Source: a virus
Reading direction: 5' to 3' (one strand)
Virus record (IMG/VR): IMGVR_UViG_3300025652_000241
Span: 1 to 34,831 of that record
Length of the DNA: 34,831 nt
Numbering within the stretch: position 1 is the first letter of the stretch; each line of letters begins with the position of its first letter. Below the pieces are notes generated by a model. The model worked only from the letters and a program-made list of their open reading frames with translations, searched no databases and was not told the origin of the DNA. A program made the position numbers and the translations under genes. Below, in pieces: positions 1 to 34,831 of this stretch.

Positions 1-61
1 TTGAATCGAACCCAACCGCGAAAGAACGCGGTAACGAATTTAATGTATTTGTTAATGTCAT
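1..61 (-). CDS. Probable small heat-shock protein Hsp20 (N-terminal fragment)
   Basis: Only the first 20 codons lie in the window; the gene runs off the left edge. The visible residues, MTLTNTLNSLPRSFAVGFDS, match the style of IbpA/Hsp20 N-termini, in which a short variable stretch leads to a [ST]xGFD motif that normally continues into LF. Hsp20 proteins are ATP-independent holdases that keep unfolding proteins soluble, and homologues are known in T4-like aquatic phages. The start was chosen because it is the first ATG after a purine-rich AAGGAG (83-78), although the 16-nt spacing is long. An in-frame stop lies three codons upstream. The leader has three hairpins and hides this SD, as expected for a heat-shock gene. 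The identification rests on 20 residues and the leader, so it is probable, not certain. Confidence 0.6.
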   Translation of the reverse strand, partial: MTLTNTLNSLPRSFAVGFDS

Positions 62-161
62 TTTGTTTTATTTTGAACTCCTTATAAAAGCGAGTTATAT
101 TTTAGTAATTTGAGATCCTTTCGGCATCTCTTGTAGACACAAAACCATAGTGCGTCTATAC
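62..161 (-). promoter_or_regulatory. ROSE-like RNA thermometer in the hsp20 leader
   Basis: The roughly 100-nt leader between the late promoter and the ATG folds, by eye, into three successive hairpins. Hairpin 1: 158-151 pairs with 141-134 (8 bp, one G-U). Hairpin 2: 130-126 and 124-123 pair with 118-112, with a bulged G125 and a GAAA tetraloop. Hairpin 3: AACTC (96-92) pairs with GAGTT (80-76) and CTT (90-88) pairs with AAG (83-81), with a bulged G91 and the loop TTAT. Hairpin 3 buries the SD AAGGAG (83-78). The strand opposite it carries TCGCT with a bulged G, which matches the U[U/C]GCU signature that faces AGGA in ROSE elements of rhizobial hsp genes and enterobacterial ibpA. The SD-to-ATG distance of 16 nt is longer than usual. 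Melting of hairpin 3 on warming would expose the SD. Confidence 0.65.
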
Positions 162-167
162 AATATT

Positions 168-175
168 TATTTATA
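168..175 (-). promoter_or_regulatory. Late promoter TATAAATA of the hsp20-like gene
   Basis: Exact T4-type late box on the minus strand. Transcription would start near 161-162, immediately before hairpin 1. Unlike the other late boxes here, it lies over 100 nt from its start codon, leaving room for the structured leader. Confidence 0.6.
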
Positions 176-179
176 ACGA

Positions 180-266
180 TTAATCAGAAATTCTCTTCCT
201 TTTTCGAGCTTCACTTAGTTTCTTTTTATGTTCTTCAGCGTCATCTTCAGAATCAAAGGTTTTGTA
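180..266 (-). other. Open extension in frame with the S74 fibre gene, past its stop codon
   Basis: Directly after the TAA of the 267-980 gene the same frame stays open for 28 codons and then meets another TAA. The encoded stretch (YKTFDSEDDAEEHKKKLSEA and then a basic end) is highly charged and protein-like but has no start codon. It may be a former C-terminus cut off by a nonsense change, a readthrough product, the remnant of a small gene, or chance. The hsp20 late promoter overlaps its downstream side. Confidence 0.25.
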
Positions 267-980
267 TTAATTACTCTCTGGTAATTTTCCTTTTAACTCT
301 TCTACCTCAGCGTCTAGACGCTTAACCTCTTCAATGAGGTATGGGATAAGCTTAACGTAGTCGACTGATTTAAATCCATCAGGTCTTTCATATACTAATT
401 CTGGAAGTACCTTTTCGACCTCCTGAGCCATTATACCGAAGTCTTTACCTTCTCTGTCCGCTTCTTCTTTCCAGTCAAAGGAATAACCAGTTAAGTTTTT
501 GACTACTTCTTTAGAGTTTACAATCTTGTTTACATTCTCTTTTAACCGTTCATCGGAAGAGTAGAATGCTATAATGTCAGAACACCCTCTAATAACGCCT
601 GTCACGGTGAGCACGCCATTACCGCATATGTTACTATTTGAGGTAAGGTTACCACACGCAAGGATACTTTGTTTGGAAGTGATACCACCATCTGCAATAT
701 ACCCTGCTGTCGTCCGGAAATTGGTAGCACACACAGTATTGGCATTGATGATGCTGTGCGCGCACATATTAATTCCTCCGGAACCTCTTATCTGTAATTG
801 GCCGCAGATAAACCCGCCGTTACCGGTAGTTCTGAGATAGAGACTTGATTGCTGACCTATACCATCTGTAACGGTGGTATAGTTAGTAGGATCAAGGGTC
901 TCATTCGTAGTAGCGCACGCTCCTAAATTGAGTATGGATTGGTATGTATCGCATATATTTTTTCCAGTAAATTCGGCCAT
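267..980 (-). CDS. Tail fibre/spike protein with C-terminal S74 self-cleaving chaperone
   Basis: A 237-residue virion protein. Residues 141-200 carry the intramolecular chaperone (peptidase S74) signature: SSDERLKENV, then GYSFDW and DFGIMAQEVEKVLPELV, followed by a C-terminal coiled coil. In this family the domain drives trimer folding of fibres or spikes and then cuts itself off by a Ser-Lys dyad five residues apart; S142 and K147 fit. Cleavage would leave about 141 residues in the virion. That part is unusual in holding eight cysteines (10, 22, 59, 73, 84, 109, 119, 133), with none in the chaperone, which suggests disulfide or metal cross-linking. It has its own late box ATTAAATA ending 5 nt before the ATG. 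The first residues (MAEFTGKNICDT) show no recognised domain. Confidence 0.85.
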   Translation of the reverse strand: MAEFTGKNICDTYQSILNLGACATTNETLDPTNYTTVTDGIGQQSSLYLRTTGNGGFICGQLQIRGSGGINMCAHSIINANTVCATNFRTTAGYIADGGITSKQSILACGNLTSNSNICGNGVLTVTGVIRGCSDIIAFYSSDERLKENVNKIVNSKEVVKNLTGYSFDWKEEADREGKDFGIMAQEVEKVLPELVYERPDGFKSVDYVKLIPYLIEEVKRLDAEVEELKGKLPESN

Positions 981-985
981 ACAAA

Positions 986-993
986 TATTTAAT
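986..993 (-). promoter_or_regulatory. Late promoter ATTAAATA, S74 fibre gene
   Basis: Box ends 5 nt before the ATG at 980, which places the predicted transcription start on the A of the start codon. Confidence 0.65.
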
Positions 994-1007
994 CAAAGAA
1001 AACGAGA

Positions 1008-2879
1008 TTAAAAGAGTACTATATCACTATATGGGTACTTTAGATTGGTCACATTAAACTCTTGACGCTTCATGATGCTTAGCTGGTAATTATATATCCT
1101 TTCAATACATCTATTGAATATCTGAGGTGTCAAAATCTCATTCACACCAACAAAATTATCATAGGTTGATTCCTGTACTACAGCACCTGAAATACTTGAT
1201 ATGTCTGTAAGTGTAAGGATCTTTTCCGTGCTATATGCTAAATTAAATTGAAATTGAAGATTTGCAGCTAGATTATCATGATTGTATAGTAGTTTCTGCA
1301 GACTCTTATTAAAAGTGATATTATTAAAATATTGTTCTTTAACTAATATATCTACTCTATCGTATATTTTAAAATTAGTATCCTCTAATAGATTAATGAG
1401 ATTATTAGGCTCATTAAACCTCATTAGTCTATCTCTACCTCTATATTCACCATCCACTTTAACAGTATCCTTATTGAATATGAATAGAGAATCTCTATTC
1501 TCATTCTCTGCAAGAATCTTAGCGTCAAATATTCTACGATCAGTAGTATCAAGGCCAATATTGGGTAGATCAGTAAAGTTAAAACTACCCACTAACTCAT
1601 CCGAACCGTCATACACCATAAACTTGAATATGTTAGTATCAGTGATAATATAATATATGTTACTATCATTCTGCGAAAATAATATACGTGTAGGTGTTCC
1701 AGGTTCACTCTTTCCTGTAGCTGGTAGATGTAGCACCGCAGAGGATCTAAATAATGAATCGATTTCTAATATAGTAAAATCATCAAATACAATAAACAGC
1801 ACACCAGTTATAGGGTTAACTGCGAAGTCCTTTACTTGCTTTTCCGCGAAAAGGTTGTTATTATACTCTCTTAACCTAGCTAAGTTATCTCCTAGAACAA
1901 TCACCGATCTGCGGCCTTCATTCCATGTGTAGATCTCATCGTTGTAATAATACATATGACTAACGCCTGAAAGTGTACTTTGTCCAGCAGTATTTAATTT
2001 AAATCCCCCCGCATTTAAAAGATCAAAAGAAGATGTACCAGGGTCTTGATCATTAATAACAGGGTCAATATATAGCCTATAAATTTGGTTATGAAAGGAA
2101 TCACTGACATACAATGTATCCATATCATTTGTTGTGATATCAGTAATATTTTGAAATGGCTGTGAGAATGTACCATCCGCCTTATCGGTAGACAATATAT
2201 AAGTGGCTGTACTACCTGTATCAGGGTCGTTCTGATTTATATATATATGAAGGGCAGATGGAGTGAAATATATCGACGAGAATAGCCCAGGCGTCTCTAC
2301 CGTTAACGGGTTACTCGAGTTATTATAGTTACCTATTAATTCAAAACCTCTAGTATTCTCAAGGTTAGCAGCGCTTGTACTCGTATACACGCTGTTCAAA
2401 TCTGTAGTGTAGTTTAAGTACTCCGTAGGGGTATTGCCCGTTACAGCGATAAACCCGGTGTAGTTAAATGGTAAGTGACTATTACGCACGAATGCGTAGT
2501 TATAAAGATCTAAGAAATTTTCATATAGTTTAGTAAACTTAGTATTAATAGAGTTCTGGTTAATAAACTCACTTGGCTGAAATCTTAGTTGCTCGAGGTC
2601 GTTTGTAAGTACCAGTTCGCCATAAGCGCTTCTATTGAAGAAACCTCTCTCTATAATAAAATTACCTCGAACGTTATCTACAGCAGTTAAGGTACTGGTA
2701 TTACTATCAATCACTCTGCCCCGGTACACCTGATTACCAGCTACTGTATAGTAACCTATGTAATCTTCTCCATCGAAAGTGAAGGCATTACCCTCCGTAT
2801 ATTTAAAGACATCTACAGGTACTTCAGTCCCCCGAAGATTGATAGACATGCCATTGCTATTTAGTGTATACTGCGACAT
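1008..2879 (-). CDS. Large virion protein with beta-propeller-like repeats
   Basis: A 623-residue protein with no signal peptide or membrane segment. The middle contains NHL/beta-propeller-like stretches such as TDITTNDMDTLYVSDSFHNQ, LFIVFDDFTILEID and IYYIITDTNIFKF, spaced like propeller blades; the C-terminus (MKRQEFNVTNLKYPYSDIVL) looks like a docking tail. It lies next to the 1161-residue protein that shows the same blade-like style, so both are probably tail, baseplate-periphery or fibre-base components. The ATG at 2879 is preferred over a TTG one codon upstream because TATAAATA (2886-2893) ends 6 nt before it. The precise role is not recognisable. Confidence 0.7.
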   Translation of the reverse strand: MSQYTLNSNGMSINLRGTEVPVDVFKYTEGNAFTFDGEDYIGYYTVAGNQVYRGRVIDSNTSTLTAVDNVRGNFIIERGFFNRSAYGELVLTNDLEQLRFQPSEFINQNSINTKFTKLYENFLDLYNYAFVRNSHLPFNYTGFIAVTGNTPTEYLNYTTDLNSVYTSTSAANLENTRGFELIGNYNNSSNPLTVETPGLFSSIYFTPSALHIYINQNDPDTGSTATYILSTDKADGTFSQPFQNITDITTNDMDTLYVSDSFHNQIYRLYIDPVINDQDPGTSSFDLLNAGGFKLNTAGQSTLSGVSHMYYYNDEIYTWNEGRRSVIVLGDNLARLREYNNNLFAEKQVKDFAVNPITGVLFIVFDDFTILEIDSLFRSSAVLHLPATGKSEPGTPTRILFSQNDSNIYYIITDTNIFKFMVYDGSDELVGSFNFTDLPNIGLDTTDRRIFDAKILAENENRDSLFIFNKDTVKVDGEYRGRDRLMRFNEPNNLINLLEDTNFKIYDRVDILVKEQYFNNITFNKSLQKLLYNHDNLAANLQFQFNLAYSTEKILTLTDISSISGAVVQESTYDNFVGVNEILTPQIFNRCIERIYNYQLSIMKRQEFNVTNLKYPYSDIVLF

Positions 2880-2885
2880 CAAAAG

Positions 2886-2893
2886 TATTTATA
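2886..2893 (-). promoter_or_regulatory. Late promoter TATAAATA
   Basis: Perfect T4-type box, 6 nt before the ATG at 2879. A second TATAAATA-like box (CTATAAATA) lies about 40 nt further upstream with no start codon at the expected distance. Confidence 0.7.
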
Positions 2894-2948
2894 ATAAAAA
2901 ATCAATCTTCAAACGAATTTAAACTATTTATAGTGAGACTGTATTAAT

Positions 2949-5900
2949 CTACACCGGTGAAGGTACGTCGCGGAGTATCTCCACACTATCACCTAGATCA
3001 AAATTATTACCTATACTATAATCATAGACGACCTGAGTAACATTCTTCGGCATGAAGGTTTTAATTTTTGATGTAAGAGTGTCGGATAGTATCTGACCCT
3101 CGTTACTCGTCAGTTTACCGTTCTTAATATATATCTTCACTCTATTTGAGAGGCTACCTGGTATTGTGTAGGCAAATAAGTTATCAATAGTCTCAACGTT
3201 GTTGCGTGTACCGCTTGTTATATCGAAATTTATAGGATCAATTTCAGTGCAGTCTAAGTACTGATAGTCAATTAAGTCCTGAAAGAGTTGAGTATCATAT
3301 GCTCGAAAGTTCTTAACAGTCATATATTCAGCGTTGAAGCTCTGATTAGTAATAAAGTTTGATACCGGGTCAATACTATAGTTCGGTTGACCTATGAAGA
3401 AGGCATTATTCAAATAATTCTTAAGAGGTCTCATTCCTACAGTTATGTCAATATTAGCTACCTCTGCACCATTTACAGTTACTGTTGTCTTACCAGTTAA
3501 TAAGTCGTAGTTCATCGTAATACAATTTTTACCTGAAACAATATTTGGTATGACTATTATCTCGCTGTTATCATCAAGGGCTCCAACAGAACCACCGTAG
3601 TTAACAGACCAGTTGCCACTTGCTCGGGTGTCCCAATTAACATTCTCAGTTTCCCATACTCTATCAATAGGAGCGCCGGCGTATGCGTTATCAAATCTAG
3701 TTAATATGCAGAACTTGTTCTCGTATTCCTTGAAGGTTTGCTCTGAGCTATATATATTAGTAGGGTTTTCAAAGTTTCCTAATTTAGTCCCGAAGTCATA
3801 ACCAAGGTCAGCTCCTGTTATCGGTAGTGCATATGATGATAACGTATATCCGCTCGATGTAGTATGTGTGAGTGTGATCTTATCTGCTATTAACTTACCA
3901 TTAATATCCTTTGAGAACACTAGTGGTTTAGTTATATAATCTTCCGTAACAAAGTCAATCTTATGACCTGAAACTGCGGAGGTAGATAGAGTGAAGCTTG
4001 AGAGTAACTCTCTGCCAGTACTAAAAACTTGGAGTTTATTATCAGTCTGTATATAGAGCTCTTCGTTAAAAGAATTAATATCCCATATTTTGGTATTTGT
4101 CGAGAGTGCTAAGAATGTAGTATCTTGTATAAAGTCTTTAAATATTACTTTATTTGACATACCGTAATTACTACCTGTGCCGCTTATAGCTGCTCCTAAG
4201 GTATCATTTAAATTAACACCTCTCAACCCTCGCATTGTACCGTATACAGTATTATTATTTCGTCTGATTACGGACTCATCAGCAGGCTCTAGTGATACTG
4301 CCGCTGGTTGGCAGATTAAGGTTTGTGTATCTAAATCCCAAGCGCCTGGCGCAACCGAGTTAATATCTTTAATTAATACCTTTGAACCAGCGCCATACAT
4401 TACACGTGAACTATATTCGGATTCGATAATATCTTGCACAATATCATCAGTATTTTCCTTCTGAACATCACCTGTATAGGCTACGCGCATGATCTTACCA
4501 CCAGTAGGCCCGGTACCGATAATTACTATATCTGTGCTTTTACTGACATATAAAATATCTGTAATAGCTGTCAGGGATGGTATCGCCGCAGACCTGGTCA
4601 GGTTAAAGTCTGTATCGTAATAGTAAATGGTATTACCCTCATAAAGATATATGAGCGGGGTAAAGTAGAAGTTCTTAATAATGCCTAGACCACCATTAAA
4701 TAGGTTACCTACTAATTGAAATGCTTTCGGATCCTCGATATTCGGTATATCCAATTCAAAAGAGATATTTACCCCGTTGACCTCTCCACGGTTATCGGCA
4801 AGTATGTTGAATGTATCATACGCAGATGCATTGAGAATTAATGTATCGGTAAGAGGGCCAACATAAGCTGGATCCTCATTCCGCCTAGGTGTAAAATTTT
4901 GCTTAACTAATCCACTAGAGAGCTTATTTAAGATAGTGGATACGGAGTCAGGACCTACACGTGCGTAGTAATATACACCGCTTGGTTCGAGCATTAATGT
5001 ACTATTGATATCAACGTAGTTCAGTTCACTGAAGCCTAATGTATCAACTATCTGATCAATTACAGAAGTTGACTCAGATAGTGGTATTGGAGGATTATTT
5101 AAATTACCTGACACTGCCTCTACACCGGTGGTGTTTTGAGGTATGTAATATCTATCATACCATATACCTGTATCTCCGTCATCATATAACCAGCTACATA
5201 AGTATTCTCCATTTTCATTAAGATTATTAACTACATCTTCTCTATTACCAACATCCTTATATATCCTATCACTAAAATAAGGTGATTGTGCTGCATATGC
5301 ACCAGCAGCTTGTAGACCTGCATCATTTAGGTTTATCTGAGTAAAGGGTAATATGTTATCAGGTAATACAAATTTTGTAAAGCTATCAGGGCGGAAGTTA
5401 TACTCCACTGTATGAAAGTTGTACTGTAACTTTAAAAATTCCTCCGATACCTCCTGCGTCTCACTATTTAGTATAGATGAGTACTGTCGCTGCATTTGCT
5501 TATCATCAAACGGTAAGTTCTTATTAACGTTATGGTGATTAGAGATTTGATTTTTTAGATTAAAATAATTTAAATTAGCATATATAATACCATCCTTGAG
5601 ATAATTATCTTCATAATTACTATACATTACAAAGTTATACTTACTAGCACTCAGTGTCTTACTATCATCAATATCTGCACCGGAGGTATAGTACACGAAG
5701 TTATTACTTTTATCTAAATATTTTGTATTCGAAGACCCGCTGTTTGCTAATAATATTGTACTATTTTTATAATCATCAGAATCCGGATCATGTAGAGCAG
5801 ATACCGCACCACCATTTATACTAATTAAACTAGATGTTAAAGCACCCGTGGCAGTTTCGCCTTGTATAGATAGCCGCAAATTACTATCACTACGAATAGC

Positions 5901-6434
5901 GTTAAAGTAGGTAGTTATCTCTAACCCGTCAGCGTTGGGTATTGTATCAAAAACTACCTGATCTGTTTCGGTATGATATGCGAGGTATTTTCTTTTGACG
6001 CCGTCATACGTAAATACGCTACAATATAAGTCATTATCAATAGAGGATAATTGAACCGTAAATAATTGCGAACTAGCAGTGGTAAATAATGACACGCTTG
6101 CCGCACTTGAGAGGGTACTATTATTTTTATCTATCGTAAGGTAACCAGCAGGTTCATTGGCAAAATGTACTGTTGTTGCGAAGGTGTTTGATATTTCTTC
6201 TGGTTGATTGAGATCAAAAATATCTTGTTCAGTCTTAGGGTTTGTTAAATATGTAGTGGTATAGTTTTTATTTAATATATCATTAGCACTCAACAGAAAG
6301 TTATGCTCCATTAGGTTCATTCCCTGTACGGTGGTGAATTCACTTGGAATAGATAGGTCTAAAGCTCTATCAGGATCTTCCAGCATAAAGTTAACTGGCT
6401 TGATATCACTATAACTCTTTATCTCAACAGGCAT
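2949..6434 (-). CDS. Giant virion protein (1161 aa), probable baseplate/tail-fibre base component
   Basis: The largest gene in the window. The N-terminus MPVEIKSYSDIKPVNFMLED is followed by about 450 residues rich in Tyr, Asn and Ser, then blade-like segments around residues 600-900 (for example TAITDILYVSKSTDIVIIGT and KIWDINSFNEELYIQTDNKL) that suggest a beta-propeller, then a concanavalin/LamG-like section near WSVNYGGSVG and ITMNYDLLTGKTTVTVNGAE, and a short C-terminal domain ending near LGDSVEILRDVPSPV. No transmembrane segment or catalytic motif is visible. It shares style and strand with the 623-residue protein downstream, 70 nt away. The ATG is fixed by the box ATTAAATA, 8 nt upstream. 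Function is inferred from size and neighbours only. Confidence 0.7.
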   Translation of the reverse strand: MPVEIKSYSDIKPVNFMLEDPDRALDLSIPSEFTTVQGMNLMEHNFLLSANDILNKNYTTTYLTNPKTEQDIFDLNQPEEISNTFATTVHFANEPAGYLTIDKNNSTLSSAASVSLFTTASSQLFTVQLSSIDNDLYCSVFTYDGVKRKYLAYHTETDQVVFDTIPNADGLEITTYFNAIRSDSNLRLSIQGETATGALTSSLISINGGAVSALHDPDSDDYKNSTILLANSGSSNTKYLDKSNNFVYYTSGADIDDSKTLSASKYNFVMYSNYEDNYLKDGIIYANLNYFNLKNQISNHHNVNKNLPFDDKQMQRQYSSILNSETQEVSEEFLKLQYNFHTVEYNFRPDSFTKFVLPDNILPFTQINLNDAGLQAAGAYAAQSPYFSDRIYKDVGNREDVVNNLNENGEYLCSWLYDDGDTGIWYDRYYIPQNTTGVEAVSGNLNNPPIPLSESTSVIDQIVDTLGFSELNYVDINSTLMLEPSGVYYYARVGPDSVSTILNKLSSGLVKQNFTPRRNEDPAYVGPLTDTLILNASAYDTFNILADNRGEVNGVNISFELDIPNIEDPKAFQLVGNLFNGGLGIIKNFYFTPLIYLYEGNTIYYYDTDFNLTRSAAIPSLTAITDILYVSKSTDIVIIGTGPTGGKIMRVAYTGDVQKENTDDIVQDIIESEYSSRVMYGAGSKVLIKDINSVAPGAWDLDTQTLICQPAAVSLEPADESVIRRNNNTVYGTMRGLRGVNLNDTLGAAISGTGSNYGMSNKVIFKDFIQDTTFLALSTNTKIWDINSFNEELYIQTDNKLQVFSTGRELLSSFTLSTSAVSGHKIDFVTEDYITKPLVFSKDINGKLIADKITLTHTTSSGYTLSSYALPITGADLGYDFGTKLGNFENPTNIYSSEQTFKEYENKFCILTRFDNAYAGAPIDRVWETENVNWDTRASGNWSVNYGGSVGALDDNSEIIVIPNIVSGKNCITMNYDLLTGKTTVTVNGAEVANIDITVGMRPLKNYLNNAFFIGQPNYSIDPVSNFITNQSFNAEYMTVKNFRAYDTQLFQDLIDYQYLDCTEIDPINFDITSGTRNNVETIDNLFAYTIPGSLSNRVKIYIKNGKLTSNEGQILSDTLTSKIKTFMPKNVTQVVYDYSIGNNFDLGDSVEILRDVPSPV

Positions 6435-6442
6435 CTTAATTA

Positions 6443-6450
6443 TATTTAAT
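6443..6450 (-). promoter_or_regulatory. Late promoter ATTAAATA
   Basis: Box 8 nt before the ATG at 6434; spacing slightly longer than the common 5 nt. Confidence 0.5.
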
Positions 6451-6468
6451 TAAAGGCAACGTCTCTAA

Positions 6469-7131
6469 CTAGGACCAGTCAGATCTATCTGTACCTACCC
6501 CATTGCAGGATAGACTGTGGGTAACGACAAAATTATCCTCTGCTACCCTATACACCTCCATGTATGAGAAAGGTATTTCACCTGCTGCTCCGCTATAACC
6601 AGAACTCAAAGTATTATTGACTGATGAAATCGTAACACCTCCACCGGCGCTGAGATAAATTGGCAGCTCCCCGGTTTGAATAAATTTAGCATTCCACCCA
6701 ACTGGTAGTTGCTCCTCACTATTACTACGTATAGTAACATTCAAGCGCTGTATTGAGGAGAGAGGGTCAATAACACCTCCAGACATACATACAATACTGT
6801 TACCATACGACGTAAGTACATCACCACTACCCGGCCACTCGAGAGGGTTATTAGTAATATTCTGAACATTTAGCACGTCGCGTGTATTTCTAGGGATGAA
6901 GTTACCAGCTATAACCACCTCTAAATCTTGACCACCTGATAAGTATCTGCCACCAGTATTAATAGGGTCCACAATATCAAAACCACCAGTTGAGGTTATC
7001 GGAGCTGGTACATTGCTAAAGAAATTTTCAATTGTAATACTCTTTGAAAGATCTTGCTGTACGATATATATTAAGTCTGTAGCGGCTGTTTCACTTATGC
7101 CGTTTAATTCTGTTAATTTAAAATTAGCCAT
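6469..7131 (-). CDS. Tail-fibre/virion protein, 220 aa
   Basis: The N-terminus MANFKLTELNGISETAATDL followed by IYIVQQD is typical of phage fibre adaptor segments, which attach a distal adhesin to the virion and begin with a KLTEL(N/P) pattern. The rest is beta-rich with many Gly, Ser and Asn residues (LSAGGGVTISSVNNTLSSGY). No catalytic motif is seen. It follows the 651-residue LRR protein by 11 nt. Two overlapping late boxes precede the ATG. The upstream gene's stop codon lies inside one of them. Confidence 0.65.
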   Translation of the reverse strand: MANFKLTELNGISETAATDLIYIVQQDLSKSITIENFFSNVPAPITSTGGFDIVDPINTGGRYLSGGQDLEVVIAGNFIPRNTRDVLNVQNITNNPLEWPGSGDVLTSYGNSIVCMSGGVIDPLSSIQRLNVTIRSNSEEQLPVGWNAKFIQTGELPIYLSAGGGVTISSVNNTLSSGYSGAAGEIPFSYMEVYRVAEDNFVVTHSLSCNGVGTDRSDWS

Positions 7132-7135
7132 GTTA

Positions 7136-7147
7136 TATTTATTTATG
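7136..7147 (-). promoter_or_regulatory. Overlapping late boxes CATAAATA/AATAAATA
   Basis: Sense sequence CATAAATAAATA; depending on the box used, the spacing to the ATG at 7131 is 8 or 4 nt. The TAA stop of the upstream 651-residue gene (7143-7145) is part of this element. Confidence 0.5.
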
Positions 7148-9098
7148 ACGCTGATGACAATATACCATTAATGGTCAGGTTTTGAATTTCCATGGGCATA
7201 TGACCTGAATATGAAATACCTACCTTGATACCTGCTGGCAGTTGTTCTAAGTTAAATCCTGTACTGAAGACTTGTTGAGTTTCGTATATGCCATTTTCGC
7301 GTATATACAGTACGACATCTTGTAGATTTCGCTTAAATCCAACTCTCAGAAGCTTCCAGGTATCGTCGATAGTTGAATAACCATCTTCAGGTACAACTGC
7401 GCCCTTAAAGTCAAACGTGCATAGTTCTGCTGACCTAGTACTCTGCAATGCAGATAATGCTCTAACACTGAATACCTTTGATGATAGCGTCTCTGTACCG
7501 CTATTATAGAATCCTTCTTGGCTACCTGATAAGCTAAAAGCCCCACCATTATCTACACAAGCTAATACCAGCGCACCGGATAGGAATGAACCGAAAGATG
7601 TAGGGTCAGTCAATCTTATAGCTGGTTGGGTTAGATCTGTTAAAATACTCGCACCTGGACCGTCAAGTCTATAAGGTTCATTTGATGATATACCGAATTT
7701 GGTCGTAAATCCTGATAGTGTTAAATCTACTGTACTAGCTGTAGATAACTCGTATGTATTAGAACTGTTATTTGTAACATACCATGTTGGGAGCTCCCAC
7801 GGAAATAGACCACTAGCGGAAGATACAGTAGTAAAGAAACAGTTCGAACTGCTACCCGGCTCGGCTACCGTATATCTAAACTCCCATCCATTTTGAGGTT
7901 TACCATACCTAGGATTATTGTACGTGTATCTGAATTCAGAAGCGCTAGCTGCATCAACCCATACAGTATCTGCATTCCATCCTGCACTAGTGACGTCATC
8001 GTCTAAATCTTTATATACAAATAAGGTTCCGGAACCACCGGCAGTTGTACCAGGACCAGCAGTCCAAGAAGAGTCATTCCGACGAACATGAATCTCTGTT
8101 AAGCCGTTATTTCCACCTAGTGAATTAACTCCTGCATCAACAATTGATTTATTCACATAGCAATTAACCCTCGTTAAGGCTAGCACGCTGCCTCGATCAC
8201 CTGGGAAACCGGCAGTCGGCTGCGCAAACGCATTTGCTCCAATACTTGTTACACTACTTGGAATAGTTATCGATGTGATACCGCCCCCGTCGTCAAGAGT
8301 GCCAGAGGTTGCAAAGGCCGCTTGACCAATAGTTATAACACCTTCAGGAATTATTACTTCACCTTCTAGCTTCTCCATTTCGTAAAATGCTGCATCTCCT
8401 ATATTTACCAATCCACTATCTAAACTTATTGATGTAAATCCCGTACCTTGAAAGGCTTGAGTGCCAACATCAGTTACACTATAAGGTATTAGTAATTCCG
8501 TAGAATTTAATCCGGAAGCTACGTTCGAATATGTAAAGGCTTGGAAGCCAACTACAGTACAGCTTGTTCCAATTTCTAAGCGAGTCGCAGTCGGGTAAGA
8601 TGAGCCGCTAGTGTCCCAGTTATCTGGTATATCTGTTGCTATGGAAACTACTGGAGTACCACTCGTATCATATAATACTGTTGGGGTTGTAGTTACAGTA
8701 GGTGTATACTCTAAGTTCTTGTAATATGTGTTGCCTCCGCTTAGGAATATATTACCAGGTACAGGTGCAACATCAAAAGCAGAAATTGCCGTGCTACGTG
8801 AAGGACCGTCAACGCTGGAAAAGTTCGACGTATCTACCGACGCATCAAAGAGATATAGACAAAGGTTTTCAAACTCATTAGAGAAATTATAACCGAGTGT
8901 ACCTGTTGGATTCTGACGCGTAGGTTCAAGCTCTAATAGACTGCCTCCAAAAGAACCTCCTTGAAGCCTCAGCGACCCGAGATCTTCTTGCTCGTCATTC
9001 GTACGTACTAAAGATACAATCAGATCTTCCCTAGGATCAAATACTTCATCGTATAAGACTGTACTACTAAAATGGTATATAGACGTTCCCTTGCTCAT
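7143..9098 (-). CDS. BspA-type leucine-rich-repeat adhesin with flanking beta domains
   Basis: A 651-residue protein. Residues 1-150 form a beta-rich N-terminal domain. Residues about 170-340 hold LRR_5 (BspA/Treponema-type) repeats recognisable by IPYSVTDVGTQAFQG, IPEGVITIGQAAF and IPSSVTSIGANAF. The C-terminal third is LamG/concanavalin-like (WKLLRVGFKRNLQDVVLYIR and then VGISYSGHMP). LRR_5 domains bind proteins or glycans and occur in surface adhesins, so a distal receptor-binding role is likely. The segment DIPDNWDTSG...LEIGTSCTVVG is shared with the LRR proteins at 27200-30203, showing common descent. CTTAAATA ends 6 nt before the ATG. Confidence 0.75.
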   Translation of the reverse strand: MSKGTSIYHFSSTVLYDEVFDPREDLIVSLVRTNDEQEDLGSLRLQGGSFGGSLLELEPTRQNPTGTLGYNFSNEFENLCLYLFDASVDTSNFSSVDGPSRSTAISAFDVAPVPGNIFLSGGNTYYKNLEYTPTVTTTPTVLYDTSGTPVVSIATDIPDNWDTSGSSYPTATRLEIGTSCTVVGFQAFTYSNVASGLNSTELLIPYSVTDVGTQAFQGTGFTSISLDSGLVNIGDAAFYEMEKLEGEVIIPEGVITIGQAAFATSGTLDDGGGITSITIPSSVTSIGANAFAQPTAGFPGDRGSVLALTRVNCYVNKSIVDAGVNSLGGNNGLTEIHVRRNDSSWTAGPGTTAGGSGTLFVYKDLDDDVTSAGWNADTVWVDAASASEFRYTYNNPRYGKPQNGWEFRYTVAEPGSSSNCFFTTVSSASGLFPWELPTWYVTNNSSNTYELSTASTVDLTLSGFTTKFGISSNEPYRLDGPGASILTDLTQPAIRLTDPTSFGSFLSGALVLACVDNGGAFSLSGSQEGFYNSGTETLSSKVFSVRALSALQSTRSAELCTFDFKGAVVPEDGYSTIDDTWKLLRVGFKRNLQDVVLYIRENGIYETQQVFSTGFNLEQLPAGIKVGISYSGHMPMEIQNLTINGILSSAS

Positions 9099-9104
9099 TA
9101 ATAT

Positions 9105-9112
9105 TATTTAAG
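9105..9112 (-). promoter_or_regulatory. Late promoter CTTAAATA
   Basis: 6 nt before the ATG at 9098. Divergent from the plus-strand box at 9156; the two share a 72-bp intergenic region that also has a direct repeat CTCTATAGTT. Confidence 0.6.
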
Positions 9113-9155
9113 ACGGATAATCCTTTACTCTATAGTTGATCTCTATAGTTCGGTA

Positions 9156-9164
9156 TATAAAATA
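9156..9164 (+). promoter_or_regulatory. Late-type promoter TATAAAATA
   Basis: T4-like box with one extra A, ending 6 nt before the ATG at 9171. Confidence 0.5.
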
Positions 9165-9170
9165 ATATAT

Positions 9171-10070
9171 ATGGATAAAAAGGAATATCTAATTTTCAAC
9201 CCTGAAGGGGGTCTAGGTAAAATTATTGCATCGACAGCTGTCGCTCGAAATATTAAAGCCGCATACCCTGAGCGGAAGATTATTGTAGTTACTCCATGGC
9301 CTGAGGTATACTTAAATAATCCTGACGTCTATAGGGTCTTTAGGTCAGGTGTTATTCCATATTTTTATAAAGATTATATAGAGGGCCGCGAAACAATTGT
9401 ACTTAAAGGTGAGCCGTACTTTAATACTGGTCATATATACAATAATCAAGTACTAGCTGAGTCTTGGTGTAAGACTCATAATATAGAATGGGATGGTATT
9501 AATACACCAGGTTTATTCTACACACCTGCTGAGGTTGAGCGGGTAAGTAATCAGTTTACAAGATCTAAACCTACTCTACTACTACAGACTAATGGTGGTA
9601 TGTTTCATGACAATGAGATAGGGTATTGTTGGACGAGAGATATTCCTAGCGTTCAGGCTCAAATACTCGTAGATAACTTAAAAGACCAATACCATATACT
9701 ACATGTAACGAGACCAAACTGTCCAAGCCTGCAGGGTGTTGAAGCGTTACCTGAGATGGATAAACGTACATTAATGCTATTACCTGGGGTAGTTCAAAAA
9801 CGTATACTTATCGATAGCTGTCTTCAGCATGCAGCAGCTGCATTTAGCGTCGAGTCTTCTGTACTATGGATTGGTACGAGTCCAGATGTATTCGGTTATG
9901 ATGTGCATAAGAATTTTAAACCGACCGTTAAACCTATCGAGGGTCAGAATACTGCTGGTGTTGACAGCTTCCTATTCGATTACGACTTTAATGGACCGGA
10001 GCATGAATTCCCGTACTCGCAATCGGATATATTTAACCTGCAGGAAGTATTTGATTCAGTAAATAACTAG
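9171..10070 (+). CDS. GT9-like (heptosyltransferase-type) glycosyltransferase
   Basis: A 299-residue cytosolic enzyme. The N-terminus FNPEGGLGKIIASTAVARNI followed by KAAYPERKIIVVTPWPEVY is the GT-B-fold opening of family 9 (ADP-heptose:LPS heptosyltransferase) proteins, where the Gly-rich loop lies at residues 13-17. The C-terminal half keeps the typical HAAAAFSVESSVLWIGTS stretch (compare H-AAALG-P-V-L-G), which is near the donor site. It would transfer a sugar to a glycan, either in the host envelope (superinfection control) or on virion proteins. It sits alone on the plus strand between two fibre blocks and has its own late-type promoter, which favours late expression and virion decoration. 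The stop codon shares CTAG with that of the convergent small gene. The sugar donor is unknown. Confidence 0.7.
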   Translation: MDKKEYLIFNPEGGLGKIIASTAVARNIKAAYPERKIIVVTPWPEVYLNNPDVYRVFRSGVIPYFYKDYIEGRETIVLKGEPYFNTGHIYNNQVLAESWCKTHNIEWDGINTPGLFYTPAEVERVSNQFTRSKPTLLLQTNGGMFHDNEIGYCWTRDIPSVQAQILVDNLKDQYHILHVTRPNCPSLQGVEALPEMDKRTLMLLPGVVQKRILIDSCLQHAAAAFSVESSVLWIGTSPDVFGYDVHKNFKPTVKPIEGQNTAGVDSFLFDYDFNGPEHEFPYSQSDIFNLQEVFDSVNN

Positions 10071-10291
10071 CTAGCATCTTCATCGGTTAATGGCTTAATA
10101 CCATTATCGATAATATATTGTTCAATTTCAGCTTTATCGTCTCCTTTAACCATTGTATCGGGAGATGTTGTGTATCCATTACACTGCATTAAAGGTGAAA
10201 TTGTTTCTAAATTACTCGGGTTATATAACATCCACCAATCGGTTTCTGATGTATGTATATTGTCTACTTCTGGTATAACTTGATACGACAT
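10067..10291 (-). CDS. Small protein, 74 aa, end of fibre operon
   Basis: Starts MSYQVIPEVDNIHTSETDWW and has no recognised domain, membrane segment or repeat; it is acidic toward the C-terminus. It follows the LRR gene by 7 nt and probably shares its transcript. Its stop overlaps the stop of the convergent glycosyltransferase by four bases. A fibre-assembly helper is possible from position only. Confidence 0.6.
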   Translation of the reverse strand: MSYQVIPEVDNIHTSETDWWMLYNPSNLETISPLMQCNGYTTSPDTMVKGDDKAEIEQYIIDNGIKPLTDEDAS

Positions 10292-10298
10292 AAAATTA

Positions 10299-11027
10299 TT
10301 AGTTTGTAGTTACAGACCACCCTCTGCCAATAAGAGTATTCTTATTAGTGATACCTGCAGCTGATGGGGTCGAATTACCTGTACCACCTACGTTTAGTGC
10401 ACGGTTTGAGCTGCCGGTATCAACAGCAGCTTGTAGAATATTATCTACTGCGGTTTGTGTGAAATTATTATTAAATGCTCGAATTTGACTTATTGTACTC
10501 GGGAGCGGTCCAGTAAAGCCAGTAAAATTATTGTCGTTACATAAAATCCACTGCAGACTTGGTGTACCACTAAAACCAGTAAGTTCACCGGTAAAATTAT
10601 TACTATAGATGTTCCATCGAGTTAATGATGTTAATCCAAATGTGGTTATATCAGGAATTTCACCGGTGAGCTGATTATCACCACAATTAATAACACTCAA
10701 GTTACTTAACCCATTTACATTTGGGAAAGGGCCTGTGAATTGATTTACCATAAAATAACACCTCGATAGATTAGGCAGAACGCTCAAATCCGGAATGGAG
10801 CCGGTGAGGTTGTTCTGAGCTATTAGCACAAGCTCAATATTACTATTATTTTCGTACCCAGTTACTGATGTTAAACCATTTTTATTACATGTAAGTTCTT
10901 CTAAATTTTCGAAAGCAGATACATCGATCGCGCCTCCGATTAGCTGTGTAGGAGAACTCTCTCCGACGTCGATTTTTGTCACTGACGAATTACCATCTAT
11001 AGGAGCTATACTTAACAATGTTGCCAT
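10299..11027 (-). CDS. Plant-type leucine-rich-repeat adhesin
   Basis: A 242-residue protein with about seven LRRs of the LxxLxxLxxNxLTGxIPDL type, such as LIAQNNLTGSIPDLSVLPNL and INCGDNQLTGEIPDI. After residue 200 the repeats give way to a short cap. This LRR class differs from the BspA-type repeats of the neighbouring blocks, so the phage uses two unrelated LRR scaffolds. LRRs of this kind are binding scaffolds; with no catalytic residues visible, a virion adhesin role fits best. The ACTAAATA box lies 5 nt before the ATG and contains the TAA stop of the upstream gene. Confidence 0.75.
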   Translation of the reverse strand: MATLLSIAPIDGNSSVTKIDVGESSPTQLIGGAIDVSAFENLEELTCNKNGLTSVTGYENNSNIELVLIAQNNLTGSIPDLSVLPNLSRCYFMVNQFTGPFPNVNGLSNLSVINCGDNQLTGEIPDITTFGLTSLTRWNIYSNNFTGELTGFSGTPSLQWILCNDNNFTGFTGPLPSTISQIRAFNNNFTQTAVDNILQAAVDTGSSNRALNVGGTGNSTPSAAGITNKNTLIGRGWSVTTN

Positions 11028-11032
11028 AATAA

Positions 11033-11040
11033 TATTTAGT
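11033..11040 (-). promoter_or_regulatory. Late promoter ACTAAATA overlapping a stop codon
   Basis: 5 nt before the ATG at 11027. The TAA that ends the 609-residue gene (11036-11038) is the TAA within this box. Confidence 0.65.
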
Positions 11041-12865
11041 ATGTTTTATTTATAACCTGACCTGAACTTACAGTATCACTAGTACCGTCGCCCCAATCAA
11101 TGATAACATCACCACTTGATGTGGTTATCTTGAAACCTGTAATTGTTGAGCCTCCTGGTGAATCAAAACGCCAGAGTGCTTCATTACTAGGCCACACTCT
11201 TGTTGAATCAAGATAAGCCGCCGTGACTTGAAGAGCACCAACCTTAAGATTATCAGCTAAATTTAGAACTGGTGATGTATTTGGCGCTACCGGTGGTTGT
11301 ATTGCTACGACTCTAAAAGTAGTACTTGTACTTGAATTACTTGGGTTTCCACCGCCGACGGCGCTGCGGAATGTCGACTGCAATATATTGGAAGAGCTAT
11401 TCCAACCACCGCCGCGGTATACGCGACTTTCGGTACCGAATTCATTATTACCATCATGTGCACTCTCTAGCCACTCCCATCCATTACCGCCTTGAGCCAT
11501 CGTACCATACGGACTAAGCCCGCCGGCTAGATCTACATCAGCAGGACCTGGTGGGTTTGGATTCACTCCGTCAATGTATACCGCAGTGTCAGGGAGTGTA
11601 CCCTCGGTTGTTGTTGCTGGAGCACTATTGCCTCCTGTTGGGTATGTATAATACACTCCCCCACCATAATATGCTGCTTTATACCACTCATCTTCACTTG
11701 GCAAAAAGTACTTAGCATCTCTATGCCTAAAGAGATTTTCACCACCTAGTTGCCAGGCATCAGCACTATCCCAAGGAGTAATATTACTAGCAATATCATC
11801 ATCAAGAAATAGATATGCTGGCAATCTAGACTCTTTAATATTGAGCCAGTTTACATATCTCGCACACTCATTCCAAGTTACGTCTGTTGCTGGTTTATTA
11901 GCACCACGACTATCTTTTGTAATAAGTGTGTTCGCGTTAATTGGATCGGCATTATAAGCATCAATCTCAGACTCAGGAGCTTCGAACTTACTTATTTGGT
12001 ATTCGTAACTAACAGCACCATACCCAGTAGTGTCATCGACATTACTAGTATTAGCAATTGTAACAAATTGATTCGGCACTAGTGGTCGCGGAGGCGCCGC
12101 TGTTGATGCGACACGAAACCCGAAGCCTTCATTCTCACCCGTGGGTGAAATTTGGTTACGGTAGCCCTTTTGAAGAAATACTGAAGTACTCCCCCAAAAG
12201 CCGCCGCGGATGACACGAACTCCATTAGTATCAATGTTTAAACCGTTCGATGTCGATTCGTTCCACTCGTACGTATTACCACTTTGGCCCATCGTACCGT
12301 ATGGACTAAGACCGCCAGCTTGATCGACATCAGCAGGACCTGTCAGCGTCGCTCCGTATACCGCAGTATTAGCAGCTGTACCTCCACTTGTTGTTACTGG
12401 GGCACTATTGCTTCCTGTTGCATAGGTGTAATATACACTACCGTTATAATATGCTGCTTTATAAAATTCATTCTCGCTTGGTAGGAAATACTTTGCATCC
12501 TTATGCCTAAATAAATTTTCCCCATCTAATTGCCAAGCATCGGCGCTATCCCAAAGAACTAAATTATCATTAGATCCTGTGGTAGTAAACCTGTACGCTG
12601 GTTGTTCACCTTCCTTAGTATTAAGCCAATTAACATACCTCGCACACTCATTCCATGATGCTAAGGTTGCTGGTCCATCAACTCCAGCGCGATCACTTAT
12701 TGTAATTGGTGTAGCAGCGTTAGCTGGATCAGCATTATAAGCATCAATATTACTTTCACGAACAGCATACTTACTTATTTGATATTCATAACTGACCGCA
12801 CCGTACCCAGTGGTGTCATCGACATTACTAGTATCAGCAACAGGTACAAATATTAAATCACTCAT
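11036..12865 (-). CDS. Adhesin with two tandem FGE-sulfatase/C-type-lectin-fold domains
   Basis: A 609-residue protein. Domain 1 (about 8-255) and domain 2 (about 268-520) are homologous: each opens with TSNVDDTTGYGAVSYEYQIS, continues through WNECARYVNWLN, WDSADAWQL, LFRH-DAKYFLPSE and GGLSPYGTM, and ends in RVIRGGFWG...GFGFRVAS or RVYRGGGWN...TFRVVAI. This is the formylglycine-generating-enzyme fold, a C-type-lectin-like scaffold, but the catalytic cysteines near the RGG(S)W segment are absent, so it should bind and not catalyse. The last 85 residues include a PKD-like DWGDGTSD. FGE-fold C-termini are classic targets of diversity-generating retroelements; no reverse transcriptase is visible here. 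The start follows the upstream stop by one base. Confidence 0.8.
   Translation of the reverse strand: MSDLIFVPVADTSNVDDTTGYGAVSYEYQISKYAVRESNIDAYNADPANAATPITISDRAGVDGPATLASWNECARYVNWLNTKEGEQPAYRFTTTGSNDNLVLWDSADAWQLDGENLFRHKDAKYFLPSENEFYKAAYYNGSVYYTYATGSNSAPVTTSGGTAANTAVYGATLTGPADVDQAGGLSPYGTMGQSGNTYEWNESTSNGLNIDTNGVRVIRGGFWGSTSVFLQKGYRNQISPTGENEGFGFRVASTAAPPRPLVPNQFVTIANTSNVDDTTGYGAVSYEYQISKFEAPESEIDAYNADPINANTLITKDSRGANKPATDVTWNECARYVNWLNIKESRLPAYLFLDDDIASNITPWDSADAWQLGGENLFRHRDAKYFLPSEDEWYKAAYYGGGVYYTYPTGGNSAPATTTEGTLPDTAVYIDGVNPNPPGPADVDLAGGLSPYGTMAQGGNGWEWLESAHDGNNEFGTESRVYRGGGWNSSSNILQSTFRSAVGGGNPSNSSTSTTFRVVAIQPPVAPNTSPVLNLADNLKVGALQVTAAYLDSTRVWPSNEALWRFDSPGGSTITGFKITTSSGDVIIDWGDGTSDTVSSGQVINKTY
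11290..12865 (-). repeat. Tandem duplication of the FGE/CLec domain
   Basis: Copy 1 is encoded roughly by 12100-12845 and copy 2 by 11295-12060. The domain cores stay similar in protein and DNA (for example taccgtatggactaagaccg at 12294 against taccatacggactaagcccg at 11501), while the 3' part of each copy after RGG has diverged strongly. Confidence 0.7.
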
Positions 12866-12866
12866 A

Positions 12867-13373
12867 TTATCCTACGATTATGTAAAGTATGGTCGGGTCA
12901 GGTGTACCTATAGCATCATATTGCGCTTGAGTTAGTCTTTGTATAAATTCAACGCCTCCGCTGTTCTGTATGTACTGGCCTTTAAGGGCAAAGACATCGT
13001 TAATGTTTTGATCGCCGGCGGACGCGAGAAAAATATCTTGTACATTCAAGTCTCTCCTTATAGTTACATCTTTAAGGAATTCTGCATCACCGCCCACTGT
13101 AAGTTCATTGGTTATTTCAAAATTAGTACTAGTGATAGTAGCGCTAGGCAACGATACATCACCGATAAAGTTTGATGAGCCGCTAATAGTCGCATTGCCG
13201 GTAACGCTTAAAAAAGGTGCAGCTGATAGAGTAAACTCTTGTATTGCTGATAAGGTAGTCTGTACCGTATCAATACCCGTCACTGTTAGAGTAGATTCCT
13301 GATCTACAACAAGAGCTTCGGTACCTATTAAAGGTATACTAGTCGGCAGGTCAGTTATGCGTTTGTTAGACAT
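12867..13373 (-). CDS. Fibre/attachment protein, 168 aa
   Basis: Begins MSNKRITDLPTSIPLIGTEA, the phage-fibre N-terminal pattern in which RITDLP leads to an attachment domain. It continues with beta-roll-like Thr/Ser-rich repeats (LSVTGNATISGSSNFIGDVS) and ends LTQAQYDAIGTPDPTILYII. That ending is the common phage tail motif LTQAxYDAL-xPxTLY(F/I)I found at the end of many fibre or tip proteins. It is the first gene of the operon with the tandem CLec protein, one base apart, and probably links that adhesin to the virion. ACTAAATA lies 9 nt before the ATG. Confidence 0.75.
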   Translation of the reverse strand: MSNKRITDLPTSIPLIGTEALVVDQESTLTVTGIDTVQTTLSAIQEFTLSAAPFLSVTGNATISGSSNFIGDVSLPSATITSTNFEITNELTVGGDAEFLKDVTIRRDLNVQDIFLASAGDQNINDVFALKGQYIQNSGGVEFIQRLTQAQYDAIGTPDPTILYIIVG

Positions 13374-13382
13374 ATGTAATAT

Positions 13383-13390
13383 TATTTAGT
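13383..13390 (-). promoter_or_regulatory. Late promoter ACTAAATA
   Basis: Start of the 13373-10067 fibre operon; spacing to the ATG is 9 nt, longer than average. Confidence 0.5.
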
Positions 13391-13434
13391 TGACCTATAC
13401 TGTAATTCTGGACATTTTTTACAATTGCATAGTG

Positions 13435-13450
13435 GGAACACCAATATAAT
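13435..13450 (+). promoter_or_regulatory. GGAACACC-type promoter (GGAACACCAATATAAT)
   Basis: One of about eleven copies. TATAAT at 13445-13450 is followed by 6 nt and the ATG at 13457, so the transcript should be leaderless. No -35 hexamer is seen at a normal distance. Confidence 0.7.
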
Positions 13451-13456
13451 GATTGT

Positions 13457-13618
13457 ATGAAGGATAAGAAACCTGCGCGTATAGAGGATTCTTCGATTAA
13501 ACGTCGTAATTTGGCGAGACATCCGATGCCACCACCGAGTTTTTCTTTCACTGATAAGAAGAAGCGAGAAGGTCGAAAGAAATGCCGGAAAAACGCATGT
13601 ATTTGCGATGGAGAGTAA
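13457..13618 (+). CDS. Small basic cysteine-containing protein, 53 aa
   Basis: A short gene starting MKDKKPARIEDSSIKRRNLA. It is strongly basic, with a proline-rich centre (HPMPPPSFSF) and a C-terminus KKCRKNACICDGE whose three cysteines (43, 48, 50) could bind a metal. I accept it because a near-consensus GGAACACC promoter ends exactly 6 nt before its ATG and its stop is followed two bases later by the next promoter. Function unknown; a nucleic-acid-binding role is suggested only by charge. Confidence 0.65.
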   Translation: MKDKKPARIEDSSIKRRNLARHPMPPPSFSFTDKKKREGRKKCRKNACICDGE

Positions 13619-13620
13619 CC

Positions 13621-13636
13621 GGAACACCGATATAAT
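13621..13636 (+). promoter_or_regulatory. GGAACACCGATATAAT promoter of the RadA-like gene
   Basis: Consensus copy. With the A/C-rich leader after it, the stretch 13621-13666 matches 19411-19456 in 45 of 46 bases. Confidence 0.75.
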
Positions 13637-13666
13637 TAAAGAGAAGAAAGAAACAATAACAACCAA
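13621..13666 (+). repeat. 46-nt promoter-leader repeat, copy 1
   Basis: Promoter plus an unstructured leader (gagaagaaagaaacaataac, then aaccaa), repeated with one mismatch at 19411-19456 in front of the predicted peptidase gene. Confidence 0.9.
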
Positions 13667-13674
13667 TTAATATA

Positions 13675-14589
13675 ATGAACTTAGGATACGATACAACAAA
13701 ATTTCAGTCTGTTAGCAATATTAAGATCCCGGATCTTTTCTACCGTCGTTATAAATCAGGTATTGATACTATCGATGACCTTTTCGGTGAAGGTGTTCTG
13801 CCTGGTAGTGCAATTACGATGACTGCTCCTGCAGGTTGTGGTAAGACTACTTTCTTATTGCAGATGCTCGAAGGCTTGTCGAAGCAGGGATACGAGACTG
13901 CTTATGCTTCAGGTGAAGAGAGTGCTGTGCAGTTAGCTTTTACATGCAATCGTATTAAAGTTGGCAGCGTAAAAGTCGCTAACGAGACTGACATTGATAC
14001 TCTATGCGAGGTCATGGAGCAATTCGATGTGTTAGTTGTTGACTCCTTCCAGGCTTTGACTTCTAAGAAGAAGATGAATCGTGCTGAGCTAGAGCGTTAC
14101 GCTGTAAGTCGCTTAACACGTGCTGCTAAAGATACTGAATGTACTGTATTCTTCGTCATGCATCTGACTAAAGATGGTAAGCTGAAAGGTAATACTATTG
14201 TACCTCATACGGTCGACGTTAATATGGAAATCGCTGTTGAGGGTGAATTCGAGGACGGTCTTCGTAAGATTCACTTTAGTAAGAATCGCTTTGGAGCTTT
14301 GAATGAGGTAGTCTTATCTCTCGGACATGGAGGGTATGACTTCGGTAGCCCTGTTAAGGTTCAAGATACTGATAAAGCTCCCTCGAAGAAGAATCGCAAG
14401 CAGACAGAGTTCGAAGCTATACTTAGTATGAACGAGCCTCCTCACATTAGTATCGATCGTGTTATGGATAAGCTTAACTGCGACTACAATACTGCATATA
14501 ACCGTTTACGCGAGCTAGTATTGAATAATAAGCTAGAGAAGTTCGGTAAGGGTAAAACCTCTATCTACAAGCATGCTGTTGCAGTTTAA
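13675..14589 (+). CDS. RadA/Sms-like RecA-fold ATPase with C-terminal helix-turn-helix
   Basis: A 304-residue ATPase. Walker A is APAGCGKTT (51-59), Walker B is VLVVDS (119-124), and FSKNRFG (201-207) holds the KNRFG motif that marks RadA/Sms branch-migration helicases. Bacterial RadA is about 450 residues, with an N-terminal C4 zinc finger and a C-terminal Lon-like domain; both are missing here. Instead, residues 240-304 look like a winged-helix/HTH (ISIDRVMDKLNCDYNTAYNR). It probably acts on DNA in phage recombination or replication. The gene follows a consensus GGAACACC promoter with a leader of about 32 nt rich in CAA and lacking an SD. A regulatory or DnaB-like role is the main alternative. 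Confidence 0.8.
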   Translation: MNLGYDTTKFQSVSNIKIPDLFYRRYKSGIDTIDDLFGEGVLPGSAITMTAPAGCGKTTFLLQMLEGLSKQGYETAYASGEESAVQLAFTCNRIKVGSVKVANETDIDTLCEVMEQFDVLVVDSFQALTSKKKMNRAELERYAVSRLTRAAKDTECTVFFVMHLTKDGKLKGNTIVPHTVDVNMEIAVEGEFEDGLRKIHFSKNRFGALNEVVLSLGHGGYDFGSPVKVQDTDKAPSKKNRKQTEFEAILSMNEPPHISIDRVMDKLNCDYNTAYNRLRELVLNNKLEKFGKGKTSIYKHAVAV

Positions 14590-14612
14590 AGGAAAAAGAC
14601 CTTGAACAATAG

Positions 14613-14628
14613 GGAACTACGATATAAT
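14613..14628 (+). promoter_or_regulatory. GGAACACC-type promoter (GGAACTACGATATAAT)
   Basis: Variant copy upstream of the DUF932 gene, with a leader of about 47 nt before the ATG at 14683. Confidence 0.6.
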
Positions 14629-14636
14629 TAAATAGT

Positions 14637-14654
14637 AAGGAGGAACGATTCCTT
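14637..14654 (+). other. Leader hairpin holding an SD-like AAGGAGG
   Basis: AAGGA (14637-14641) can pair with TCCTT (14650-14654). It encloses an SD-like sequence that is too far (about 40 nt) from the ATG to serve as a normal SD. It lies at the predicted 5' end of the transcript, so it may stabilise the mRNA. Confidence 0.4.
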
Positions 14655-14682
14655 CAATTAACAATCAAAAAAACAAAAAAAT

Positions 14683-15687
14683 ATGGGACATAATATTACA
14701 GCAAGAGATAGGCAAGAAGGCGTAAAGCAAGCTTGGCATGGTATGACAGATGTAAAGGAGGTTATCCATTTAAAGGATAACTACCTAACGTCATGGGATG
14801 TAGAGCGCCGTGCTCTCTCATTTGAAGCAAATGGCGAGGATGTCGATTCCGGATTTGACATCCTTGTTGGTAGTGATGATGGTCAGTTAATTGGTAAGCC
14901 AATGTCAAAAGCATATAAAGAAGTCTCTAATGAGGCCTTCATGGACCTTGTTAGTGACGCTATGAGTAGACTACCTAAGGCAAAGCTTGAGAGTGTCGGT
15001 TCGGTTGGTAATCGTGGTAAGGTTTTTGCAACTATGAGTCTTGGCGATCATAAGGACTATAAGATCGGTGACCGTCAATTCCAAGACTTCCTAAACTTCG
15101 GTAATGCTCATGATCAGAGCTCTCGTCTGTGGATCAACAATACGAATGTATGTACTGTATGTGAGAATACGTTCAACTTCAACCTAAGATCTAATGAAGG
15201 CTTAGTTGGATCAGCTGTTCACCGCGGTGATGTTGAGCTTAAGTTAGCCGATCTAACAGTATTGGTGGATGAGTTTCTCGGTACACAGGAGGACTTCAAA
15301 GCGAAATTCGATAAGCTCTTGCAGCGTCGTATTGATCTTGAAAAAGCTCAGCAGCTCTTTACAGGCTTCCTTACTCGCAATAATCCCAGGGAGCGTGCGA
15401 GTGCCCGGTGCCTCAACACAGTTGAACGTCTTGGTGAGTTATTTACTAGGGGTGCAGGTAACCGTGGAGAGAACTACGCTGATGCGTTCTCTGCAGTCAC
15501 TGACTACTACACACATAGTAGTACGCGCGGCGGTGGTAAGAATAAAGCTAGCCAGTATTATTCGTCTGAGCACGGGTTAGGTCGCATGAATAAAAATGCA
15601 TTCTGGACAGTGGTTAACAATCGCGAGCTTTGTGAGAAGACAATTCAACGAGGTAAAAAGTTCCTAGACCTTGCATCAATCAACTAG
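14683..15687 (+). CDS. DUF932 family protein
   Basis: A 334-residue protein of the phage/plasmid DUF932 type. Visible family features are the N-terminal WHGM (residues 19-22), the central RLWINNTNVCTVCENTFNFN where DUF932 proteins have a conserved V-C-NT segment, and a helical C-terminal half. DUF932 proteins are widespread on plasmids and phages; their molecular role is not established. The N-terminus lacks a signal peptide. The leader is A-rich (caatcaaaaaaacaaaaaaa) with no SD near the ATG. It lies between the RadA-like gene and the small-gene cluster, which points to early or middle expression. Confidence 0.75.
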   Translation: MGHNITARDRQEGVKQAWHGMTDVKEVIHLKDNYLTSWDVERRALSFEANGEDVDSGFDILVGSDDGQLIGKPMSKAYKEVSNEAFMDLVSDAMSRLPKAKLESVGSVGNRGKVFATMSLGDHKDYKIGDRQFQDFLNFGNAHDQSSRLWINNTNVCTVCENTFNFNLRSNEGLVGSAVHRGDVELKLADLTVLVDEFLGTQEDFKAKFDKLLQRRIDLEKAQQLFTGFLTRNNPRERASARCLNTVERLGELFTRGAGNRGENYADAFSAVTDYYTHSSTRGGGKNKASQYYSSEHGLGRMNKNAFWTVVNNRELCEKTIQRGKKFLDLASIN

Positions 15688-15702
15688 GAGCGACTATATA
15701 AT
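15687..15702 (+). promoter_or_regulatory. Weak GGAACACC-type promoter (GGAGCGACTATATAAT)
   Basis: Keeps the GG-A start and TATAAT at 15697-15702 but diverges in the middle. It overlaps the end of the DUF932 gene and precedes the ATG at 15727 by 24 nt. Confidence 0.4.
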
Positions 15703-15726
15703 AAGACAAGTAATAAAGATATATAT

Positions 15727-15912
15727 ATGAATAATATTAAAACAGAAGGTTACACTTTTACTCTTAATCCAGATACGGGCGTGGTTGTAGTGTATGCAGA
15801 TAAAGACGCAATGGATCCTGTGTATGTTGGTGTTAATGGTAATATCACAGATCAGAAATCTTTCGAGATTGAAGTTGCGTATATCCTTAATGAGCTACCC
15901 TCATGTCAGTAG
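15727..15912 (+). CDS. Small unknown protein, 61 aa
   Basis: Starts MNNIKTEGYTFTLNPDTGVV; a compact beta-rich acidic protein with no membrane segment. It overlaps the next gene by 10 nt, so the two are probably translated together. No SD; the ATG follows an AT tract (gatatatatatg). Confidence 0.6.
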   Translation: MNNIKTEGYTFTLNPDTGVVVVYADKDAMDPVYVGVNGNITDQKSFEIEVAYILNELPSCQ

Positions 15913-16133
15913 GCCGAATACTTGAAGTTGTTAAGAGAGGCCATACTCATCTCGTTAAGTTTGACCTTGAAGCAACCTATAACATGGATGAATTCAGAGA
16001 TTTTGTTACAATGAAAGAGAGTAATCTTAAGATTAGTAACCGCACGTTAAAGCACAAGTTCGGCGCAGATTTATACTTACATCTCGACTTAGCTTATAAC
16101 CTATTAAAAGAAGTTGCTATTAGCGACGAATAA
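15903..16133 (+). CDS. Small unknown protein, 76 aa
   Basis: Starts MSVGRILEVVKRGHTHLVKF. Mixed alpha/beta composition, soluble, with a helical C-terminus (DLYLHLDLAYNLLKEVAISD). Overlaps the preceding gene in another frame. No recognised family. Confidence 0.6.
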   Translation: MSVGRILEVVKRGHTHLVKFDLEATYNMDEFRDFVTMKESNLKISNRTLKHKFGADLYLHLDLAYNLLKEVAISDE

Positions 16134-16135
16134 TA

Positions 16136-16141
16136 TATAAT
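16136..16141 (+). promoter_or_regulatory. Isolated -10 box TATAAT
   Basis: Lies exactly 6 nt before the ATG at 16148, the same geometry as the GGAACACC promoters, but the upstream element is missing. Confidence 0.35.
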
Positions 16142-16147
16142 ACAATT

Positions 16148-16351
16148 ATGCAACCAAAATATAGAAAAGGTCAAACAATTAACTATAAGTCAGGGGAGCA
16201 CTTTCACTCTTATGGTGAGGTAATTAATATAGAAGAAAAAACGATCTCAGGTAAGACTGAAGTAGTCTATCTTGTATCAGAAGGTAATGGTGGGCAGAGA
16301 ATGACTTATGTTAATCAGTCTGATATTCTGACCCTACTTACCGAGGATTAA
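16148..16351 (+). CDS. Small beta-barrel-like protein, 67 aa
   Basis: MQPKYRKGQTINYKSGEHFH followed by GEVINIEEKTISGKTEVVYLV resembles a small SH3-like barrel (strand, turn, GEV, strand, YLV), a fold common in small nucleic-acid- or peptide-binding proteins. No family is recognised. A -10-like box lies 6 nt before the ATG. Confidence 0.6.
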   Translation: MQPKYRKGQTINYKSGEHFHSYGEVINIEEKTISGKTEVVYLVSEGNGGQRMTYVNQSDILTLLTED

Positions 16352-16363
16352 ATTATACGCACC

Positions 16364-16705
16364 ATGCCGCGGCACAGTAAAGCTACAATATTAATCCTTG
16401 GCTATGTATGTATAGTTACCACCCTACTCATCATTGTTTTTAAGCCATGGGAGGTCGTAAAGGCTACTCCGCAGACTAGAGCTACTCCTACTGCTTTAAT
16501 AGATAGTAATTCTATTATTACACCTGAGTCTGATTTACCTCTCCCCAGGTTACCAGTCGCGGAGGTCGAAGAAGAAGGGTTATATAACTATGTAGATCAT
16601 ATTAGGTATCTACCTGAACAATCAGCTGTCGTAGAAGAAGTGGAAACTAAACCAAAAAAGAAGAAGCGCTGGTTCAGGTTTGCTAGTCCAGCACGGCAGC
16701 AATAA
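16364..16705 (+). CDS. Single-pass membrane protein with basic tail, 113 aa
   Basis: Residues 7-26 (ATILILGYVCIVTTLLIIVF) form one transmembrane helix after a short basic N-terminus (PRHSK). A Pro/Thr-rich linker and an acidic stretch follow (VAEVEEEGLY), then a highly basic end (KPKKKKRWFRF). It could be an inner-membrane host-interaction or spanin-like protein, but no motif supports either. Starts 12 nt after the previous gene. Confidence 0.6.
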   Translation: MPRHSKATILILGYVCIVTTLLIIVFKPWEVVKATPQTRATPTALIDSNSIITPESDLPLPRLPVAEVEEEGLYNYVDHIRYLPEQSAVVEEVETKPKKKKRWFRFASPARQQ

Positions 16706-16716
16706 CGCTCCATTAT

Positions 16717-16732
16717 GGAACACCAATACAAT
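16717..16732 (+). promoter_or_regulatory. GGAACACC-type promoter (GGAACACCAATACAAT)
   Basis: The -10 box is TACAAT at 16727-16732, 6 nt before the ATG at 16739. An upstream in-frame ATG at 16715 overlaps this element and would translate the promoter itself. Confidence 0.65.
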
Positions 16733-16738
16733 TATAGT

Positions 16739-16945
16739 ATGGGATTAGATCAAAAAGAAACAGACCTCGAGGTAATTAAGCGCCGTAATTACGAAAATAC
16801 TTTCATTGAAGAGCAAGCAGAAAATATACAATCGTTAGGTGTCCAGAACATTATTACCAAGTACGGTACTGATGATATCGATAAGATCGATAGACTGTGG
16901 TTCAGTGTATTGCGTAAGATGATCGATAACTATATGATCAAGTAG
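16739..16945 (+). CDS. Small helical protein, 68 aa
   Basis: Starts MGLDQKETDLEVIKRRNYEN; charged and helical throughout, ending LRKMIDNYMIK. I choose the ATG at 16739 and not the one eight codons upstream at 16715, because the upstream one lies inside the promoter element and the chosen ATG has the standard 6-nt spacing from the -10 box. Function unknown. Confidence 0.65.
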   Translation: MGLDQKETDLEVIKRRNYENTFIEEQAENIQSLGVQNIITKYGTDDIDKIDRLWFSVLRKMIDNYMIK

Positions 16946-16959
16946 GAATTTCGAACGTA

Positions 16960-17030
16960 TAGGCTACTACGTTACTGTAGTCTGTGGCTGGCTCCGGCTG
17001 AGAGTGATAGCGTAAGCAATGATTCACAGG
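16960..17030 (+). ncRNA. Possible structured RNA in a 122-bp gap
   Basis: The gap 16946-17067 holds a hairpin ACTAC/GTAGT (16966-16970 with 16977-16981, loop GTTACT), then a pair CTGTG/CACAG (16982-16986 with 17025-17029) closing about 38 nt that include a short GC stem with GTAA loop. It is more GC-rich than its neighbours. It may be a small RNA, a leader element or a processing site. No reading frame of note. Confidence 0.3.
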
Positions 17031-17045
17031 GCAATTTATTTAAAA

Positions 17046-17061
17046 GGAACACCGATATAAT
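17046..17061 (+). promoter_or_regulatory. GGAACACCGATATAAT promoter
   Basis: Perfect consensus; TATAAT ends 6 nt before the ATG at 17068. Confidence 0.8.
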
Positions 17062-17067
17062 AATAGT

Positions 17068-17316
17068 ATGATACAAACAATTAGAAGGTATAAAGGGTTA
17101 GCTAATAAAGAGCTTACCGTGGCGTATAAGAAGATTAGCAGAGACCTTGATAGAGCGTATAGTAAGGCTTTAGGCGAGGCTGAGAGAATGGCTGATAATA
17201 TGGAGGAGCATAAACCATCTAATATTAAGAAGCTTGAGAAGCTCGATGAAGTAGTATGTTGTCTTCAGACTGAACTGGATGCAATTGGTATGCTCAAAAC
17301 TGGACGATTCAATTAA
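17068..17316 (+). CDS. Small helical protein, 82 aa
   Basis: Starts MIQTIRRYKGLANKELTVAY. Almost wholly helical and charged, with heptad-like spacing (LEKLDEVVCCLQTELDAIGM), suggesting a coiled coil. First gene of a five-gene run (17068-18259) with intergenic gaps of 1-18 nt. The consensus promoter gives a predicted leaderless start. Confidence 0.7.
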   Translation: MIQTIRRYKGLANKELTVAYKKISRDLDRAYSKALGEAERMADNMEEHKPSNIKKLEKLDEVVCCLQTELDAIGMLKTGRFN

Positions 17317-17317
17317 T

Positions 17318-17515
17318 ATGAAAATGATTATTAAGTTTAAAACTAAAAAGGCGTATGATACATGTCATACATTTATTAACGGAAACGGGTTCTGTTTTAG
17401 GACGCGCGGAGAGGAAAAGATGATTGAATTCTTCTATGAGTATACGATGCTAGATGTCGCAGGGTTCTGTAGCGGTATGTTAGGACTTGAGGGTGATTTT
17501 GAAATTGTAGTATAG
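17318..17515 (+). CDS. Small unknown protein, 65 aa
   Basis: MKMIIKFKTKKAYDTCHTFI, then NGFCFRTRGEEKMIEFFYEY; an alternating alpha/beta pattern like a small ferredoxin-like fold. The start at 17318 is one base after the previous stop; upstream in-frame starts would overlap that gene. Three Cys residues, no clear metal motif. Confidence 0.6.
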   Translation: MKMIIKFKTKKAYDTCHTFINGNGFCFRTRGEEKMIEFFYEYTMLDVAGFCSGMLGLEGDFEIVV

Positions 17516-17517
17516 TT

Positions 17518-17742
17518 ATGGCAATGATTTATACTAACAAGTCGATTGAAAAGGAGAAGCAAGCCCATCAATATAAGCAGCTGCTAGCCGATGAACACCA
17601 TCAACTAGCTCTCGACAAGGCTATGCTATTAGACTTCGTACATCTTGTAGTTGCTGGTAAGCGACGCTCCGGAGAGTATAGCAACAGCCGAGATGATCTT
17701 CGCGTAAAGGCGGGTGAAGTATTAACAGAATTAAAACTTTAA
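17518..17742 (+). CDS. Small coiled-coil protein, 74 aa
   Basis: Starts MAMIYTNKSIEKEKQAHQYK; residues 10-45 are helical and heptad-like, and the end is charged (RDDLRVKAGEVLTELKL). Two nt after the previous gene. Unknown function. Confidence 0.6.
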   Translation: MAMIYTNKSIEKEKQAHQYKQLLADEHHQLALDKAMLLDFVHLVVAGKRRSGEYSNSRDDLRVKAGEVLTELKL

Positions 17743-17746
17743 ATAC

Positions 17747-18037
17747 ATGTACACACTCAAACGCATAAGGAAGTTCTGCTTACATAGCTACGAAACTGAT
17801 CGTGCTGCCTTTGCGTGTGAGTTGGTAAGTTTGGTCTTCGCTGTTATTGCTAGTTTAATGCTTGCGTTAACAGCTGAAGCGCCTAACATGGCATATATAT
17901 ACCCAGGGTTCTTTGTTAGTTGTACTGCTGCAACGTATGGGTACTATAAGCGCAAGCTTGCCTGGCCAATGATACTAACTTCGTACTATATGGTAGTAAA
18001 TATATTTGGAATGGGAGTAGTGTATGGAGTATGGTAA
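17747..18037 (+). CDS. Three-helix membrane protein, 96 aa
   Basis: A basic N-terminus (MYTLKRIRKF) precedes membrane helices at about 22-43, 49-66 and 72-95. The pattern with PGFFVSCTAATYGYYKRK between helices recalls half-transporter-type proteins (PnuC/SemiSWEET size class), but the similarity is by eye only. Follows the previous gene by 4 nt. Confidence 0.6.
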   Translation: MYTLKRIRKFCLHSYETDRAAFACELVSLVFAVIASLMLALTAEAPNMAYIYPGFFVSCTAATYGYYKRKLAWPMILTSYYMVVNIFGMGVVYGVW

Positions 18038-18040
18038 TCC

Positions 18041-18048
18041 TCTAAATA
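18041..18048 (+). promoter_or_regulatory. Possible late box TCTAAATA
   Basis: 7 nt before the ATG at 18056; just past the end of the preceding gene. Confidence 0.35.
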
Positions 18049-18055
18049 ATAATAT

Positions 18056-18259
18056 ATGAATATACTAGCACAGATAGAACAATTGGTTGATGATAAGTTT
18101 CATCAAAACATGATGGACGCTGCCGTAGTAGTTGAAAAGACACCAGTCAGTTTCTTTGTAAAAACTGCTGCCCTTTTTGCAGGTACTATTATATTAGCTT
18201 TTCTTTTTAGACAGTGGAAGATTAGTAGAATAAAGAAAAAGAAATCCCAAGACAAATAA
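18056..18259 (+). CDS. Single-pass membrane protein, 67 aa
   Basis: An amphipathic N-terminal helix (NILAQIEQLVDDKFHQNMMD), one membrane helix at about 32-50 (FFVKTAALFAGTIILAFLF), and a very basic end (KKKKSQDK). Unknown function; directly upstream of tRNA-Tyr. Confidence 0.6.
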   Translation: MNILAQIEQLVDDKFHQNMMDAAVVVEKTPVSFFVKTAALFAGTIILAFLFRQWKISRIKKKKSQDK

Positions 18260-18272
18260 AAATTAATATAAA

Positions 18273-18358
18273 GGGTAGGTGGCCGAGTGGTTAAAGGCGG
18301 CAGACTGTAAATCTGCTCTCGTATGAGTACGCTGGTTCGAATCCAGCCCTGCCCACCA
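18273..18358 (+). tRNA. tRNA-Tyr (GTA)
   Basis: Complete cloverleaf with long variable arm: acceptor GGGTAGG/CCTGCCC, anticodon loop CTGTAAA with GTA at 18307-18309, T-loop TTCGAAT, CCA encoded. Confidence 0.95.
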
Positions 18359-18367
18359 ATATAATAA

Positions 18368-18640
18368 ATGAAGTTCGTAAGACTACATAAACTACCTGAA
18401 GATCATATTCTCCGGAATACATCAGTAGTGGGTTTCGCGAGCAGGACGTATGAGTGTCATGGTAAAGGTAAATATGATTGGAGCATGTGGAAGCGGGTCG
18501 GGGCGGATTGGCCGATTGCGTCAAAGACGTATAATGAACTAGGAGAGGTATGGAAGACGAAACCAATCTCGGAGTGGAGACCAACTAAAGAATTAGAAGA
18601 AAAATATCAACAAAGTGCGCCTATAGTTAAACGGATATAA
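18368..18640 (+). CDS. Small unknown protein, 90 aa
   Basis: Starts MKFVRLHKLPEDHILRNTSV. Soluble, rich in Trp and Lys (YDWSMWKRVGADWPIASKTY), no recognised motif. It lies between two tRNA genes, two bases before tRNA-Arg, and probably shares their transcript. Confidence 0.55.
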   Translation: MKFVRLHKLPEDHILRNTSVVGFASRTYECHGKGKYDWSMWKRVGADWPIASKTYNELGEVWKTKPISEWRPTKELEEKYQQSAPIVKRI

Positions 18641-18642
18641 AT

Positions 18643-18719
18643 GCACCAGTAGCTCAGTTGGATAGAGCAACGGATTTCTAATCCGTGGGTCGGGGATTCG
18701 AGTTCCTCCTGGTGTACCA
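18643..18719 (+). tRNA. tRNA-Arg (TCT)
   Basis: Acceptor GCACCAG/CTGGTGT, D-arm AGCTCAGTTGGATAGAGC, anticodon stem ACGGA/TCCGT with loop TTTCTAA (TCT at 18677-18679), CCA encoded. Reads AGA, a codon frequent in AT-rich phage genes. Confidence 0.93.
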
Positions 18720-18724
18720 TTTTA

Positions 18725-18732
18725 CATAAATA
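18725..18732 (+). promoter_or_regulatory. Late promoter CATAAATA
   Basis: 5 nt before the ATG at 18738; immediately after tRNA-Arg, and the clearest late box within the plus-strand small-gene region. Confidence 0.65.
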
Positions 18733-18737
18733 TATAT

Positions 18738-18959
18738 ATGAGTGAAGAAACAAATACAACAACACAAGAGGTAGTTGAATGTAAGCATAGCTTTGTGCAA
18801 GATAGTATAATGACTCGACTTAAGCAAGAGAGCACATGGCGTGGTATTATTACCGTCGCTACTTTATTGGGATGGCGTCTCGCTCCAGATCAAGTAGAAG
18901 CTATTATTACCACAGGGGCAGGTTTGGTCGCTGCAATTAATGTTCTTAAACATGATTAA
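18738..18959 (+). CDS. Holin-like small membrane protein, 73 aa
   Basis: A soluble N-terminus (MSEETNTTTQEVVECKHSFV) is followed by DSIMTRLKQESTWRGIITVA and a hydrophobic C-terminal half with one or two short membrane segments (about 34-46 and 54-68, separated by APDQVEA). The STWRGI(I)TV...GAG pattern recalls phage holin-type proteins. The late promoter fits a lysis or virion-assembly role. The probable endolysin has its own membrane partner at 22756, so this may be a second holin, or unrelated. Confidence 0.55.
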   Translation: MSEETNTTTQEVVECKHSFVQDSIMTRLKQESTWRGIITVATLLGWRLAPDQVEAIITTGAGLVAAINVLKHD

Positions 18960-19122
18960 TAATAAAAATATATGGTTCGAGGTGGGCATACATCTTTTTA
19001 TTATGCTCGCTATCATACCCGCGACAATCTTTGCATGTTTAATTACAATAAAATCAATGCTATTTGCGTATCCTGAGTATGTATATAATGCATATGCATC
19101 TAGATTTTATAATTGGAAGTAA
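18952..19122 (+). CDS. Small membrane protein, 56 aa
   Basis: MINNKNIWFEVGIHLFIMLA with a single long hydrophobic helix at about 8-38 and an aromatic C-terminus (YVYNAYASRFYNWK). The ATG at 18952 overlaps the end of the holin-like gene by 8 nt, suggesting translational coupling and a shared membrane function. Confidence 0.55.
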   Translation: MINNKNIWFEVGIHLFIMLAIIPATIFACLITIKSMLFAYPEYVYNAYASRFYNWK

Positions 19123-19123
19123 T

Positions 19124-19333
19124 ATGGAGAGGCGCTTACATATAGAGCAGGAAGACGCTAATAAGTTCTTCGAATACTTAATTAAGTTAAGTGAAGAGAG
19201 TGGAGAAACATACCCGGATCAATACCCGCACGCTATATTAGCAGATGCTTATGGTCTAGGGCTCGGTCAAGCTGAAGAGCTTTACTTAAATTGGCTGGAT
19301 ATGAGAAGATTTCAAGCCGGAACACCGTTATAA
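19124..19333 (+). CDS. Small helical protein, 69 aa
   Basis: Starts MERRLHIEQEDANKFFEYLI; helical and acidic, with DAYGLGLGQAEELYLNWLDM. Its last five codons overlap a GGAACACC promoter (19319-19334). Start chosen one base after the previous stop. Confidence 0.6.
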   Translation: MERRLHIEQEDANKFFEYLIKLSEESGETYPDQYPHAILADAYGLGLGQAEELYLNWLDMRRFQAGTPL

Positions 19334-19334
19334 T
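19319..19334 (+). promoter_or_regulatory. GGAACACC-type promoter (GGAACACCGTTATAAT)
   Basis: Overlaps the 3' end and stop of the 69-residue gene. No ATG follows at 5-6 nt; the next gene starts 134 nt away, after a second promoter. Confidence 0.6.
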
Positions 19335-19410
19335 AGTGGTAAGAGCGACATAAAAGAAAAGTCGATTCGAGTATCTGACAGATCTATGTTAAAGGTGATA
19401 ATTCCGGAAC

Positions 19411-19426
19411 GGAACACCGATATAAT
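19411..19426 (+). promoter_or_regulatory. GGAACACCGATATAAT promoter of the peptidase gene
   Basis: Perfect consensus; -10 box at 19421-19426, followed by a roughly 35-nt A/C-rich leader with no SD. Confidence 0.8.
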
Positions 19427-19456
19427 TATAGAGAAGAAAGAAACAATAACAACCAA
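19411..19456 (+). repeat. 46-nt promoter-leader repeat, copy 2
   Basis: Matches 13621-13666 in 45 of 46 bases, including the leader gagaagaaagaaacaataac and aaccaa. Confidence 0.9.
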
Positions 19457-19467
19457 CTATTATAACA

Positions 19468-19995
19468 ATGAGCAAAGTATTAGATTATAAGCATTCGTCG
19501 ACAGAGATCGACTTCAGTAAAGCATCCGCAGCCTCTAAGATCGGAGAAAAGAATGATTGTTCAGTCCGAGCAATCGCAACTGCAGTAGGCGTAACTTATG
19601 ACGCTGCTCACAGATATATGAAAGATGTCATAGGTCGAAAGGACCGTAAGGGCGCAAAGGGTATGACTGATAAGCTCGAAGCTTTCACTGATCATGATAA
19701 CCCTATCCAAACAGCAGGTGATATTAATTTTAAATACAAAAAAATACCTACTGTTAGCCTCTGCAATGAGTATAAGCTCCGCGGAGAGATAGTGCATCGT
19801 AAGAAGACTGTTAAGTCGTTCATCGATGCCTTCCGCAAGGGTACATTTCTAGTATTTGTATCTAAACACGTATTCACTGTTAAGGATGGTGTACTCATCG
19901 ACAACTATGGCGAAGAGTTTCGACCTACTCGTAAGGTGCTTAATGCGTTCAGAGTCGATGTTGTGCCTGGTGAAACTCAATTAGAACTCTTCTAA
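19468..19995 (+). CDS. Predicted papain-like cysteine peptidase with C-terminal clamp-binding-like motif
   Basis: A 175-residue protein. KNDCSVRAIATAVG puts a cysteine (C31) at the start of a helix, the usual place of the papain-fold nucleophile. GTFLVFVSKHVFTVKDGVLIDN places H134 in a strand, followed by D145/N146, giving a possible Cys-His-Asp triad. Phage proteins with this NDC-VRA...HV-DG-(D) layout exist as uncharacterised predicted peptidases. The last five residues, QLELF (171-175), match the bacterial sliding-clamp-binding consensus QL-x-LF, often found at protein ends. It may act on a clamp-bound host factor, but activity is not proven. Its promoter-leader is a copy of that of the RadA-like gene, so the two are likely co-expressed early. 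Confidence 0.6.
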   Translation: MSKVLDYKHSSTEIDFSKASAASKIGEKNDCSVRAIATAVGVTYDAAHRYMKDVIGRKDRKGAKGMTDKLEAFTDHDNPIQTAGDINFKYKKIPTVSLCNEYKLRGEIVHRKKTVKSFIDAFRKGTFLVFVSKHVFTVKDGVLIDNYGEEFRPTRKVLNAFRVDVVPGETQLELF

Positions 19996-20007
19996 GGTAT
20001 ATATAAA

Positions 20008-20023
20008 GGAACATCAATATAAT
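20008..20023 (+). promoter_or_regulatory. GGAACACC-type promoter (GGAACATCAATATAAT)
   Basis: TATAAT ends 6 nt before the ATG at 20030. Confidence 0.7.
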
Positions 20024-20029
20024 AATAAT

Positions 20030-20284
20030 ATGACTATGACAATATGCGGCTGCGGTCGACCGGTAGAAGAGGCACGAGTAGAGCTCAATCTCAAGAGATG
20101 TAAAACGTGTGCGTTTGCTCTCCCGGATGTAGAGAGACCTAAAGGGGTAATGATATACACTGGAAAAGTCGGCGGGGAGATTGAGATCCACTCAGCTGAC
20201 TCCTGGAAAGAGAAGCGTAAATACTATGTACCTAATGGCGCTAGGAGCGCGGTTAAAAACTTTTCGAAAAATCCCTGCGCTTAA
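20030..20284 (+). CDS. Small zinc-ribbon-like protein, 84 aa
   Basis: MTMTICGCGRPVEEARVELN then LKRCKTCAFA: two cysteine pairs (C6/C8 and C24/C27) about 16 residues apart, in the arrangement of DksA/TraR-type zinc fingers (CG-PI-x-R...C--C). The rest is a basic beta-rich tail. Could bind RNA polymerase or DNA; known phage TraR-like proteins modify host transcription, but the helical hairpin of that family is absent. Predicted leaderless start. Confidence 0.6.
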   Translation: MTMTICGCGRPVEEARVELNLKRCKTCAFALPDVERPKGVMIYTGKVGGEIEIHSADSWKEKRKYYVPNGARSAVKNFSKNPCA

Positions 20285-20290
20285 AACTAT

Positions 20291-20512
20291 ATGAGGTATA
20301 CATTAAACGAACTAAACTATAAGGAATGGAATAACGCGCTTGACCTATACTTAAAATATAGGAAGCGAAAACCATCAGGTCAGTGGCATGATTGGTATAT
20401 GGGTAGAGTAGAACACGTCCAGAAACTCCGTGAAATGGAAGACCGGTTTCCAAACATTGAAGAAAGTGATATTATCGGTGAGTTTGATGTCATTGATGAA
20501 AAAGGTGCTTAA
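20291..20512 (+). CDS. Small helical protein, 73 aa
   Basis: Starts MRYTLNELNYKEWNNALDLY; helical, with a basic centre (RKRKPSGQWHDWYMGRVEHV) and an acidic C-terminus. No recognised domain. Seven nt after the zinc-ribbon gene. Confidence 0.6.
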   Translation: MRYTLNELNYKEWNNALDLYLKYRKRKPSGQWHDWYMGRVEHVQKLREMEDRFPNIEESDIIGEFDVIDEKGA

Positions 20513-20539
20513 TTATATACGGACACAACACAACTAATA

Positions 20540-20854
20540 ATGAAAATATCAATAGAACATTACGACGATACGATTACAGTGGAGACTAAAAACGATGACC
20601 TTACTATCAGCGAGGTAGTCAGTCATATGTACGGGCTATGCATCGCAGCTGGGTTCGATGCAGATAATGTAGCAGATGCATTTATGGACAAGTCTATAGA
20701 ATGTGCTCCATTACGTAATGCGAGTGACCAGATGCCATTTTTTGAATCGGATATAGAGCCGTATGACGGGCTACTGCGTGATGATACATCGTTCGAAGTA
20801 GAACTGGATAAAGACTATCGATTTGGTAGTGAATATAAAAATAAAAATATATGA
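20540..20854 (+). CDS. Small acidic protein, 104 aa
   Basis: Starts MKISIEHYDDTITVETKNDD; strongly acidic beta-alpha-beta protein (KISIEHYDDTITVE / LTISEVVSHMYGLCIAAGFD). The leader upstream is CA-rich (ggacacaacacaactaataa). Overlaps the next gene by four bases (ATGA). Acidic phage proteins of this size may mimic DNA; that is only a guess. Confidence 0.6.
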   Translation: MKISIEHYDDTITVETKNDDLTISEVVSHMYGLCIAAGFDADNVADAFMDKSIECAPLRNASDQMPFFESDIEPYDGLLRDDTSFEVELDKDYRFGSEYKNKNI

Positions 20855-21072
20855 AAAAGAAGAAATGGCTTATCGATGATAGCGGTAAGGAGGTGATAAT
20901 CGAAGCGCTGACGATGTGGGGCGCTCTGGGCATTCACTTTACAGGCGACCGTTTTGGTTTAAGTAATGAGTGGCAGTTTACAACAACAAAGACAGGTTGG
21001 ATTCTTGCAGTAGATGGCGCAGAACGAAAGTTTGGCCGGCAGAAAATTAAACTAAAGGAAATTGAAGAGTAA
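20851..21072 (+). CDS. Small unknown protein, 73 aa
   Basis: MKKKKWLIDDSGKEVIIEAL, with Trp-containing turns (WGALGIHF, NEWQFTTTKTGWIL). Basic and beta-rich. Start overlaps the previous stop (ATGA), indicating translational coupling. Confidence 0.6.
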   Translation: MKKKKWLIDDSGKEVIIEALTMWGALGIHFTGDRFGLSNEWQFTTTKTGWILAVDGAERKFGRQKIKLKEIEE

Positions 21073-21084
21073 TTAACATTTAAA

Positions 21085-21171
21085 GGTCGTGTGCTGGAAT
21101 CGGTTTACAGAGCAGTCTTAAAAACTGCTGGGGGTTACCCCATATGGGTTCGAGTCCCATCACGACTACCA
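21085..21171 (+). tRNA. tRNA-Leu (TAA)
   Basis: Acceptor GGTCGTG/CACGACT (one G-U), anticodon stem GCAGT/ACTGC with loop CTTAAAA (TAA at 21119-21121), long variable arm TGGGGGTTACCCCA, T-loop TTCGAGT, CCA encoded. Reads UUA. Confidence 0.93.
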
Positions 21172-21182
21172 TTTTAAATAAT

Positions 21183-21359
21183 ATGTGGGAGGTATGGTGC
21201 AAAGCAATAGGCCACAAAGCCTATTCAGATAATAACAAGGCTGATAAAGTCGCCATCATTAGGAGTGTGTGGATAGTCCTGCATGTAGTGACTTGTGTTT
21301 TTATCATCTTAAACGCGATCGCAACACACGGTTTTGGCCTTATCGGAATGGAACACTGA
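21183..21359 (+). CDS. Single-pass membrane protein, 58 aa
   Basis: MWEVWCKAIGHKAYSDNNKA then a hydrophobic helix at about 26-47 (IRSVWIVLHVVTCVFIILNA). The start follows tRNA-Leu by 11 nt. The gene's final codons (GAA CAC TGA) are part of the next GGAACACC promoter, so the coding end and promoter are fused. Confidence 0.6.
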   Translation: MWEVWCKAIGHKAYSDNNKADKVAIIRSVWIVLHVVTCVFIILNAIATHGFGLIGMEH

Positions 21360-21365
21360 TATAAT
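21350..21365 (+). promoter_or_regulatory. GGAACACC-type promoter (GGAACACTGATATAAT)
   Basis: TATAAT ends 5 nt before the ATG at 21371; the TGA stop of the upstream gene lies inside the element. Confidence 0.7.
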
Positions 21366-21370
21366 ATAGT

Positions 21371-21646
21371 ATGGCAGATAAAATTACAGTAAAAAGCAGA
21401 TATGGTGATGAGAGAGTATTTGAAATACTGAGCTCAGATAAGATTGCATATGTATTTACTGATGATCATGTTGGAATGTCAATGGACGCTGAAGGCAAGT
21501 TATCCTCAGTTGATCCAAGTGGTGGGCCATATATTGGTGTAGGTACAAATCTCGGTGATGTGCATAAGGAATTAGAAGGCTTAACTGTTACGGAGATCAA
21601 ATATAATGATTCGAAAACAGGTGCTTACTATCTTACAGTAAAATAA
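21371..21646 (+). CDS. Small beta-rich protein, 91 aa
   Basis: Starts MADKITVKSRYGDERVFEIL; alternating beta strands and turns (YVFTDDHVGMSMDAEGKLSS, GPYIGVGTNLGDVH). No known motif. First of three closely packed genes (1-2 nt gaps). Confidence 0.6.
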   Translation: MADKITVKSRYGDERVFEILSSDKIAYVFTDDHVGMSMDAEGKLSSVDPSGGPYIGVGTNLGDVHKELEGLTVTEIKYNDSKTGAYYLTVK

Positions 21647-21647
21647 A

Positions 21648-21857
21648 ATGAATGAATACGAAGAAAAAGAAAATGCATGGCAAGAAGCGACTGACAATTG
21701 GGTTAAGTTGACTCTTGAGAAGTATGACAGATTCGAACCTGACGAACTGACTCAAGTCTTTATGCGAGGTCCGTTTGCTGGATGGAGTGAGCGTATGGTT
21801 GTTGAGTTAGCAATGGGTATGGATGACGCAAATAAGAAAGTACCGAGACATAAATAA
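21648..21857 (+). CDS. Small acidic helical protein, 69 aa
   Basis: Starts MNEYEEKENAWQEATDNWVK; helical, acidic, with a basic tail (KKVPRHK). One nt after the previous gene. Unknown. Confidence 0.6.
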   Translation: MNEYEEKENAWQEATDNWVKLTLEKYDRFEPDELTQVFMRGPFAGWSERMVVELAMGMDDANKKVPRHK

Positions 21858-21859
21858 TT

Positions 21860-22126
21860 ATGAAAGTAAAAATCAAAGCAGAACTAGACGACGAAGCATT
21901 TAAGACTGGAGACTTTATTCTAGAATTGAGTAAGATTCAAGAGGAGTACTTTGATAAGCTTATGGCTAAGGTTGAGAAAGAGAAATGGATAGAAGGTATG
22001 ACTAAGATCGAAATTCGCGATTGGCTATTTGATTATTGTTTCAATGGTCGGGGTAATGATGAAGCAGGATTCGAAGATACATTCTCAGAGAGTATCAATA
22101 AGTGTCTGAAATATGAGGTGGAGTAA
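21860..22126 (+). CDS. Small charged protein, 88 aa
   Basis: Starts MKVKIKAELDDEAFKTGDFI; a short strand then helices with many Lys and Glu (MAKVEKEKWIEGMTKIEIRD). Last gene of the plus-strand small-gene cluster; converges on the minus-strand membrane gene with a 7-nt gap. Unknown. Confidence 0.6.
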   Translation: MKVKIKAELDDEAFKTGDFILELSKIQEEYFDKLMAKVEKEKWIEGMTKIEIRDWLFDYCFNGRGNDEAGFEDTFSESINKCLKYEVE

Positions 22127-22133
22127 TTATCTT

Positions 22134-22454
22134 TTAATTCTTCGCGTTGTCTGCCGTAATCTCTAAAGTACGAGCGATCTTTTCTACTTCGTCTAAGTGC
22201 TTTTCGATGTACTGTAATCTTAGATTTTGTTCAGCATCTTCAGGCAAGGCACCGAGTTCGCCTCTCGGCCATTTAATACGAAACTCTGTATTCGCTCCAA
22301 TCTCTACATCACGAATATTTCGATCGTGCTCAAGCTGAGTAATTCTAGATGTAACATTGATATACCCGGTGACACTAACTGCTACCATAAAGATTAGTGC
22401 TAAAAGGTTACGAAGTGGTATGTTTATATTGGTGTTTTCGTTTAGATCAACCAT
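22134..22454 (-). CDS. Single-pass membrane protein with periplasmic coiled coil, 106 aa
   Basis: MVDLNENTNINIPLRNLLAL; membrane helix at about 15-33 (RNLLALIFMVAVSVTGYIN), then a heptad-rich helix (SRITQLEHDRNIRDVEIGAN) and a second helix at the C-terminus (LRLQYIEKHLDEVEKIARTL). Topology resembles inner-membrane spanins or fibre-assembly helpers. The start at 22454 is set by ACTAAATA, 5 nt upstream; nine extra upstream codons are possible but would cover the promoter. Lies between the small-gene cluster and the lysis genes. Confidence 0.65.
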   Translation of the reverse strand: MVDLNENTNINIPLRNLLALIFMVAVSVTGYINVTSRITQLEHDRNIRDVEIGANTEFRIKWPRGELGALPEDAEQNLRLQYIEKHLDEVEKIARTLEITADNAKN

Positions 22455-22459
22455 ATTAA

Positions 22460-22467
22460 TATTTAGT
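22460..22467 (-). promoter_or_regulatory. Late promoter ACTAAATA
   Basis: 5 nt before the ATG at 22454. Confidence 0.65.
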
Positions 22468-22516
22468 TGTATATGTATCACTTTTTGTTAGTATTACCAA
22501 ACTACATCATTTAAGA

Positions 22517-22543
22517 CCTCAGCCTTCCAGCTGAGGTTTTTTT
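22517..22543 (+). terminator. Rho-independent terminator
   Basis: CCTCAGC (22517-22523), loop CTTCCA, GCTGAGG (22530-22536), then seven T. It ends plus-strand transcription from the small-gene cluster, after reading through the antisense gene at 22134-22454. Confidence 0.9.
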
Positions 22544-22742
22544 GTCTATACCCTAGCATGCTTATACGTAATACACAGTGTGTGCTGCAAAGACAATCTA
22601 CGCTAACAAGGGGGATCACATTTTATACATAACTCTACACCACGGGATGGAATGTTCATACTAACGCAGGACAGCACATGTGTTAAATATAATAGAGGCA
22701 CTAAAGTTACTAATGTTGTTGTTGCGATAGTGAAGAGCTATA
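22544..22742. other. Intergenic region before the lysis genes
   Basis: About 200 bp with no convincing gene. A 31-codon frame (22652-22747) is open but lacks a promoter-spaced start, and its stop lies in the next late box. TTAAATATAAT near 22683 could be a weak -10. Nothing else is seen. Confidence 0.4.
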
Positions 22743-22750
22743 CATAAATA
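22743..22750 (+). promoter_or_regulatory. Late promoter CATAAATA of the lysis pair
   Basis: 5 nt before the ATG at 22756. Confidence 0.7.
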
Positions 22751-22755
22751 CATAT

Positions 22756-23100
22756 ATGAAAATACCAATTATTAATTATATTAAGCGATATTGGCCGCTT
22801 TTACTTGTTCTCGGATTGCTTATCTTTGCATACACTTCCGGAACACTTGCAGTGGCCATGAAGGGCCTTCTGCTTATTCCTATCTTTACTCTTACCGCTT
22901 GTGCTTCTGGCTTACTCCTTCGCAATGTTTATAATAGATCAACGACTGATCGTTACGTTGATGATAAAGAGTGGATCAATAGAGATTGGGACTCACTAAC
23001 ACCATGGCAAAGAATTCTTATTACAAAGATCGAAGCTCTAACATACTTTGCTGGCGGGGCACTTATTGCCGCTGGTTTAGTTATAATTATTAATGTATAA
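22756..23100 (+). CDS. Membrane protein, candidate holin, 114 aa
   Basis: Three hydrophobic segments: about 11-29 (YWPLLLVLGLLIFAYTSGT), 33-55 and 91-113 (ALTYFAGGALIAAGLVIIIN), with a charged loop between (RSTTDRYVDDKEW). Its end overlaps the endolysin start by 8 nt and both share one late promoter, so a holin or other lysis-membrane role is the best guess. No family motif seen. Confidence 0.6.
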   Translation: MKIPIINYIKRYWPLLLVLGLLIFAYTSGTLAVAMKGLLLIPIFTLTACASGLLLRNVYNRSTTDRYVDDKEWINRDWDSLTPWQRILITKIEALTYFAGGALIAAGLVIIINV

Positions 23101-23767
23101 GCTCCTTGCATGCCTTGCGTGTCTCCTCCTATTAGCCTTTGCTAACCGCGGGCTAATAGGAGGCCCGACACCACCAAAGAGACATAACCCTCCTAAGCAT
23201 CATGAGGCATTATGGGATAGTGTTGAGATAAAAGGCTCACAAGTATTTCGAATCGATAAAGCTATCTCATTATATATTGACAATAAGCCTACATATGTGG
23301 CTATTGAGAAAATGAGAACTGGTGGTGTATCCTCTGCTGTCGTTTTTGTTTTACATGGTAGAGAGTCCACGTGGAGCTTCAAGAAGCATCTACATGAAGG
23401 GTCACCGCTAACTACAAGGACAAGATGGGTACCTAAGGGGAGACCTAAGGCTCCACCAGCCAACGGTATGTCTTATACGTTCTTAGAGTCAGCAGAAGAC
23501 GCCCTATATAAGTTAAAAGACCTCGAAAGTATCGATTGGTCAATATGTAACGACGCTCTATACAATATTGAGAAGTATAATGGATTAGGTTATCTTAAAT
23601 ACAGATCAATACACTCACCTTACTTGTGGGCTGGTACAAACCATTACACTAAAGGTAAATATGTTGCCGATGGTAGGTACTCATCTACAGCTATCGATAA
23701 GCAATTAGGCACATGCGCCATTCTTAAGAGAATGGCGGATAGAGGTATTGATATAGGATTTAAGTAG
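23093..23767 (+). CDS. Endolysin (phage lysozyme-type peptidoglycan hydrolase) with N-terminal signal
   Basis: A 224-residue protein. MYKLLACLACLLLLAFANRG is a signal peptide or signal-arrest helix (residues 2-17), possibly with a lipobox-like LAC. The enzyme core starts with FVLHGRESTWSFKKHLHEGS, where E91 (in HGRES) is a likely catalytic acid, and continues with LYNIEKYNGLGYL, SPYLWAGTNHYTKGKYVADG and GTCAILKRM, a pattern common to lysozyme-annotated proteins in many tailed phages. It would cut peptidoglycan for lysis, exported by its own N-terminus with the upstream membrane protein as partner. Ends 10 nt from the convergent groEL. Confidence 0.75.
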   Translation: MYKLLACLACLLLLAFANRGLIGGPTPPKRHNPPKHHEALWDSVEIKGSQVFRIDKAISLYIDNKPTYVAIEKMRTGGVSSAVVFVLHGRESTWSFKKHLHEGSPLTTRTRWVPKGRPKAPPANGMSYTFLESAEDALYKLKDLESIDWSICNDALYNIEKYNGLGYLKYRSIHSPYLWAGTNHYTKGKYVADGRYSSTAIDKQLGTCAILKRMADRGIDIGFK

Positions 23768-23777
23768 TTAAACTCAC

Positions 23778-25406
23778 TTACATCATTCCACCCATGGGTG
23801 AGCCCATTTCATGAGGTGCTTCGGCGCTAGCTGATGTGGGCTCATTTACAATTAAACATTCAGTAGTTAATAGCATTCCGGCGACTGATCCTGCATTCTG
23901 CAGAGCCGATCGCGTTACCTTTGTAGGGTCAACAATACCAGCTTCAAGTAAATCGACGTACTCATCTGTCGCTACATTATAACCTAGCCCTAATTCTAGA
24001 ATCTTAAGAACAATTTGTGACCCATCGACGCCAGCATTCTTGCATAGCTGTCTAATTGGAGCCTCAACAGACTTCTCAACTAATCGAGCACCGATAGCTT
24101 CATCACCTTCAAGGCGAGTAGCTGCCTCAGCAATGGCGCCCTTAGCTTTAAGCAGTGCAGTACCGCCACCAGGTACAATACCCTCTTCTACAGCCGCTCT
24201 TGTTGCTGCGAGTGCATCATCGACTCTATCCTTCTTCTCCTTCATTTCAGGTTCTGTTTGAGCACCTACATTAATAACACCAATACCACCCGTTAGTTTA
24301 GCTAACCGCTGTTGTAGTTGATCACGGTCGAAATCAGATCCTGATTGCTTAATCATTTCTTTAATTAGATCGACACGTGCTGCAATAGCTGGTGTATTAC
24401 CTCTACCGTCTACTATAGTAGTAGCTTCGCGAGTGATCGTTACCTTCCGAGCTTTTCCAAGATGTTCGAGTTTAATGTTTTCAAGTCGAAGTGTATCATC
24501 ACCAGTTACAACGGTGCCATCTGTAAGTGCTGCAATATCGTAGAGTGAGTCGCGGCGACGGTCTCCGAACCCGGGTGACTTAACTGCAGCGACGTTCAAT
24601 GTACCTCTTAACTTATTTACAACTAGTGCCGAGAGAGCTTCACCTTCAACATCCTCCGCGAGAATGAGTAGAGGCTGATTCTTCTTAGCAACAAGCTGTA
24701 GCAGTGGTAGTAGTTCATTTAGGTTAGTGATCTTTTTCTCGCATAGCAGAATTAGAGCATTATCAAACGCTACATCCATACTCGCCTCGTTTGTTACGAA
24801 GTGCGGACTAAGATAGCCTCTATCGAATTGCATACCCTCGACAACGTTCAATGTAGTTTCTAACCCAGAGCCTTCTTCTACAGTAATAGTACCGTCACTA
24901 CCTACCTTCTCCATAGCATCAGCGATAATATCGCCAACGTCTTTATCCCAGTTAGCAGATACAGTCGCAATCTGGCGAATGTCATTCATATCTTTAACCG
25001 GCTTGCTAATTGCTTTAATGCTCTCAACAGCTGCAGCTACTCCTTTATCAATACCTCTTTTAACAAATACCGGGTTAGATCCAGCTGCTACGCTCTTGAG
25101 GCCTTCCTGGTATATTGCCTCGGCAAGTACCGTAGCAGTTGTCGTACCATCCCCAGCACTATTAGCAGTACGGCTGGCTACTTCATGCACCATCTGTGCA
25201 CCCATGTTCTCGAATGGATCTGTTAATGAGATTTCCTTAGCGACCGAAACACCGTCTTTAGTTACAGCAGGTACACCGAATGACTTCTCAATCATTACAT
25301 TTCGACCTTTAGGTCCTAACGTAACCTTAACGGCTCTAGCTAGCGTCTTAACACCAGCCAGGATCTTTCTACGACCTTCATCGTCGAATAAAATTTGTTT
25401 GCTCAT
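23778..25406 (-). CDS. groEL: Chaperonin GroEL (Hsp60), full length
   Basis: A 542-residue chaperonin, close to the 548 of E. coli GroEL. It keeps TLGPKGRNV and [11 protein letters not shown] (apical nucleotide-binding segments, residues about 29-60), [12 protein letters not shown] (about 86-97), the family signature [16 protein letters not shown] (about 404-419), and a C-terminal MGGMM tail. It would fold proteins as a tetradecamer with a GroES-type lid; none is seen in this window, so it may use host GroES or a phage co-chaperonin elsewhere. The start [10 protein letters not shown] at 25406 is used, 6 nt after CATAAAATA; 15 upstream codons would cover the promoter. Its late promoter ties it to virion protein folding. 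Confidence 0.95.
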
Positions 25407-25412
25407 ATATAG

Positions 25413-25421
25413 TATTTTATG
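25413..25421 (-). promoter_or_regulatory. Late promoter CATAAAATA of groEL
   Basis: Box with one extra A, 6 nt before the chosen ATG at 25406. No CIRCE-type inverted repeat is visible. Confidence 0.55.
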
Positions 25422-25471
25422 GGTAAAAATCAAAAAATCAATAGTACACACTTATATTTTATGGTAAATAA

Positions 25472-25479
25472 CATAAATA
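25472..25479 (+). promoter_or_regulatory. Late promoter CATAAATA
   Basis: 5 nt before the ATG at 25485. Confidence 0.7.
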
Positions 25480-25484
25480 ATAAT

Positions 25485-26354
25485 ATGGCTAAATTATGGA
25501 CTCCTATTTTCCTACCCTTCGGTTCTTTAACGAACTGGTACGACTCGACCGATACTACTACATTAACCCTATCAACAGGCGATACAGTTGCAGATTGGAG
25601 AGATAAGAGTTATGATGCTAACAATCTTTCAGAAGCTGATTTTGCTGATTTACCTTTATATGGTACTACAAATATCAATGGCTTATCAACAGTTGACTTT
25701 GATGGTGGTACTGCTGTTAACTTAGATGATAATAGTGTTAATACACCTACTGATAGTAATTCTAATTTATATATAATATATGTAGGTTTTAATAACACAT
25801 GGACTCAAACATCAACGATGTTTAACTTCACCAACGTAGCCGGCGACAGTATGCTTTTGAGAAATGGCGGCGCGACAACCACACAATTGTTAATAAAAAA
25901 GGGCGCTGCCTTTAATTTAAATACGAATATAACCAAGCCTAATGATAACCGAACTGTTATATATACAATCGACTGTACAGATAGTAGTGATGTGACACTG
26001 GAGCTGAATTACACTAATGCACAAACTACTTCTCGCAACATCGCGAACAGTCCAGGCTTATATACCAGTCTTACATTAGGTGCGCAAAGTATTGATCTCA
26101 ATGGTCTTAATGGACAAGCTGGTGAATTTGTTGTTGTACAACAAGCCAACATGACACTTGAAGACAAACAAAAGCTTGAAGGCTATACAGCATGGAAGTG
26201 GGGCCAGGTAGCTAATCTACCAGGTGGCCATCCTTACGAGACTGCAGCACCTACTGTTACTGATGTAGAGTTTAGAAACAAGCTGTACGAAACATCAACC
26301 GAAGAAGGTACAGATAGATTCCGTAGATTGTTCGAACTTGGATTCGTTGGCTAA
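25485..26354 (+). CDS. LamG/concanavalin-like fibre protein, 289 aa
   Basis: The start MAKLWTPIFLPFGSLTNWYD is set by the late box 5 nt upstream; earlier in-frame ATGs are promoter-side. It opens with NWYDSTDTTTLTLSTGDTVA and ADWRDKS, and ends near LEGYTAWKWGQVANLPGGHPY. This combination marks a concanavalin-A-like (LamG) jelly-roll domain common in marine phage and bacterial surface proteins. It would bind glycans as an adhesin or decoration protein. It is the only plus-strand adhesin in this block and converges with the sulfotransferase, 4 nt apart. Confidence 0.75.
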   Translation: MAKLWTPIFLPFGSLTNWYDSTDTTTLTLSTGDTVADWRDKSYDANNLSEADFADLPLYGTTNINGLSTVDFDGGTAVNLDDNSVNTPTDSNSNLYIIYVGFNNTWTQTSTMFNFTNVAGDSMLLRNGGATTTQLLIKKGAAFNLNTNITKPNDNRTVIYTIDCTDSSDVTLELNYTNAQTTSRNIANSPGLYTSLTLGAQSIDLNGLNGQAGEFVVVQQANMTLEDKQKLEGYTAWKWGQVANLPGGHPYETAAPTVTDVEFRNKLYETSTEEGTDRFRRLFELGFVG

Positions 26355-26358
26355 TTGA

Positions 26359-27156
26359 CTACAGTTGATTTATCCAATCAAAGCTCTGTTTTATCTGCTC
26401 TGAGAACTCCTTACCTAAGACGTTATGCCAATCTGGCTTTAACGGCTTGACCACGTTACGGATCTTATGCTCACCGTAAGGCCAACCAAGTTCATGTTCA
26501 TCTGTATACTGTTCTACGTTTAGCGGATTGACCTCAAACCTATCCATTTCTAGATAGTCCCAGACTGCATTCATTGCTTCGACTGGGTTAGCGGTGAGAT
26601 CCTCTGCATGTACAAAGTGTAGTTTATCTTTATGTGTTTTAATTGCATCATGCAATCTCTCTACTGCAATACCAAGTGGTGGGGTATTGAGCCATCCCTG
26701 TGATCTCTTTTCAATGGTTGTCCAGTTCTGTGGATTCTGCTTTTCAATACCAACAAACCTTGACGGATGCTTCATTCTTAGCTTCTCAAAACTAGAAAGA
26801 ATGCCTCTTACATCTCTAACTGGCACTAATACTTTAGCATCTGGAAATACTTTATACAATTGATCCAAATGACCAATCCAGCTTCTACATTTGTCTACTA
26901 CAACAGGTCTATCAGTGTCATCATTGAAGGCATTTTGAATACCACCTCTTACAAAGTTAAGGTATTGTCTTTCACCATCTAATGGATTCTTGAATGTTTT
27001 GAACTCTTCTGTTTCAAAAAAGTCTCTAGCAATATATCCCATTTCATGAACACCAGATGTGGCAGTAGCATGCACCTCAGGGTTTTGAGCTAATAGGTTT
27101 TGGAGAAGAGTAGAGCAAGCTCTAGGAAGACCAGAAGTAAAATGAACTGTTTTCAT
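26359..27156 (-). CDS. PAPS-dependent sulfotransferase
   Basis: A 265-residue enzyme. FTSGLPRACSTLLQNLLA (6-23) is the 5'-phosphosulfate-binding loop of sulfotransferases (G-PRSGST pattern), and VPVRDVRGILSSFEKL (111-126) is the 3'-phosphate site with the expected Arg (R114) and Ser (S122). It would transfer sulfate from PAPS to a hydroxyl or amine on a glycan, lipid or protein. Marine phages carry such genes, but their targets are unknown. Lying among adhesin genes, it may modify virion glycans or the host surface. The promoter is unclear: TATAAT lies 8 nt before the ATG. Confidence 0.85.
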   Translation of the reverse strand: MKTVHFTSGLPRACSTLLQNLLAQNPEVHATATSGVHEMGYIARDFFETEEFKTFKNPLDGERQYLNFVRGGIQNAFNDDTDRPVVVDKCRSWIGHLDQLYKVFPDAKVLVPVRDVRGILSSFEKLRMKHPSRFVGIEKQNPQNWTTIEKRSQGWLNTPPLGIAVERLHDAIKTHKDKLHFVHAEDLTANPVEAMNAVWDYLEMDRFEVNPLNVEQYTDEHELGWPYGEHKIRNVVKPLKPDWHNVLGKEFSEQIKQSFDWINQL

Positions 27157-27199
27157 ATACTAGTATTATATATACTAATTAAAAAAAGTCAATACTTCA

Positions 27200-28492
27200 T
27201 TATGGTATGGCGGGGTAATTAGTCCAAGGAGCTATTGTTAGTCCAGTTCTTCCTTGGAATGATGCAGTATAACCTGTAGCATTAGGGCCTGTATAAATGG
27301 TAGTGAAGGTTGTGCCTTGTAAAGCGTCTACTCCAGTGAAACTAGAAGCTGGGGTATTGGTATATACAGCGGTTAAGCCAGTGCAGCCCATAAAAGCCTG
27401 TCCCTCAATAGTCGTAACACTATTTCCAATCGTTAACGAACCGTTAAAGCCAGCGCAATCATTAAAGGCAAACTGCCCAATACTTGTAACACTATTTTCA
27501 ATCGTTAACGAACCGTTAAAGCTAGTGCAACTTCTAAAAGCGCTACTCTCAATACTTGTAACACTATCTGGAATCGTCAATGAACCAGTTAAGCTAGTGC
27601 AACTTCTAAAAGCGCTACTCTCAATAGTTGTGAAGTTAGGATTAGTAGGTAAGGTTAATGAACCATTGAAGCCAGAGCAAGAACTAAAAGCACCAACTCC
27701 AATAGTTGTAACGCTATTTGGAATAGTTAATGCACCAGTAAAGCCAGAGCAATCATTAAAAGCATTCTGTTCGATAATCGTAACGCTAGCTGGGATAACC
27801 AATGAACCGGTAAAGCCGGACGCTCGACACAATCCATTTGCAATAGTTGTGAAGTTAGGATTTGTAGGTAGAGTTAATGAACCGGTGAGAGCATAGCAAT
27901 CCTGAAAAGCACCCAATTCAATAGTTGCGACGCTATCTGGGATAACCAAATCACCTGTTAAGTTAGTGCAAGCATAAAAAGCAAACTCCTTAATAGTTGT
28001 AACACTATCTGGAATAACTAGATTACCAGTAAACCCGTAACCATAACTAAATGACTCTTTACTAATAGTTGTAAAGTTAGGATTTGTAGGTAGAGTTAAT
28101 GAAGTAAACCCTGGGCACTCAGAAAAAGCATAACTACCAATACTCGTAACGCTATCTGGAATAACTAATGACCCAGTTAATCCTCCAGAATAATAAAAAG
28201 CATAACTACCAATACTTGTAACGCTATCTGGAATAAATAACGAGTCTTGTAAATTGAGGCCATATGCAAAAGCACTACTACCAATACTTGTACAGGATGT
28301 ACCAATCTGTAATCTACTTGACGTATTAAAGCCATTAGACTTCCAGTTGTTTGGAATATCACCGATTACTTCATCAAATATGACTTGACCGTCGCCCCAA
28401 AAAATAGTAGATGTACCTATATTGCCACCTTCTTCTTGTAGAGTCAGTTCAGTTACTCCGTTGGTAGTTAGTCCTGTGAATACTTTGCTCAT
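27200..28492 (-). CDS. BspA-type LRR adhesin with 13 repeats, 430 aa
   Basis: The N-terminal domain (1-75, MSKVFTGLTTNGVTELTLQE) is followed by about 13 LRR_5 repeats of 23-26 residues (IPDSVTSIGSYAF type, residues about 76-370) and a C-terminal cap (YTNTPASSFTGVDALQGTTF onward). Repeats of LTLPTNPNFTTI type recur every third unit (4th, 7th, 10th), so the array probably grew by three-repeat blocks. The cap is nearly identical to that of the next gene. LRR_5 proteins bind partner molecules at cell surfaces; this is probably a receptor-binding or decoration protein. Its start overlaps the upstream stop (TAATG). Confidence 0.8.
   Translation of the reverse strand: MSKVFTGLTTNGVTELTLQEEGGNIGTSTIFWGDGQVIFDEVIGDIPNNWKSNGFNTSSRLQIGTSCTSIGSSAFAYGLNLQDSLFIPDSVTSIGSYAFYYSGGLTGSLVIPDSVTSIGSYAFSECPGFTSLTLPTNPNFTTISKESFSYGYGFTGNLVIPDSVTTIKEFAFYACTNLTGDLVIPDSVATIELGAFQDCYALTGSLTLPTNPNFTTIANGLCRASGFTGSLVIPASVTIIEQNAFNDCSGFTGALTIPNSVTTIGVGAFSSCSGFNGSLTLPTNPNFTTIESSAFRSCTSLTGSLTIPDSVTSIESSAFRSCTSFNGSLTIENSVTSIGQFAFNDCAGFNGSLTIGNSVTTIEGQAFMGCTGLTAVYTNTPASSFTGVDALQGTTFTTIYTGPNATGYTASFQGRTGLTIAPWTNYPAIP
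27201..27376 (-). repeat. 176-bp adhesin-cap repeat, copy 1
   Basis: Aligns without gaps to 28493-28668 at high identity; encodes the C-terminal cap of two adjacent LRR proteins. Confidence 0.85.
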
Positions 28493-29064
28493 TATGGTAT
28501 GTTAGGGTAGTTAGTCCAAGCGGATATTGTCAAGCCTGTTCTTCCTTGGAATGAAGAGGTGTAGCCAGTAGCATTAGGGCCTGTATAAATGGTAGTGAAG
28601 GTTGTGCCTTGTAAAGCTTCTGTTCCAGTGAAACTAGAAGCTGGAGTGTTGGTGTATACAGCAGTTAATTGGCTGCAACTTAAAAAAGCAAAACCCTCAA
28701 TATTCGTGACACTTTCTGGAATAACCAATAGATCTAAGCTAGAGCAAAACAGAAAAGAGTTCTGTCCAATACTCGTAACGCTATTCGGAATAATCAAAGG
28801 GCCATTTAAATCGAAGCAACTATAAAAAGCATCACTACCAATACTTGTGCATGATGTACCAATTACCAGTCCTTGAACGTCGTTGTCGAAATAGAATCCA
28901 CTAGTAGAGGTAATATCTCCAACGACTTGCGTTACATCTCTCACACCAGTGCTACGTGTAACAACAGTAGGAGTGCCAAGATTAGGTAACGTGCCTTCGT
29001 TGGCGTCAAGCAAATTAAGTTCAACGACATTACCAGTCACATCTCCTTTGTACGTTTTACTCAT
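28492..29064 (-). CDS. Short BspA-type LRR protein, 190 aa
   Basis: Same layout as its neighbour but with only about four LRRs: an N-domain MSKTYKGDVTGNVVELNLLD, LRRs starting GTSCTSIGSDAFYSCFDLNG, and the cap VYTNTPASSFTGTEALQGTT. The cap DNA matches the larger paralogue. It may be a shortened duplicate produced by recombination within the repeats. Starts one base after the DUF4376-like gene. Confidence 0.75.
   Translation of the reverse strand: MSKTYKGDVTGNVVELNLLDANEGTLPNLGTPTVVTRSTGVRDVTQVVGDITSTSGFYFDNDVQGLVIGTSCTSIGSDAFYSCFDLNGPLIIPNSVTSIGQNSFLFCSSLDLLVIPESVTNIEGFAFLSCSQLTAVYTNTPASSFTGTEALQGTTFTTIYTGPNATGYTSSFQGRTGLTISAWTNYPNIP
28493..28668 (-). repeat. 176-bp adhesin-cap repeat, copy 2
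   Basis: Partner of 27201-27376; see that entry for the alignment. Confidence 0.85.
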
Positions 29065-29065
29065 A

Positions 29066-29632
29066 TTACCAAGTGATCGCTTGTAGTTGTGCTAGTGTAG
29101 TTGCAGCATCAACTGATGCGTTCGCAGTCTTTTCTTTTGTAAATACTTCTTTAAGGTGTGCTGTTACAGCATCAGATATACCAATAATGGCTGTAGCATC
29201 AATAGTAAGGAATGTACCATCACCAAGTTTCCAATCAGTAGTAAATGCAGCATCTTCTTTAGCCAAGAATCTTGCTTGGTATATTCTCTCTACCGTGAAC
29301 CTATCAGTTCTTACTGCGAGGCCATCTACATCTATACCACCTACTTCAAAATCATATCTCTTACTGGCGAAGTGATCTCTTACGAATGTCTTTGCACCAT
29401 CCATATCAGTACCGAACTCAGAAATTTGAGCTTCATATCTTTCTTGTTGTTTAGCTGCTCTAAATTCTTGTTGTGTCAATAAAGCACCATCAACGATAAA
29501 GAATCTATCCGAACTAGCTTGTACTGTAGCCGCATCAGCATCAGAAATTTCGTTATAGTGTAGAGCGTCTGTTGGCTCTTCATCTACTATGTTAAGGATT
29601 GCTCCTCTTGGACCTGTGATTGCGTATTTCAT
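29066..29632 (-). CDS. DUF4376-like tail protein, 188 aa
   Basis: MKYAITGPRGAILNIVDEEP, a Phage-tail-assembly-like N-terminus, then a helical linker (LTQQEFRAAKQQERYEAQIS), then the pattern RYDFEVGGIDVDGLAVRTDR / TVERIYQARFLA / WKLGDGTFLTIDATAIIGIS typical of DUF4376, a domain found in phage fibre and tail-assembly proteins. The role is probably fibre assembly or attachment of the LRR adhesins in the same operon. ACTAAATA is 5 nt before the ATG. Confidence 0.7.
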   Translation of the reverse strand: MKYAITGPRGAILNIVDEEPTDALHYNEISDADAATVQASSDRFFIVDGALLTQQEFRAAKQQERYEAQISEFGTDMDGAKTFVRDHFASKRYDFEVGGIDVDGLAVRTDRFTVERIYQARFLAKEDAAFTTDWKLGDGTFLTIDATAIIGISDAVTAHLKEVFTKEKTANASVDAATTLAQLQAITW

Positions 29633-29637
29633 ATTGT

Positions 29638-29645
29638 TATTTAGT
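29638..29645 (-). promoter_or_regulatory. Late promoter ACTAAATA
   Basis: 5 nt before the ATG at 29632; would drive the DUF4376-like gene and the two LRR genes after it. Confidence 0.65.
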
Positions 29646-29660
29646 CAAAATTCATGCTAG

Positions 29661-30203
29661 TTATAAATCGTAAACTACTGTTAGTCCATCATACGACGCC
29701 GCATAACCTGTTGCTCCAACTGGCACATGAATTTCTGCTGGAGATACTGAGGTCATTCCATTAAAAGCATTACTGCCAATCGTCGGTGCACTCGTCGCTA
29801 GAATACTCACTGATGTGATGGAGGTACAATCATAAAAAGAGCTACTACCGATAACTGTAACGCCATTTCCAAAAGTTAATGTACCAGTAAAGCCGGTACA
29901 ATTATCGAAAGCCTGGTCACCAATACTTGTAACACTATCCGGGAAAACTAATGAACCAGTCAACCCTGTGCAATAATAAAAAGCTAAACTACCAATAGCT
30001 GTGCATGAAGTTCCTATCACTAGACCATAAAGCGATGAGTCTGAATTTTCCCAATTGGGTGGTACGTCTCCCGTTATCTGGTTAATAACACCGTTACTTG
30101 CTCCATCATATGCAACAGTAGGAGTCCCAATGTTAGTCGCTCCAGCTTGTAAGTTAAGCTCGACTACATTGTTAGTTACGTCTCCTTTGAATAATTGATT
30201 CAT
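29661..30203 (-). CDS. Short BspA-type LRR protein, 180 aa
   Basis: Third paralogue: N-domain MNQLFKGDVTNNVVELNLQA, LRR units (GTSCTAIGSLAFYYCTGLTG, FPDSVTSIGDQAF, FGNGVTVIGSSSF) and a different cap (SAPTIGSNAFNGMTSVSPAE, VPVGATGYAASYDG). It lies 3 nt after the YadA-head fibre gene and probably forms a unit with it. Its N-domain resembles those of the other two LRR proteins, which may be the virion-attachment part. Confidence 0.75.
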   Translation of the reverse strand: MNQLFKGDVTNNVVELNLQAGATNIGTPTVAYDGASNGVINQITGDVPPNWENSDSSLYGLVIGTSCTAIGSLAFYYCTGLTGSLVFPDSVTSIGDQAFDNCTGFTGTLTFGNGVTVIGSSSFYDCTSITSVSILATSAPTIGSNAFNGMTSVSPAEIHVPVGATGYAASYDGLTVVYDL

Positions 30204-30206
30204 AAT

Positions 30207-31223
30207 TTAGGCTGCTTCGGTCTTATTGAGAGTCACTTCCCAAGATACCGAATCAGCACTATCACCAGTTACTTTAAACACTAATGCATCATTTGTATCG
30301 TCTGCTTCGACTGTAATATCCCATGTTGCATCTTCTTCTGCGAAAACTGTCTTCACTGCAACACCAACTAAACTTGTTGTACCAGCATCATTCTTAATGA
30401 CACCTTCGATCTTATAACCAGCGCTTTCAGTAGCTGATCTTGCAGCAACCATAGCTGAGAACATCCATGTAGTATTAGTTGCTATGGTCGCGCGTTCGAG
30501 TGCAACTCCATCAACAAAGATTTCTGTTTGAGTATTATTTGATGTGGTGCCTGATAATGTACGAATGGAAAGGTTTCTCATCTTAACTCCGCTTTTAACA
30601 TTTAGATTCTGAACGTATACCGTATCGGCTGCATCCGAAGTTATATTTGAACCTCCAAGGATTACAGATCTGTGGTCATCTGTTTGTATACTGTTGCCGT
30701 CACCGCCCACTATTACCGCATTTTGTGCATTCTGGATGATTTGATTTTCTCCACCTACAATCACGGAATGTTTGGCCTCCACAGAAGTAGCTTCCGAAGC
30801 CGCCAGTCCTACCACGCTATTCGCTGTCCCCAATGCGCTGGTGAATTTAGTATTTAGAAATAAGTTTACTGATCCTAAAGCCTCCGAATCAACGCCAATT
30901 ACGCTTTGATTGGTGCCTCCGACTGCAGTGCTGTCTGTGCCGCTTACTGTGTTTTTTCTACCTCCAAAAGCGGTAGACCTAATTCCGTTTGCATTGTTTT
31001 CCCTACCACCGATCGCAGCGGATTGCACACCAGTGGCGCTGTTGTTTAGACCTATATCTGTTGGGTGCAATGTTGCTATTGTTCCAACTTGGATATTATT
31101 TTTTGTATTCGCCCCATTAGTTGTGATCGAATCAAGATTTAAGCCTAGACTCGTTCTTGCAGCTGCATTGTCAGCACTCTGTAAAAAGTTGTCTACGTCT
31201 GTTGATACTGTAAAATCTGCCAT
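30207..31223 (-). CDS. Fibre with YadA-head-type beta-roll repeats, 338 aa
   Basis: MADFTVSTDVDNFLQSADNA is a fibre N-terminus. Residues about 60-200 hold repeats such as GVQSAAIGGRENNANGIRST and GTDSTAVGGTNQSVIGVDSE, the left-handed parallel beta-roll of trimeric autotransporter adhesin heads (YadA type). The C-terminal third (VARSATESAGYKIEGVIKN-type segment and ADDTNDALVFKVTGDSADSV) is a beta domain seen in marine phage fibres. A trimeric receptor-binding fibre is the likely role. Start at 31223, 5 nt after the late box; seven further codons upstream would cross the promoter. Confidence 0.8.
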   Translation of the reverse strand: MADFTVSTDVDNFLQSADNAAARTSLGLNLDSITTNGANTKNNIQVGTIATLHPTDIGLNNSATGVQSAAIGGRENNANGIRSTAFGGRKNTVSGTDSTAVGGTNQSVIGVDSEALGSVNLFLNTKFTSALGTANSVVGLAASEATSVEAKHSVIVGGENQIIQNAQNAVIVGGDGNSIQTDDHRSVILGGSNITSDAADTVYVQNLNVKSGVKMRNLSIRTLSGTTSNNTQTEIFVDGVALERATIATNTTWMFSAMVAARSATESAGYKIEGVIKNDAGTTSLVGVAVKTVFAEEDATWDITVEADDTNDALVFKVTGDSADSVSWEVTLNKTEAA

Positions 31224-31228
31224 ATTAT

Positions 31229-31236
31229 TATTTAAT
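31229..31236 (-). promoter_or_regulatory. Late promoter ATTAAATA
   Basis: 5 nt before the ATG at 31223. Confidence 0.65.
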
Positions 31237-31267
31237 GTATACACTTCAATAACCGCGCCATTCTATC

Positions 31268-31909
31268 TTATAGATCCGCGTATTGTACATAATTACCACC
31301 GTTGTGGAACGCATCTACATGTTCTTGCGTCCAAGGAATGTTAGCCCTTCCCCATATAGCAAATGCAGTCTTTTGACAGTCCCATACACGCCACCAATAT
31401 GATGAGGTATATGAGCCACTTCTTGTCATGATCAATACACCATCTTTGTATAGTGATGCGGTATCACCGTCTTTTGAATAAACGAAAGTATTCCATTGTT
31501 GATTAGTGTGGTTAGCATATCCAAAACTACTACTATTAGCTCTAGTAGCAATTCTATTACTTGAGTTTTCAACCATTTCGTCACCTTTGTTGTAACCATC
31601 AGAAGAAAACAATGACCTATAGCCATTAGTCGCCTTTCTGCCCGCAAGCATAAATACAGTATAGGAAGTAAAGTCTGTTGCAGGGTTGTTCATATGTGAT
31701 GTAATTGAACCTGCATCTCTACTAGGGTCAAATGTATCAACAAAAGGTGCTGGAGGTGCTAGAGTTTTAGTGCCTCTTAAGCCACCTAGTTTTGCTGTAC
31801 CAGATACTTTATCAAATCTATCACCATCTTCCCACCAGTGTACAAGACCTTCTTTAAGATCAATTCCACCTCTCTTACCAGCTAATGATATTGGAAAATT
31901 AATACTCAT
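31268..31909 (-). CDS. LamG/concanavalin-like virion protein, 213 aa
   Basis: MSINFPISLAGKRGGIDLKE, then LVHWWEDGDRFDKVSGTAKL and FTSYTVFMLAGRKATNGYRS, WNTFVYSKDGDTASLYKDGV: the sandwich strands and SLYKDG turn of a ConA-like domain. Glycan-binding decoration or fibre protein. The start overlaps the upstream stop (TAATG), implying coupled translation. Confidence 0.7.
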   Translation of the reverse strand: MSINFPISLAGKRGGIDLKEGLVHWWEDGDRFDKVSGTAKLGGLRGTKTLAPPAPFVDTFDPSRDAGSITSHMNNPATDFTSYTVFMLAGRKATNGYRSLFSSDGYNKGDEMVENSSNRIATRANSSSFGYANHTNQQWNTFVYSKDGDTASLYKDGVLIMTRSGSYTSSYWWRVWDCQKTAFAIWGRANIPWTQEHVDAFHNGGNYVQYADL

Positions 31910-32412
31910 TAGACCTCAATGGCATACGCTTGCTGGAAAAGAGAATCTAAATCTTGATCAGATAAACCTAGTGATGTGGCTAGGTTAATGAGTAGCGTTG
32001 AATCTCTCCTAAGAGTGTTACCTCCAAAGAATACTTCTTTCGCGACAGCTTTTTCGAGCGGATCAGCTATAGAGTCGATAGTTGTAGCTACATAATCAAT
32101 CAATAGACCATCTGCATGCGGTGTAACATCAGCAATAGCTCTAACACGCCAAGCTGGTACTTCGTACCATTCTGGGTCTATTTCATCAGCAGTATCAGCC
32201 GCTTGTGCCCATCCATATTCTTCTGCAGTAAGCTCACGCTCCCACATAAACCCTTCTGCAGGTGCTTCTTCTGGGTATGTAAGCTCTTCTACATATGCAT
32301 AACCTGCTGGAGTCGTTGGGGCAGCCACATCACGTACTAACGTAGAAGGGAGACCATTTATACTCTTATTATATAAGGCTAGCGGGTCAAGTTGTATTAA
32401 ACGATATTTCAT
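31909..32412 (-). CDS. Tail-associated protein, 167 aa
   Basis: MKYRLIQLDPLALYNKSING; an acidic middle (ELTYPEEAPAEGFMWERELT, ADEIDPEWYEVPAWRVRAIA) and a helical C-terminus. WRVRAIAD followed by a helix resembles tail-fibre assembly chaperone-type proteins, but I do not recognise a defined family. TATAAAAA, a weak late box, ends 5 nt before the ATG. Confidence 0.6.
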   Translation of the reverse strand: MKYRLIQLDPLALYNKSINGLPSTLVRDVAAPTTPAGYAYVEELTYPEEAPAEGFMWERELTAEEYGWAQAADTADEIDPEWYEVPAWRVRAIADVTPHADGLLIDYVATTIDSIADPLEKAVAKEVFFGGNTLRRDSTLLINLATSLGLSDQDLDSLFQQAYAIEV

Positions 32413-32417
32413 AAGTC

Positions 32418-32425
32418 TTTTTATA
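32418..32425 (-). promoter_or_regulatory. Weak late promoter TATAAAAA
   Basis: One mismatch to TATAAATA; 5 nt before the ATG at 32412. Confidence 0.4.
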
Positions 32426-32430
32426 AATTA

Positions 32431-32829
32431 TTAGCTACTAACTTCACTTGTAAAGTAGAGCATACTCGGACTACCTGGCACGCTCGTACTCTCTGAATGA
32501 TAAAGCCAACCAACGATACATACATCACCTGCTGCCATTGTTGCTATGTCAGCTACATCTCCTGCCAAATACTTATCATCAGGATTACCTCCAAAGAAGG
32601 TCCAGGGCCCACTTCCATCCTGTGTGATGCATATCGAGCCACTATCACCAGGAGATAAGTCCATAAATAATGACCAATCGACTGATGTTACATCCTCTGT
32701 TAAGTCTAAGGACGTATTGTACGCTGTTATACTCACAGTGTTAGAAGATACCAGCACTGGCTCTGGTGCGAGATCTGGGTCTAGTTTATGCCAATTACCA
32801 GCTGTTGCGGTAGTAAGTTTATATTTCAT
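32431..32829 (-). CDS. Beta-rich virion protein, 132 aa
   Basis: MKYKLTTATAGNWHKLDPDL; Thr/Ser-rich strands with GDSGSICITQDGSGPWTFFG and a C-terminus VCIVGWLYHSESTSVPGSPS. The layout is like small capsid or tail decoration domains. No catalytic motif; family not recognised. Confidence 0.6.
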   Translation of the reverse strand: MKYKLTTATAGNWHKLDPDLAPEPVLVSSNTVSITAYNTSLDLTEDVTSVDWSLFMDLSPGDSGSICITQDGSGPWTFFGGNPDDKYLAGDVADIATMAAGDVCIVGWLYHSESTSVPGSPSMLYFTSEVSS

Positions 32830-32842
32830 TGTATGTCAGAAT

Positions 32843-33052
32843 TTATGGTGAACCTGGCCTTTTAAATAGATCCCCAGCATTAGGTGCAGAGCGTAAATAA
32901 TTGAACCCTGCATTCGGAACTGGCCTAAGGTATAGATCTGGATCAACCGGAGGAGGTCCACCAGTAGGTGGTTGCGCTCCATCAACATTCAGAGACCCGA
33001 ATGGGTTTACTGTTGGGAATATATGATTACCTATGGAGGGTATAGTTATCAC
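32843..33052 (-). CDS. Small Pro/Gly-rich protein, 69 aa, GTG start
   Basis: Starts at a GTG directly after the upstream stop (AGATAAGTG). ITIPSIGNHIFPTVNPFGSL, then a Pro/Gly-rich stretch (AQPPTGGPPPVDPDLYLRPV) with two near repeats (RPVPNAGFNYL, RSAPNAGDLF). Probably a flexible linker or spacer protein of the virion. Confidence 0.55.
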   Translation of the reverse strand: MITIPSIGNHIFPTVNPFGSLNVDGAQPPTGGPPPVDPDLYLRPVPNAGFNYLRSAPNAGDLFKRPGSP

Positions 33053-33337
33053 TTATCTAGATGGTGAGTTACTATAAAATTGCGTTCTAATATATACATC
33101 ACCAGTACCGGTTGCACTTATCTGATCACTATTAGTAACACCTCTAAATGTAAAGCTTTCTTTATCACCTAATACAAATGCATTTGCAGCATCACTATAA
33201 CCACTATCATTAATAGTAATATCAGCACCGGTTCTATTAATAACAACAACTTCAGAGCAACTTTGATCTACAAGTTTAGTTAGACCAGCGATTGCAATCT
33301 TATATGATCTACATTTGTTTAAATTGACATATTCCAT
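33053..33337 (-). CDS. Small beta-rich virion protein, 94 aa
   Basis: MEYVNLNKCRSYKIAIAGLT; strands with VVVINRTGADITINDSGYSD and GDKESFTFRGVTNSDQISAT, a small beta-sandwich typical of phage decoration or tail-associated proteins. First gene of the minus-strand adhesin block. TATAAATA is 5 nt before the ATG. Confidence 0.65.
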   Translation of the reverse strand: MEYVNLNKCRSYKIAIAGLTKLVDQSCSEVVVINRTGADITINDSGYSDAANAFVLGDKESFTFRGVTNSDQISATGTGDVYIRTQFYSNSPSR

Positions 33338-33342
33338 GTTAA

Positions 33343-33350
33343 TATTTATA
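33343..33350 (-). promoter_or_regulatory. Late promoter TATAAATA
   Basis: Perfect box, 5 nt before the ATG at 33337; divergent from the plus box at 33389. Confidence 0.75.
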
Positions 33351-33388
33351 CAATCTTGTCTCTCTTATCAGCTAGTATGTAGGATTTT

Positions 33389-33396
33389 TATAAATA
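33389..33396 (+). promoter_or_regulatory. Late promoter TATAAATA
   Basis: Perfect box, 5 nt before the ATG at 33402. Confidence 0.75.
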
Positions 33397-33401
33397 TACA
33401 T

Positions 33402-33629
33402 ATGGACAAAGGACTATTAATACTATTGTCATTAGCTGTAATACTAACTATAACGATATTACTTGAGATCTTAGGTATTGTTACGCACGCGTACATCCAA
33501 GCTACTATGATGATAAGTCTCGGTTATCATATATGTTATGCTATCTATGCAGTCTGTGAGTGGAGGGGAAGAACACGCATACGCAATGTAAGGAGAGCTA
33601 ACTTGAGGCCACCTGGTAGAGATTTATAA
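33402..33629 (+). CDS. Two-helix membrane protein, 75 aa
   Basis: MDKGLLILLSLAVILTITIL: membrane helices at about 4-25 and 29-50, then a basic C-terminus (WRGRTRIRNVRRANLRPPGR). The start is fixed by the perfect late box; longer upstream in-frame starts overlap that promoter. Convergent with the 52-residue membrane gene, whose stop abuts it. A holin-like role is possible but unsupported. Confidence 0.6.
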   Translation: MDKGLLILLSLAVILTITILLEILGIVTHAYIQATMMISLGYHICYAIYAVCEWRGRTRIRNVRRANLRPPGRDL

Positions 33630-33788
33630 CTAAGCTTGCTGAGCTAATATAAGACCTACATTAGCGGCACCATATGATAGCCAAGTAATGGCCCATGGCA
33701 GATTGCCCTTAAGAAGATAGGATGTACCTACCACTATATAGCCTACCATACACACGGCGACCACTATGTTCTCTAGCGTTAATTGCAT
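33630..33788 (-). CDS. Small two-helix membrane protein, 52 aa
   Basis: Starts MQLTLENIVVAVCMVGYIVV; helices at about 8-26 and 31-49 joined by a short loop (LLKGNLPWA). The gene fills the whole gap between two plus-strand genes and its stop lies next to the end of the convergent membrane gene. An ATG 5 nt upstream gives only a 4-codon frame. A TATAAT-like box (taatataatt) precedes it. Confidence 0.55.
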   Translation of the reverse strand: MQLTLENIVVAVCMVGYIVVGTSYLLKGNLPWAITWLSYGAANVGLILAQQA

Positions 33789-33842
33789 CCCATAATTATA
33801 TTAGAGTTCCTGTTGATAGCTAGTATATCTTTTGCCTATACG

Positions 33843-33858
33843 GGAACACCGGTATAAT
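33843..33858 (+). promoter_or_regulatory. GGAACACC-type promoter (GGAACACCGGTATAAT)
   Basis: TATAAT ends 5 nt before the ATG at 33864. Confidence 0.75.
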
Positions 33859-33863
33859 AATGT

Positions 33864-34208
33864 ATGAGCAAACAAAAGCCAAGCCATATGGATGAGCTGA
33901 CCTTGCAATTATTTGACGAGGTTAAGATTAAACCGGACTTATACCCGGGCTATGCTACAGGCGATGCCTCTGTACAGCATAGCTATTTCATCATTAAGAA
34001 ATACGACGTTGAGTTAGGAGGGCATACAGTACCGTTCGTGGATATTCTTAGACACTCAGAGCAAGAAGAGATTGATTTGCACAACCAAGCATGGCAATAT
34101 GTTATGGCAATGCCGCGGTGGACTAAGCCTTTTATACTTTCTTTCCCAGCTGAGAGTGTGCGTCGTGTGCCGACCCTTACCGTCCGGTTGAACAAACTCA
34201 TGACTTGA
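33864..34208 (+). CDS. Unknown soluble protein, 114 aa
   Basis: Starts MSKQKPSHMDELTLQLFDEV; mixed alpha/beta, with a hydrophobic strand pattern in the middle (HTVPFVDILRH) and a basic C-terminus (RRVPTLTVRLNKLM). No recognised domain. First gene of a second small-gene run using the GGAACACC promoter. Confidence 0.6.
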   Translation: MSKQKPSHMDELTLQLFDEVKIKPDLYPGYATGDASVQHSYFIIKKYDVELGGHTVPFVDILRHSEQEEIDLHNQAWQYVMAMPRWTKPFILSFPAESVRRVPTLTVRLNKLMT

Positions 34209-34212
34209 ACCT

Positions 34213-34341
34213 ATGAAGCTCACAACAATAACAGCAATAGGCGCTAGCGTAGCAGTTGTCTTGAATGGTATTGGCGCCACGGATCGAATATTCGAGTTCA
34301 TAGTCAATTTATTAAACACCTTCACACTTTATCCCAGATAA
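34213..34341 (+). CDS. Small membrane peptide, 42 aa
   Basis: MKLTTITAIGASVAVVLNGI: a hydrophobic N-terminal segment (about 3-23) followed by an amphipathic stretch (RIFEFIVNLLNTFTLYPR). Begins 4 nt after the previous stop, as the tightly packed neighbours do. Accepted on packing and composition. Confidence 0.45.
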   Translation: MKLTTITAIGASVAVVLNGIGATDRIFEFIVNLLNTFTLYPR

Positions 34342-34353
34342 CGCCAGCCATGA

Positions 34354-34359
34354 TATTAT
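34354..34359 (+). promoter_or_regulatory. Possible -10 box TATTAT
   Basis: Ends 6 nt before the GTG start at 34366, matching the spacing of the GGAACACC promoters; the upstream element is only weakly similar. Confidence 0.3.
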
Positions 34360-34365
34360 ATACAA

Positions 34366-34557
34366 GTGGAACCGCATGATAATCACTTTAAATCAGAAGA
34401 GGATTGGAGCGCGCCAAAAGTCAACCGGATCATTCCTAGAGAGAAGAGAACACTAAGGAAGGCATGCGTTACAGCTCTCGGGGCAGTCTTCTATATAACA
34501 CTCGTAGTAGGCAGCATCTTAGGAGCAATTATAACTATAACAAGCAATCGCGATTAA
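34366..34557 (+). CDS. Single-pass membrane protein, 63 aa, GTG start
   Basis: EPHDNHFKSEEDWSAPKVNR after a GTG start, a basic segment (REKRTLRK), then a membrane helix at about 37-58 (ALGAVFYITLVVGSILGAII). N-terminus probably inside. Unknown function. Confidence 0.55.
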   Translation: MEPHDNHFKSEEDWSAPKVNRIIPREKRTLRKACVTALGAVFYITLVVGSILGAIITITSNRD

Positions 34558-34559
34558 TC

Positions 34560-34745
34560 ATGAAGCCTATAGGAGAGTTGACACAACAGAATATATCTGA
34601 CCGGTTAGAGTGCCTTGAGTGGTACCTGAAATATTATAAGAAACAGAACACTGAACTAGTGCATGCGTATGAAGAGTCGCAAGTAAAGATGGTTAAGGTT
34701 CTAGAGTCAATTGAGATGTATGAGAGCATGCAAGAACAAACCTGA
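34560..34745 (+). CDS. Small helical protein, 61 aa
   Basis: MKPIGELTQQNISDRLECLE; helical with heptad-like spacing (EWYLKYYKKQNTELVHAYEE, MVKVLESIEMYESMQEQ), likely a coiled coil. The start is 2 nt after the previous stop; a longer in-frame reading would overlap the membrane gene extensively. Confidence 0.55.
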   Translation: MKPIGELTQQNISDRLECLEWYLKYYKKQNTELVHAYEESQVKMVKVLESIEMYESMQEQT

Positions 34746-34750
34746 CGATA

Positions 34751-34831
34751 ATGTATACCGTTGAAGTAAAACATGATGGAAAGTGGAAGGAAGTAGACTC
34801 CGGAGAGTCATACCGGAATGTTAGGTTTACG
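34751..34831 (+). CDS. Start of a further small gene, cut by the window edge
   Basis: The first 27 codons (MYTVEVKHDGKWKEVDSGES then YRNVRFT) are open to the edge and start 5 nt after the previous stop. A beta-hairpin-like opening; nothing more can be said. Confidence 0.5.
   Translation, partial: MYTVEVKHDGKWKEVDSGESYRNVRFT

Follow-up and report, generated by a model that had tools for sequence, protein, structure and literature searches.

A probable ROSE-type leader that sequesters the SD of phage small heat-shock protein genes

ROSE elements are defined as leaders of small heat-shock protein (sHsp) genes that form two to four hairpins, with U[U/C]GCU set against the SD around a bulged G (PMC11182007, PMC4166951). 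In the papers covered, only three RNA thermometers are named in phages, those of lambda cIII, SPbeta blyA, and a sigma-70 leader (PMC11182007); according to this 2024 paper, the blyA thermometer had only one predecessor in phage genomes, and the paper itself contributes the sigma-70 FourU element. The FourU systems of SPbeta blyA and of the gut Caudoviricetes sigma-70 gene resemble the leader described here in being phage elements with a hairpin-sequestered SD, but they carry the FourU motif, serve other genes, and have neither a ROSE signature nor an hsp20 gene (PMC10586365, PMC11182007). The lambda cIII leader is also temperature-dependent; as cited in PMC4166951, it alternates between two folds and hides the RBS when the temperature is high, and it differs in both gene and logic. 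The genome paper of phage Melnitz reports a glutamine riboswitch, and its passages on hsp20 mention no leader element (PMC9004378). Our search, made largely in open-access literature, returned no report of ROSE or any thermometer on phage hsp20, and a prior description is possible.

We analyzed a virus record of 34,831 bases (IMG/VR record IMGVR_UViG_3300025652_000241), referred to below as the window. All elements of the leader lie at its left end on the minus strand. The original prediction, made from the sequence alone, described a perfect late promoter box followed by a leader of about 100 nt with three hairpins, and this layout was reproduced throughout. The T4-type late promoter box TATAAATA is an exact match at 175–168 (−), and RNAfold gave three hairpins and nothing else. 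Hairpin 0 (158–134, −) has 8 bp and is an extra 5′ hairpin of the window's clade. Hairpin 1 (130–112, −), GAGAU-G-CC-GAAA-GG-AUCUC, has the predicted GAAA loop and its own bulged G (G125). After an A+T-rich linker of 15 nt on the same strand comes the SD-sequestering hairpin (96–76, −), AACUC-G-CUU-UUAU-AAG-GAGUU, in which G91 is bulged. Its 5′ strand carries the U[U/C]GCU motif as UCGCU (93–89, −), which pairs around G91 with AGGA of the SD AAGGAG (83–78, −), as had been claimed. The ATG of hsp20 (61–59, −) stands 16 nt past the SD of this hairpin, the spacing originally described. RNAfold output for a slightly longer stretch had, in addition, a small number of marginal 5′ pairs. The leader fold was more stable than dinucleotide shuffles, with z scores of −2.7 and −2.5 (1 of 200 and 3 of 200 shuffles equally stable). 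A purine-riboswitch match in the leader was dismissed as chance, given its 20.7 bits against a gathering cut-off of 37, an E value of 1.4, and many non-standard pairs.

The coding start of hsp20 in the window (1–61, −) amounts, as originally noted, to 20 codons before the contig ends, and this 20-residue fragment alone gave no match in Pfam, PHROGs, or phage tblastn. We therefore turned to relatives, which were fetched from IMG/VR with a degenerate DNA pattern for PRSFAVGFD. This yielded 16 contigs (L098–L113), 15 of which encode complete proteins of 141–143 amino acids starting M(T)(L/I)TNTLNSLPRSFAVGFDS, whereas L103 begins inside the gene. The window's 20 codons match the N terminus of these full-length proteins in 15 of the 16 contigs, and over window positions 1–131 the identity to L099 and its sibling contigs is 99%. 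Pfam HSP20 (PF00011) was found in the clade relatives with E values of 6e-14 and 2e-14, bearing out the prediction of an hsp20-type gene. The SD-ATG gap of 16 nt recurs in six relatives (L099, L100, L106, L109, L110, and L113); L098-type leaders have a normal gap. Hairpin 0 is confined to the window's clade, and although its sequence differs among the window, L099, and L098, a hairpin of 8–9 bp stands there in all three.

The surroundings of the gene point to an exchange. Window positions 1–298, the last part of the upstream gene included, are collinear with L098 and L102, and this stretch is collinear with T4-type phages that carry a clamp loader and RegA. Positions 289–5978 are 75–81% identical to L002–L005, neighbors found via the S74 tail protein, which have no hsp20 at this place. 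The gene upstream of hsp20 in the window differs from that of sibling phages. The S74 tail gene stops at 267, and after it remains an in-frame stretch, YKTFDSEDDAEEHKKKL... (window 181–298), that matches the C terminus of the 84-residue gene which in L109 and L099 precedes hsp20. In L102, hsp20 follows an unrelated 150-residue gene with the same ending as the S74 gene (..KGKLPESN*). This junction thus seems to be where the upstream neighbor of hsp20 was swapped. Because ...KGKLPESN*TAATTAATA is common to L102 and the window, the junction speaks for real gene exchange over assembly error; the left end appears to be a recombinant locus, a chimeric contig being less likely. Elsewhere the window carries a second chaperone besides Hsp20, a GroEL chaperonin gene at 23778–25451 (−) (PHROG 5725, E 4e-169; Pfam Cpn60, 1e-73). 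A protein with a sulfatase-modifying-factor (FGE) domain (11036–12865, −) and a BspA-type leucine-rich-repeat protein (7143–9098, −) lie in a presumed structural region.

We then asked of the relatives whether the fold itself is conserved. Because MAFFT failed to align the SD hairpin correctly across 49 leaders, a covariance model, R1, was built from seven equal-length C48C1-like leaders. Searching 444 kb with R1 yielded 62 matches, and 61 lie directly before hsp20. The match at L109:307, inside a clamp-loader gene, is false and still contributes 1 of the 62 rows in the alignment of R1 matches (A4) and in a second model, R2. Although trained on no relative from the window's clade, R1 recovered L098 (E 0.02); the window itself was not among its matches at E up to 1. 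In A4, 96.7% of cells were paired, compared with 77.6% in shuffles and 46–57% when the alignment was slid, the rows being related rather than independent events and the model-fitted alignment leaning to the model's structure. Two-sided changes occurred in 12 of 17 pairs (156 cells), and none of 500 shuffles reached any of these measures. The homologue of hairpin 1 takes 97 forms among the relatives, and all nine of its pairs covary. Given the size of the effect, the covariation throughout hairpin 1, and the slid controls, there is little doubt that the leader fold is under selection. R2, whose training included one clade relative of the window (L098), matched the window at 69–134 (−) with 30.7 bits and E 1.4e-5, the only match at E up to 10 in 34.8 kb, and also recovered further hsp20 leaders. 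A search for the element by DNA pattern gave two matches, in L006 and L007, both by chance and inside unrelated ORFs; an alignment of nine diverse Hsp20 proteins held no block conserved enough for scanning.

The element is far more widespread than the original prediction knew. Phage isolates and three IMG/VR scans supplied 140 distinct 60-nt hsp20 leaders spanning cyanophages, Melnitz-like phages, pelagiphages, C48C1-like phages, and the window's clade. The set includes the window and L016, an unverified Pseudomonas record very close to bacterial ROSE_3. Start codons were picked by SD quality and not by the U[U/C]GCU motif. As controls we took 234 SD-bearing leaders of other ORFs in these loci, the ORFs being mechanical calls rather than curated genes. 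The pattern [TC][TC]GCT...AGG[AT] before the start codon was present in 139 of 140 hsp20 leaders compared with 6 of 234 controls. A motif-free structure test, requiring a bulged-G SD hairpin with at least five stem pairs, was passed by all 140 leaders and again by 6 of 234 controls. Fisher p values were about 1e-94 to 1e-96 (1e-96 in the structure test), for leaders that share descent and are not independent events. In this conserved hairpin, the SD forms the 3′ strand.

The sole motif miss among the 140, S-TIM5, is instructive for the pairing: in CCACGCTTTTTCAAGGTGG, AGGA has become AGGT and the partner UC has become AC, with the bulged G kept. Changes on both sides of the stem, as in this case, agree with the expectation that relatives would keep the SD pairing through compensatory change. 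They also bear on a different account of the conserved TTGCTTAA before the SD, namely that it is a DNA element, the MotA box of a T4-type middle promoter, and not RNA structure. The box is given as TGCTTtA in a passage of the Melnitz genome paper (PMC9004378), and TTGCTTAA is found in most Melnitz-like leaders. Such a promoter, however, would start transcription inside the coding region; the window, cyanophage, and S-TIM5 versions (TCGCTT, ACGCTT) lack the box yet keep pairing and bulge; and the partner bases covary with the SD strand. We reject the MotA account on these three grounds and consider it highly improbable.

Twelve further isolates were inspected: S-PM2, Syn9, ACG-2014f, S-N03, S-RIM44, S-CAM3, S-8S56, S-H34, Bellamy, AG-345-F15, Pseudomonas jumbo phage 30-3, and Salicola SCTP-2. 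R2 matched 11 of these 12, all outside its training, including S-PM2, Syn9, and the jumbo phage. Salicola SCTP-2 gave no R2 match; by eye, CUG-CCU-AAU-AGG-AG lies over its SD. The jumbo phage 30-3 belongs to Arenbergviridae, a group distant from the T4-like phages of the sea; its match is clear (34.5 bits, E 7.6e-7; L358, 521–576), and the gene behind it, annotated as hypothetical, is an Hsp20 relative by tblastn. An hsp20 locus of the cyanophage type, its leader identical to that of L225, lies on a contig of a Nonlabens xiamenensis genome (L342) and is probably phage DNA in a bacterial assembly. Synechococcus phage S-CREM1 has a glutamine riboswitch (L014, 776–874) a short way upstream of its hsp20, so that two RNA elements are neighbors there.

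How do these leaders compare with the ROSE families? The Rfam models to which the original prediction had looked for confirmation (RF02523 and RF01832) gave no match in the window. On the phage relatives other than L016, ROSE_3 and ROSE_2 scored 26–37 bits against gathering cut-offs of 43 and 65, exactly at the leaders. Among these were sub-threshold ROSE_3 matches at L009, L115, L193, and L008 and a ROSE_2 match of 26.2 bits to the S-N03 leader, far under its cut-off of 65. The leaders resemble ROSE_3 (RF02523, here represented by the Pseudomonas-type L016) in anatomy. Both precede an sHsp gene, of which the window holds the first 20 codons; both have a first hairpin of the form AUGCC...GGGU with a bulged G, to which hairpin 1 of the window corresponds; and both end in a hairpin that sets U[U/C]GCU against AGGA around a bulged G, with the start codon right after. 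The number of hairpins, three in the window and two in most relatives, falls within the range for ROSE, and the two-sided changes in A4 are of the compensatory kind. The phage leaders are unlike ROSE_3 in their phage genomes, the late promoter at the hairpin base, shorter and A+T-rich stems, and scores below 43 bits. Because they have the features of ROSE yet score below the Rfam cut-offs, we regard the phage elements as a divergent ROSE branch that standard annotation misses.

As to origin, bacterial IbpA-type genes nearest to Melnitz Hsp20 had the core motif in 71 of 80 cases under a permissive test, and the closest ones were matched by R2. Most likely, the element came with an IbpA-type gene from proteobacteria and was kept in almost all hsp20-carrying myoviruses. 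Two "Campylobacter phage" records (MG065691.1 and MG065686.1) encode a protein that agrees with IbpA of E. coli at every residue (100% identity), a sign that these records contain DNA of that bacterium.

In 108 of the 140 leaders, only 1–6 nt separate the 5′ base of hairpin 1 from the end of a late box (TATAAATA, TATATATA, or a shorter cyanophage form); the window has hairpin 0 in this position next to the box. Late boxes are no more frequent in the window than expected by chance (6 compared with 5.8), and the box at 175–168 is meaningful because relatives keep it at a fixed distance from the first hairpin, a finding that strengthens the proposed T4-type late transcript. Transcription from T4 late promoters starts a few nucleotides past the box, which would put the first base of the RNA at the foot of the hairpin. 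By this geometry the window transcript is predicted to start near 162, a few nucleotides downstream of TATAAATA.

Hairpins at the very start of a late transcript might simply be a constitutive brake on translation, or a feature of RNA stability or of the start site, without regulated opening. The inferred start at the hairpin base would suit this, as would the predicted stability of the window hairpin, which in isolation has an estimated melting temperature near 68 °C. Against it, a brake could be built more simply as a perfect stem, yet the leaders retain the bulged G and U[U/C]GCU; within these loci the element is hsp20-specific; and its anatomy is that of bacterial ROSE elements. We therefore think a constitutive feature unlikely, and that the leader is probably a ROSE-type translational switch on the phage sHsp gene.

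For such a switch, repression at rest and opening by heat are suggested by analogy, since characterized ROSE elements behave so. Folding predictions agree in part. In the 60-nt leaders at 25 °C, the median unpaired fraction of the SD was 0.09 compared with 0.38 in controls (p 2e-18). Over the full predicted leader at 20 °C, the SD was clearly closed (<0.3 unpaired) in only 51% of leaders, and some SDs, for example that of L009, were predicted to be open. For the window, the nearest-neighbor model kept the SD closed up to 50 °C, so melting within the habitat range is not predicted by the energy model. The same model placed the melting of the SD hairpin of the ROSE_3-matching L016 near 75 °C, and for that reason its absolute temperatures are not trustworthy. 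The 16-nt SD-ATG gap of the window is unusual and counts against the switch reading. Of the outcomes that would have refuted the interpretation put forward originally, two of three were examined, a downstream gene lacking an Hsp20 domain and loss of the SD pairing in relatives, and both results favor it; the ROSE-like reading is supported, with control by temperature as its predicted part.

A serious alternative, by analogy with E. coli, is that the protein and not the heat is sensed. E. coli IbpA represses its own translation via its 5′ UTR, an sHsp leader that conforms to a thermometer; the repression is protein-mediated and needs R93, basic residues at 97/98, and an aromatic residue at 34 (PMC10474464). 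In the phages, free Hsp20 would bind its own leader and block translation until misfolded or aggregated protein titrated it away, and temperature would act only indirectly. Among the 174 phage Hsp20 proteins compared, all have the aromatic residue at 34 and 126 have R93; within the window's clade, L098 and L099 combine R93 with basic residues at 97 and 98, positions that in the window itself lie past the contig end. Many of these phages live at nearly constant temperature, which also favors a protein signal. The key R93 is nevertheless only partly conserved: K93, which inactivates E. coli IbpA, is present in 48 of the 174 proteins, including the whole C48C1 group, and there the RNA element is still kept. 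The basic residue at 98 is mostly lost. We consider autoregulation possible but rather doubtful. The contrast between K93 in the C48C1 group and R93 in the window's clade offers a ready test between heat and protein inputs.

For the ROSE-type switch, the following sequence of events can be proposed. Late transcription would start at the base of the leader, and the nascent RNA would fold into two or three hairpins. In the last of these, a structure backed by covariation, pairing of the SD with U[U/C]GCU around the bulged G would block ribosome loading. The weak pairs beside the bulged G would open on warming or on protein-folding stress of the infected cell, and Hsp20 would be made on demand in the late phase, during the folding of much virion protein. 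A broader proposal, which we offer tentatively and with more doubt than confidence, is that the leaders form a near-universal, virus-specific ROSE branch acting as a late-infection protein-folding sensor. Its RNA would start at the hairpin base, and translation of Hsp20 would set in once heat or accumulating misfolded virion protein opened the leader or titrated Hsp20 off it.

Being short and easily moved, the leaders lend themselves to immediate tests in reporters in E. coli and in isolates such as Syn9, S-PM2, and Melnitz. Should they prove to be temperature-responsive, RNA thermometers would be standard equipment in some of the ocean's most abundant viruses, and the temperature of the sea would be tied directly, at the molecular level, to infection.
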